Positions 1-42,464 of a DNA stretch of 42,464 nt are shown piece after piece; position 1 is the stretch's first letter; every line of letters begins with the position of its first letter. This DNA comes from a virus. The notes below the pieces were generated by a model. The model was not told where the DNA came from and did not search any database. It saw nothing but the letters and a program-made list of their open reading frames with translations. Position numbers and translations under genes: made by a program. The stretch covers positions 1 through 42,464 of the IMG/VR virus record IMGVR_UViG_3300032285_001383; one strand, written 5' to 3'.

Positions 1-22
1 CTAGTTGAAGGTTGATAATTTG

Positions 23-95
23 CTGCCCCACCTGGACTCGAACCAGGAACACCCGCATTAACAGTGCGGTGCTCTGCCAATTGAGCTATGGGGCA
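23..95 (-). tRNA. tRNA-Asn (anticodon GTT)
   Basis: A complete 73-base tRNA cloverleaf reads on the minus strand. The acceptor stem TGCCCCA pairs with TGGGGCA, followed by discriminator G. The D-arm contains AGCTCAATTGGCAGAGC, the anticodon stem-loop is CCGCACTGTTAATGCGG with anticodon GTT, and the T-arm has the canonical GGTTCGAGTCC. The CCA end is not encoded; the bases after the discriminator are CAAA. It lies 10 bases beyond the stop of the small gene downstream of terL. A lone tRNA in a phage late region is usually read as a translation supplement; I see no integrase or att duplication, so I do not call it an attachment site. Confidence 0.96.
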
Positions 96-105
96 TCAGT
101 AGAGT

Positions 106-393
106 TTATTCTACCTTACCGAAGGGATTTTTGTCAATCATCTTCAGCAAATCTTCTGGACTATTAATAAGACGACGCTGCGCTTCATACTTACCTAATT
201 GTACAATTTCATCTGCAATTGTATGCATCATATCAAGTAATCCAGATGCATATCGCTTGCTCTTTGGATCAACCTCTTCAACTTCTTTTTGCATATTTAC
301 AGCAGACTGAGTGAAATATTCGCAAAGTTGTGTTAAAGAAATGTAAATATCATTTTCATCTTCAATTGTTCTTAATGTGCCGTTACCTAGCAT
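106..393 (-). CDS. Hypothetical protein (95 aa) between terL and tRNA-Asn
   Basis: I do not recognise this family. The protein is acidic and looks mostly helical, with a central stretch (VNMQKEVEEVDPKSKRYAS) followed by a hydrophobic/amphipathic helix, and no visible catalytic motif, signal peptide or membrane segment. The ATG at 393 follows AAAGGAATAAG, a reasonable ribosome binding site, in a 35-base gap after terL. Its leader shares a CATCTA(T/C)A...CTAACAAA pattern with the leaders of the SSB and holin-like genes. Its position just after the large terminase is where phages often carry a small head or packaging accessory gene, but nothing in the protein shows that. Confidence 0.75.
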   Translation of the reverse strand: MLGNGTLRTIEDENDIYISLTQLCEYFTQSAVNMQKEVEEVDPKSKRYASGLLDMMHTIADEIVQLGKYEAQRRLINSPEDLLKMIDKNPFGKVE

Positions 394-428
394 CTTATTC
401 CTTTGTTAGTAGTTATAGATGGAGTCTA

Positions 429-2276
429 TCAGAGTATTCTCATACTGTCAATAGGGAACTCGTCTTCGTTTTCTTCTATTCCAAGGTAGTCCCGCAAATT
501 TGATGGCATTGTTTGTTTTTCAGGCATTTTAATAGTTCTATTTCTAATTAATCTTTCATCTGATTCTTTTCTTAATTGATCTAACTCGTCAGCAAATACC
601 CCAGCATACGTATATAACTCAACCTCTGGGTTAAGGTCTCTGGGGGTTAGGGCAACTGAATTGTATATTGCACCACAAACTGCGTCTGAAAGGTCCTTAG
701 AACCCTTTCTAGGGTGGTCTACCTTGTCTTTTACAATGCGAAGCTGAAGCAATTCATCAATAAGCAATTGAATTTTTGGACCGTCAACACGCTCTTCTGT
801 AATACAAAGCGACATGTCCTCATAATGCTTCTTGGCAACAGAAAGTGTTTCGCAATTCATTCCATGAGCTTTTAACTGTTGCATCATATCGTGAGAGTTC
901 CAACGGTCAAATGTAACCATCTTTATATTAAACCCACGTTCTCTTAAACTAATTATATAGTCTTTTACTTCTGTAAAATCTACAGACTTTGATGCAGTTG
1001 GAGTCCAGAATCTAACAGCATCCACAATAATTCTTGGTGCTGCTTCTTTATATTGATCTCCAATTTTCATAGTAACCCAATTGTGAACATGCGCTAATGC
1101 TACGGCACAATGGTCATGTTTTTGTGCAAGGTCAACGTGAACGTAATACCATTTTTCTGGATTTGGTTTAAATGTATCAGCAAAACGACCATATGAATCT
1201 ACATTTAAATTAGGATTTGCAAATGCTTTTTCAATTACTGCACGGTTCTTAAAGAACGCATCAGTTGCATCAGGTGGCATACAAGCAAAACGAGATAAAG
1301 CATCTGTTGGATCTGTATAAAAGTCAATAGTAAAATCAGTTATTGTGCGTGTAGGGTTGATTTCCCAAGTAGGACGTTTTAATGCATATACTCTAGGTAT
1401 CTTGTATGAAACAATATGATCCTCTTCCCATTCCATTTCAAATTCATTTCCTTCAGTTCCGTCGGGAAGATCTGGATCTACTTTAAATTTATGATGACGC
1501 AACAAAACTTCTTTTTCAGCAATGACCTCATTATATCTTTGTTGAATGTAGTCATTCTTAAAACGTGGGAATGAAAGTAAAATTACTTTACCAAAGTCTG
1601 GAAAACGAGAGTTTACAGATGCACGATACATCTTGTAAATAGATGAAGCAGTTTTAGCCTGTTCATTTCCAGATGTTGATTCAAGATCAAAGCCTGAAAT
1701 TTCATCAAGAATAACAACAAGAACGTTATATCCTTCCCAAGCTTCTCTTTCTGAGTGACCTGAGTGAACTGTTACACCTTTATCAAATTCAACCATATTT
1801 GCTTTTGATACGTATTTGCCTTGAAACCAAGGAGACTTTTCAATACGCTGATTAAAACCTTTAAAAAATACTCGGTTTGCCTGCACTGCGTTAATAGCAA
1901 TGTTAATAATATCAATAGCATCGCCTGGTGGTTTACCATAATATCTGGCAGGATCTGAAAGGCAAAGGAGTAAATGCACCATATATGCACAAGCAATTGT
2001 AGATGTATAGTCTTTACCAGAGCCCTTACCTAGTTGTAAGATTACTTCATTACATGTTTGCTTAAAGATCTTTCGACCTTCATCTTCCCCGTAAATTTTA
2101 ATAAGTGTTTCTTGTTTGTAAATTTGAGTAGAGGCTTTAATCATTGTATATTGATGCTCTGATAATGGTGGAAGCCCCAAGTAATCTTTACTTGTTACAA
2201 ATTCCTCAAGAGGTGCTGGTTTTTCTGTAAACTCATCGCCTTCAAGTGCATCTAAAAATAAATTAAAATCTGACAT
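429..2276 (-). CDS. terL: Terminase large subunit (packaging ATPase/nuclease)
   Basis: This is the motor that translocates phage DNA into the procapsid and cuts it. The 615 residues are normal for a two-domain TerL. The ATPase domain has a Walker A (LGKGSGKD, about 82-89) and a Walker B ending in catalytic acid (VLVVILDE, D191/E192). The C-terminal RNase H-like nuclease domain shows three well-spaced acidic positions: D382 in HVDLAQ, D457 in TFDRWN and D531 in KDLSDA. The start is set by a TAATG overlap with the preceding small subunit gene, so the two are translationally coupled. The packaging strategy (cos or pac) cannot be read from the sequence. Portal and capsid genes do not follow in the window; the left edge comes first. 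Confidence 0.95.
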   Translation of the reverse strand: MSDFNLFLDALEGDEFTEKPAPLEEFVTSKDYLGLPPLSEHQYTMIKASTQIYKQETLIKIYGEDEGRKIFKQTCNEVILQLGKGSGKDYTSTIACAYMVHLLLCLSDPARYYGKPPGDAIDIINIAINAVQANRVFFKGFNQRIEKSPWFQGKYVSKANMVEFDKGVTVHSGHSEREAWEGYNVLVVILDEISGFDLESTSGNEQAKTASSIYKMYRASVNSRFPDFGKVILLSFPRFKNDYIQQRYNEVIAEKEVLLRHHKFKVDPDLPDGTEGNEFEMEWEEDHIVSYKIPRVYALKRPTWEINPTRTITDFTIDFYTDPTDALSRFACMPPDATDAFFKNRAVIEKAFANPNLNVDSYGRFADTFKPNPEKWYYVHVDLAQKHDHCAVALAHVHNWVTMKIGDQYKEAAPRIIVDAVRFWTPTASKSVDFTEVKDYIISLRERGFNIKMVTFDRWNSHDMMQQLKAHGMNCETLSVAKKHYEDMSLCITEERVDGPKIQLLIDELLQLRIVKDKVDHPRKGSKDLSDAVCGAIYNSVALTPRDLNPEVELYTYAGVFADELDQLRKESDERLIRNRTIKMPEKQTMPSNLRDYLGIEENEDEFPIDSMRIL

Positions 2277-2800
2277 TAATCTACTATTACTGCTTCAACT
2301 TGCCCTGTAACTTGAGATAATCTCTTTGAAACTTCCCATTTACATTTTTCACAATTTGCAGTAACATCCTTTAATATACCAACAAGAATATCTTGCTTAC
2401 GTTCTGATTCCAGGATCTGGTCTGCCATTGAATCGCTTTCAAGAACTCCCGCCTTGTTAAGCATATCAATGCGTTTTGCTTCAATATCTGCAATAAGCTT
2501 TAGTGCTGCATTTTTAGTGCTTAGCTCTGATGCTATTCCTGCTTCGTTTACAACATCCCATGCTTCTTTAATAAGCATGTTGTAATGTTCATCAGCACCA
2601 GCAAGTGCCTCTTTTGCACGTTCTCTAATTATCTTACTATCTTGAACAAAGTTTTTCCAACTTTTAATGTGGTTATCAACTTGAACTCTTGTGAGTCCTA
2701 GACTAGAAGCTATCTTAGCTGGGGAGTTACCTTTAAGAACTTCCTCAACAACTTTATTCATTTGATCAAATTGACCAGCAAGCTCTATTGAATTATCCAT
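2276..2800 (-). CDS. terS: Terminase small subunit (DNA-binding packaging initiator)
   Basis: TerS recognises the packaging site and loads TerL. This 174-residue protein has an N-terminal helix-turn-helix (SPAKIASSLGLTRVQVDNHI, about 26-45), a helical middle suited to oligomerisation, and a C-terminal region with a CEKC motif. Assignment rests on size, the HTH and direct coupling to terL by a one-base TAATG overlap; sequence conservation in TerS is always low. Its ATG overlaps the last bases of the upstream 58-aa FmdB-like gene by 8 bases, so the three genes form one packaging unit driven by the promoter at 2975-3004. Confidence 0.85.
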   Translation of the reverse strand: MDNSIELAGQFDQMNKVVEEVLKGNSPAKIASSLGLTRVQVDNHIKSWKNFVQDSKIIRERAKEALAGADEHYNMLIKEAWDVVNEAGIASELSTKNAALKLIADIEAKRIDMLNKAGVLESDSMADQILESERKQDILVGILKDVTANCEKCKWEVSKRLSQVTGQVEAVIVD

Positions 2801-2969
2801 TATCTGTTTTATAAAACCCTGACCCTTTAAACTGAATTCCTGGTGCGCTATAAGATCTCACCATTCTATGTCCGCCTGTGCATGAAGGTATTACTTCGGT
2901 ATCGCTAAAACTCCTTGTAATTTCTGCACTTTCATCACACTCAATGCATGTATATTCATATGTAGGCAT
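2793..2969 (-). CDS. FmdB-like zinc-ribbon protein (58 aa)
   Basis: A short gene below common length cut-offs. The translation begins MPTYEYTCIECDESAEI and ends with IQFKGSGFYKTDNG. This is the signature of the FmdB/CxxC_CXXC_SSSS regulatory zinc-ribbon family: an N-terminal YEY-C-x2-C knuckle, a second Cys/His pair (C30, then GGH), and the conserved FKGSGFY tail. Members are small zinc proteins proposed as regulators, with no known enzymatic role. The gene reads into terS with an 8-base overlap. There is no Shine-Dalgarno sequence before its ATG; instead a consensus -10 box ends 5 bases upstream, so it is probably translated from a leaderless mRNA. Loss of the second full CxxC (only one Cys plus His) is unusual for the family. 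Confidence 0.85.
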   Translation of the reverse strand: MPTYEYTCIECDESAEITRSFSDTEVIPSCTGGHRMVRSYSAPGIQFKGSGFYKTDNG

Positions 2970-2974
2970 ACTTA

Positions 2975-3004
2975 ATTATACTCCACTATCTACACTCTTG
3001 TCAA
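2975..3004 (-). promoter_or_regulatory. Consensus sigma-70 promoter for the fmdB-terS-terL unit
   Basis: On the minus strand, TTGACA (2999-3004) and TATAAT (2975-2980) are both perfect matches to consensus, separated by 18 bases. The element lies within the last codons of the methyltransferase gene. The expected start point, about 6-7 bases past the -10 box, falls at or next to the A of the FmdB ATG (2969), and no ribosome binding site precedes that ATG. Confidence 0.8.
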
Positions 3005-3557
3005 TGTAAAAAACCATTAATGTGTTTTTAATCCAAATATCTGGCATATTATGCCTCATTTTTAAAGCTTCTGCTTCATTAAATACCCAACCTCTTTTAT
3101 TCATTTCAGCAATAACATAAGAATTGTTTTGACAATTAACGTGTCCTAGGCCATATTGACCTTCTACTGCCCATGACAATATTGCATGTTTTGTAGAACT
3201 ATTTGTAATATTATTAATAAATGTTTGTTCAAATTGTTTTGGGATATGCTCTCCAACCTCAATGGATATAACCAAATCTACGGGAGACAAATTTAAATCT
3301 TTTGATAGATCAGCTTTTAATATATTGCTATATATGCCATTTGTTTGTTCTCCTTCAAATCCCGTAGCTTCAATTTTATCATCCATCTCTTTGATTTTTT
3401 GCAAATATTCACCACGACCACAACCAAAATCATAGACAGTTTTAATATTGTTTTTTACAATATAATAATTAATTTCTTTAGATAATTCAGGAATAAATAA
3501 ATGTTCTTCGTCTTTATTTGAAATCCAAAAACCTGTTTCAGAAACTATGTTCTCCAT
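2976..3557 (-). CDS. Class I SAM-dependent methyltransferase
   Basis: This protein is predicted to transfer a methyl group from S-adenosylmethionine. The 193 residues are a single Rossmann-type domain: motif I VYDFGCGRGEYL (about 41-52), an acidic end of strand 2 (ATGFEGE), and a motif IV-like segment DLVISIEVGEHIP (about 94-106). The resemblance is to the small-molecule/sugar type found in glycan clusters rather than to base-specific DNA methylases; there is no NPPY or PC motif. It abuts the GT2-like gene (one gene stops where the next starts) and lies in the same cassette as two glycosyltransferases, so a sugar or virion-glycan substrate is the simplest inference. Its 3' end carries the terminase promoter. 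Confidence 0.82.
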   Translation of the reverse strand: MENIVSETGFWISNKDEEHLFIPELSKEINYYIVKNNIKTVYDFGCGRGEYLQKIKEMDDKIEATGFEGEQTNGIYSNILKADLSKDLNLSPVDLVISIEVGEHIPKQFEQTFINNITNSSTKHAILSWAVEGQYGLGHVNCQNNSYVIAEMNKRGWVFNEAEALKMRHNMPDIWIKNTLMVFYIDKSVDSGV

Positions 3558-4280
3558 TTATCTTTTCTCCTTGTTCATATATGTTTCATAAAAATATTTT
3601 TGATTATTATTAATGTTACTATCCCATTCTTTTTTGTGAAATATTGACAAAGCTATTCCAGGAATATAATCATAAACATTTTTATATTGATCAAAATATT
3701 TTAAAAAATAAGCATTGTCTTCAAATCCCCATCCTACAAAATTTTCATCAAAACCACCAAGCTGTTCCCATACAGCTTTTGAAATTACATTGACTCCAGA
3801 TGACGGTATTAAACTTGAAGGCTCGTTATTTAAAACTACGGGGGCATCACCTTTCCAAGAGTCTTTTTGAATACATTCTTTTTCATTATTAAAAAACATA
3901 TCTGTTCCTTCTGATGTAAGCTCTATAAACAAATCATATGGGTTTGCAATTGAATTATTTTTTATTGCAACTTTTATAGCTTCAAATAAAGATTCTTTAG
4001 ATACAAATACATCTGCATCTGATACAACAACAAAATCACAATCTTGATCAAACGCTTTTTTTAAACCAATGTTTCTACTAGCAGATAAGTTAAATATTTC
4101 TGAGCCAGAATCACACAAAATAATTTTAAGGTTGGGGAAATTTAATTCATACCAGCTTTTTAATAAATAAAAAGCTTTTAATCTACTTTCAGTTTCTCTC
4201 CAAGGAATTACTATGCAACCAGATAAGTCTATATTTGTATCTAAATCTTCATTTGAAAAAAATGATCTTTTATTGAACAT
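3558..4280 (-). CDS. Glycosyltransferase, GT2/GT7 C-terminal-like
   Basis: The protein is predicted to transfer a sugar from a nucleotide-sugar donor. The fold runs from an N-terminal strand (CIVIPWRET) to a donor/metal motif DAD (VVVSDADVFV, near residues 88-90) and a C-terminal acceptor-side motif GGFDENFVGWGFEDN. That last motif matches the WGxED-type galactosyltransferase C-terminal region. I place the start at the ATG at 4280 (240 aa), because the longer frame to 4313 begins with TTG and lacks a clear ribosome binding site; the ATG overlaps the preceding stop by 11 bases. It has no membrane segment, so it should be cytoplasmic. The acceptor (DNA, virion protein or host glycan) is not shown by the sequence. 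Confidence 0.85.
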   Translation of the reverse strand: MFNKRSFFSNEDLDTNIDLSGCIVIPWRETESRLKAFYLLKSWYELNFPNLKIILCDSGSEIFNLSASRNIGLKKAFDQDCDFVVVSDADVFVSKESLFEAIKVAIKNNSIANPYDLFIELTSEGTDMFFNNEKECIQKDSWKGDAPVVLNNEPSSLIPSSGVNVISKAVWEQLGGFDENFVGWGFEDNAYFLKYFDQYKNVYDYIPGIALSIFHKKEWDSNINNNQKYFYETYMNKEKR

Positions 4281-4623
4281 CCTGTTTATTTGCCTTATCT
4301 TTGTCAATTGCAATTTTAAGTAAAATTAAATAACCAATCAAATCATCAATATCATTATCACCAGCAAATCCTTGATTGTTTTTTACACGATTAATCTTGT
4401 CATCAATTCTAATTTTAATCTGTTCAATATTGTCAGATTGTGCAAAAATTCTAACTGGGCTGAGTGCTGAATCTCCATAAGATACATTCTTTTTTATAAG
4501 CATTTCTGTTATATCTAAACAGGTTCTAATGATTGCATTACCTGAAGGGGCACCTGTTGCTATTAACTGAAGATCTGTAATCCAAGTTTGAAAACCGCCT
4601 TCTTTGTTTGGATATCCTGTCAC
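4270..4623 (-). CDS. Nmad1-like (DUF1599) nucleotide modification-associated protein
   Basis: The 117-residue protein shows the pattern of the Nmad1/DUF1599 family: KKNVSYGDSALSP followed by RIDDKINRV and DDIDDLIGYLILLKIA, with conserved Asp residues in a helical fold related to MazG-like enzymes. Members occur in phage genomes and were named for genomic association with base modification; the biochemical activity is not settled. It starts with GTG at 4623, supported by AGGAG six bases upstream. It is enclosed by two glycosyltransferase genes, overlapping the downstream GT2-like gene by 11 bases, which suggests that it works with them or was acquired with them. Confidence 0.65.
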   Translation of the reverse strand: MTGYPNKEGGFQTWITDLQLIATGAPSGNAIIRTCLDITEMLIKKNVSYGDSALSPVRIFAQSDNIEQIKIRIDDKINRVKNNQGFAGDNDIDDLIGYLILLKIAIDKDKANKQDVQ

Positions 4624-4624
4624 C

Positions 4625-5293
4625 TTACTCTCCTATTCTTTTCTGATGATGTATTGTAGTTCCTAATTCTACTCCGTGAACTCCATGCTTTGCATGAGGC
4701 ATTAAAGTATATATATTAAAATGTTGTGGTGAATAAAACAGATGTATATCAATTGGTCTTTCTACAACTTCTTGTTCAACACTTTTAATAATCTTTTTAA
4801 CTGATTTTTTATTAATTACATAGCATAAAAGCCAATTTCCTTGCCAAGCTTTACAAACATAAGGACTTCCAATTCCGTGCTCTTCTTCATTATAAAAACT
4901 ACTTCCATTGTTAGCACATCCAAAAAAGAATATGTCCCAATTTTGTGGTAGGTCTTTCATATACAGATTTAATAAATTAAAGAAGTCTTTTTCAAAAGAT
5001 ATGTCATCTTCCATTAAAATAAGATAATCACAACCTGATTCATCAAATTTTTTCCAAGCAGCGTAATTGCTTGCCCATACTCCAACTTCACCATATCTAA
5101 AACCAATTTTTTTATTAATATTAAATTTAGGATATTTAGAATAAAAATTTGCTAATTGATCATCATTTGAAATCTCAATTGCTTCAGAATCTAATTCATC
5201 AGAATATTCATTTAAATAATTATTAATTTCATTTGCATAGAATTTTCTATTTAAATCTTTTTCTAGATGAAAAACTTTATGTAAAAAATTCAT
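4625..5293 (-). CDS. Glycosyltransferase family 25-like protein
   Basis: The 222-residue protein matches the GT25 (LPS beta-galactosyltransferase-like) family. It has the segment GEVGVWASNYAAWKKF (about 68-83) followed by the acidic donor/metal motif LILMEDDISF (E95, D96, D97), and a later WQGNWLLCYVINKKSV region typical of the family's second half. It has no signal or membrane segment. It begins at a TAATG overlap with the 53-aa HTH gene and is the first gene of the modification cassette. Two glycosyltransferases of different families next to a methyltransferase suggest a short, decorated glycan; the target is unknown. Confidence 0.85.
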   Translation of the reverse strand: MNFLHKVFHLEKDLNRKFYANEINNYLNEYSDELDSEAIEISNDDQLANFYSKYPKFNINKKIGFRYGEVGVWASNYAAWKKFDESGCDYLILMEDDISFEKDFFNLLNLYMKDLPQNWDIFFFGCANNGSSFYNEEEHGIGSPYVCKAWQGNWLLCYVINKKSVKKIIKSVEQEVVERPIDIHLFYSPQHFNIYTLMPHAKHGVHGVELGTTIHHQKRIGE

Positions 5294-5454
5294 TACTTAG
5301 TCCATTTTCTTTGTTGTTTAATCAAACCCCATCTTTGCAAGGATCTTTGTATAGTCATATGGCTGCACTTAGCTTCCATAGCCATCTCAAGTATTGTTTT
5401 CTTTTCTACGACATAGCGTTTGTAACACCAGTCTTTGCTATCATACAATTTCAT
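5293..5454 (-). CDS. Small helix-turn-helix protein (53 aa)
   Basis: A short gene below usual length cut-offs fills what looks like a gap. It begins MKLYDSKDWCYKRYVVEKKT and contains the HTH-like stretch ILEMAMEAKCSHMTIQRSLQ (about 21-40), followed by RWGLIKQQRKW. This layout (WLYxxYVxEKKTxxEMAxEAxCSxxTIxRxL) is seen in stand-alone HTH proteins and HTH tails of phage-borne endonucleases. The ATG overlaps the end of ruvC by 14 bases and the stop overlaps the GT25 start (TAATG), a good sign of real coupling. A DNA-binding role is likely; the target is unknown. It could be a relic of a homing endonuclease. Confidence 0.75.
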   Translation of the reverse strand: MKLYDSKDWCYKRYVVEKKTILEMAMEAKCSHMTIQRSLQRWGLIKQQRKWTK

Positions 5455-5998
5455 TTATAGCATACCACGCAATTCCAGTAGCATCCGCCACATTATCCGA
5501 TTCTGTTTTAACACCCAATGAACTAGCAAATCCAATAGTCTTGGATTTTCTAAGCTCTCTAATCTTTCCTTTATACCAGGTTTCTGATTTTCCAGGGAAT
5601 TCATTTTTAACCGCCAACTTTTCCGCTTTAGTAAAATTTTTGTTACCAATATAGGACTGCCAGGTTATAGGATGAACTTCAACCACTTGCATATTATCAC
5701 TAAGTAACTCTCCCATTATAGCACCAAATACGTATGCCATCTTAATTCCCGTGTGCACAGACTTAACTGATATTGCTGCCTCAATAACAACAAAATCAGT
5801 ATCTAATTCTTTTTTAAAAGCTTTGATTTTACGCTTGGCATCAAGAATTCTTTGATAAATATCACCACCATCAAAGGTGATCTCTCCCCATTTAACAGGC
5901 TTTTTTCCATCCATTAGGCAAAAAGCAATACTGTTAGTGCTTGCATCTATGCCTAAAACTTTGCCTGATTTTTTATTAACGAGCTTTGCCAGAGACAT
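5441..5998 (-). CDS. ruvC: RuvC-like Holliday junction resolvase
   Basis: The protein is predicted to cut four-way DNA junctions formed in replication and recombination before packaging. The RNase H-like fold shows the expected acidic residues: D18 in VLGIDAS, E73 in VIEAA, and D168/D172 near the C-terminus in ESDNVADA. At 185 residues it is close to bacterial RuvC (about 170). Its start overlaps the upstream zinc-finger gene by 23 bases. No RuvA or RuvB partner is present, as is normal for phage versions. A second, unrelated resolvase-like gene lies about 1.5 kb upstream. Confidence 0.92.
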   Translation of the reverse strand: MSLAKLVNKKSGKVLGIDASTNSIAFCLMDGKKPVKWGEITFDGGDIYQRILDAKRKIKAFKKELDTDFVVIEAAISVKSVHTGIKMAYVFGAIMGELLSDNMQVVEVHPITWQSYIGNKNFTKAEKLAVKNEFPGKSETWYKGKIRELRKSKTIGFASSLGVKTESDNVADATGIAWYAINEIV

Positions 5999-6272
5999 TT
6001 CTCACCATCGCTACTAATGCAAGACGCTCTTCTTCTTTTTTAGCACCCTGACACTTATCACAGATACGACCTTCGTTGTATCTACTAAGGATGACGTTGC
6101 ACCCTGTTGTTTTGCATATTCTTTCTTTTCCAGCTAATCTAGCTTTCTTTTCATAATATGCTTCTTTTAATTTTTGATTTGTTGCTGTTCTGCAGCACTC
6201 ATCAGAACAATACTTTTGATTGTGTGTTTTAGGTTGAAACTCGTTATTACACTCTTCGTATGCACATATCAT
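5976..6272 (-). CDS. Small zinc-finger protein (98 aa), two Cys clusters
   Basis: Two zinc-binding clusters are visible. The first is an N-terminal C-x4-C (ICAYEEC) with a second half QKYCSDEC, the layout of CxxxxC...YCSxxC fingers common in phage and HNH-associated proteins. The second is CKTTGC...CDKC in the C-terminal half. A charged helix (KLKEAYYEKKARLAGKER) separates them. It overlaps the Cas4-like gene by four bases (ATGA) and ruvC by 23, so it is co-translated with two nucleases and probably binds DNA or a nuclease partner. No enzymatic motif is seen. Confidence 0.8.
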   Translation of the reverse strand: MICAYEECNNEFQPKTHNQKYCSDECCRTATNQKLKEAYYEKKARLAGKERICKTTGCNVILSRYNEGRICDKCQGAKKEEERLALVAMVRNVSGKAR

Positions 6273-7057
6273 TTTTGAAGAACTAGAGGCTCAATATAAA
6301 CCTCACCCTCCTCATTTTTCATATCTTTCCAGCATACGTTCTTGACTGGACAACCTTTACAAGCCCATTGAGACTTGGTAAATGTTCTTTCTGGCAAAGT
6401 ATTATCTTCATAAGCCTTATATACCCTACGCATCCAATCCCAAACACTGTTGATTAGTTCAGTATTCTTTTCATCCATATTGATTGGAATAACTAAAAAG
6501 CTATTATCATTCTTGTTTTCATAGAAAAAGAAACCCTGTTGAGCCCCACGAATTTTCATATAAGTAAGAAGCTGAACTTTATGATATGGAAGACCTTCCA
6601 TCTCAGCTTGACGAATGTCAAAAATTTCTTGCTTGGCAGACTTTATTTCGCCTACTACTTCCTTGCCGTTCCATTCGATAAAAGTGTCTGCAAAGCCTCG
6701 AATTGGAGGATCATCATGGGTAACTTCTGTTTCATTTGCTTTGAAGACTGGCGTTTTAGCCATGACCTTCTGTATCCTATCATGAACATACGTACCGTTA
6801 TCCATGTTAGACACACCCATAGCATCGGTGTTATTCTCAAACTCCGCACCATTAAAAGCAATGAACCAATATCTAGGACAGTTACCGTTACCGTAACCAA
6901 CACCGCTAGGGCTAAAAGTCTTTTTCTGGGTAAATTCATCTGGTCTTTTTCCACTTAATACTGCCTCCTCATACATTTCTGCAAACTTGATTGGATCAAA
7001 TCCTTCTGGATCCGATATCTTTTTAAACTTAAGATTAGCAATTATATCTCTTCCCAT
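6269..7057 (-). CDS. Cas4/RecB-family PD-(D/E)XK exonuclease with Fe-S cysteines
   Basis: A predicted DNA exonuclease, the phage recombination/repair type rather than a CRISPR component; no array or other cas gene is present. Catalytic positions are H92 (VHDRI), D124 in GFADTF, E137-x-K139 in VGEIKSAK, and Q162 in VQLLTY. A four-cysteine iron-sulfur arrangement brackets the fold as in Cas4 and AddB: C60 (GNCPRYW) near the N-terminal side and C233-x2-C236-x5-C242 at the C-terminus. The length of 262 residues is typical. It sits between small zinc proteins and a RecA-like gene, suggesting strand processing for homologous recombination. Confidence 0.9.
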   Translation of the reverse strand: MGRDIIANLKFKKISDPEGFDPIKFAEMYEEAVLSGKRPDEFTQKKTFSPSGVGYGNGNCPRYWFIAFNGAEFENNTDAMGVSNMDNGTYVHDRIQKVMAKTPVFKANETEVTHDDPPIRGFADTFIEWNGKEVVGEIKSAKQEIFDIRQAEMEGLPYHKVQLLTYMKIRGAQQGFFFYENKNDNSFLVIPINMDEKNTELINSVWDWMRRVYKAYEDNTLPERTFTKSQWACKGCPVKNVCWKDMKNEEGEVYIEPLVLQK

Positions 7058-7389
7058 TATGCCCCATATCTAGCAGAGTACTTTAGGGCATCTACTAATC
7101 TATTAATTGCTTCTTCAGCTGTGTAATATACGTTCTTCTTCTTTGCATTCTCCCCGCCTTTTTCAAAGGTGGTATAGAATCTTGAAAGCATTGCAAACTT
7201 TGCTGCAAGTGCTTGCATTTTAATAATTAATTCTGGAGACTTAGATGAAGGAACATCTGGCTTTGTAATCAACTTAATAATTAAATCAAGTGCGTAATCC
7301 AAATCTGGATCGCCCATGTATTCTTTCATATCGTTAAATTCAGTAATCTCGCTTATGAGATCAATAGTTGGTTTATCAGTCAAGTTCAT
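7057..7389 (-). CDS. Hypothetical protein (110 aa) in recombination operon
   Basis: I do not recognise this gene. The protein is helical, with an acidic N-terminal half (FNDMKEYMGDPDLDYALDLI) and a basic segment (KGGENAKKKNVYY) before a final amphipathic helix (EEAINRLVDALKYSARYG). It has no cysteine cluster and no membrane segment. It overlaps its neighbours on both sides: 14 bases with the upstream 60-aa gene and one base with the Cas4-like gene. The tight coupling argues that it is a real partner of the recombination genes. Confidence 0.8.
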   Translation of the reverse strand: MNLTDKPTIDLISEITEFNDMKEYMGDPDLDYALDLIIKLITKPDVPSSKSPELIIKMQALAAKFAMLSRFYTTFEKGGENAKKKNVYYTAEEAINRLVDALKYSARYGA

Positions 7390-7558
7390 TCACCCTAACG
7401 CAGAACATACAAGGGTCTCCGCCTTCTTCCCATTCTTGATTTTCTTCATCAGTCATTGGGCCACCATCGTGAGTATTGCAAAATACATCACTAATCCAAC
7501 CTTTGTCAAAACCAAACTTCATCCATTCTTGAAAATCAGCTGTGTCATACTTACTCAT
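7376..7558 (-). CDS. Small Cys-containing protein (60 aa)
   Basis: Family not recognised. The sequence is acidic, with a possible metal knuckle made of VFCNTHDGGP (C-x2-H) and DPCMFC (C-x2-C) about 20 residues later. The aromatic-rich N-terminus (DFQEWMKFGFDKGW) looks like a small folded domain. The stop/start overlaps (8 bases upstream, 14 downstream) keep it in the operon. A structural zinc site is inference from the CxxH/CxxC pattern. One of several tiny zinc-ribbon-like proteins in this replication region. Confidence 0.75.
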   Translation of the reverse strand: MSKYDTADFQEWMKFGFDKGWISDVFCNTHDGGPMTDEENQEWEEGGDPCMFCVRVNELD

Positions 7559-7856
7559 TGTGTGTCTCCCAACACTCTATCAATTGTTCTAATAACGCCC
7601 ATTCAATTACCGCTAATCTCGTTTTAGTGCTTTCGCCAAGTATGAGCTTAAGGACTGGATATTTATTCCTATCAACTTTAAAAGTGTCTGTGCAAATCTT
7701 TGCCCAAATACTTTGCGAGATGGAGATGCTTTTTGAATACTCTTTGTAATCAACCAAAAAATTATGCCATTGAGCGTCCCCTTTTTGATAGTCGCCACGA
7801 CCACTATTCTTTTGCCCTTTTGCGCCATCTCTCTTAATCTCCCCACGCTCTGACAT
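7551..7856 (-). CDS. PD-(D/E)XK Holliday junction resolvase-like protein (Hjc-like)
   Basis: The protein, MSERGEIKRDGAKGQKNSGR onwards, has the motif set of archaeal/phage Hjc-like resolvases: an N-terminal GEIKRDGAKGQKNSGRG stretch, then KGDAQWHNFLVDYKEY, where the Asp of KGD and the D-x-K of VDYK form the PD-(D/E)XK active site (D27, D36, K38 counting from this start). I chose the ATG at 7856 (101 aa) because it overlaps the previous stop as TAATG; an in-frame ATG at 7898 would add 14 residues. It would be the second junction-cutting enzyme in the operon, besides RuvC. A general nuclease role is the alternative. Confidence 0.72.
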   Translation of the reverse strand: MSERGEIKRDGAKGQKNSGRGDYQKGDAQWHNFLVDYKEYSKSISISQSIWAKICTDTFKVDRNKYPVLKLILGESTKTRLAVIEWALLEQLIECWETHNE

Positions 7857-8053
7857 TAAACCACCACGCTGGAATGATGGCCTCTTGAACAGGTCCATGT
7901 CAGTTTGTGATTTACTCTATCAATAGCTCCTTCATAAATTACTTCATCGCAATCTTCATGTTGACACGAAAAAGATCCACTTGCGGGTTCCATTTGAATA
8001 GATGTAGATTTTTCAACTTTATCTTTATTCAAAAATTCTTCAAGATTTGTCAT
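7856..8053 (-). CDS. Zinc-ribbon protein (65 aa)
   Basis: A small protein with a polar N-terminal tail followed by a zinc-ribbon-like fold: SFSCQHEDCDEVIYEG (C-x4-C) and, after a beta-like segment (HKLTWTCSRGHHS), C-x2-GHH. It overlaps the recA-like stop by 14 bases and the resolvase-like start by one base (TAATG). The function is unknown; a nucleic-acid or partner binding ribbon is the simplest reading. It is distinct from, but similar in style to, the other tiny Cys/His proteins in this region. Confidence 0.75.
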   Translation of the reverse strand: MTNLEEFLNKDKVEKSTSIQMEPASGSFSCQHEDCDEVIYEGAIDRVNHKLTWTCSRGHHSSVVV

Positions 8054-9038
8054 AAATCTTACCTCTTAATTCTTCTACAATATCTGGATTATTTCTAAGG
8101 TAATCAATAACCTTAGCACGTCCTTGAAAACGTTCTTCTCCTACAGTGTACCAAGCACCACCCTTTTGAATGATACCCATCATTTCACTAACATCGGCAA
8201 CTTCTCCGATGGAGTCCACCCCCAAGTTATCACCTTGGTAGTAAAAGTCATATTGCCCTGATAGATTGGGAGGTCCGAGTTTATTGTAATCAACAATCCA
8301 GTTGACTGGTCGCCCAACCTTTTGTTCAATAATCTTGTCACCAACTTGAATGCCAGATTTAATGGCATTAGCTTCAGCTTCTGACGACCATAATTTAATG
8401 ATTGTCGAAGAGAAAAACTTGACTGCCATCCCTCCTGTTGGAATGTGGGAGGCATGCATGCTACCAAACTGATTACGTTGTTGTGAAATGAGAACCAATA
8501 GCGTGTTTTTGTTCGCATAGTTTAACATTTTGACCGCATGGGTCATATCCTTTGCTTCCGCACCGATCTGCTTAGTATCCTCAAGCTTCTTTAACTCTGT
8601 ACTATCCTTTTCAAAATAGATTGCGGGAAGTAGTGCTGAAATAGAGTCAACTACAATTATATCAACTCCAGCATCCATAAGCTGAGTTGCAACATCTACC
8701 ATATCATTAATTGATTTTGCTTGAGAGTAAATCAAAGCATCTGAATCAACTCCAAGATTTTTAGCCCATGCAACATCATAAGATGCTTCTGCATCAATCC
8801 AAGCACAAGTTTTACCATTACGCTGAGCATCTGCAATCATCTGTAAGCAAAAAGAAGACTTACCAGCAGATTTGTTGCCCCAGATCATTACCTGACGACC
8901 AAAACCAAGTCCACCTTTAAGTGCTAGGTTCAACCCAATACTAGGAGTCTTTTGCTTTTCTACGCTTATTTTTGTTGCTAGTTGTACTCTTGCTCTTGTC
9001 TTCGGGTCTAGCTTTGCTAGAATCTCTTCCGTTATCAT
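8040..9038 (-). CDS. recA: RecA-like recombinase
   Basis: The protein is predicted to form filaments on single-stranded DNA and catalyse strand exchange. It has Walker A GNKSAGKS (54-61), the DAEASYD segment carrying the catalytic Glu position of RecA, Walker B DIIVVDSIS, and a RecA-like switch and L2 region: LISQQRN followed by TGGMAVKFF. The 332 residues cover the core; it diverges strongly from host RecA and so is a phage paralogue. Its N-terminal 98 bases overlap the preceding 84-aa gene in another frame. It works with the neighbouring SSB, Cas4-like nuclease and resolvases in recombination-dependent replication, as inferred from the operon. Confidence 0.92.
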   Translation of the reverse strand: MITEEILAKLDPKTRARVQLATKISVEKQKTPSIGLNLALKGGLGFGRQVMIWGNKSAGKSSFCLQMIADAQRNGKTCAWIDAEASYDVAWAKNLGVDSDALIYSQAKSINDMVDVATQLMDAGVDIIVVDSISALLPAIYFEKDSTELKKLEDTKQIGAEAKDMTHAVKMLNYANKNTLLVLISQQRNQFGSMHASHIPTGGMAVKFFSSTIIKLWSSEAEANAIKSGIQVGDKIIEQKVGRPVNWIVDYNKLGPPNLSGQYDFYYQGDNLGVDSIGEVADVSEMMGIIQKGGAWYTVGEERFQGRAKVIDYLRNNPDIVEELRGKIYDKS

Positions 9039-9195
9039 TCATACTCTTCTCTAATTCAATTGCCAGTTCCCTGATTTGTTCACTTCTACTGGTTGCTAAA
9101 AAGTCTATAATGCTATAGACTGCCTTTTCATCTTCTGTTCTAATGACCAAAAGATATTCGTTTTCTGTACCTTTAAGAATGTAGGACCGAGCCAT
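8941..9195 (-). CDS. Hypothetical protein (84 aa) with basic tail, overlapping recA
   Basis: Not recognised. The N-terminal half (MARSYILKGTENEYLLVIRT onwards) looks like a small alpha/beta domain. The last 30 residues are Lys/Arg/Ser-rich and disordered (DKSKSTTSNKNKRRKAKD), and these are encoded in the 98 bases that overlap the recA start in a different frame. The start ATG at 9195 is preceded by AGGA at 4 bases and by a TATAAT box ending 8 bases upstream, without a good -35. The basic tail suggests nucleic acid binding, which is inference. The overlap may have arisen by extension of this gene into recA. Confidence 0.7.
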   Translation of the reverse strand: MARSYILKGTENEYLLVIRTEDEKAVYSIIDFLATSRSEQIRELAIELEKSMNDNGRDSSKARPEDKSKSTTSNKNKRRKAKDS

Positions 9196-9215
9196 ATATT
9201 CCTATTATACATCAT

Positions 9216-9434
9216 TTATTGATTTTCTGTTTGCATTTCTGGCAAATCAGACAACTCAAATGTGATTAACTGTGTTTCATCATCTTGGTTAACTGCAATA
9301 GTCTTAGATGAATAATCAGTTAACAACTCTTGTAATGAAAGTTCTACCTTGCCAACTTTGCTAAGAATTGATGCTACGATCTGCTCAATAGAAATGTTTA
9401 CATTATTTAAATCTTGCTTAACTTCTTCTGTCAT
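9216..9434 (-). CDS. Hypothetical acidic protein (72 aa) after dnaE
   Basis: Family not recognised. The protein is small and acidic, with an amphipathic helix (NISIEQIVASILSKVGKVEL) and an acidic end (ETQLITFELSDLPEMQTENQ). It starts inside the dnaE stop as TAATG, one base of overlap, so it is translated by coupling with the polymerase. A polymerase accessory role would be speculation. No motif, cysteine cluster or membrane segment is visible. Confidence 0.75.
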   Translation of the reverse strand: MTEEVKQDLNNVNISIEQIVASILSKVGKVELSLQELLTDYSSKTIAVNQDDETQLITFELSDLPEMQTENQ

Positions 9435-12400
9435 TATCCTACCTCCTTTACATATAGTGTTCCATCTTCCATCTCTGCAATTGCGGGGTCACAAATCATT
9501 CCCGCCTGCATTTTACCTAATGCCTTAGTGTAAAGCTTTGGAAAAGCAATTACACGTTCCAAAGTTTTATCTGCATCTGACAAGATAATGTGAGCCATCA
9601 TCTTGTTTGCTTTTGTTTTATAGTGTGTAAAATCAAGAACCAAACGCTTTCCTGAATCAATCTTTAACTTATCTCTGTACAACCATTGTACAAATGGATC
9701 ATCAATCTTATTAACAACATCATCAATAGTTACATACTTGTGAATACGGTTATCTCCTACTAAGAAGAAATACATCATACCAGTCTCAATTTGTGTATTC
9801 TCACTATGGAAGATACCTACTGATCCTGTATCATCTACAAGTTCTACTCTAGACCATCCCGTGCCCTTTTTAATGGACTTAACCATTGCTAACAATACAA
9901 AGCAACCTTCTTCAAGAAACTCTTGTAAAGGATTAACCTGAGCTTTAATTGCGGGGCTTAGCTTGCCTGTATCAAACTTTGGAATGCCAAGATACTCATA
10001 AAGATTTTCATTTTCATTGCCTTTGCGTGGGTTATCAGGAAAAGCAGAAGCACCAATCATATTAAGAGAATCCAACGCTCTTGAATTAATACCGCTTCCC
10101 TTTTCTTTAGCCTTTTCAGTAAAATCTGAATATGACTTAAAGGGTCTTAATGCTGTGATCTTACTTCCAATGTTATCTGAAATGTACTTGATGTTAGACA
10201 AACCAAATCTTATCGAATTGCCCTGAATGCTGAAATCCAACTCAGATTCGTTAATATGCGGTAGCAAGACTTTGATACCCAAACGCTTTGCTTCCAACAA
10301 ATAATCAGTACGTGCATCTTTATCTTTTTCATTTTTAAGAATGGCAAACATAAATTCAAGAGGATAATAGCACTTAAGCCAAGCAGTATAATAGCTAAGC
10401 ATAGAGTACGCAATAGCATGTGAGCGATTGAAAGAATATCCCGCATGTGCTTCAAAGTCATGCCACAGTTTTGCCGCATCCTCTGGAGTAATATGATTAC
10501 TTGCTCCCGCAATAAACTGATCTTTAAAGATATCAAATTCTTTAGCATCTTTCTTCTTTCCAATAATTTTACGGACCTTATCCGCTTCCATCCATGTCAT
10601 ACCGCCCAAGTGTACGCAAGCTTGCATAACTTGTTCCTGATAAATAATAACTCCATACGTACGCTCTGTAAACTCATGCATAATTGGATGAGCATAAGTA
10701 ACCATTTCATCGCCTTTCTTACGGCGAATGTATGAACCACCTACAGTATTCATAGCACCTGGACGAACCAATGCGTTAGATGCTGCAAGATCTTCAAACG
10801 TACTAACACCCATCTTCATCAAAAGGTTTGTGTACGGTGTTGCTTCTGCTTGAAACACACCCTTTGTAAAACCATTTGAAAGCATTTCAAAAACTTTAGG
10901 GTCATCTAGTGTTAGTGCTTTTAAATCAATCTTTTTCTTGCTAATCTTTTCAATTGTATTTAAAGTATCATCAATCACAGATAATGTTTTAAGTCCAAGT
11001 ACGTCAAGCTTAATTAGCCCAAGATCAGCGGTTTGCTCCATGTCATATGCAACTACTGGAATGCGACCTGATACTGAATCGTCTGGATCCTTACGTGTCT
11101 CAATAGGAACATACTTGCTAATATCGTCTTTAGCAACCACAACTCCCGCTGCATGCATACCATTGCCACGAATCTTTCCACGAAGCATTGAAGCATACTT
11201 GGTTACTTCAGGATACTTCTTTCTAAATTCTTCCGTGTTTGGGCTTGTCTCATATTCTTCAAATGTTTCAACATGCTTTAAAGTTCTTTCAACTTCTTTT
11301 AAAGGAACCAGGAAAGTTCTAGCCACATCTTTAATCACACCCTTATCTTTAAAATATTGATATGTGGAAATGGAAGCAACATGCTTAAACTTCTTACGCA
11401 AATACTCTTTAACTTCTCCACGACGACGGTCCATAAAGTCCGTATCAATATCTGGAAAGTCATTACGCTCTGGATTAATAAATCGGAAGAACAGTAGGTC
11501 AAACTTGATTGGGTCTACTTCTGTAATACCCATCAAATAACATACTAAAGATCCTGCTGCAGATCCACGTCCTGGTCCAACCAAGATGTTATTTTCTTTA
11601 GCCCAGCCCACCATATCGCCAACAACAAGGAAATAACTAGCAAAGTTTTTGTCAGCGATAACTTGAAGTTCTTCTTTGAGTCTTTCTCTATATGTCTCAT
11701 TGTCTAATCCCATTTCTACTAGAGACTTCTCACATAAATCTTTTACTGTCTTTAATGCATTCTTTTTTGGTACTGGAAGCAAATCAAGATTCTCATGAAA
11801 ATCATATGCTTCAACCTTATCAGCAATCTCTACTGATGATTCATAAATGTCTTTGCGGTCAATCGTCGCTTTAACAAAGTCTTCCTCAATCTCATTGCGG
11901 GATTGAATAAAAACGTTAATGTCAGCGAAAGAAATAGGGCGGTTGGGATAAAGATGGTCAAACCTATCAATAATATTAGATCGTAGACGACCACTTGTAT
12001 AATCTGCTTCTTTGTTTTGTGTTGGCTTGGTAGATAAGATAAGTAAAAGCTCTTCCAAATCCCGTTCTTCTTTAACTGCAAAGTGACAATCTCCTGTAGC
12101 AACTGGCTTAACATTAAATTCATCTGCTAATTCAAGCAAGGTGTTATTAAGCTCAATCGGATTATGTGCTTGCACTTCAATATAAAAATCGCTACCAAAG
12201 CGGCTCTTAAATGATTTGACAAGCTCTCTTGCCTTATCCATCTCATTACGCTCAATAGCCTTAGAGATAAGACCGTTCATACAACCCGATACAACAATTA
12301 TACCGTCACCATACTCAAAGAGTACTTCCATATCAATACGTGGCTTGTGATAGTAACCCTCTGTCCAAGCAATCTGGGAAAGCTTTTGTAGATTCTTTAA

Positions 12401-12709
12401 ACCTAAATCATTTTTAGCAAGCAAGATAATATGGTTGTAAAGTGATGTATTATCTTCACGCTTTGAAACCGCTCTTTTGTCAAACCGATCTGTAGCAGAA
12501 ATATAAGCTTCTAAGCCAAGAATAGGCTTCATACCTAATTCTTTAGCAGCAATTTGCATATCTCTATGAGATGCAAGGCTGCCATGATCAGTAATAGCCA
12601 AACATGTCTGACCTTGATTTTTTGCAGCCACAAGCAATTCGTGTGGTGTATTTAAACCGTCCATAAGCGAATAGTGCGAATGAACATGCAAGTGAACAAA
12701 GTCAGACAT
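9434..12709 (-). CDS. dnaE: DNA polymerase III alpha subunit (DnaE type)
   Basis: This is the phage replicative polymerase, 1091 residues, close to bacterial DnaE. The N-terminal PHP domain has all nine metal ligand positions of active PHP exonucleases: H6, H8 (HLHVHSHYS), D17, H42 (TDHGS), E67 (GLEAY), H93 (NHIILLA), C143 (SGCMNG), D207 and H209 (GDCHF). The palm carries the catalytic acids in FPDIDTDF (about 420-424) and D569 in IKLDVLG. Towards the C-terminus an OB-fold-like stretch (AMVKSIKKGTGWSRVELVDD) is present. It follows the SSB gene by 24 bases. The intact PHP site predicts built-in proofreading, since no separate epsilon exonuclease is found here. Confidence 0.97.
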   Translation of the reverse strand: MSDFVHLHVHSHYSLMDGLNTPHELLVAAKNQGQTCLAITDHGSLASHRDMQIAAKELGMKPILGLEAYISATDRFDKRAVSKREDNTSLYNHIILLAKNDLGLKNLQKLSQIAWTEGYYHKPRIDMEVLFEYGDGIIVVSGCMNGLISKAIERNEMDKARELVKSFKSRFGSDFYIEVQAHNPIELNNTLLELADEFNVKPVATGDCHFAVKEERDLEELLLILSTKPTQNKEADYTSGRLRSNIIDRFDHLYPNRPISFADINVFIQSRNEIEEDFVKATIDRKDIYESSVEIADKVEAYDFHENLDLLPVPKKNALKTVKDLCEKSLVEMGLDNETYRERLKEELQVIADKNFASYFLVVGDMVGWAKENNILVGPGRGSAAGSLVCYLMGITEVDPIKFDLLFFRFINPERNDFPDIDTDFMDRRRGEVKEYLRKKFKHVASISTYQYFKDKGVIKDVARTFLVPLKEVERTLKHVETFEEYETSPNTEEFRKKYPEVTKYASMLRGKIRGNGMHAAGVVVAKDDISKYVPIETRKDPDDSVSGRIPVVAYDMEQTADLGLIKLDVLGLKTLSVIDDTLNTIEKISKKKIDLKALTLDDPKVFEMLSNGFTKGVFQAEATPYTNLLMKMGVSTFEDLAASNALVRPGAMNTVGGSYIRRKKGDEMVTYAHPIMHEFTERTYGVIIYQEQVMQACVHLGGMTWMEADKVRKIIGKKKDAKEFDIFKDQFIAGASNHITPEDAAKLWHDFEAHAGYSFNRSHAIAYSMLSYYTAWLKCYYPLEFMFAILKNEKDKDARTDYLLEAKRLGIKVLLPHINESELDFSIQGNSIRFGLSNIKYISDNIGSKITALRPFKSYSDFTEKAKEKGSGINSRALDSLNMIGASAFPDNPRKGNENENLYEYLGIPKFDTGKLSPAIKAQVNPLQEFLEEGCFVLLAMVKSIKKGTGWSRVELVDDTGSVGIFHSENTQIETGMMYFFLVGDNRIHKYVTIDDVVNKIDDPFVQWLYRDKLKIDSGKRLVLDFTHYKTKANKMMAHIILSDADKTLERVIAFPKLYTKALGKMQAGMICDPAIAEMEDGTLYVKEVG

Positions 12710-12733
12710 GTTTAGCTTTCTACTAGTTAGTTA

Positions 12734-13411
12734 TTACCACTCAACAGCTGATGAGGTGGATGATGCTTCTGGGCTTGATGAATCGGAAGTAATTCCAAGA
12801 TAGAAATTTTCCTGCTCTGGGTACTGAACATCACGAACTGCTGTCTTAGCAAGATCAAACAATTCGTACTTATCAAAATCAATATCTCCTGCATTTGCAG
12901 TAGGTAGTGGAATGATTGAATAGTTAGTATCAGTCTTCTCACCTGTACGCTTTAGCTTCCAGTTAAGATTTGTGATGCTTCCAGTCTCCCCAGCATAAGC
13001 AACAACTTCTTGTGTCGCTGACTTAGGCCCAACGCCCTGTGAAAAGATTGCAACATATGGCTCTTCTGTTCCGTCATCAACCAATACGTTTGAGTAGAAA
13101 CGTTGACGACCCTTCCAACCAGCCTTTGGATCACGACGGTGCATTTCACATCCGTAGCAACGACCTTGATCTTCAATTGTACAAAGTGCCTTACGCTTGT
13201 AATCATGTGGATTTGTGTGTTCAATTGCAATAAAAGCTAGCCCAGCCTTCTCAACATAAGTTGGTGAGTCTGGATCAATTTCTTGCATGAAGCGGATTTT
13301 TAACGATTGGCCATCTTTAAGTTGTAGCCATCTTCCTTTTTGCGAATCACCTGAATGTGATTTTTGTTCCATTTGAAGGTTCATTGCCTTCAAGCCTGTT
13401 ACGATTCCCAT
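12734..13411 (-). CDS. gp32-like single-stranded DNA-binding protein
   Basis: The protein is predicted to coat single-stranded DNA at the fork. The 225 residues contain a core beginning GRWLQLKDGQSLKIRFM and a zinc motif H65-x11-C77-x7-C85-x2-C88 (HTNPHDYKRKALC...CYGC), which parallels the H-x12-C-x9-C-x2-C zinc site of T4 gp32. The C-terminal tail is Ser-rich and acidic and ends in SSAVEW, like the partner-binding tails of SSBs. It is the first gene after the operator-like promoter region at 13445-13472, has a strong AAGGAG ribosome binding site, and is followed by dnaE. Not an E. coli SSB-type OB protein. The family call is inference from motif and context. Confidence 0.75.
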   Translation of the reverse strand: MGIVTGLKAMNLQMEQKSHSGDSQKGRWLQLKDGQSLKIRFMQEIDPDSPTYVEKAGLAFIAIEHTNPHDYKRKALCTIEDQGRCYGCEMHRRDPKAGWKGRQRFYSNVLVDDGTEEPYVAIFSQGVGPKSATQEVVAYAGETGSITNLNWKLKRTGEKTDTNYSIIPLPTANAGDIDFDKYELFDLAKTAVRDVQYPEQENFYLGITSDSSSPEASSTSSAVEW

Positions 13412-13444
13412 ATATTTCTCCTTGTGTAGTGAGCTGTAGATGCT

Positions 13445-13472
13445 CTGTTATTACTATTATATCACATAACAG
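13445..13472 (-). promoter_or_regulatory. Extended -10 promoter inside a 7-bp inverted repeat (SSB operon)
   Basis: Minus-strand TGATATAAT (13456-13464) is an extended -10 element whose TG overlaps the primase stop codon; no good -35 is present at 16-18 bases. It is enclosed by perfect arms CTGTTAT (13445-13451) and ATAACAG (13466-13472) with a 14-base spacer, the geometry of a repressor operator over a promoter. It would drive SSB-dnaE and the recombination genes. Confidence 0.6.
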
Positions 13473-14421
13473 CGTACTCAAAATGCGGAATTGCATTCTT
13501 AATACATTGTTTTATTTCTTCGTCAGTCATATCTCCTACATCTTTTGCAGAATGAGGATACATTACATTGTGGTCATATTTAGCCCACAAAACATTTTTA
13601 CTCTTTAATTTATTAGCAATTGTCATTCCTAATGCTTTACCTGCTGCATCTGCATCTGTCATAATAATAATTGTAGATGCATACTTATTTAAGTGTTGAA
13701 TGTTAACATCTGATATGCTACCACCTAATGTAGCAACAGCATTTGGATATCCCGCCTGCCATAAACGAATAGCATCAAAGCTAGACTCAACAACAATTAT
13801 AGTTCCGCCTTCACGCTTTGCTCTATGTAAATTAAACATAGTTTTATTACGTGGAAGATTAGGGCTGTTCTTAAAAGCTTTTCCTTCAATTGATCTGCCA
13901 ATAATTCCAACTGGCAATCCATCGGGTGAATGTAAGGGAACTATAACCATGTCTTGCTTATCAGAATAACCTAATTTAAAATGATTAATAGCTTCTAGAC
14001 CTATATGACGTGAACCAAAGTATTCTACTGCTTTAGGGTTGCTTGCCATATCAGAGTAAAGCTTATCTAAAGTTTCCTGTGGGAATTCTGTAAACTCTGG
14101 CTTATCATCAAGCAAATCTTTTAAACCATCTTCAAATGCTTCCGCTTCAGTTTGCTTATTAGCAGATATAAAACGCAATGCCTCAAAATCGTTCCTGTTA
14201 GTAAGTTGTTTAACAAGATCTAGAACTGTGCCAGATGAATCACAGTTTTGATTGTAGCAAATGTAAAGACCCTTAGAATAACTTACCGCAAATGCTGGCG
14301 AGTCAACATTATGGTGAAATGGGCATAGGCATAAAAAGTCTGTGCCAGTTTCAGAAACAATATCAATATTGCAAGAACGCAGAATAGAGCGGAGATCCGC
14401 TTTGCTATATGCATCTAACAT
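13462..14421 (-). CDS. DnaG-like primase (zinc finger plus TOPRIM)
   Basis: The protein is predicted to make RNA primers for lagging-strand synthesis. The N-terminal CHC2-type zinc finger is visible as CPFHHNVDSPAF (C33, H36) and YICYNQNC (C55, C60). The TOPRIM domain has E212 in IIVVESSFDA and D256/D258 in IIIMTDADAAGKA. At 319 residues it is about half of bacterial DnaG and lacks the C-terminal helicase-binding domain, as in many phage primases. It starts with ATG at 14421, with AAAGGAT upstream. It lies two genes downstream of the helicase, so contacts with DnaB must be made in another way. Confidence 0.93.
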   Translation of the reverse strand: MLDAYSKADLRSILRSCNIDIVSETGTDFLCLCPFHHNVDSPAFAVSYSKGLYICYNQNCDSSGTVLDLVKQLTNRNDFEALRFISANKQTEAEAFEDGLKDLLDDKPEFTEFPQETLDKLYSDMASNPKAVEYFGSRHIGLEAINHFKLGYSDKQDMVIVPLHSPDGLPVGIIGRSIEGKAFKNSPNLPRNKTMFNLHRAKREGGTIIVVESSFDAIRLWQAGYPNAVATLGGSISDVNIQHLNKYASTIIIMTDADAAGKALGMTIANKLKSKNVLWAKYDHNVMYPHSAKDVGDMTDEEIKQCIKNAIPHFEYAVM

Positions 14422-14424
14422 TTT

Positions 14425-14706
14425 TTATCCTTTAGGTATTAAACTCTGACCTGAGAAACCTTCATACTTCAGTGCTTTGGCTTTCCCAAGATACATCCCA
14501 TACATAACCAAGTTGAAGGTATAGTGATCCTTCTCCTCGTTATATTTTATATTAAATTGTGGTTGTATGTCAAGGACGGGAACATAACCTTTGTCCCGCA
14601 TCTGCTGGACTAAAAGCCTTTCATAGTTCTCTCTAGAGCTTTGGAGCTTGGCATCGTCTCCGATAGTCCCGCTTATCCAAAAGTCATGTATTTTTCTTGG
14701 GTACAT
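14425..14706 (-). CDS. Hypothetical protein (93 aa) between helicase and primase
   Basis: Not recognised. The protein has a basic N-terminus (MYPRKIHDFWISG), a helix (SSRENYERLLVQQMRDKGYV) and a beta-rich second half (FNIKYNEEKDHYTFNLVMYG). This looks like a compact alpha/beta domain with no metal or nucleotide motif. It begins after an intergenic gap holding an extended -10 promoter and reads into the primase start within a few bases. The location between helicase and primase makes a replisome accessory role plausible, without direct evidence. Confidence 0.78.
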   Translation of the reverse strand: MYPRKIHDFWISGTIGDDAKLQSSRENYERLLVQQMRDKGYVPVLDIQPQFNIKYNEEKDHYTFNLVMYGMYLGKAKALKYEGFSGQSLIPKG

Positions 14707-14727
14707 GGCTGCCTAACTGTCTTGATA

Positions 14728-14736
14728 ATTATACCA
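14728..14736 (-). promoter_or_regulatory. Extended -10 promoter upstream of primase operon
   Basis: TGGTATAAT on the minus strand in the 51-base gap between the helicase stop and the 93-aa gene. The core sits in a short dyad (CTTG...CAAG). No good -35 match is found at 16-18 bases, as is usual for extended -10 promoters. The start codon lies 21 bases past the -10 box. Confidence 0.6.
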
Positions 14737-14757
14737 AGTTAGCTAGACATTACATAT

Positions 14758-15984
14758 TTATCCAATAGGAATATCGTAGACTTCCTTAACAATTCCCCGA
14801 TTAAGGTCCCAATCCAGATACATTCCAAATTCAGTTCCGTGACGGTTCTTACGGCTTACAATCTCCATGATATTACTATCAGGATTTTTATGAATTGCCA
14901 TAGCCATATCAGCATCATATTCAATTGCCTTTGACCAAGCAACTTGGCTTAGCATTGGTGGTGAATCATGATCTGCTACTTCTTCTGCAGTTGCAGCAGT
15001 GATATCAATAATTGGAATGTTATTAGACATTGCCAACTTCTTGAAAGATTTTGAAATATTCATATTACGTTCTGTAGGGCCTTTAGAATTTTGGTTATCA
15101 GCAAATAACTGGTGATAGTCAAGAATAACAATATCAGGCTTATACTGGTCAATCTTTCCTTGGATAACGTTAGGGGTTACCTCTCCCATACCTTCATTTG
15201 ATACTAGGATGAACTGATTCTTGTCAGCAAACTTCTTTGAACCCCAATCATCAAACTGGTCAATATTAATATCTCCTCTAGCAAAGTCTGAAGCCTTAAA
15301 CAGTCCCGACCCCATCATAGTATAAATACGGTCTCTCATATTTTCAGGTGTCATTTCAAGGGACACGATCATAGGTTTAAAGCCCTGTTCCCAAGCTTTG
15401 CAGGCCAAATAAGAGGAGAACCACGTCTTACCCTTACCTGGCCAACCAATCATCACAATAAGGTGTCCTGGAGCCATCCCAGTGGGGTATGCGTAGTCAA
15501 TAGCCTTAAACCCTGTCATGATACCTGGACTTCCACCCATAGCATCTGAGCGGTCTTTGATTGCTTGAAAATGCTTTTCTGCTTCCTTGTAATCAGTCAA
15601 GTCAACATCTCTGACATTTGAAGTAAGCTTACCCAGTGTAGCAAGCTCCGCTTGCATCTGAGCAATAACCCTACCTGAAGCCTCAGTCTTTAAACTGGCA
15701 CCTGAAGATAAAAGCAAGTTGCGTAGTCTAGAAGCAAGGTATTCATTCTTAAGTTGATCTAAGTAATAGGCTGTCTCGCCTTTAACCTTTGTAGGTTCAA
15801 AGTCTTTAAATCTTTCGGTAAGTACGGAAACATCAGGTACAGCCTTAAACTTTAAATAGTAAGACTTAAGCCCTTCCCACACATCTCTGTGCGAAGTAAA
15901 GACCTCATCAATATTTCCAGACATTACTACGGAAATATCTTTATTCTCACATATCGCTGTGATTACTGCTGACTCTGTATTCAT
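14758..15984 (-). CDS. dnaB: DnaB-like replicative helicase
   Basis: The protein is a hexameric 5'-3' helicase of the phage fork. It is 408 residues from the ATG at 15984, slightly short of bacterial DnaB (about 470). A helical N-terminal primase-interaction-like domain is followed by a RecA fold with Walker A GWPGKGKT (about 180-187), the catalytic Glu in VSLEMTPENM (about 210) and Walker B PDIVILDYHQ (about 285-291). The longer frame starts at TTG (15999) with no ribosome binding site, so I prefer the ATG. It overlaps the upstream 119-aa gene by 38 bases, which suggests that the two products work together. Confidence 0.93.
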   Translation of the reverse strand: MNTESAVITAICENKDISVVMSGNIDEVFTSHRDVWEGLKSYYLKFKAVPDVSVLTERFKDFEPTKVKGETAYYLDQLKNEYLASRLRNLLLSSGASLKTEASGRVIAQMQAELATLGKLTSNVRDVDLTDYKEAEKHFQAIKDRSDAMGGSPGIMTGFKAIDYAYPTGMAPGHLIVMIGWPGKGKTWFSSYLACKAWEQGFKPMIVSLEMTPENMRDRIYTMMGSGLFKASDFARGDINIDQFDDWGSKKFADKNQFILVSNEGMGEVTPNVIQGKIDQYKPDIVILDYHQLFADNQNSKGPTERNMNISKSFKKLAMSNNIPIIDITAATAEEVADHDSPPMLSQVAWSKAIEYDADMAMAIHKNPDSNIMEIVSRKNRHGTEFGMYLDWDLNRGIVKEVYDIPIG

Positions 15985-16306
15985 TGTCTCTTTCTTCAAC
16001 CATAGTTTTCGTTTTTGCTCTGATTAGCTCACGACGTAATTTGTCTTGCTCAATTTGAGTAAGTGTTAAATCTATCTTTTCAAAATTGTAAAAGAACCAT
16101 TGTAGCGGATGGCCTGGACGAGAAGTTTTAAAATAATATTCTAATAACTCTTTTGCCCTGTCATACCCAATACTGTCAATAACATCTTGCATTGCCCACT
16201 TCTCACGATAGCGATTTACGACTGGAGCTTTTTTATAGACCTGCTTGTATAAAGCACAATAAAAGCCAACTAAGCCGTAGGCTAGTTTTGCTTCATCTTT
16301 GGTCAT
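15947..16306 (-). CDS. Putative helicase loader/replisome organiser (119 aa)
   Basis: A basic, helical protein with a segment resembling replication-organiser C-terminal domains: RYREKWAMQDVIDSIGYDRA followed by ELLEYYFKTSRPGHPLQWFF. The pattern (aromatic-rich helix, conserved GHPLxWFFYNF) is typical of phage proteins that sit directly before DnaB. It overlaps the preceding gene by four bases (ATGA) and the helicase by 38. The assignment as helicase loader rests on position, size and composition; no AAA+ motif is present, so it is not a DnaC-type loader. Confidence 0.5.
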   Translation of the reverse strand: MTKDEAKLAYGLVGFYCALYKQVYKKAPVVNRYREKWAMQDVIDSIGYDRAKELLEYYFKTSRPGHPLQWFFYNFEKIDLTLTQIEQDKLRRELIRAKTKTMVEERDNEYRVSSNHSDM

Positions 16307-16515
16307 TTTTTATTTGCCTTTAACTCTTCCTCTATCTCGCCAACTTTTTCCATTAGCTTTTTCTCTACGAAAGTATACACCCTATTTGTGGCTTCGTCAA
16401 TAGTCTCACCTTGACGTTGATAATCTTCAATACCAATGCCAACCTTTAGGCTTTCAAAATTACCTAGGTTGCGGGTAAACTGTAAATCAACTTTAACGTT
16501 AGTCTGATTCGTCAT
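16303..16515 (-). CDS. Conserved phage protein (70 aa), unknown function
   Basis: The protein shows the layout KVDLQFTRNLGNFESLKVGI, then IEDYQRQGETIDEATNRVYTFVEKKL. I recall this style from small proteins of actinobacterial and other phages near replication genes, but no function is known. It looks like a beta-hairpin pair followed by a helix. It ends in an acidic/basic coiled tail (EKVGEIEEELKANKK). The start overlaps the preceding stop by 17 bases and the stop overlaps the next start (ATGA), so expression is coupled. Confidence 0.78.
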   Translation of the reverse strand: MTNQTNVKVDLQFTRNLGNFESLKVGIGIEDYQRQGETIDEATNRVYTFVEKKLMEKVGEIEEELKANKK

Positions 16516-16738
16516 CTTTCTGAACCTCTTCCTTTTCCATTAATGCAAAGCCTGGCTTAAACTTCTTTTGACCTTTATCTGCAAGGTGTTGATAAAGCAT
16601 CATTAGGCGATCTGATATTGCTATCATAGCATCTAAGTCCTCTTTCTGTCCAGCTATCTCCATAGCATATTCAAGAACTCTTATTGCAGCATCAAGCGTT
16701 TGCTTAGCTTCTTTACTTAATTTATTATTGTCTACCAT
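16499..16738 (-). CDS. Hypothetical helical protein (79 aa)
   Basis: Not recognised. The protein is entirely helical in appearance (LSKEAKQTLDAAIRVLEYAM, then DLDAMIAISDRLMMLYQHLA) with an acidic tail ending KDDESD. I set the start at the ATG at 16738, which overlaps the upstream HTH gene's TGG-TAG end by 7 bases; the longer frame begins with TTG. No cysteine, nucleotide or membrane motif. It sits in the replication operon between the HTH protein and the helicase group. Confidence 0.75.
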   Translation of the reverse strand: MVDNNKLSKEAKQTLDAAIRVLEYAMEIAGQKEDLDAMIAISDRLMMLYQHLADKGQKKFKPGFALMEKEEVQKDDESD

Positions 16739-17280
16739 TCTGGTTGCTTCCAAACTGGACTAAATGTCCCATCATTGTTTTTAACATATAAAATGTTTTC
16801 CTGTCTCATCATTGCTTCAATCTCCGCTCTGCTTGGCATATTTCCTGGATGGACTTCTCCATCATTTCTAGGTCTGCCTCTATGGACAGTCTTAAAAAAT
16901 TCGTGCATTTCTCTAACATCATCTTCACTCCAATAGTATTTGCCTGGAGTTTTTTTACCATTTAAAGAGTAAACTTGTTGTGGCTTTTTAATATTACCCG
17001 CATATAAATGCCTTTTGATCGTGTCTTCATGTCTTCCAATAATTTTAGATACCTTGGAAAGAGGGTAAGCGTTTTGCAAATTCTTCTTAACGTCAGTTAA
17101 TACAAACGCTACACGCTTACCCATCTCGTAATCCCAGGCGACCATTAGATCTTCTGCTCTTGATTGTCTTAAGACTTTATAAAGCTTAGTATTTAAATAG
17201 AAATACCGTAGCTTTTCTGAAGTCTTTCCTCGTTTTTTGACAGCCATATACCGAACCTTGAATCTCTCTTGATCATCCAT
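16732..17280 (-). CDS. MerR/HTH-type DNA-binding protein
   Basis: A putative transcription or replication regulator, 182 residues from the ATG at 17280. The longer frame to 17301 starts with TTG; the ATG is preceded by GGGA at a good distance. A winged-helix segment reads YPLSKVSKIIGRHEDTIKRH (about 73-92), followed by a wing and GKYYWSEDDVREMHEF, the layout of MerR-like/excisionase-like domains that bind bent DNA. The N-terminal part is basic. The C-terminus (EIEAMMRQENILYVKNNDG) is of unknown role. Its first 88 bases overlap the upstream zinc-ribbon gene in another frame. As an early-position HTH gene it is a candidate regulator of the replication operon. Confidence 0.75.
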   Translation of the reverse strand: MDDQERFKVRYMAVKKRGKTSEKLRYFYLNTKLYKVLRQSRAEDLMVAWDYEMGKRVAFVLTDVKKNLQNAYPLSKVSKIIGRHEDTIKRHLYAGNIKKPQQVYSLNGKKTPGKYYWSEDDVREMHEFFKTVHRGRPRNDGEVHPGNMPSRAEIEAMMRQENILYVKNNDGTFSPVWKQPEW

Positions 17281-17375
17281 CTGTTCCCACACATAACGCA
17301 ATACAGCTCAACACGGATTTTTTGGGAATAAATCCTGTCTACAAAAATTCTGCCGTTGCATTTTCTACAATACAT
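17193..17375 (-). CDS. Zinc-ribbon protein (60 aa) opening the replication operon
   Basis: The protein starts MYCRKCNGRIFVDRIYSQ and has a second knuckle LYCVMCGNRW, giving a classic C-x2-C...C-x2-C zinc ribbon. A basic tail follows (MIKRDSRFGIWLSKNEE). It is short but well formed, and it overlaps the HTH gene by 88 bases. A ribbon of this type commonly binds DNA, RNA polymerase or a protein partner; the specific role is unknown. Both overlapping frames look protein-like, so I keep both genes. Confidence 0.72.
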   Translation of the reverse strand: MYCRKCNGRIFVDRIYSQKIRVELYCVMCGNRWMIKRDSRFGIWLSKNEERLQKSYGISI

Positions 17376-17394
17376 TATTTAGTTTTTCTTTAGC

Positions 17395-17697
17395 CTACTT
17401 AGAAGCTGGCTTCTTAGCAGGAGCCTTCTTAGGCTTTGCAGCCTCATCTAGCTTCTTTGTAACGGTTGCTGTTGCAAGTTGTGCAACCATACCGAAAGCA
17501 GGGTCCTTCTTGTTAACATAGCGTAGTGCTACTGGAACAAGAGATGCCCATAGAGAGTTTGCTACTAGCAACCACTCGTGTCCGCCAAAGCTTGAGATAG
17601 CCACATGTGTTGTTGCTGCAACAATTGTTGCCGCTCCAATAATCTGACCGATCAAGTTACGAACATAAGATTCAATCATTGCCTGATTAATCTTCAT
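17395..17697 (-). CDS. Holin-like membrane protein (100 aa)
   Basis: A candidate lysis holin. Two hydrophobic segments are visible: LIGQIIGAATIVAATTHVAI (about 15-34) and LLVANSLWASLVPVALRYV (about 43-61). They are separated by a short loop with GGHEW and followed by a Lys/Ala/Pro-rich soluble tail (AAKPKKAPAKKPASK). Size, two membrane spans and a charged C-terminus fit class II holins. The ATG follows AAGGAG 11-12 bases upstream in a leader with a palindrome. No recognisable endolysin is adjacent, so the holin call is tentative; a generic phage membrane protein is the alternative. Confidence 0.6.
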   Translation of the reverse strand: MKINQAMIESYVRNLIGQIIGAATIVAATTHVAISSFGGHEWLLVANSLWASLVPVALRYVNKKDPAFGMVAQLATATVTKKLDEAAKPKKAPAKKPASK

Positions 17698-17736
17698 ATT
17701 TCATTTCTCCTTATTTGTTAGTGTAGATGTTGCTCT

Positions 17737-17750
17737 AAAGAGCAGGGATT
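17737..17750. promoter_or_regulatory. Palindrome in the holin-like gene leader
   Basis: The bases TGCTCT-AA-AGAGCA form a 6-bp inverted repeat about 45 bases upstream of the holin-like start, within the 97-base gap after the phosphoesterase. No T-run follows in either orientation, so it is more likely a binding site or RNA hairpin than a terminator. Nearby leader bases (CATCTACA...AAGGAGAAAT) resemble the SSB leader. Confidence 0.35.
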
Positions 17751-17794
17751 GAAACCTTTGTTTTATTAAATTTTTCCATCTACGTATTTGTTTT

Positions 17795-18598
17795 CTATAC
17801 TGAAAACAGTTTCCCATCTACAAAACAAGTGTAGTCAGGGGAAATTTCTACAATCTGTACATGAGGATGTTCACCATTCTCAATGTGTGCGATTGCAAAA
17901 CCTTTTTGCCAATTGTGGTTCTGGGTGTATTTCATGCCAGAACTCTTTTCATCACACATATGACCAATCTCGTATCCACGAATTGTTCTGCCACCAGTTG
18001 CTGCTGGTAATTCGTATGTCTGGAAATGTGATGCAATTCTATGTGAGTGACCTCTAATCAAAGAAATCTGTAGATCATCAATGTCTTTTCGTACTGCACC
18101 TGTGTCAGCAATTGAAAGACCATGATGAACGTGAATGTCACCAAAACGATGCTTAGGCAATTCGTTATAATAAATGTATTCATAGCCTAAAGAATCTAGG
18201 GACCAGAGCGATTCTGGTGTTACATCCTTGGCATAATCTGGAAGCTTCTTATCAATGTAATCAAAGATACGGATATCGTGATTTCCTAATGCTGAAAACA
18301 ATTGTGCATCTGGAAGCATTTCACGAGTCTTAGCATAAAAATCTCGTGCACCCTTTGCTTCATGTCGCATCATAGGGACAATAAGATCTTTGCTGTCATC
18401 TTTGTGTAACTGCATAAATTCTGCAGAACGACCTTCTGTATACTTGCTGTAGCATGCTTGATCATCTGTATCGCCAAGATAATCTACAACGTCTGGCTTA
18501 AACCACTTCATGACTTTAAACCATAATTCAATGGCCTTATCATCCTGATATGGGAACTGCTGATCGGATGAAAGCATCCACTTTAAATCATTACTCAT
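17795..18598 (-). CDS. Calcineurin-like metallophosphoesterase
   Basis: The protein is predicted to hydrolyse a phosphoester with a two-metal centre. The motif series is LSSDQQFP (D12), YLGDTDD (D43), SALGNHD (N106, H107, D108), VHHGLS (H159) and RGHSHR (H184, H186), in the order expected for the family. The first motif is D-x-Q rather than the usual D-x-H, a substitution at a metal ligand. At 267 residues it is full length. It has its own promoter upstream (18625-18654) and an AAAGGG ribosome binding site. The substrate is unknown; phage members have been proposed as nucleases or nucleotide phosphatases. Confidence 0.88.
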   Translation of the reverse strand: MSNDLKWMLSSDQQFPYQDDKAIELWFKVMKWFKPDVVDYLGDTDDQACYSKYTEGRSAEFMQLHKDDSKDLIVPMMRHEAKGARDFYAKTREMLPDAQLFSALGNHDIRIFDYIDKKLPDYAKDVTPESLWSLDSLGYEYIYYNELPKHRFGDIHVHHGLSIADTGAVRKDIDDLQISLIRGHSHRIASHFQTYELPAATGGRTIRGYEIGHMCDEKSSGMKYTQNHNWQKGFAIAHIENGEHPHVQIVEISPDYTCFVDGKLFSV

Positions 18599-18624
18599 GT
18601 AATCCCTTTCTGGGGGTTTAGTTT

Positions 18625-18654
18625 ATTGTATCGTATGTTGTTATTTTCTGTCAA
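18625..18654 (-). promoter_or_regulatory. Sigma-70-type promoter for the phosphoesterase gene
   Basis: On the minus strand, a perfect TTGACA (18649-18654) is followed after 18 bases by TACAAT (18625-18630), one mismatch from TATAAT. The -35 box overlaps the HNH gene's last bases. The leader to the ATG at 18598 is about 20 bases and includes AAAGGG, a ribosome binding site. Confidence 0.72.
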
Positions 18655-18911
18655 GCAGCGTGTGCTTTATTATGTTCTTTTCTTGAACAAATAAAAAGAT
18701 TGATTAATCTATTATCCTTTTTATCATTATTAATATGATGGATAGTTTCCCAATCTTCTATAATTCTATTTAATTGTTTTTCCATTATAAGTCGGTGTTC
18801 ATAATACCAACCTTTGAAAGCCTTTGGATGTTCTGGTACTTTTATAAGTACATATCCTTCACGGCTTATTCTCCTATCCCGCTTTGTCCAAGCATTGATA
18901 GGAAAGTACAT
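18651..18911 (-). CDS. HNH homing-type endonuclease (86 aa)
   Basis: A small free-standing HNH nuclease. The residues fit the family pattern: GWYYEHRLIMEKQLNR (about 34-49), then ETIHHINNDKKDNRLINLFI (H58, H59, D66, N67, N71) and KEHNKAH (H80, H84), the metal-binding and catalytic core. No separate DNA-binding domain remains beyond the N-terminal basic segment TKRDRRISREGY. It begins at a TAATG overlap with the upstream lectin-like gene and lies between the tail genes and the phosphoesterase promoter, as expected for a mobile homing gene inserted at an operon boundary. No intron is evident. Confidence 0.88.
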   Translation of the reverse strand: MYFPINAWTKRDRRISREGYVLIKVPEHPKAFKGWYYEHRLIMEKQLNRIIEDWETIHHINNDKKDNRLINLFICSRKEHNKAHAA

Positions 18912-19357
18912 TAAAGAGGTTTCTTTCCAAACGCTAGTAGGTGAAGAGTAAATGGTTGCACACTTGCTCCCTTTGCATCAACGATTGTTACTGTGCATTC
19001 AGTTGTGCCTGGAACTTTAGATAGATAAGCAACTGGTGCTGTACCTGTTGCGTTACTTACAAAAACAGTTGTTGTAATAGTAGGAACATCAATAAAAGAT
19101 TGACCATAATTAACTGTGCCTGTCCATGTTCCTTTTTGCAAGGTATCGCTTAGCTGTACACTTGCAATTGTAAATTGAGAAGCTGGTATAGTACTTGTAA
19201 CTCCTGCTGTACCTGCTTTACCAACTTTTGTAATTGAACCCATAGATCCATTTGAAAGTTGCAAGAACAAGTCATCATGGCTTTTGATTGATTGAAGCAT
19301 TGATGAAATTGCTGTATAGTCAATTACTGTGTTGTCTACTGTTGGATCAAATGTCAC
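18911..19357 (-). CDS. Putative tail-associated beta-rich protein (148 aa)
   Basis: Function not known. The C-terminal half is a beta-rich module (GTWTGTVNYGQSFIDVPTIT followed by TVFVSNATGT, then TTECTVTIVDAKG). Its layout resembles the H-type-lectin-like domains found at the ends of tail fibres (a conserved 'F-x-x-x-P-x-V/I' strand then alternating strands). The start is GTG at 19357 with AAGGAG eight bases before. It overlaps the upstream gene by 11 bases. Position at the end of the tail-fibre block supports an accessory or receptor-binding role, which is inference. Confidence 0.6.
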   Translation of the reverse strand: MTFDPTVDNTVIDYTAISSMLQSIKSHDDLFLQLSNGSMGSITKVGKAGTAGVTSTIPASQFTIASVQLSDTLQKGTWTGTVNYGQSFIDVPTITTTVFVSNATGTAPVAYLSKVPGTTECTVTIVDAKGASVQPFTLHLLAFGKKPL

Positions 19358-19751
19358 TTAATGTTTCTCCTTCTTCATGGACAAGAATTTCTTTTTGTCC
19401 CGCTTTAATAATTTCACGATCAAACCATTCTAGCACACTTGGATCTATAACGTGTCTGCGTTTTGAATCGCTTATAAGATATATTTTACCATCTGATATG
19501 TCCTGCACCAAAGATCCATCTCTAAATCCCAGAGTCCCGCCAGATGTAAGCTTATTTAAAAATGTAGCATCAATTTTTAACACAGGCAAAGCCCATGAAT
19601 GCATTGCTCTTTCAGAAACAAACTTAAACCTTTTATTACCTTTTACATAGTAAAAATTTCCAGCGTTTAATCCTACTAAGCCGCTGGGAACAAAAGTTGC
19701 GTCTTTAACCTGCTTGATTTGTTTTTTCTGAAAGGCTTTGAGAATATTCAT
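19347..19751 (-). CDS. Protein with two tandem 'YLISDxKRRHV'-type repeats (134 aa)
   Basis: Two related segments can be seen: FYYVKGNKRFKFVSERAMHS and, 50 residues on, GSLVQDISDGKIYLISDSKR followed by RHVIDPSVLEWF. The second has the form known from short repeats in bacterial surface proteins (dGtLV..dg.iYLI.dgkkR.i), usually located in secreted or wall-associated proteins. No signal peptide is present. It overlaps the 59-aa coiled-coil gene by 47 bases and the next gene by 11. A virion-surface or tail-tip role is plausible; function is otherwise unknown. Confidence 0.6.
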   Translation of the reverse strand: MNILKAFQKKQIKQVKDATFVPSGLVGLNAGNFYYVKGNKRFKFVSERAMHSWALPVLKIDATFLNKLTSGGTLGFRDGSLVQDISDGKIYLISDSKRRHVIDPSVLEWFDREIIKAGQKEILVHEEGETLSDI

Positions 19752-19884
19752 TGATAGCTTCCTGCTTGTCTATTAGTTGTGTAATTTCTGCTCTGAGTAT
19801 AGCAATTTGAGTCTCGTAATTTGAGACTAGTTCACCGATACGTTGTTGAAGAGCGGTAACTACTAATTCCGCTTTATCTGCCAT
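19705..19884 (-). CDS. Small coiled-coil protein (59 aa)
   Basis: A gene just under common length cut-offs. The product (MADKAELVVTALQQRIGELV onwards) has heptad spacing through about residues 10-45 (LQQRIGELVSNYETQIAILR), then a polar end EKTNQAG. Its ATG lies 12 bases before the end of the preceding paralogue gene's region, and its stop lies 47 bases into the 134-aa gene. The reading frame is open with ordinary codon use. It may form oligomers or serve as a tail-fibre chaperone; no direct evidence. Confidence 0.65.
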   Translation of the reverse strand: MADKAELVVTALQQRIGELVSNYETQIAILRAEITQLIDKQEAINEYSQSLSEKTNQAG

Positions 19885-19896
19885 TTGTATTTTCCT

Positions 19897-20103
19897 TTAT
19901 GATAGGGAGGCTATTTCTGCTTGGATAGCAGCAACCTTTGAATCAATAGTAATACATTGAGTTGTAAGATCTTGAATTACTGCATCATTTGGAGATGATA
20001 CAGCTTGTTCCTCTTTAAGCGATAACTCAAGGTTGTATCTATTAAATTGTAGATTCTTAAGATGCTGATTTGCAATACCAATCTTGTCTTCATTTGTTAA
20101 CAT
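19897..20103 (-). CDS. MLTN-family small coiled-coil protein A (68 aa)
   Basis: The protein is a paralogue of the 66-aa protein just upstream. Shared positions include MLTN-x2-KI at the start, N-x2-L-x2-L, LE, QD(L/I) and (I/L)Q-x-E(I/L)-x2-L at the end. The pattern is a helical hairpin: two coiled segments joined by a Pro-containing loop (VSSPNDAV). The ATG at 20103 has AAAGGAGG upstream and an extended -10 box (TGGTATACT) in the gap. Function unknown. A location directly after the tail-fibre gene is where assembly chaperones are often found. Confidence 0.7.
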   Translation of the reverse strand: MLTNEDKIGIANQHLKNLQFNRYNLELSLKEEQAVSSPNDAVIQDLTTQCITIDSKVAAIQAEIASLS

Positions 20104-20122
20104 TTATATTTCCTCCTTTCAT

Positions 20123-20131
20123 AGTATACCA
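20123..20131 (-). promoter_or_regulatory. Extended -10 promoter candidate before the MLTN paralogue
   Basis: TGGTATACT on the minus strand lies in the 29-base gap between the two paralogues, ending 19 bases before the ATG. It matches the TGnTATAAT form with one mismatch. No clear -35 box is visible. It is read as part of a group of similar elements in the intergenic gaps of this window. Confidence 0.45.
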
Positions 20132-20132
20132 T

Positions 20133-20333
20133 TTATGGTGTTAGTTTGTCTAGTTCTTCTTGCAAAACCCCGACTTTGGCTTTAATGTCTTGTAAAACTG
20201 AGTTTCTTGTGGGCTTATCTGGATGATCTTTATCTGGATAATCCCTAATATTTTCCTCAAGAATAGGAATATGTATCTTTAAACTATTAAGTCTGTTTGT
20301 AATTTCTATTATTTTTTCTTGATTTGTTAACAT
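20133..20333 (-). CDS. MLTN-family small coiled-coil protein B (66 aa)
   Basis: The protein begins MLTNQEKIIEITNRLNSLKI and ends in LQEELDKLTP. It is a tandem paralogue of the 68-aa protein downstream, with the same start, a similar two-helix plan, and a loop rich in Pro/Asp (YPDKDHPDKPTRN). I place the start at the ATG at 20333, immediately beyond the stop of the FN3 fibre gene; the longer frame, starting with TTG, runs into that gene. Function unknown; the pair looks like a duplicated accessory gene of the tail-fibre unit. Confidence 0.7.
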   Translation of the reverse strand: MLTNQEKIIEITNRLNSLKIHIPILEENIRDYPDKDHPDKPTRNSVLQDIKAKVGVLQEELDKLTP

Positions 20334-20334
20334 A

Positions 20335-23300
20335 TTATGTCCAAGCACTTGTTGCACTTGTTGAACCTCCACTGTTTGTTGCTGTTACTGATAATTGTCC
20401 CCAAATATTGGTTCCGCCACTATACGACATGCTGGTTCCAGTTCCTGTTTTTACCAATGTGGCACCTGCTCCAGAGTTATTTGTTGCCGTATAAAATGCA
20501 TAAGTATAAGATGTTGCACCAGTTGCTGACCAAGATCCACTCCATGAAGGCCCAGCTGAATATGTCAATGTAATTGAAGGTGTTCCTGGTGCTGAAACTA
20601 CAACATTTGCTCTTGTACCAGTAGCTCCTCCTGACCATGAAGAAGCACCAGCTGAATTTCTTGCACGAACATAATAAGTTCTTGATCCACCAGCACCCAT
20701 GCCAGTGTCTAAAACATAGGTATTAGTTCCTGGATAAAAATCTGGGGTATATGAATCAAGAGGTGGACCACCCCACCAAACTTCATATGAGGTTGCACCA
20801 CTTGATGCATTCCAAGAAACATAGATTCCATCAGTTCTTGTTGTAGTTGCAGATATTCCAGTCGGTGTTGATGGAATTGTAATTTGTGCACCAGATGAAG
20901 CTAATGCGCTTCTTGCAGAGTTATAAGGTGTCCACACATTATTACTATTTGCTGCTGATACATAAAAATAATATGAACTGCTGTAAGATAAAGTAAAATC
21001 ATACGATGTATTAGTTGTAGCAGCATCATAACCAGTTGCTGGATTTGTTGTTGTTGATGAGCCAGAAGAACTAAGCCAATAAATATGATACTGGGTAGCA
21101 TTAGTTGCACCCGACCATGAAACTGTAAATACATTTCCACTTACAGATACTGATACAGATGTTGGAGCAGTTGCATTTGCAACTCTTGTTCCCGATACTC
21201 CGTTGCCTGCTGGGTACCATGCAGAATTACCGCCTGGTCCTTGAGCACGAACCCAATAATATCTTGTGCTTCCTTGTGTTATTGCAGTATCTGAGTATGT
21301 TGTTGTTGTTGAAGTAAAATCTGGAGTACTTGAAGTTGATGGATTTCCAGTTGCTGAACCGCTATACCATATTCCATAATTAGTTATTGTACCAGTAGCA
21401 CCTGACCAACTTAAATCAACACCGTTTGCTGTTCCTGTAGCAGTCAAGCTTGTTGGTGCAGTGGGAGCAACCGCAGCAATTGTTACAGAGCCTAAATATA
21501 CCCATGCGCTTGTATCAGCTATATTTCCACTATTTGTATACGATCTAATCCAATAATGCCTTGTTGTGGGTGTACCAATAGTTGCAGTATAACTTGATCC
21601 AGTCAATCCAGTGTAATCTGGAGTAACAGTATTTGCTGGTGGTGAATAAGTAGGTAACCAATAAATTTGATATGACTGTACGTTGTTAAGTATAGATGCA
21701 CCCATTGTTTGATTAAATGTATCTACATAAGGGCTCCAAGTTAAATATGCATCTGTTCCAGATACGCTTGCGGTTCCCGCCGATGGTGCATTGGGAGATC
21801 CAGTGTAAAACCAATTCTGTGCAACACCTGTTTGTCCGCCACTATTTGAAGTTGCCCCGCCCAAGGTGTTATTGCTGCTATTGTATCCTGTAGCAGTCAT
21901 ATAGTAATAACCATTTCTTGGAAGATCATAATAAAAATAACCAGTTCCGTATGCCGTTCCAGAATCAAATAACGTATAGGTATTTGAATTTCCATGACCA
22001 CTAACTCCAGTTCCATTTGCACTTCTCCATACTTGCCAATCTATTCTTGCAGCATCTGAAGAGTAAACAGCAATAAATCCTTGAGAAGATGTGGAACCAA
22101 AATAAGTAGAAAATTGAGGAACTCCAGCATATTTAGGAAGTGCAGTAAATTGAATTGATGCTGAAGCAGTTGTAAAATTAGTTTTAGCAACGTATATTGT
22201 TACCGTATATGTAGTACCAGGTGTTAAATTATCTGCAATCCATTCATATGGAAATTCTTGATTTTTACTTATAGTAGTATTTGGACTAATTGATGCTGTC
22301 CAAGATTCTGTATTTGAATATGCTGTATCATAATTATCAATATGTATTGTTGCATAACCTGTAGGATACACTGAAAAACCAACATTGTAAACAGATAATA
22401 CTGGTGTTGCTAGTGTTCTAGATTGGATTGTTACTGGATAAGAATTTGTAGGATCGCTTGGGATACTATTATAGTATGCAATAACAACACATCTTAATGC
22501 AATATAGTTTCCATTAGTAATAAAATCTGTTGGTACAGTAATTGATCTTGTTGTATAACCAGGCATGTTTACATATGTTTGATAATCTGTTGATTTTTGC
22601 CATTGATATGTATAGCTTGTTGGAGTAATAGACCAGTTGGCAGAATATTCTTCAATATAAACGGTTCCTCCAGGAAATGTGTCTCCCATTGGTTGAGGTG
22701 TTCTTCCAGAAAGTGGTGCTAAAGTAGTTCCAGTGGTTACGCCACCAGCTGCGCCTAAATATCCGCTATAATTATTTGGGTTGTAACCTTGTGATCCAGT
22801 AATTGGAATTACATAAAAACTATATGTATGACTATTATTTAATCCAGTAATTGTTGCTGTGCCATAATAAGAACCTACATATCCACCAGTTCCATCGGTG
22901 CTACTGGAAGATCCATATGTATATGTTCCAGTATTTAAATCTTGATAATAAACAAGATATCTGCCTGTAGCAAAATAGTCATCTTGACTTGCAGCTGCCC
23001 AATTGATTCTTATAGAATTAGATACTTGATATGTAGTATCAATTGTAACTGTTGGTTTAGCTGGAGTTCTTAAAGTATAAGACCCTGTTGATTGATAACT
23101 TTGACCATTAGAATCTGTTGCTGTAATTGAAAAAGTAATAAAATTATCTCCTCCACGACCCATAGCAGCTGTTCCTGCTTGAGGTATTGTTGCAGCATAT
23201 GTATTTGTACCTGCTGGTACTCTTGATGACGCACCCGTTGCAGGATTTGAAAGACTTGTTCCAGAGGCAAGTGTGTAGGTTGTTCCATATGAATTTAATA

Positions 23301-23592
23301 ATTTAAAATTATAAGATATTGATGTTGGAGTTGGACTAACGTGATACATAGTTCCATATACTTTTGCCAAGTCATTATTGCTATATGTTGCACTGCCAGA
23401 ACTTAAATCAATTTTTGCTTCAACAGTTTTTTCAATTTGAAATGTAGAAGAATAAGCTGATTGCCAAGTTGAAAGTGTATCTTTTACCCACAAATTAGTA
23501 ATTGGTTGCCATGTTGCTAATGCGGTTTTTACATATATTTTTGCTTCAGACCAAGTACTAAGTGTATTTTTTACCCAAACTTTTGCTGCCAT
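20335..23592 (-). CDS. Large FN3-repeat tail fibre/adhesin (1085 aa)
   Basis: A tail fibre or minor tail protein. The N-terminus carries three short repeats of the form (W/Y)VKx(T/A)L(S/A)TW (VWVKNTLSTW, IYVKTALATW, LWVKDTLSTW) in the first 45 residues. The rest is beta-rich, with several FN3-like domains. The clearest are about 710-1085, four units of about 90 residues with the pattern P-x-APTSLTATGT...VDLSWSGATG...YYWVRAQGP. The composition is Ser/Thr/Tyr/Gly-rich. FN3 domains are common on tails and bind cell-surface sugars weakly. It is the last large gene of the tail block and may contact the host; the receptor is unknown. Confidence 0.82.
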   Translation of the reverse strand: MAAKVWVKNTLSTWSEAKIYVKTALATWQPITNLWVKDTLSTWQSAYSSTFQIEKTVEAKIDLSSGSATYSNNDLAKVYGTMYHVSPTPTSISYNFKLLNSYGTTYTLASGTSLSNPATGASSRVPAGTNTYAATIPQAGTAAMGRGGDNFITFSITATDSNGQSYQSTGSYTLRTPAKPTVTIDTTYQVSNSIRINWAAASQDDYFATGRYLVYYQDLNTGTYTYGSSSSTDGTGGYVGSYYGTATITGLNNSHTYSFYVIPITGSQGYNPNNYSGYLGAAGGVTTGTTLAPLSGRTPQPMGDTFPGGTVYIEEYSANWSITPTSYTYQWQKSTDYQTYVNMPGYTTRSITVPTDFITNGNYIALRCVVIAYYNSIPSDPTNSYPVTIQSRTLATPVLSVYNVGFSVYPTGYATIHIDNYDTAYSNTESWTASISPNTTISKNQEFPYEWIADNLTPGTTYTVTIYVAKTNFTTASASIQFTALPKYAGVPQFSTYFGSTSSQGFIAVYSSDAARIDWQVWRSANGTGVSGHGNSNTYTLFDSGTAYGTGYFYYDLPRNGYYYMTATGYNSSNNTLGGATSNSGGQTGVAQNWFYTGSPNAPSAGTASVSGTDAYLTWSPYVDTFNQTMGASILNNVQSYQIYWLPTYSPPANTVTPDYTGLTGSSYTATIGTPTTRHYWIRSYTNSGNIADTSAWVYLGSVTIAAVAPTAPTSLTATGTANGVDLSWSGATGTITNYGIWYSGSATGNPSTSSTPDFTSTTTTYSDTAITQGSTRYYWVRAQGPGGNSAWYPAGNGVSGTRVANATAPTSVSVSVSGNVFTVSWSGATNATQYHIYWLSSSGSSTTTNPATGYDAATTNTSYDFTLSYSSSYYFYVSAANSNNVWTPYNSARSALASSGAQITIPSTPTGISATTTRTDGIYVSWNASSGATSYEVWWGGPPLDSYTPDFYPGTNTYVLDTGMGAGGSRTYYVRARNSAGASSWSGGATGTRANVVVSAPGTPSITLTYSAGPSWSGSWSATGATSYTYAFYTATNNSGAGATLVKTGTGTSMSYSGGTNIWGQLSVTATNSGGSTSATSAWT

Positions 23593-23595
23593 TTA

Positions 23596-25164
23596 TTACC
23601 AACTAACCCAAAGATCTCCAACATATCCAGTACCGCCACCTGGAGCACTGGACCTTTGGCCATAATAAACTGCCATACCTAATTTAACAAGTCCGCTATA
23701 TGGATCTTCAATTAACATTCTTTGTCTTGCACCTGCGCCGATACCATAAGATAAGTTTCCAGAATTGGGGTCGGTTATAACATATGCTATTGTACCTCCC
23801 GCAACTGATTGATAATCTGTATAGTTTCCTTGAACTGGCATACCATAAATAAAAGTTCCCGCTGAACTTAATTTAATTTTTGAAGTTTTATTATAAGCGG
23901 TTGCTGATGATCCACTGTAAGTAGCTGTGTCATCAATACCAGAAGTTGGGCTTCCAGCTGCTAGATTAATATATCCAGTACCTGAAGTAGCTGACATTGA
24001 AATATTTCCAATAGCAGTTGTTACACTCATTCCTGTTGGACCCCAATAATTAGTTCCTGATGCTACTGTTATTGATCCAGTAATACTTGCTGAGGTAGCA
24101 ATAAGGTTTCCATATGTGTCTACTGAAAAAGTTCCATTACCATTGTTATAAGCAATAGAACTAATTGTTCCAGCAGTAATTTTTCCAGCATCTAAGTTTC
24201 CAATTACTTGGCTTGACACAGTTGTTCTTGTCCATGTACCTGAAACAATTGTGTACTGTGCAATAATGCTTCCATCAACATTCCTTACAAACCAAGTATC
24301 CCCATCTATATTATTACTTGTATTTGAATATGTATTTGCAAAAGTATCTGTTGTTGGGGTGCCTCCAGTAGCTGAAGATGTTACTGTTTGCTTTGTACCA
24401 TTTGGAGCATAACCATTATTAGTTGTATCACCTTTTGTTCCATAAATAATTGTATTTTTTCCACTTGCGCTGCTTTGTGCTGCAAGTGCTGCATTATTTG
24501 CATCAGATGCAGCTTGAGCTGCAGATTGAATTGCTGTATCTTGTACACTGATCCATGCAGTTCCACTCCATCTATAAGCTTTATATCCATGAGCTGAGTC
24601 ATACCACATATCACCAACATTGTTTGCTGTAGGTGCAGTAGTACCAACAAATGTTTGATTTTTAGTTATGGCTACAGCTACATTGGTAGTTAAAGCACTA
24701 GCTGTTACACCATTAATTGTTGCATTTGATGCAACGCTTCCAGCAAATACTGCAGTTCCATCTGCAGCATTAATATAAAATGTTTTAACTCCAGCTTTAA
24801 ATCCAGCAATACCAGTACTATTAAGAATAACTCCAGTACCCTTTGTCGTTCCAGTAACTACATTAAACAATCCAACGTTTGGAGGAAATGGTGCATCTGT
24901 AGTTGTTGCATATAATGCTCCACCATTTAATTGAATATCTGTACCATCATTGATTGCTAATTGATTAAGTCCACTTGCACCCTTTGCTGATGCTGTATAA
25001 GGTATTGATGCGTAGTCTGAAACTCCATAAGTACCGTCCGCATTCTTTTTTACGGCACGAACCAACAAGACATAGCTACTTCCTGGAAGCAGGCCATCTT
25101 GAGTCACTGATGCTTGAGTTGTTGCACCTGGACTCCATTGGGCGGTAGTACTTGTTGTAGCCAT
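23596..25164 (-). CDS. Tail fibre protein with coiled-coil linker (522 aa)
   Basis: A structural tail/fibre protein. It opens with what looks like the second half of an FN3-like domain (PGSSYVLLVRAVKKNADGTY). It then has a beta segment, a motif VGDMWYDSAHGYKAYRWSGT near residue 190, and an Ala-rich coiled-coil (SAAQAASDANNAALAAQSSA) typical of trimeric fibres. The C-terminal half is Gly/Ser/Thr-rich beta repeats ending YVGDLWVSW. The GDMWYD...W-x-GTAW pattern recurs in many siphovirus tail fibres. The gene is separated by only three bases from the FN3 fibre gene downstream. Host range role inferred. Confidence 0.8.
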   Translation of the reverse strand: MATTSTTAQWSPGATTQASVTQDGLLPGSSYVLLVRAVKKNADGTYGVSDYASIPYTASAKGASGLNQLAINDGTDIQLNGGALYATTTDAPFPPNVGLFNVVTGTTKGTGVILNSTGIAGFKAGVKTFYINAADGTAVFAGSVASNATINGVTASALTTNVAVAITKNQTFVGTTAPTANNVGDMWYDSAHGYKAYRWSGTAWISVQDTAIQSAAQAASDANNAALAAQSSASGKNTIIYGTKGDTTNNGYAPNGTKQTVTSSATGGTPTTDTFANTYSNTSNNIDGDTWFVRNVDGSIIAQYTIVSGTWTRTTVSSQVIGNLDAGKITAGTISSIAYNNGNGTFSVDTYGNLIATSASITGSITVASGTNYWGPTGMSVTTAIGNISMSATSGTGYINLAAGSPTSGIDDTATYSGSSATAYNKTSKIKLSSAGTFIYGMPVQGNYTDYQSVAGGTIAYVITDPNSGNLSYGIGAGARQRMLIEDPYSGLVKLGMAVYYGQRSSAPGGGTGYVGDLWVSW

Positions 25165-25172
25165 ATTCTATC

Positions 25173-26069
25173 CTAACTTAGTTGGAGATAGTATTCTATA
25201 TCCAACGGCACTCCATAGACTTTTGCAATTGGAGTTGTTAAAACTGATCTGCTAACTAATCCAGCAGTGTTTGTAACTTCCCCAAGCAATGAAACTCTTA
25301 ATGCATCAACAATAATTTCAGAAGAAGAACCTATTGTTTCAATCTTTATTGAAGAAATTGTAGATAAAGTTTGTATTGCAGATGTAAAGTTTTTAGACAA
25401 TACTTGATATCCAGATTTAACTGAGGCATCAAAAGGGTAGCTAAGTTGTGTGTATGCGCCAGTCAGATCTGTTAATGTAACACGAACTGATCCTGATGTG
25501 CCAGATGGAACGTTTGCTAAAACATCTAATGTATCAACTTGAGAATATGATGATAGATCTAAATAAAAATTACTATTTGTAATTGTTGTACCATTTGATA
25601 AATCTAAACTGTAAAGCCCAACTCTTGGAGATAAGCTACTTTGTGCGGCGTATGGAACACTTGTTGATGTTCCAGCAGATGAAACCCAATCTGTTGGTGT
25701 TGAAAAATCTGTAATAATAAGTGTATCTCTTCTTCCAAATACTTTTGAGGTTGTAATCGGAAATACTCCTATTTCATAAATGTTAGCAGCAATAGAAGCA
25801 TCTAATGTACCTTTAACTATTAATAGATTTGGTGTACCAATTTTATATGACTTAAGGGTAACTGGGCTTCTTGCAATCTCATATGCCAATGTTAGATCAT
25901 TTACTGTTGGAGTAGTATTAATTGTACCTACGGCTATGGATGATGCCCATTCTTGAATTGACCCGCTCAAATATTGCAAGATTGCATTCTTACCATTTGT
26001 AGTAATAATGTTTTCTGAGCGTCCTACTTCAACCCCGTTTTGTTTAAATACGTATGTGCCTTTTAACAT
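25173..26069 (-). CDS. Tail/baseplate structural protein (298 aa)
   Basis: A structural protein of the tail block. The N-terminus (MLKGTYVFKQNGVEVGRSEN) and the segment NGKNAILQYLSGS resemble phage tail proteins that begin with a short beta domain and an 'N-I-I-T-x-x-G' turn. The middle is a jelly-roll-like stretch (SNFYLDLSSYSQVDTLDVLA) suggesting a carbohydrate-binding or fibre-attachment domain. No enzyme motif is present. Tight spacing to both neighbours (8 bases each) puts it in the same transcript. Exact role unknown. Confidence 0.7.
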   Translation of the reverse strand: MLKGTYVFKQNGVEVGRSENIITTNGKNAILQYLSGSIQEWASSIAVGTINTTPTVNDLTLAYEIARSPVTLKSYKIGTPNLLIVKGTLDASIAANIYEIGVFPITTSKVFGRRDTLIITDFSTPTDWVSSAGTSTSVPYAAQSSLSPRVGLYSLDLSNGTTITNSNFYLDLSSYSQVDTLDVLANVPSGTSGSVRVTLTDLTGAYTQLSYPFDASVKSGYQVLSKNFTSAIQTLSTISSIKIETIGSSSEIIVDALRVSLLGEVTNTAGLVSRSVLTTPIAKVYGVPLDIEYYLQLS

Positions 26070-26077
26070 AGCTCCCC

Positions 26078-26797
26078 CTATACCGTAATATTCCCTGTAG
26101 TAAATACTGCTCCAGCCAAACCGTCTTGATTATAAGGAGTAATAGTAACCTTATAAGTTCCATGAGGTACATTTGTAAATGAACCACTAACCCTAGTGTC
26201 ACCACTTGTTGGAACAATTAGTTCAGAGCTTGAAGCATTTGTAGACTGGTTTGTAGCAGCCATAACATAATTTGTTGCATTAGCAATAGCATCCCATGCT
26301 ACTACTATATTACCAGATGTTGAGTCAGAAGTAACTACGTTAGTTACTGGAAGCGTAGATTTAGCTTGACTTGCCACGTACTTAATCTCATAAAAATCTG
26401 CTCCAGGAACGGGATTAAATAAAACAGTTACTGATATTGTATTTGATCCCGATGCTGTATTTAACTTTGATGTTCCTATTTTTAAATTTGTTGGAGGGGT
26501 AAGTGTAACTGTACCTGAAATTTGATTTGTAATACCACTTGTAGATGAATCTGTAGATGATAAAGCTAGTGGGTCAAATCCTTCTGCGCTATAAAGACTT
26601 AATAAATCAGTACTTAAATACTTTAACAACTCTTGGTCATCAACAACTATAACGTTGCCTGCACCAAAAAGTGCTCCTAATTTAGCTAAACCGATAGCTG
26701 TATTGTTAGGATCGCTTTTACCAATATAAAATTTACCACGCTGGGCGGGTGCTAAGGGATTTATATAATTATTATTATCTGTTCTTGTATCTGACAT
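26078..26797 (-). CDS. FN3-containing minor tail protein (239 aa)
   Basis: The N-terminal part (RGKFYIGKSDPNNTAIGLAK, then GNVIVVDDQELLKYL) is a small domain not recognised further. From about residue 95 an FN3-like module appears (TLTPPTNLKIGTSKLNTASG), followed by a second (NIVVAWDAIANATNYVMAAT) ending YKVTITPYNQDGL. These are typical FN3 strands. The gene has an extended -10 box and a very strong ribosome binding site (AAGGAGGG) in the 32-base gap after the giant tail gene. It probably decorates the tail tip. Confidence 0.75.
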   Translation of the reverse strand: MSDTRTDNNNYINPLAPAQRGKFYIGKSDPNNTAIGLAKLGALFGAGNVIVVDDQELLKYLSTDLLSLYSAEGFDPLALSSTDSSTSGITNQISGTVTLTPPTNLKIGTSKLNTASGSNTISVTVLFNPVPGADFYEIKYVASQAKSTLPVTNVVTSDSTSGNIVVAWDAIANATNYVMAATNQSTNASSSELIVPTSGDTRVSGSFTNVPHGTYKVTITPYNQDGLAGAVFTTGNITV

Positions 26798-26817
26798 TTT
26801 ATCCCTTTCCCTCCTTA

Positions 26818-26826
26818 ATTATATCA
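26818..26826 (-). promoter_or_regulatory. Extended -10 promoter candidate before the FN3 tail gene
   Basis: TGATATAAT on the minus strand lies between the stop of the 1994-aa tail gene and the 239-aa gene, about 20 bases before its ATG and just before its AAGGAGGG ribosome binding site. A -35 match is absent. Identical in core sequence to the SSB promoter element. Confidence 0.45.
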
Positions 26827-26829
26827 TTT

Positions 26830-29800
26830 TTAGGTGAACTTACCACTTATACCACCCCAAGGACTATAATAAGTTGTTCCATTTGCACCAACAACTGTTT
26901 GTCTAACTCTAAAATAACTGCTTCCAGTTGATCCAGTATTTACCAAAAAGTAAGATGAAGATCCTGTGTTTATGTTTGGTGATGAATGATCTTTGTGTCC
27001 TGTATTACCTGGTGTTCCAGATGCTGATGTTTTATTATAATAAATTTCCCAATCCCATCCCCATGAAACCCAATCACCCGTTGGAGCAGATGGTGTTGTT
27101 GGATTATACCAACTATAACATCCTCCTGAAGCATGATAGATGCTACCATCTGCATTTCTATGGAAATTTTCTGCAACAACTTTTGGCCCAGTTGAGAATG
27201 GTTTAGGTACTACTGAAACTGGAATAGGGTATGTGTATGTTTGACTATCTCCATTAACATTATTTGTTTGACCAGTAACGGTTATTACTACGCTTCCACC
27301 TTCAGACCATGAAAATGAACTATCTGTAAAATTAATTCCATCATTAGATATAGAAACATCTAACGGATTCTTCCAATCAGGTGAAGATGCCACATAATCA
27401 ATTTTATATTCATTAGTGCCTTCTGCTGATAAACCTTGATATACGATGTGATATGCATCATAGCCTGCATTTCCTGTCCAAGAAACTGATGTATTTCCAG
27501 TCGCTGTTGGAATTGAAACTGGTTTAGATGTTGTAGGAATCTGTATACCCTGCTTTGCCGCACCACTTAAAGTTCCTTCTTGATTCTTTGCTTTTACATA
27601 AACAATATATGAGGCATCATCTCGTTTTGGAACATTTGTTATTGTAAATGTATACACACCATTAGCTAGTGGCATTTGAGTTACGCTTTTAGGTGTAATA
27701 ATTTCATCAGCTTGACCAGATCTTCCAGGTGATAAGGTTACTTCATAAGACACTGGTGTATTATTACTCGTATCTTGATCAATTAAAATATTAATATTCT
27801 TATATGCAGTAGATGTTCCATCAGATAAAGATAAATCTATTGTTGGGGTGCTTGGTGAAACACCCGAATATGTAATAATGGATGTTGAGGTGCCTGGAGT
27901 AAAGTTATAAAGAGCACCTTGACAAAGAATATCTCCTGTTCCATCCGCATTTGGATATCCATTGATTAAAATGTCATATGGAATAGCTGTTAAGTTTGTA
28001 AATGTTTTTTCTCCTGTTGTTACAGTAAATGTTTGATCTGGCTTACCAGTAGCTGATAGCGTGATTACATATGACTTTATAGGCTTTGTAATAACATTGT
28101 AAAGACTGGATACCCCGCCAAAATTAATTTTAAATGAAGTGGATGATATTGGTGTTGCATTAATGATTACTCCAGGCAAATCTGTTGCAGTTCCTGCCTT
28201 GTGTGTAATTGTCATTGAATCACCTAAAGCCCCAGAACTACTCTTGGGGGTTACTGTTATAGTATAAATCTTACCAGCAGTTAGGTTTGGTATTGCTAAA
28301 TTATAAGGTTGGCCAGCTGGGTATGCCACGTCTGTTCCCCATAGCTCTTGATCTCCAGAAATATGGTAATCAAACAAGCTTGAGTTTGTTGGTTGTGTCC
28401 ACAACAATGTAATGTCATCTTTTTTAGTTGCATAGTTATATGTATCAGAATAAACTGTTAAATCTGTTATGGGCCCAACAACTGTAGCGGCAGCGGCAGA
28501 ATATGTAAATGCTGCATATGTTTTTGTTGAATAAGAACTTGTTCCAAGTGTTATATAGATTGGTACTGAGCCTGCATCATGTGCAGGAGATGAAACTTGT
28601 ATTCTTGTTGGAGAGTTGATATATGTTACGTTGTATGCAGCAGAGCTCCCAAACAATACTGACGGCAATGCATCCGCTGCAAATCCCGCTCCACCACTTA
28701 AAACAACTGTGTCTCCACCCTCTATTGATCCCTTTGCGGGATTACTTGCAGTAACTGGAATTCCATTTACCGATTCAATAACAACAGTTCCTGCAGAATT
28801 TAATATTGTTTGTGGAGTTGGTGCAGTACCAACTTTAGATGGAACTGGAGAATAACCAATTTCATTTAGCACAAGCATAGTTTTTAAACCTTGATTAAAT
28901 GTTTGACTAACTGATTGTACAAAAAATGTTATTCCTGAAATATTTTTTAAAGTATGAGTTAATGAAACAACATCTCCCACTTGAACTAATGGGTTTCCAA
29001 ATATTTCAACGGAAATATTTTTACTGAAAGCATCTGATGCTTTAGCAACTACGCCTAAGATAGAGTTGGCAGCCTTTAATGATTGAACCCAATCTGACTG
29101 TAGTTCTACAACCTCATTTACATTTTGTGGATTTAATACTCTTTCTAAGGACTGCTGTTCTGTTAAAACAATAAGACTTCTTGTTCCCACCATAAACTGT
29201 GCAGAAACCGCCTTGTTATATTCACTACCAGTTTTAGTCCAAATTGAGAACGGTGAATTATTTACAATTGCAAATTTAGATCTAAAGCCGCTATTAATAA
29301 CATCAGAATATGATAAATTATTTTCATATACAGAAATCCAATCAGTTGGAGCATTTGTTAAAACACTATTTGAATAGTAAAGGTTATACATAACTTTAAA
29401 TGGCTCTGCACCCATAGAAGGAGAAATTACATTTTGAACATCATACATATTTAAACCAATTACAACTGGTTGGGATTGAACAAAAAAGAATCTTTCAAGT
29501 TGTTTTTTATCAGCAACAAGATCATTTAAAAATGACTTCTTTTGAAAATGATAACTTACTGTTTCATCAACAACGCTTTCACATGCATACAATTCAGATA
29601 AATAAACTTGACTTGTTGCAACATTATCTCCATGACAATAAAATCCAAATCTTGTATTTTTATTTGCAACAAAAGATGTTGCATCAACATCTGTTTGAAT
29701 TCTATAATTATTTATATAAATAACTATTTTTGATGTTTTAGAATTAACAGTAACTTTTAAATTAATCATTCCAAGTTCTTTTTGTGCAAACTTATCTGTT

Positions 29801-32800
29801 TTTGGCTGGTTTGAAATATAAGCATTTATTACATTTGTTACATCTAAAACTCCTCCTACTGATGGAGATCCGTTCCAATTTCCATAATTTAATTCATAAT
29901 TGTTTAAAGTTAAATTTTTTGGATTTGTTTTAGCAGATATCATTGCAAAAAAAGCATTGTTATTTATAGACGAAGAATTATCTATATTAAAAACAATTCC
30001 ACCAACATTATGATCTCCCATAATTTTTGGATAAAATTTAAATTTTGCAGAATAGGTATTGTATCCTTGATCTAATTCTGATTTTGGAGTAACAAAAGAA
30101 AAAGTTTTTGCTGGGCCAGTAATCGGACATTTTATCAATTCATTTTCAATGCTTAAATTTTGTCCTGGAGTAATTGTGTATGAATCGTTTGCAATAGACC
30201 AGTATTGCAGCTTATCACCAAATCCTGGTCCATTTTTATCTGACATTACTGTATGAGTACTTGGTTTTGTTCCAAACAATCCACGCTTTACATTTCTAAA
30301 TCTGCTTGTAGGTTCATATGATATTGATGCTACACCTACGCTATTTGAAAATTCTGCTATGGCTTCAGCTAAATCGTTTTGTCCTGTAACTGGAACAAAG
30401 ATGCTTTTACTTCCAGATGAGAATTGCATCTCTTGATCTCCAGTAGAGATGATTTCTCCTTCTACCACCGCATAGCTATGGTGTTCAATATTTGAAGAAT
30501 AGAATAAGTCTGCTTTTTCTAACGGGTTGACTCTATAGTATGACTGAGAGTTTGATGAAATTGATTCTGATAAATGGTTGTATGGAACAACATCTTCGGT
30601 TTCTTGTTGCCAAATAATGTCTGGTGCTTGATTTAAAATTGTTGTTTGTTTTGAATTAACCGCTCCCGTGCCAGGTAATGCTCTTTTGATCTGTGGCATT
30701 CTGTAGCGCATAATAACTTTACCAGTTTTAGCTCTAATACTCTCGTTATAGCTGTTGATTACAAGATTAGAATCATCTACAGTATAGGTAGGAATGTTAT
30801 TAGAAATAATTTGATTTAAGTTTGCAAATCGCATTACTCCATATTCATCTATGTAGGATCCAATTTGATAAGCTAGGAAGGCCTCACGTAGAATATCATA
30901 AATTGTTTTTTGTTTTGAATCAGCAAAGAAATATGTAGCTGAAAGATAATGGTTATTGTCTTTTAGTACAGACAAAAGCTCATCATAATTATAATCTGTA
31001 AACCCTGAAAAATCCATAAGATTAGTAAAAATGTTAATTAAACTTTGTTTATGTGATACGTAATCTGCAACTGGAACTGTTTGTAAAAATTTTATTGCAT
31101 CAAAACAAGTAACTTTAGCTACTTTAATATCTTGATTATCCCAACTATCTGAATAAAATACTCCGCCAGGAATGATTCTATTTTCCTGTGTATCTACAGA
31201 AGTTGATGGGATGTAATAGTTCATGTAAAACTTTACATTTTTTGTAAGTAAATTTTTAAGCGGAGATATAAATACTGTCGAGTCATTTGCATTTGTAGAA
31301 AATACTGACAGAGGTATGTTCTTATCTCCAGACAGCGGGATGTTTGAAAGAGCAATAGTTGCAGCATTTGCTGACATTGAAGATATAGGAAGTGGCGTTG
31401 ATTTGCTATCAAGTTCTTTTGTAATTGAATAATCTATTACAAACGAAGATAGATCAAGTTCCATTCTTGGAGAAATTTCAACTACCTGCAATCTTGAAAA
31501 TTCTTGAACAACTGTATTAACATCTGACTTGTTATAAGAATTGGTCTTATAAGCTGCAACAACATCTGTAGAAATCTGAGTTAAAACAATCTTATTTATA
31601 TTAGTAGACTTTGTAACTTGACCCTTTGAATTGATTGTTGGCATTGATCCAGATGTTGCGGCATCCCAAGTCCATTTTGTTGTATTCCATCTTTTTGAAG
31701 CATCTGATATTTCAGGGTGATAGTAAAGAACACAAACTCCAGCATCAGAAATATCTGCTGATTTAATATTAATTGTAGAATCAACCTCTGTTGATTTAGC
31801 AGTGTTATATAACTGTACTAGGAGGTTGGAGGGCTTTGATTGACTTACATTAAACTTTAATACAAGCTTGTTAACCTGCAACAACTCCTCATATATAGCA
31901 CCAACAGAAGTTGTAGGATTTGGAATCTCTGATACAAAATACTTATATTGTGAAAATGGTGAAAGATTTCCATTCTTATATATTGAATTTGAGTTTACTG
32001 AGAATAAAGTTTTTGGAGAATATACAACTGGTGAGCATGGCATAGAATTATTCCATTTACTATTTGCCTTTGTAACCGTTCTTGTAATATCAGGAATGCT
32101 TGCATTTCCAGATGTTACATAGCTTTCACCTGGTCTAAAATATGTAAAGATGCTATTTGTAGACCATAGAGATCCATAGCAGTAATCAAAGTAGCTTATC
32201 TCATATGCTTGTAGGTGACAGACTTCAATTCCCCACAATCCCGCCGCATCAAGTGTTGTATTTGCAAAATCAAGGGTAAGGTCAAAATTGTTGTACTCTG
32301 TTCCATTTGGCTTAACACCTGCAACTATTTCTACCTTTTGCCATGTGTAATTATCCAAAGTCATAAATCCGTTAGAAGAGTGTAGTCCAGATGTGTTATT
32401 GTCTAGCGTTGTTGAGAGGTGGACTATGTTGTTATCAATAGATCTTGCATAAAATACAACCTTGTAGCATTTTGCACCGCTTTGTTTTAACGGAAAGTTA
32501 ATTGAAACTTTTCCTTCAAAATTATATGCATCAACTACATTGCTTGCTTTTACTGTAAATTTAACAGATTTAGTATCGGTAAATGTTCCTGTAAGCTTTG
32601 CATCTTGAACTTCAGTTGCAGTAATATTGTTCTTGCCACCATTTGTAACATTCCATCCAGTGCTTGGAAAATCATTAATAACATTAATTCCATTACCCGC
32701 AAATGTAGCAAATGGATAATAAATTAAATTGTAATTCCATTCGGCGGAGATGAAAGGATATACTGTAGCTGCACTATTATCAAAGTACTTCTTAACCTTA

Positions 32801-32814
32801 TCTGTACCTAGCAT
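26830..32814 (-). CDS. Giant multi-domain tail protein (1994 aa): hub/adhesin
   Basis: One of two very large genes of the tail. The first 230 residues look like a carbohydrate-binding jelly roll (AKCYKVVFYARSIDNNIVHL...TWQKVEIVAG). Residues about 450-800 hold the hub-like region (for example IKFLQTVPVADYVSHKQSLI). A lectin/laminin-G-like fold follows near 960-1110 (GGIVFNIDNSS...KIVIYINNYRI). An IPT/TIG-like domain spans about 1355-1440 (GSIEGGDTVVLSGGAGF...PSVLFGSSAA), and then FN3-like domains run to the end. Position after the distal-tail-like gene fits the tail hub/tip protein of siphoviruses. Combined hub and adhesin role is inferred; no peptidase or hydrolase motif was found. Confidence 0.8.
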   Translation of the reverse strand: MLGTDKVKKYFDNSAATVYPFISAEWNYNLIYYPFATFAGNGINVINDFPSTGWNVTNGGKNNITATEVQDAKLTGTFTDTKSVKFTVKASNVVDAYNFEGKVSINFPLKQSGAKCYKVVFYARSIDNNIVHLSTTLDNNTSGLHSSNGFMTLDNYTWQKVEIVAGVKPNGTEYNNFDLTLDFANTTLDAAGLWGIEVCHLQAYEISYFDYCYGSLWSTNSIFTYFRPGESYVTSGNASIPDITRTVTKANSKWNNSMPCSPVVYSPKTLFSVNSNSIYKNGNLSPFSQYKYFVSEIPNPTTSVGAIYEELLQVNKLVLKFNVSQSKPSNLLVQLYNTAKSTEVDSTINIKSADISDAGVCVLYYHPEISDASKRWNTTKWTWDAATSGSMPTINSKGQVTKSTNINKIVLTQISTDVVAAYKTNSYNKSDVNTVVQEFSRLQVVEISPRMELDLSSFVIDYSITKELDSKSTPLPISSMSANAATIALSNIPLSGDKNIPLSVFSTNANDSTVFISPLKNLLTKNVKFYMNYYIPSTSVDTQENRIIPGGVFYSDSWDNQDIKVAKVTCFDAIKFLQTVPVADYVSHKQSLINIFTNLMDFSGFTDYNYDELLSVLKDNNHYLSATYFFADSKQKTIYDILREAFLAYQIGSYIDEYGVMRFANLNQIISNNIPTYTVDDSNLVINSYNESIRAKTGKVIMRYRMPQIKRALPGTGAVNSKQTTILNQAPDIIWQQETEDVVPYNHLSESISSNSQSYYRVNPLEKADLFYSSNIEHHSYAVVEGEIISTGDQEMQFSSGSKSIFVPVTGQNDLAEAIAEFSNSVGVASISYEPTSRFRNVKRGLFGTKPSTHTVMSDKNGPGFGDKLQYWSIANDSYTITPGQNLSIENELIKCPITGPAKTFSFVTPKSELDQGYNTYSAKFKFYPKIMGDHNVGGIVFNIDNSSSINNNAFFAMISAKTNPKNLTLNNYELNYGNWNGSPSVGGVLDVTNVINAYISNQPKTDKFAQKELGMINLKVTVNSKTSKIVIYINNYRIQTDVDATSFVANKNTRFGFYCHGDNVATSQVYLSELYACESVVDETVSYHFQKKSFLNDLVADKKQLERFFFVQSQPVVIGLNMYDVQNVISPSMGAEPFKVMYNLYYSNSVLTNAPTDWISVYENNLSYSDVINSGFRSKFAIVNNSPFSIWTKTGSEYNKAVSAQFMVGTRSLIVLTEQQSLERVLNPQNVNEVVELQSDWVQSLKAANSILGVVAKASDAFSKNISVEIFGNPLVQVGDVVSLTHTLKNISGITFFVQSVSQTFNQGLKTMLVLNEIGYSPVPSKVGTAPTPQTILNSAGTVVIESVNGIPVTASNPAKGSIEGGDTVVLSGGAGFAADALPSVLFGSSAAYNVTYINSPTRIQVSSPAHDAGSVPIYITLGTSSYSTKTYAAFTYSAAAATVVGPITDLTVYSDTYNYATKKDDITLLWTQPTNSSLFDYHISGDQELWGTDVAYPAGQPYNLAIPNLTAGKIYTITVTPKSSSGALGDSMTITHKAGTATDLPGVIINATPISSTSFKINFGGVSSLYNVITKPIKSYVITLSATGKPDQTFTVTTGEKTFTNLTAIPYDILINGYPNADGTGDILCQGALYNFTPGTSTSIITYSGVSPSTPTIDLSLSDGTSTAYKNINILIDQDTSNNTPVSYEVTLSPGRSGQADEIITPKSVTQMPLANGVYTFTITNVPKRDDASYIVYVKAKNQEGTLSGAAKQGIQIPTTSKPVSIPTATGNTSVSWTGNAGYDAYHIVYQGLSAEGTNEYKIDYVASSPDWKNPLDVSISNDGINFTDSSFSWSEGGSVVITVTGQTNNVNGDSQTYTYPIPVSVVPKPFSTGPKVVAENFHRNADGSIYHASGGCYSWYNPTTPSAPTGDWVSWGWDWEIYYNKTSASGTPGNTGHKDHSSPNINTGSSSYFLVNTGSTGSSYFRVRQTVVGANGTTYYSPWGGISGKFT

Positions 32815-34226
32815 TAGATCTCCGTAAATTCTATTTTAAGATCCACATAATCGTAACCTGTATTTAGAGCATTAGCCGAGTTATACCCTCTTCTCTTCTT
32901 GATATCATAGTTGAATGAACTCATATATGATTCAAAAATTTGTCCCGATGTTTGCTTTGAATCTTTATATGTACCTGAATCTGGTACGCTTCCTTCTGCA
33001 GGAATTGTATCTTGTGCATAAATAAGTTTTACGTATACTGGCTGAAAAGCATTAGCTTCATAGAAGGCTTTTATCCAAGCTCCGCCGTGAGCATTGTTTG
33101 TATTTGTACTGATTACAGTTGTAGTTGTTGGAGTTGATTGTGGAGTCTGTACACCTGGCAACCAATATCCAGTATTTAATCCTGTACCCGAAGTTCCTAT
33201 ACCACCTGGAATAATTACTGTAAAAGACATTGGAGCGGTACTAACGGAATCTACAACGTGCTGTCCATCTAAATTTGCATTTAAAGTATTATACAGTGTT
33301 ATTGTTTGACCTTGCGTAGGAATATCTAATTGGTTATTTACAGCAATTGTTATTTTTGTTAAATCTGTTTTATCTAAACTAACTCCCATAGCTATTGGAT
33401 GTGAGAGCACATATGAATAAGTTCCAGTAATTCCAGATATTCCAGATTTTGCAGACTTTACAGAAAAATATCCTTGTGAAATTCCTCCAAATACTAGGTC
33501 TGTTGGGGTTGCAAGATTTACGGCTTGATTTAATGTAACAACATTTCCATTTACTGAAACAGAAACAACTTGAGTTCCACTGGGAATTCCAGATCCAGAT
33601 ACGGCCATGCCTTGCCCTATTGTAGATGAACCAATAACATATGTTTGATTAGTTAATGTAATTACTGTTGATGAACCAGTTGATGTTGCTTTTGCTTTTA
33701 ATGGGGATTGAATTGATGAAACAACATAAGTTCCATTACCTAGTTGATTGCTATCATTTGTAATTGTGGGTGAAACACCAGCAATTGTTACTGATCGTCC
33801 TATTCTATCTGGAAGAGTGTCTGAATAAAAAAATACATTTCCAGCGGCATCTGAAATCATATTAGACCATGTTCCAGTTACGGTGTTTTCGCTGTTAGCT
33901 GCAACTACTTGATTTGTTGTAGTGCTTACAGTTGTAGTAGTTACGCCAGATGAGTAATCAACTAAGTTTGAATCTAGGCTTGGAAGATCTTGCCAAGCTG
34001 TAGTAATCTTAAATTTTCTTGCAACCACATATTTACGAAGAATACCGTTAGCCATTCTTTGAGTATTTTCAATTAAATCATAACTGATTCCAATAGGTTG
34101 ACGATTATGGTCAGTTAATTTATGCCAAGATAGGGGATCATTTGGGTTATCTATTGGATGGTAGCCATGCGGGGTAATTGCGGGATCATATGGTAATGCA
34201 AGCTGTACACCTATTGGAATTCTCAT
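32814..34226 (-). CDS. Distal tail-like (Dit-position) protein (470 aa)
   Basis: The gene lies directly after the tape measure, where siphoviruses encode the distal tail/baseplate hub. The N-terminus MRIPIGVQLALPYDPAITPH and the segment LRKYVVARKFKITTAWQDLP, together with the C-terminal SSFNYDIKKRRGYNSANALN, give a beta-rich frame. A long Ser/Thr/Val-rich middle part (GTWSNMISDAAGNVFFYSDT and following) may be an inserted carbohydrate-binding or Ig-like domain, which would explain the larger size than a plain Dit (about 250-300). It overlaps the next gene by one base and the tape measure by one base. Confidence 0.65.
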   Translation of the reverse strand: MRIPIGVQLALPYDPAITPHGYHPIDNPNDPLSWHKLTDHNRQPIGISYDLIENTQRMANGILRKYVVARKFKITTAWQDLPSLDSNLVDYSSGVTTTTVSTTTNQVVAANSENTVTGTWSNMISDAAGNVFFYSDTLPDRIGRSVTIAGVSPTITNDSNQLGNGTYVVSSIQSPLKAKATSTGSSTVITLTNQTYVIGSSTIGQGMAVSGSGIPSGTQVVSVSVNGNVVTLNQAVNLATPTDLVFGGISQGYFSVKSAKSGISGITGTYSYVLSHPIAMGVSLDKTDLTKITIAVNNQLDIPTQGQTITLYNTLNANLDGQHVVDSVSTAPMSFTVIIPGGIGTSGTGLNTGYWLPGVQTPQSTPTTTTVISTNTNNAHGGAWIKAFYEANAFQPVYVKLIYAQDTIPAEGSVPDSGTYKDSKQTSGQIFESYMSSFNYDIKKRRGYNSANALNTGYDYVDLKIEFTEI

Positions 34227-37200
34227 TAGACCACTACCCTTCTATTAGATTCAGTCATTCCTGGCAATCTCTTAATAGCGGTTACAACAGTATTCGCTAT
34301 ACCCTGTGCATCTTCGTTATTTACAGTAACATTAATGTTATATGTACTATTGCTAATTGTACCAGAACCAACGCCATTTGGCATTTGTGGATCATATGAA
34401 CCATTATTAACTGAATCCATAAATGATGTTCCATATTTAGCAACTGCAGATGCTCTATGCATATATTCACCATTAGATGCCCAAATTGGAACCATGTCTG
34501 ATGTTGCTCCACCTGGACCAGTAATCATTCCTGCTGTTGCAAATTTTCTGATTGCTCCGCCAGTTGCTTTAAATTTACTTCCATCCCAACTTTGATTTGG
34601 TCCTCCAGAACCAAGCATGTGTACATTTCCATCTTTATCAACAACTTGGAATAAATATTGTTTCTTTGCTCCATGTATAGCAAATATTCCTTGATTAGAA
34701 TCATCCATAGTAAAGCCCATTGCTGCTGCATAAGCTTTAACTGCTTGTCTTTCTCCACCAGATCCCATTTGCCAACTTAATTTTCCTTGATCTGCATGCG
34801 CCATCATTAAAGCTATTGTTTTTTGTTTTTGTTCACTTAACGATGTAGGAACAGAAGATCCTGGATCAACAAACTCTGTATACGTATCTCCGCTGCCAGT
34901 GGCACTATAGTTTCTATAAAATCCTGATGCAGATGGTGCATTAGAAACAACTGATTTTGCTATTTGTCCTTTGGTAGCAGTTTGAGGCAAAATTCCTAAA
35001 GCTTTTACTAAATCTCCCCAATTTATGCTTCCAACTTTTACTCCATCTTTATTTAAAGTATCAATAGCTTTAGTATTTTTATCAATAGCTGTTTGATTAT
35101 CAGTCATAGCTTGTTGATAGTTTTTAATTTGTTTGTCTAGGGCATCTATTTGATTTTGTAATGCATTTGTAGCATTTTGATTTGCATAATCTGTAATACC
35201 AGAATTTTTTTGCATTTGTAAAAGATTTGCTTTTAGATAATCTCCACTTGCAATTGCTACTCTTATTTGTCCTTCAAGATCTGCTTGAGAAACCATAAAG
35301 TCTTGTTGTCTTTTTAATTCAGCAGTTATTGCTTGTTGAGTTTTTAAAGCATCATCAAGTTTATTTTTTTGTTTTGTTAAAAGATCAATTTGAGCTTTAT
35401 ATTTATCATTTTGTGAACCAATTTTTGCATTAGCTGAATCCAAACTTTTGGTCTTTGCATTAGTTGAATTACTTGCGGTAAATGCGGATGCAGCTAACTC
35501 TGCTATCATTTGTTGTTCAGTTTTTGCTTTACCAGTTTTAGGATCAGTTGCTGTTACTGAACCACCCGCTGAAAGCAAAGCCATAATTTCCATAATACCT
35601 TGTGAAGAGAAATGCAATGCTAACAATGCTTGAAGTGTTTGTAGTTGTGCTGCTCCTTCTTTGCCCATAGAAATAAAATGTTGCTTTAACATATCAACAC
35701 CAAGAGATGCATCACCTAAACCAGCTATTACGGCCTGCAATCTAGATTCAAGTTCTGTTTGACTTGATGCCCCAGCAACTAAAGACATGGAGGACATAAA
35801 TGTGCTTTGGAATTTTTCCGTATCATTTTTTGTTTCTTTCAAAGCTGCGCTAACTGCTTCTAGTTGTGTTTTTGTTTCTGGTAAAATGTTTCCTATTGAT
35901 GTTCCATGACCAGTAGCTTTTAATAAAAGATCAATAAACCCTTGTGCTTGCTCTGGTTTAATTGCACCCATTGCTACTTGAAGATTTACATATTCTTGTA
36001 TAATTTTTTTAATTTTTGCTGGATTAGTTTCATCTGTAAGTTGTTGAAACACTAAAGACAAAGGATTATCTTTAGGTAGTTTATTAACCATATCTACAAA
36101 GTTTGCTAGCTGAACATCGCTTGCAGAAACTACGCTAGCTGCACCTTGAACAACGGATGTAAATTGTCCAAATGCTTTTGTTGCTGCATCAATTGAATTT
36201 CCGTAAAATGATGCTGCATCTGCACTTATTTTCCAATCTGCTTCTGCTTCGGCCTTATGTTTCTTTTCTACTTCAGAAAGATGCTCAACAGCTTTATAAA
36301 GAAGTGTTACTGCTGCTACTCCAGCCAAAATTGGCATAAGTGGAATTGATTCTGGTAAGAACATTCCAATCATAGATGCCATACCTACATTTGAAAGAAC
36401 TGATCCTGCTGTGCCAGCCATACCGCCTTTACCTGAAAGCATAGAGCCACCCATCATGGCGACCATTCCTACTCCCATTCCACCCATTCTTCCAGATGTT
36501 CCGCCTGCTCTTCCACGTAAAATTCCTGGCAGCTCTCTTTGTGGACCAACTACACCCATAGCTTTTGCTTGACCAGCCATGAATGCTTCTCCCAAAGTCA
36601 TTCCTGCAAGCTCTGCTTCTGGTGCACCAGCAATTGCTAGTGCGATTAATTCTTCTCTTACGGCTTCAGAAATTGGAACTTCAGATTTTGCAATTGCTGC
36701 AACCATTCCTTCTTCCCATGCCATTGCAACTGTTACTGCATCTTTTTCTACAAGTGCTGGAAGTCCAGCAAATGATTCATTTATAATTGCTTTAACTTCA
36801 TTTGGAAGAGCTTCAAGTCCTGCTTGTATTTGTGGAACCAGGGTTTCGTCAAATGCTACTCCAGCATTTCTAGCGGTTTCTCGCATACTCTCAATAATTC
36901 TTGCTTCATTTGCTTTAAATTCTTCATTCATTGCATGAACAAATTGTACATTTCCTGCTCCAGTGAGTGCTACTTGTTGACGAGCAAATCCTTCTGCTCC
37001 ACCAATCCATGCACCAGCTCCACCAGCACGGTTTCTTTGATCAAATACATTACTGCTTGATAAATTAAATTGATTCCAAAATTTTTGCATTGCTGCTGGA
37101 TTACTTGAAAGAGCATAATTTTGAGCCATAACTCTACTTGAAACTGATGCAATTGGATTGTTAACATCGTTAACAGTTTTCATCTTAAGCAATTCTTTTT

Positions 37201-39571
37201 CGTATTCTATATTAATTTGTTCATTAATCTTAAGAGCGTCTTCTTGAGTTAACAGTATTCTACCTTCATCATCAACCATTTTTGTCAATGCTTCTAGGAA
37301 CTGTGTTGAGCTTGTCTTAAACTTTAAAGCATAAGCTTCGGTTTCGCCAGTTGCGTCTGTCATTGCCTTTATGTATTCTTCTACTGCAACACCTTCTTCA
37401 GATGCAAGCTTTTCATTAATTCCACGTATGGCAAATACTCCACTTGTTGGCTTACTTAATACTGTTTCATCTTGAGCAAGTGTTTTAAATGGAAGATTGT
37501 TTGGACTTGCAGCTCCTGTTTTGTATCTTCCAGCAAATCCTGCGTCTCCCGCTGCCGCTCTTGCTTGAGCTTCTGCAACCGTCATTTGTCCATAAATTCC
37601 TCTTGTAGAAGACATGTTTGTATTTGCTAATGCCATCGTTGATGCTGCTGCTGTTGCTGCGTCTGCAGTTGAAGCAGTAAGGCCTGCTTGCATTGCAGTC
37701 AAAGATGTTGTTAACTTTTCAATTGCTGCTGCAAGCAAATCAACAGCTTCAACATCTTTTGCTATTTCTGATCCAAATAATTGTGCAGCATTTTGTGATG
37801 CAATAATTTCTGGTGTTAAAAGCTCTTTAAAAGTTTTTCCGCCAGTTATTAATTGTTTTAAATTAATAAAAGCTTTAAGTATATATCCCGCAAAATTAGC
37901 TAAAAGACCAGTTAACATAATTACTGGTCCTGCAAGTGCCGCTCCACCCGCAAATATTCCAAGCACTGTTTTTATTGGACTTGGCAGACTTGAAAAAGCT
38001 TTTCCAATTTTGTTAGCAAAATTAAGAATCATTGTTCCCATTTCAAGAAACTTTTGGCCCACTGGATAGATTGTTGCTTTAAATCCTTCAATTGCTCTTG
38101 ACCATTTACCAGTAACAGATTCTGTAGCAATTTTCATTTCTTGATCAATAAGTGTTGCAAGTTCTGTTGCTGAAGCTCCAGCAATTTTAAATCCTAGCTG
38201 CGTTTGAGATCCAGCCTTTCCTAAATTATCAAGGAGTGCTGTAACACGAGCAAACTGGAATTTTCCAAAAAGCTTTTCAATAAGTTGTTCTCTGGCAAGC
38301 GGGGCAATACCTTGCAAAGCTTGCTGTAAAGCAAAAATCATTTTAACTGGATTACCACCAGTTGATGTTGCAATCTGACCTAAATTAATGTTAAACTTTG
38401 CAAACATATCTTTTGCTGCAGTTGTTGGGGATATAAGTGATGCCATAGCTGATTTAATAGCGTTAGCAGCTTGTGCTGCTGGTACTCCCGCTTCTTTCAT
38501 AGCAAGCATCATTACTGCTGTATCTTTATATGTTCCACCGAGTTGTTTTACAATAGGACCAATTCTTGGAAAAGCATCAGTAATATCATTCAAGTTCAAA
38601 GCCGTCTGCTTTTGAATTGCAGTCATAAAGTTTACGCCTTCTGCAAGATCTTTAGATCCAACTTTAAAAGTATTTTGCAAAGTCATAATCCCAGTAAATG
38701 CTTGATGTGCATCAATTGAGCCAAGTTTAGAAAGTCTCATAGCTTGTTCTGTTGCAGTAAGTAAGTCGTCTCCAGTTCTGCCAATAGCAGCAAAATCGGC
38801 TGCTGTTGCTGCAGTATCTTTTTGCGCTGTTCCCATGCTTGTTGCAAGCTTCTTACCTAAATCAATTACTTGTGAAGAAATTTTATTAATTTGATCCGCA
38901 CTTGGTGCTACAAGCCCAACTCCATATAATCTTTGTAATCTTGTAAGCTCTGTATTTGTATCTTTAAATGATTTAGTAGCAACTGCACCAAACATAACCA
39001 TAGGCATAGTAAGACCAACAGTCAACTGACGACCTGCCCACTGAGTATTTTTACCCCATGTAACAAGTGCAAGGGATGATTTTTCAAGAGCTAAATTGTA
39101 AAGATTTTGTTGCATTGTAGCAAGCTTTGTAGATGCAGTAATAGCATTAATTTGTGTTGGCGTATATACAGAAAAAATTCCACGTTTTGTCGGATCTGAC
39201 ATAACAACTGATTCTTGCAGCTTTACTTGCTCTATTGCAAGTGCTTTCATGGCTGCTGCAGATTGTCCAGCTTTGCCAGTAATTATATTAAAATATTCAG
39301 AAAGTTTTAACTTTCCAGACATTAATGCAGCACCAAACTTTTCAGTTTCTGCTGTCATTTTTACTGTAGTTTGAGTAAACTGACCAGTAGATAGCATTGT
39401 CGAATTAAATGCTGCTTGTGCTGCCGCTAGGTCTTTAGCAAGTGCTGAGCCTAATCCAACACCAGCAACACTTTTATTTAATAAACCAATTTGCGTTTGG
39501 AGTGATTTAATTTGTGCATTAACTGATGTAAAATCACCTAATGCAACTATATTAAGTTCTATACGTGCCAT
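34226..39571 (-). CDS. Tape measure protein (1781 aa)
   Basis: This protein sets the tail length and is ejected ahead of the DNA. It has an N-terminal coiled segment (FTSVNAQIKSLQTQIGLLNK) and a TP901-type core (QLTVGLTMPMVMFGAVATKS near 185-205). Hydrophobic segments lie near 540 (TVLGIFAGGAALAGPVIMLT) and in a Met/Gly-rich stretch near 1030-1075. A long coiled-coil follows near 1370-1510 (IDLLTKQKNKLDDALKTQQA). Ala/Gln/Lys-rich composition and position after the chaperone pair are decisive. By the usual scaling of about 0.15 nm per residue the tail would be roughly 265 nm if the protein is not processed. No peptidase motif is clear. Confidence 0.93.
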   Translation of the reverse strand: MARIELNIVALGDFTSVNAQIKSLQTQIGLLNKSVAGVGLGSALAKDLAAAQAAFNSTMLSTGQFTQTTVKMTAETEKFGAALMSGKLKLSEYFNIITGKAGQSAAAMKALAIEQVKLQESVVMSDPTKRGIFSVYTPTQINAITASTKLATMQQNLYNLALEKSSLALVTWGKNTQWAGRQLTVGLTMPMVMFGAVATKSFKDTNTELTRLQRLYGVGLVAPSADQINKISSQVIDLGKKLATSMGTAQKDTAATAADFAAIGRTGDDLLTATEQAMRLSKLGSIDAHQAFTGIMTLQNTFKVGSKDLAEGVNFMTAIQKQTALNLNDITDAFPRIGPIVKQLGGTYKDTAVMMLAMKEAGVPAAQAANAIKSAMASLISPTTAAKDMFAKFNINLGQIATSTGGNPVKMIFALQQALQGIAPLAREQLIEKLFGKFQFARVTALLDNLGKAGSQTQLGFKIAGASATELATLIDQEMKIATESVTGKWSRAIEGFKATIYPVGQKFLEMGTMILNFANKIGKAFSSLPSPIKTVLGIFAGGAALAGPVIMLTGLLANFAGYILKAFINLKQLITGGKTFKELLTPEIIASQNAAQLFGSEIAKDVEAVDLLAAAIEKLTTSLTAMQAGLTASTADAATAAASTMALANTNMSSTRGIYGQMTVAEAQARAAAGDAGFAGRYKTGAASPNNLPFKTLAQDETVLSKPTSGVFAIRGINEKLASEEGVAVEEYIKAMTDATGETEAYALKFKTSSTQFLEALTKMVDDEGRILLTQEDALKINEQINIEYEKELLKMKTVNDVNNPIASVSSRVMAQNYALSSNPAAMQKFWNQFNLSSSNVFDQRNRAGGAGAWIGGAEGFARQQVALTGAGNVQFVHAMNEEFKANEARIIESMRETARNAGVAFDETLVPQIQAGLEALPNEVKAIINESFAGLPALVEKDAVTVAMAWEEGMVAAIAKSEVPISEAVREELIALAIAGAPEAELAGMTLGEAFMAGQAKAMGVVGPQRELPGILRGRAGGTSGRMGGMGVGMVAMMGGSMLSGKGGMAGTAGSVLSNVGMASMIGMFLPESIPLMPILAGVAAVTLLYKAVEHLSEVEKKHKAEAEADWKISADAASFYGNSIDAATKAFGQFTSVVQGAASVVSASDVQLANFVDMVNKLPKDNPLSLVFQQLTDETNPAKIKKIIQEYVNLQVAMGAIKPEQAQGFIDLLLKATGHGTSIGNILPETKTQLEAVSAALKETKNDTEKFQSTFMSSMSLVAGASSQTELESRLQAVIAGLGDASLGVDMLKQHFISMGKEGAAQLQTLQALLALHFSSQGIMEIMALLSAGGSVTATDPKTGKAKTEQQMIAELAASAFTASNSTNAKTKSLDSANAKIGSQNDKYKAQIDLLTKQKNKLDDALKTQQAITAELKRQQDFMVSQADLEGQIRVAIASGDYLKANLLQMQKNSGITDYANQNATNALQNQIDALDKQIKNYQQAMTDNQTAIDKNTKAIDTLNKDGVKVGSINWGDLVKALGILPQTATKGQIAKSVVSNAPSASGFYRNYSATGSGDTYTEFVDPGSSVPTSLSEQKQKTIALMMAHADQGKLSWQMGSGGERQAVKAYAAAMGFTMDDSNQGIFAIHGAKKQYLFQVVDKDGNVHMLGSGGPNQSWDGSKFKATGGAIRKFATAGMITGPGGATSDMVPIWASNGEYMHRASAVAKYGTSFMDSVNNGSYDPQMPNGVGSGTISNSTYNINVTVNNEDAQGIANTVVTAIKRLPGMTESNRRVVV

Positions 39572-39589
39572 ACTTTGCAGTCACCCCCT

Positions 39590-40203
39590 TTATTCAAGTT
39601 CCATGAACCCGAGTCCTTCGCCAACTCCGAACCCTTCGCCTTGAGCAACTCTGGAATTATTGAGATCTGTAATATCTGATTCTTCGCTAGAAGATTCATC
39701 AAGATCAACTCCATTCATTGCTGCTTGGAACTTCATTTTACGCTCTTCTTTCTTTCTCATAGCATTTAATATTTCATTAAGCTCTAAGATAGAAAGTGTT
39801 GATTCTAACTCGTCAAAGTTTTTCCAATGACCAAGTAAGAAAGCTTCGGACTCCAGGGAGCGTAGATCTAGTTCGTCCCAACTAGAGCTGCTCCCAGAAG
39901 GTTTGGGTCTGTTAATTTCAAACCGCCACAAATTTCTAAAATCTTCATCATTGTAGGAATTTCAACTAATTCTTCAAACTTATCTGTATCTTTTGATAGT
40001 TCTGGTTTAAATACCTCTAGGCATATCATTGCTGCTTTAATGAAAACATCCATTGCTGCATCTTCATTGCCATCTTCTGTGTCTTCCATCTGCTTAATAG
40101 TAGCCATAAACTTTCTAAGCTGCTTAATAGGTAGAGGTCTCAACTCAATGGTTGATCCATCACTTAATTCAATTTCCAAAATATCATATACTGTTGTTGC
40201 CAA
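39590..40203 (-). CDS. Tail assembly chaperone, -1 frameshift product (gpGT-like, about 204 aa)
   Basis: This is the extended chaperone made by programmed frameshifting, the counterpart of lambda gpGT. The upstream frame is read to the canonical slippery heptamer C-CCA-AAC (minus strand, + coordinates 39901-39907). Ribosomes slip back by one base into the downstream frame, giving residues 1-101 of the first ORF fused to PSGSSSSWDELDLRSLESEA and on to the stop at 39590. The downstream ORF (113 aa) has no ATG: its first codon is TTG within the overlap, which fits expression only by frameshift. The product is expected to bridge the tape measure and the major tail protein. Confidence 0.88.
39868..40203 (-). 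CDS. Tail assembly chaperone, unshifted product (gpG-like, 111 aa)
   Basis: The shorter, abundant chaperone that coats the tape measure during tail assembly. The protein is acidic and helical (IELRPLPIKQLRKFMATIKQ, then MEDTEDGNEDAAMDVFIKAA) and ends LLGAALVGTN just past the frameshift site. The start codon is TTG at 40203, clearly supported by AAGGAG six bases before it; no ATG is in a better place. An extended -10 promoter and, just beyond, a terminator hairpin precede it. The position between the major tail protein and the tape measure is diagnostic. Confidence 0.88.
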   Translation of the reverse strand: MATTVYDILEIELSDGSTIELRPLPIKQLRKFMATIKQMEDTEDGNEDAAMDVFIKAAMICLEVFKPELSKDTDKFEELVEIPTMMKILEICGGLKLTDPNLLGAALVGTN

Positions 40204-40226
40204 TTGTAGCTCCTTTGTTTAGTTAA

Positions 40227-40235
40227 ATTATACCA
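40227..40235 (-). promoter_or_regulatory. Extended -10 promoter before the tail chaperone genes
   Basis: TGGTATAAT on the minus strand, 23 bases before the TTG start, is identical to the element at 14728-14736. A weak -35 match (TTGTGT) lies 16 bases upstream. Because a terminator hairpin lies just upstream, this promoter would restart transcription for the chaperone, tape measure and tail genes. Confidence 0.6.
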
Positions 40236-40262
40236 ATAGAATGGGTAGACACAAATTCAGAG

Positions 40263-40284
40263 GCCCCGTCATTTCTGACGGGGC
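40263..40284 (-). terminator. GC-rich hairpin terminator after the major tail protein
   Basis: On the minus strand a perfect 9-bp stem, GCCCCGTCA paired with TGACGGGGC, is closed by a GAAA tetraloop (a stable GNRA loop). It lies 28 bases beyond the major tail protein stop, in a strikingly GC-rich island inside A+T-rich DNA. The downstream bases are only mildly T-rich (CTCTGAATTTGTG), so it is a terminator or 3' end protector with a poor U tract. Confidence 0.7.
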
Positions 40285-40312
40285 TTGAATATTATTAAAT
40301 TGTTATTTAGTT

Positions 40313-41056
40313 TTAGACAGTTCCATAAACACGGTCAATTACTACACCGTATTCTGATCCTGCATAGCTATTTGAACGATCATCTGGAAGGCAACGGAAG
40401 TTCACTGGGAACACTGTTGCTGAATCACGCTTAAGAGCATGCATTGTTGTATCTACTGATACAACACGACGTGCTACATAAACACGCTCCTTCTGACGAA
40501 TTGAACCCTGTGCACCTGCTGAACCAAACTTGCTTCCTTGTGTGTAAGCTGGAGCATTTCCAACTGCAATTAGAGTACGCTCTACTGGAGCATCTCCAAG
40601 AGCACCTGCTGCAAGGTTAAGTGTTGCACCTGCTTGATCAGTAGATTGAACCTTAACTGCAGAGTATGTAGGAACTGCATTGATTGTTGAACCTGTTGTA
40701 TTTACATAGTAAGAATCCATTTGACCCCATGAAAGAGTAAGATTCTCAAGTGTACCTTCTGTAAGTTCTGTCTTAAGCATAACTTTAAGTGTTTGCTTGA
40801 ATAAACGAGCTGCATCAAGAAGTTGATCAACTTGAACTTCACCGTATGAAGGCTCATAAGAAACTTCAAATCCTGTTGCTGTATATCCAACTTCACGATA
40901 GTCTGCTGATGACAGGAGACCTGTACGAGCTGAGCCTGAAGCTGGTAGGATACCTGCTAGAGTTGTGTTATCTGTTGCTGGACGAGCATCACCATTTACG
41001 TTTGAAATGAAGATATCCGCTGCACCTACAATAATATTTTTTGTACTATTAGCCAT
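40313..41056 (-). CDS. Major tail protein (tube subunit, 247 aa)
   Basis: The predicted tail-tube subunit. The N-terminus (MANSTKNIIVGAADIFISNV) and the segment GYTATGFEVSYEPSYGEVQV are typical of siphovirus tube proteins of this size. The helix DQLLDAARLFKQTLKVMLKT sits between beta strands, as in the tube fold. The gene has its own promoter region and the strongest leader in the tail block (AAGGTGG before the ATG), and it is followed by a terminator hairpin, which fits a highly expressed single gene. It precedes the tail chaperone pair, the standard order. Confidence 0.87.
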   Translation of the reverse strand: MANSTKNIIVGAADIFISNVNGDARPATDNTTLAGILPASGSARTGLLSSADYREVGYTATGFEVSYEPSYGEVQVDQLLDAARLFKQTLKVMLKTELTEGTLENLTLSWGQMDSYYVNTTGSTINAVPTYSAVKVQSTDQAGATLNLAAGALGDAPVERTLIAVGNAPAYTQGSKFGSAGAQGSIRQKERVYVARRVVSVDTTMHALKRDSATVFPVNFRCLPDDRSNSYAGSEYGVVIDRVYGTV

Positions 41057-41111
41057 TTTTTTATTTCACCACCTTATTTTATTTAGATTAAAAAACCTAA
41101 AAATAAGACAA

Positions 41112-41157
41112 TTTACTTCCTCAAGTAAAACTATAGCAGCAATGCTTAATAAATCAA
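41112..41157 (-). promoter_or_regulatory. Promoter and dyad upstream of the major tail protein
   Basis: Minus-strand TTGATT (41152-41157) and TATAGT (41130-41135), 16 bases apart, make a plausible promoter in the 106-base gap. Directly downstream is an inverted repeat with arms TTTACTT and AAGTAAA and a GAGG centre (41112-41129), covering the likely start point. Followed by a T-rich stretch, the same repeat could instead be a weak terminator for the upstream genes. A strong AAGGTGG ribosome binding site completes the leader. Confidence 0.5.
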
Positions 41158-41162
41158 AGTTT

Positions 41163-41678
41163 CTAGGTATATCTACCAGTAAGTACGTCTACTTCACGGG
41201 TGTATGAATAGGTTATAGAAATCAGACCATTCATGAACCCGCCTTCATTTGCAAACGGTTGAACTGGATCTGCTGAATCAATCTTAAAATAATGATAGAC
41301 GTATGGGCTGTTTGCTGACAAAGACAGATTAACGTCTTTTGCTGTTAAATCATATCTTCTAAACAGGTCTGTAGCCAAGTTTATGATTGTTTGAATTTCA
41401 GCTTGATCTCTTGATACCACATCAAATGTTATTGTTTCTTCGCTTAACCACCATTGAGTACCCATGTTACTCTGCATAATGTCATAAATGATATATGTTT
41501 TGCCTGGAAGTAGGTTGTTGAATTCAGGTACCTGTTGTGCGGGTATAACGGGCTCTAGGGGGACGTTGAAGCCATCTGCTATGTAATCATTAAGGTCAAT
41601 TAATCCCTTGCCTTGTAGCTCCTGTAAAAGGGCTTTACGCACATCATACGATGCGACATATTTATAATTAACTGTCAT
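41163..41678 (-). CDS. Tail terminator-like protein (171 aa)
   Basis: The protein that caps the tail tube and connects it to the head. Features that fit are an N-terminal helix (YDVRKALLQELQGKGLIDLN), then beta strands with KTYIIYDIMQSNMGTQWWLS, and a helix EIQTIINLATDLFRRYDLTA. The end (GLISITYSYTREVDVLTGRY) is the kind of beta hairpin seen in gpU/gp17-like proteins. Position between the gp10-like gene and the major tail protein is canonical. It overlaps the upstream gene by four bases. No motif gives independent proof. Confidence 0.72.
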   Translation of the reverse strand: MTVNYKYVASYDVRKALLQELQGKGLIDLNDYIADGFNVPLEPVIPAQQVPEFNNLLPGKTYIIYDIMQSNMGTQWWLSEETITFDVVSRDQAEIQTIINLATDLFRRYDLTAKDVNLSLSANSPYVYHYFKIDSADPVQPFANEGGFMNGLISITYSYTREVDVLTGRYT

Positions 41679-42403
41679 CTGATAATCTCCCGTCCTGCTA
41701 CTACTGATTCTACAACCTGCATGGTAATTCTTCTCATATCTGCAATTCCAGCATTTTTTCTGGTTAAAGCCAATGATGCCTCATGAGCTATTTTCTCATA
41801 CAATCCAGATGAATTCATAACTACTTGAGCATTTTTTTGATACCAGGCTGACATAAACATAGCCAAAGAATCTTTAACAAATCTGCCACCTGGGTTTTTA
41901 ATATTTATTCTTGTTCCTGGTGCTACAAATCTTGGTTCAAATCCATCTGAAAATACTTGTACATTTTTAGTAACATAGTTGATCTCTATGCCTTTTTCCA
42001 TAATTCTAGCCTTGTCTCTGAATACATTTCTTTTTGAAACATACCCCCCACCTTTACCCCTTGTAGATAATTCTATGGGGATGGGCACGGGAGTCTTTGA
42101 AGGTAAGAATCTTGCTTCTGTTATAAATGATCCATTAAGCATGGTAACTCTATCTAACACAAAAAGTCTTGCTGTTGGTTTGCCAACTTTATTCCACTCA
42201 TATATATGATGCATTCTTTTTGGATTCATTGCAGAAAATCTGTCAGTGGCAAACATAAAGCGTTCTCCCAGAATAACAAATGCTGCTCTTGAAACTTCTT
42301 CAAGAAATGGTGCTTGAGTCATATATCCAATTGCTTCTACTTTAAGAGCAATTTCTCTATCTAAATTACTAAGGCTTGTTTTATCTATTGATAGTTTTAT
42401 CAT
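41675..42403 (-). CDS. HK97 gp10-like / minor head-tail joining protein (242 aa)
   Basis: A basic protein before the tail terminator, the position of HK97 gp10-like proteins. It contains a basic central region (ELSTRGKGGGYVSKRNVFRD), a segment FVAPGTRINIKNPGGRFVKD and two C-terminal helices (SAWYQKNAQVVMNSSGLYEK, LALTRKNAGIADMRRITMQV). It is longer than the usual gp10 (about 110-160), so it may carry an added N-terminal domain. The assignment is by place and general character; it could also be another joining protein. Confidence 0.6.
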   Translation of the reverse strand: MIKLSIDKTSLSNLDREIALKVEAIGYMTQAPFLEEVSRAAFVILGERFMFATDRFSAMNPKRMHHIYEWNKVGKPTARLFVLDRVTMLNGSFITEARFLPSKTPVPIPIELSTRGKGGGYVSKRNVFRDKARIMEKGIEINYVTKNVQVFSDGFEPRFVAPGTRINIKNPGGRFVKDSLAMFMSAWYQKNAQVVMNSSGLYEKIAHEASLALTRKNAGIADMRRITMQVVESVVAGREIIR

Positions 42404-42464
42404 TATCTTGGACGTTTACCCTTTGCATTGTGGCTTCATAATAGGAAACTCTTCCAAATGGATC
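42381..42464 (-). CDS. Partial head-tail connector gene (C-terminal 27 codons)
   Basis: At the right edge one frame stays open to the window end and stops at 42381. The visible end reads DPFGRVSYYEATMQRVNVQD and then NDKTINR. It overlaps the gp10-like start by 23 bases. Head closure proteins often end in a beta strand before such an overlap, and the place fits. The other two frames close within 45 bases of the edge (at about 42418 and 42438), so this is the most likely one. The start lies outside the window. Confidence 0.5.
   Translation of the reverse strand, partial: DPFGRVSYYEATMQRVNVQDNDKTINR

Follow-up and report, generated by a model that had tools for sequence, protein, structure and literature searches.

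Bacterial O-antigen and capsule loci are exchange loci in which sets of glycan enzymes, low in GC, are swapped between fixed flanking genes. Phage glycosylation, on the other hand, has usually been described gene set by gene set. The mycobacteriophages Che8, Corndog and Myrna glycosylate their virions with phage-encoded glycosyltransferases (GTs) (Freeman et al. 2023, as summarized in PMC12363180, PMC12619734 and PMC11256854). Phage GTs work in the cytosol in the formation of T4-type glycosylated, hypermodified DNA (Pyle et al. 2024, cited in PMC12619734). In the Stanwilliamsviridae phages Kenrey and Blueeyedbeauty, two GT genes and a nucleotidyltransferase gene follow the genes for RuvC and an HTH protein and precede the terminase genes; a methyltransferase gene is found at the same position in Wakanda and Yaboi, isolates of the same family, and in the Rhodococcus phages Trina and Grayson neither a GT nor a methyltransferase is annotated at the corresponding position.

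The locus described here shares the gene order of Kenrey and Blueeyedbeauty, except that these two phages have a dNMP kinase gene in place of a gene for a 117-aa protein (N117), and that their cargo is not closely related to ours (21% for the match between our GT25 and a Blueeyedbeauty protein). It was found in a window that is the whole IMG/VR record IMGVR_UViG_3300032285_001383 (42,464 bp), with the reading ending at the end of the record. The original prediction had combined four of its genes into one overlapping cassette. All four ORFs are real and form a close-packed run on the minus strand, transcribed in the order GT25, N117, GT2/GT7 (hereafter GT2) and a class I SAM methyltransferase (MT) (Table 1). 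A 1-base TAATG overlap at 5293 precedes the run, GT25 and N117 are separated by a single base, N117 and GT2 overlap by 11 bases, and GT2 and MT adjoin without a gap. Upstream of GT25 are ruvC and a 53-aa HTH gene, whose product is, by its PHROG match, similar to the DNA-binding portion of HNH proteins from phages. Downstream of MT, the terminase genes are preceded by a 58-aa FmdB-like zinc ribbon, which is a core gene in most relatives and is absent or replaced in some. The gene preceding terL is the probable terminase small subunit, an assignment that takes its place before terL into account. The four-gene block is no assembly artefact: a second contig (L082) carries it within 5,744 bp of 99.9% identity.

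Table 1. Genes of the ruvC-terminase interval and its flanks, in window coordinates
Feature	Coordinates	Strand	Evidence and remarks
RuvC-like resolvase, core flank	5441..5998	-	phrog_159, E 1e-25; found in 125/158 loci
53-aa HTH protein, core	5293..5454	-	phrog_9759, E 3e-7; its stop codon overlaps the cargo start in slot A
GT25 glycosyltransferase, 222 aa, slot A cargo	4625..5293	-	PF01755 over cut-off
N117, 117 aa, core gene between the slots	4270..4623	-	phrog_1485, E 2e-13; GTG start
GT2/GT7 glycosyltransferase, 240 aa, slot B cargo	3558..4280	-	PF10111 and PF02709 over cut-off
Class I SAM methyltransferase, 193 aa, slot B cargo	2976..3557	-	Weak Methyltransf_23 and PHROG methyltransferase matches
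58-aa FmdB-like zinc ribbon, slot B flank	2793..2969	-	PF09723, E 3e-7, below cut-off
Gene preceding terL, probable terminase small subunit, core flank	2276..2800	-	phrog_9507 (unannotated), E 2e-54
Terminase large subunit, core	429..2276	-	PHROG terminase matches; 67% identity to Streptomyces phage Kenrey

The identities predicted for the four genes were borne out: Pfam confirmed both GTs, the SAM motif MT, and PHROG and hhalign comparisons N117 (see below). The phage-encoded GT25 exceeded the cut-off of PF01755 (34.3 bits against 24) and has an intact EDD motif within LILMEDDISF, and procollagen galactosyltransferase 1 and mimivirus R655 were its best matches in a PDB search. GT2 exceeded the cut-offs of both PF10111 (50.3 bits against 27.3) and PF02709 (29.7 against 23), contains the motifs DAD and GGFDENFVGWGFEDN, and has beta-1,4-galactosyltransferase 1 as its best PDB match. 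Its gene probably starts at ATG 4280, which gives a protein of 240 aa and the 11-base overlap with the N117 stop, and not at TTG 4313. The Pfam matches of MT were weak and all below cut-off, and its SAM motif DFGCGRGEYL is intact; its substrate is probably a sugar. Read from sequence, a 48% relative of GT2 (L164) has methyltransferase-like genes on either side and a further GT-like gene close by, and a 42% relative of MT (L166) has FkbM-, epimerase- and cytidylyltransferase-like genes in its neighbourhood. In mycobacteriophage ET08 (cluster C1), gp229, a 30% relative of GT2, belongs to a four-GT cluster adjoining a virion structural gene. GT25, GT2 and MT are unusually AT-rich, with a GC content of 0.27-0.29 (0.268 for GT25) against 0.373 +/- 0.029 in the other genes, 2.8-3.7 SD lower. 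Within the phage group, GT2 and MT of the window were found only in the window and in the near-identical contig mentioned above.

We compared the interval with relatives recruited in two sets, 80 with the terminase large subunit, on which the tree was also based, and 80 with N117. Among them, the distance between ruvC and the terminase varies between 494 and 6,133 bp. Homology to the nearest sisters (72-87% similarity) stops at 5285-5297, with a boundary at 5292, where the HTH stop overlaps the GT25 start. It returns for N117 in the closest sisters (from 4622-4591 down to 4300-4289). A second return follows close to 2984, which still falls within the last bases of the MT gene; in sisters whose slot B is filled differently, it lies at 2841. 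The sisters keep N117 at 82-86% DNA identity, and all three cargo genes are missing from them. Since homology ends and resumes so abruptly around N117, we distinguished a slot preceding N117 (A) from one following it (B), which are filled in the window by GT25 and by GT2 with MT, respectively.

Collapsing the intervals at 95% identity left 73 N117-bearing loci with 27 cargo arrangements. Both slots are empty in 14 of them; slot A is filled in 59 and slot B in 12, in some of which the filling is only a small DUF7246-like ORF. A GT and/or a methyltransferase is present in 58 of the 59 filled loci, the exception having a sulfotransferase-like gene. Further cargo comprises epimerases, RmlC, a mannose-6-phosphate isomerase cupin, cytidylyltransferases and sugar-nucleotidyltransferase-like proteins, and in one locus an Asp/Asn hydroxylase lies next to GT25; these classes were named with Pfam for the main representatives and by sequence reading, without a Pfam match, for several singleton clusters. 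On the terminase tree (92 rows), no fewer than 53 changes are needed for the exact arrangement and a minimum of 34 for the GT/MT class, against 5 for the core slot (scored as N117, kinase or neither), so that cargo turns over about ten times as often as the core slot. One pair of loci (L070 and L073) has identical terminases and different methyltransferases, and another (L036 and L038) is 99.5% identical with wholly different cargo.

This distribution bears on the framing of the original prediction, in which all four genes formed one integrated system and N117 would help to make or attach the methylated glycan. Although the tight, overlapping packing on a single strand would suit such a system, we consider it very improbable because N117 occurs with all 27 arrangements, stays without cargo in the 14 empty loci, persists in sisters that lack every one of the three cargo genes, and is replaced some ten times more slowly than the cargo. 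N117 is a core gene with or without sugar genes, and the other three are exchangeable cargo of the two slots. At the level of the genes, the comparison demonstrated the identities of the cargo, the abrupt slot boundaries, the quick turnover around near-constant flanks and the near-restriction of the cargo to sugar tailoring. On balance, and with a modest degree of confidence, we favour the reading that the ruvC-terminase interval is an exchange locus for tailored virion glycans in a large phage group related to the Streptomyces Stanwilliamsviridae, and not a new DNA-modification system. Slots A and B would each take up a variable set of enzymes (GTs, methyltransferases and those for sugar nucleotides), and recombination within the conserved flanking genes is the most likely route. 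The GT25, the beta-galactosyltransferase-like GT2 and the MT of the window would then build a short glycan bearing a methyl group on a virion protein in the host cytosol, and swaps of cargo would alter the surface of the particle.

The likeness of N117 to Nmad1/DUF1599 (PF07659), on which the DNA-modification idea had drawn, was missed by direct searches. PF07659 did not match N117 in the window or in 26 relatives at E-values up to 10, and searching Pfam, NCBIfam and the PDB with its sequence yielded nothing useful. Because these searches were uninformative, we tested the kinship through PHROGs, an HMM bridge and hhalign. N117 shares phrog_1485 with proteins above the PF07659 cut-off, namely Geobacillus phage gp57 (L173) and two others (L175 and L177). 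In hhalign, the N117 family matched an alignment including these three PF07659 members at a probability of 96.9% and an E-value of 1.9e-10, with 33% identity across 72 columns, and N117 and Nmad1/DUF1599 have the motif K-N-x-x-Y-G-[DN]-S ... R-x-x-D-K-x-x-R ... D-x-[AG]-x-Y in common. The AlphaFold2 model of N117 is a four-helix bundle (pLDDT 85.6). When predicted viral structures were searched with Foldseek, annotated Nmad1 proteins came best after the family of N117 itself, with a probability of 1.00 and E-values of 0.03-0.08 for what is a short helical bundle. The expected HMM match to Nmad1 was thus obtained between profiles and not from the Pfam model itself. As PF07659 gave no match, we describe N117 as a divergent relative of Nmad1/DUF1599 by sequence and not as a member of the Pfam family. 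N117 also differs from Nmad1 in its surroundings, since linkage to base-modification enzymes was seen neither in the window nor, for PF00303, in 18 relatives. N117 and the sugar genes are unlinked in evolution, and the missing direct match to Nmad1 is therefore irrelevant to the sugar genes. An Nmad1-like gene among sugar genes need not signal a DNA-modification system.

Of the terminase-recruited loci, 53 extend from ruvC to the small terminase gene, and N117 is present in 43 of these, which is the unbiased figure; the count over all loci (134/158) is partly circular because half of them were fetched with N117. It is nearly constant, and its median dN/dS of 0.086 indicates purifying selection. 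In the ruvC-terminase interval, N117 and dNMP/thymidylate kinases are mutually exclusive, with N117 in none of the 11 kinase-bearing loci. On the terminase tree, two changes suffice for the kinase label, so that this exclusion is suggestive and no statistical proof. On this basis, N117 probably acts in nucleotide metabolism, as a helper rather than as a glycan enzyme. A MazG-type pyrophosphatase was considered as well, given fold matches to 2yxh and 2p06, both weak; PF03819 (MazG) had no match in the window. We rejected the idea that N117 stands in for MazG because eight N117-bearing relatives also encode MazG.

The acceptor of the glycan was left between DNA and virion proteins in the original prediction, which saw no base hydroxymethylase in the window. 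To our knowledge, the glycosylated phage DNA described so far requires a hydroxylated base. A thymidylate-synthase-type hydroxymethylase (PF00303) was indeed missing from the window and from 18 relatives including the complete Kenrey, most of these records being fragments, and from the 110-kb relative contig L185. In the MAG to which L185 belongs, the single PF00303 match is on a different contig, of 55,862 bp (the phage contig has 109,918 bp). Tet_JBP (PF12851) had no match over cut-off, and weak sub-threshold matches to it appeared in three relatives. Because most records are fragments, the case against a DNA target is good but incomplete. If DNA were decorated, a modified base would be made, the GTs would add sugars and MT would cap the sugar, whereby the DNA would escape restriction. 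The position of the locus among recombination and packaging genes, the Nmad1-like neighbour with a domain that Pfam names for nucleotide modification, the weak Tet/JBP-like matches and a proposal that the GTs of phages isolated on Ca. Nanopelagicales protect DNA (PMC10202952) would all fit such a pathway. It is nonetheless quite unlikely in view of the missing hydroxymethylase, the lack of any Tet_JBP match over cut-off, the independence of N117 from the sugar genes and the nearest solved structures of both GTs, which are protein- or glycan-directed enzymes. The lack of such enzyme matches over cut-off and the protein- or glycan-type GT families set the window apart from T4-type DNA glycosylation, which it resembles in having phage GTs in the cytosol.

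A second alternative is that the enzymes change a glycan or precursor of the host surface and so mask the receptor against superinfection or towards released particles. Soluble GTs could act on host surface precursors too, cell-wall modification has been proposed for the GTs of relatives among the isolated Ca. Nanopelagicales phages (PMC10202952), and the repertoire of epimerase, RmlC, mannose-6-phosphate isomerase, cytidylyltransferase and GTs resembles that of bacterial surface-polysaccharide loci. Against this, the cargo of the window showed neither a flippase nor a transmembrane segment, and none turned up among the cargo clusters. Moreover, temperate phages are the best-known agents of surface conversion, and no lysogeny genes came to notice in the window, which leaves a host-surface target unlikely. 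The likeliest target of the cargo appears to be a virion protein, judging from the nearest solved GT structures and the absence of a thymidylate-synthase-type hydroxymethylase, and the product may be a short methylated glycan on virion proteins. Of the two acceptors first considered, the virion protein with a methyl-capped glycan is thus the favoured one, and DNA the weaker option. We also looked for a collagen-like acceptor suited to a procollagen-type GT25, and the tail proteins of the window have no Gly-X-Y run of five or more.

The virion glycosylation systems of mycobacteriophages resemble the proposed system in their phage-encoded cytosolic GTs, and the GT2 relative of ET08 adjoins a virion structural gene. 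However, their GTs are different ones. Myrna has no match to GT2 or GT25 of the window and was rejected as a direct functional link, and neither Che8 nor Corndog had a GT match among the phage matches listed. The link to proven virion glycosylation is an analogy because Myrna lacks these matches. Unlike the mycobacteriophage systems, the locus lies between ruvC and the terminase genes, includes a methyltransferase and is swapped among near-identical phages. The fixed flanks, the low GC and the exchange of whole enzyme sets (GTs, methyltransferases and those for sugar nucleotides) recall O-antigen and capsule loci. The locus differs from them in residing in a phage, in comprising 1-7 genes, in being split by a core gene, and in that no polymerase or flippase was seen.

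Phage glycosylation gene sets were already known, and what is added here is the exchange locus. We suggest tentatively, at less than even probability, that the interval is to phages what a serotype locus is to bacteria. It would be a fixed site with two slots on either side of a core gene of nucleotide metabolism, at which whole glycan-synthesis sets would be exchanged, so that near-identical phages would carry different virion glycans affecting attachment or particle survival. Antibody evasion is hardly the driver for phages of free-living bacteria, and other roles of surface sugars become approachable, the swaps of glycan enzymes between near-identical phages being a natural series of glycan variants for probing the function of surface sugars. 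Two matches to genome contigs, in MAGs labelled as a cyanobacterium and as Cytophagaceae, were discarded for host assignment as probably misbinned phage contigs. Among the cargo families, dN/dS values of 0.09 for the NTP transferase, 0.14 for GT32, 0.07 for one methyltransferase family and 0.18 for GT2 point to purifying selection, and GT25 has a median of 0.73 over 12 pairs from a mixed cluster.

The 117-aa Nmad1/DUF1599-like core gene, N117, was found in none of the 11 loci carrying a dNMP or thymidylate kinase gene in the ruvC-terminase interval, when these were compared with all N117 loci, as if kinase and N117 were alternatives for one slot. In two relative phages (L037 and L038) the C-terminal half of N117 is replaced (NSFQKPIGIFSKLPAREQ...), and this replaced half is nearly identical between the two while the N-terminal halves differ, so that N117 is an apparent chimera there. 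Relatives of N117 also occur away from sugar genes, adjoining the sliding clamp and clamp loader in cyanophage S-CRM01 and upstream of the terminase in Microbacterium phage WaterT.

HNH-like genes lie within or adjoining the exchange slots of L036, L038, and L185. L036 and L038 have nearly identical backbones with different cargo, and HNH-like genes stand on either side of that cargo, where they might promote its exchange. In the window, a conserved 53-aa HTH protein at the edge of slot A, preceding N117, is similar to the DNA-binding portion of HNH endonucleases from phages but lacks the nuclease.

An Asp/Asn β-hydroxylase-like gene (PF05118) in L135 is directly followed by GT25 and methyltransferase genes. 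A protein hydroxylase beside a procollagen-galactosyltransferase-like enzyme would fit a protein target. Weak, sub-threshold matches to Tet_JBP-like 2-oxoglutarate oxygenases in three relatives are at most candidate protein, sugar, or base oxygenases.

The ruvC-terminase interval of L049, a locus without N117, holds IMPDH-like and DUF3310 genes. Downstream of the terminase, the window carries a tRNA-Asn (GTT) gene; in Kenrey, a Streptomyces relative, several tRNA genes occupy the matching place.

Locations of the features in the window and in relative phages
Feature	Location	Remark
Kinase-bearing loci	L050-L054, L057, L162, L169-L172	
N117, C-terminal half replaced	L037:42-371; L038:6353-6661	
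N117-relative loci outside sugar context	L159:3974-4837; L160:4137-4577	S-CRM01 and WaterT
HNH-like genes	L036; L038:6691-7299; L185:4135-4854	
53-aa HTH protein	window 5293-5454	edge of slot A
Asp/Asn β-hydroxylase-like gene	L135:4082-4663	
Tet_JBP-like matches	G017:29575-29742; G014:25536-25715; G010:11070-11321	weak, sub-threshold
IMPDH-like and DUF3310 genes	L049:5713-6967	
tRNA-Asn (GTT)	window 22-95
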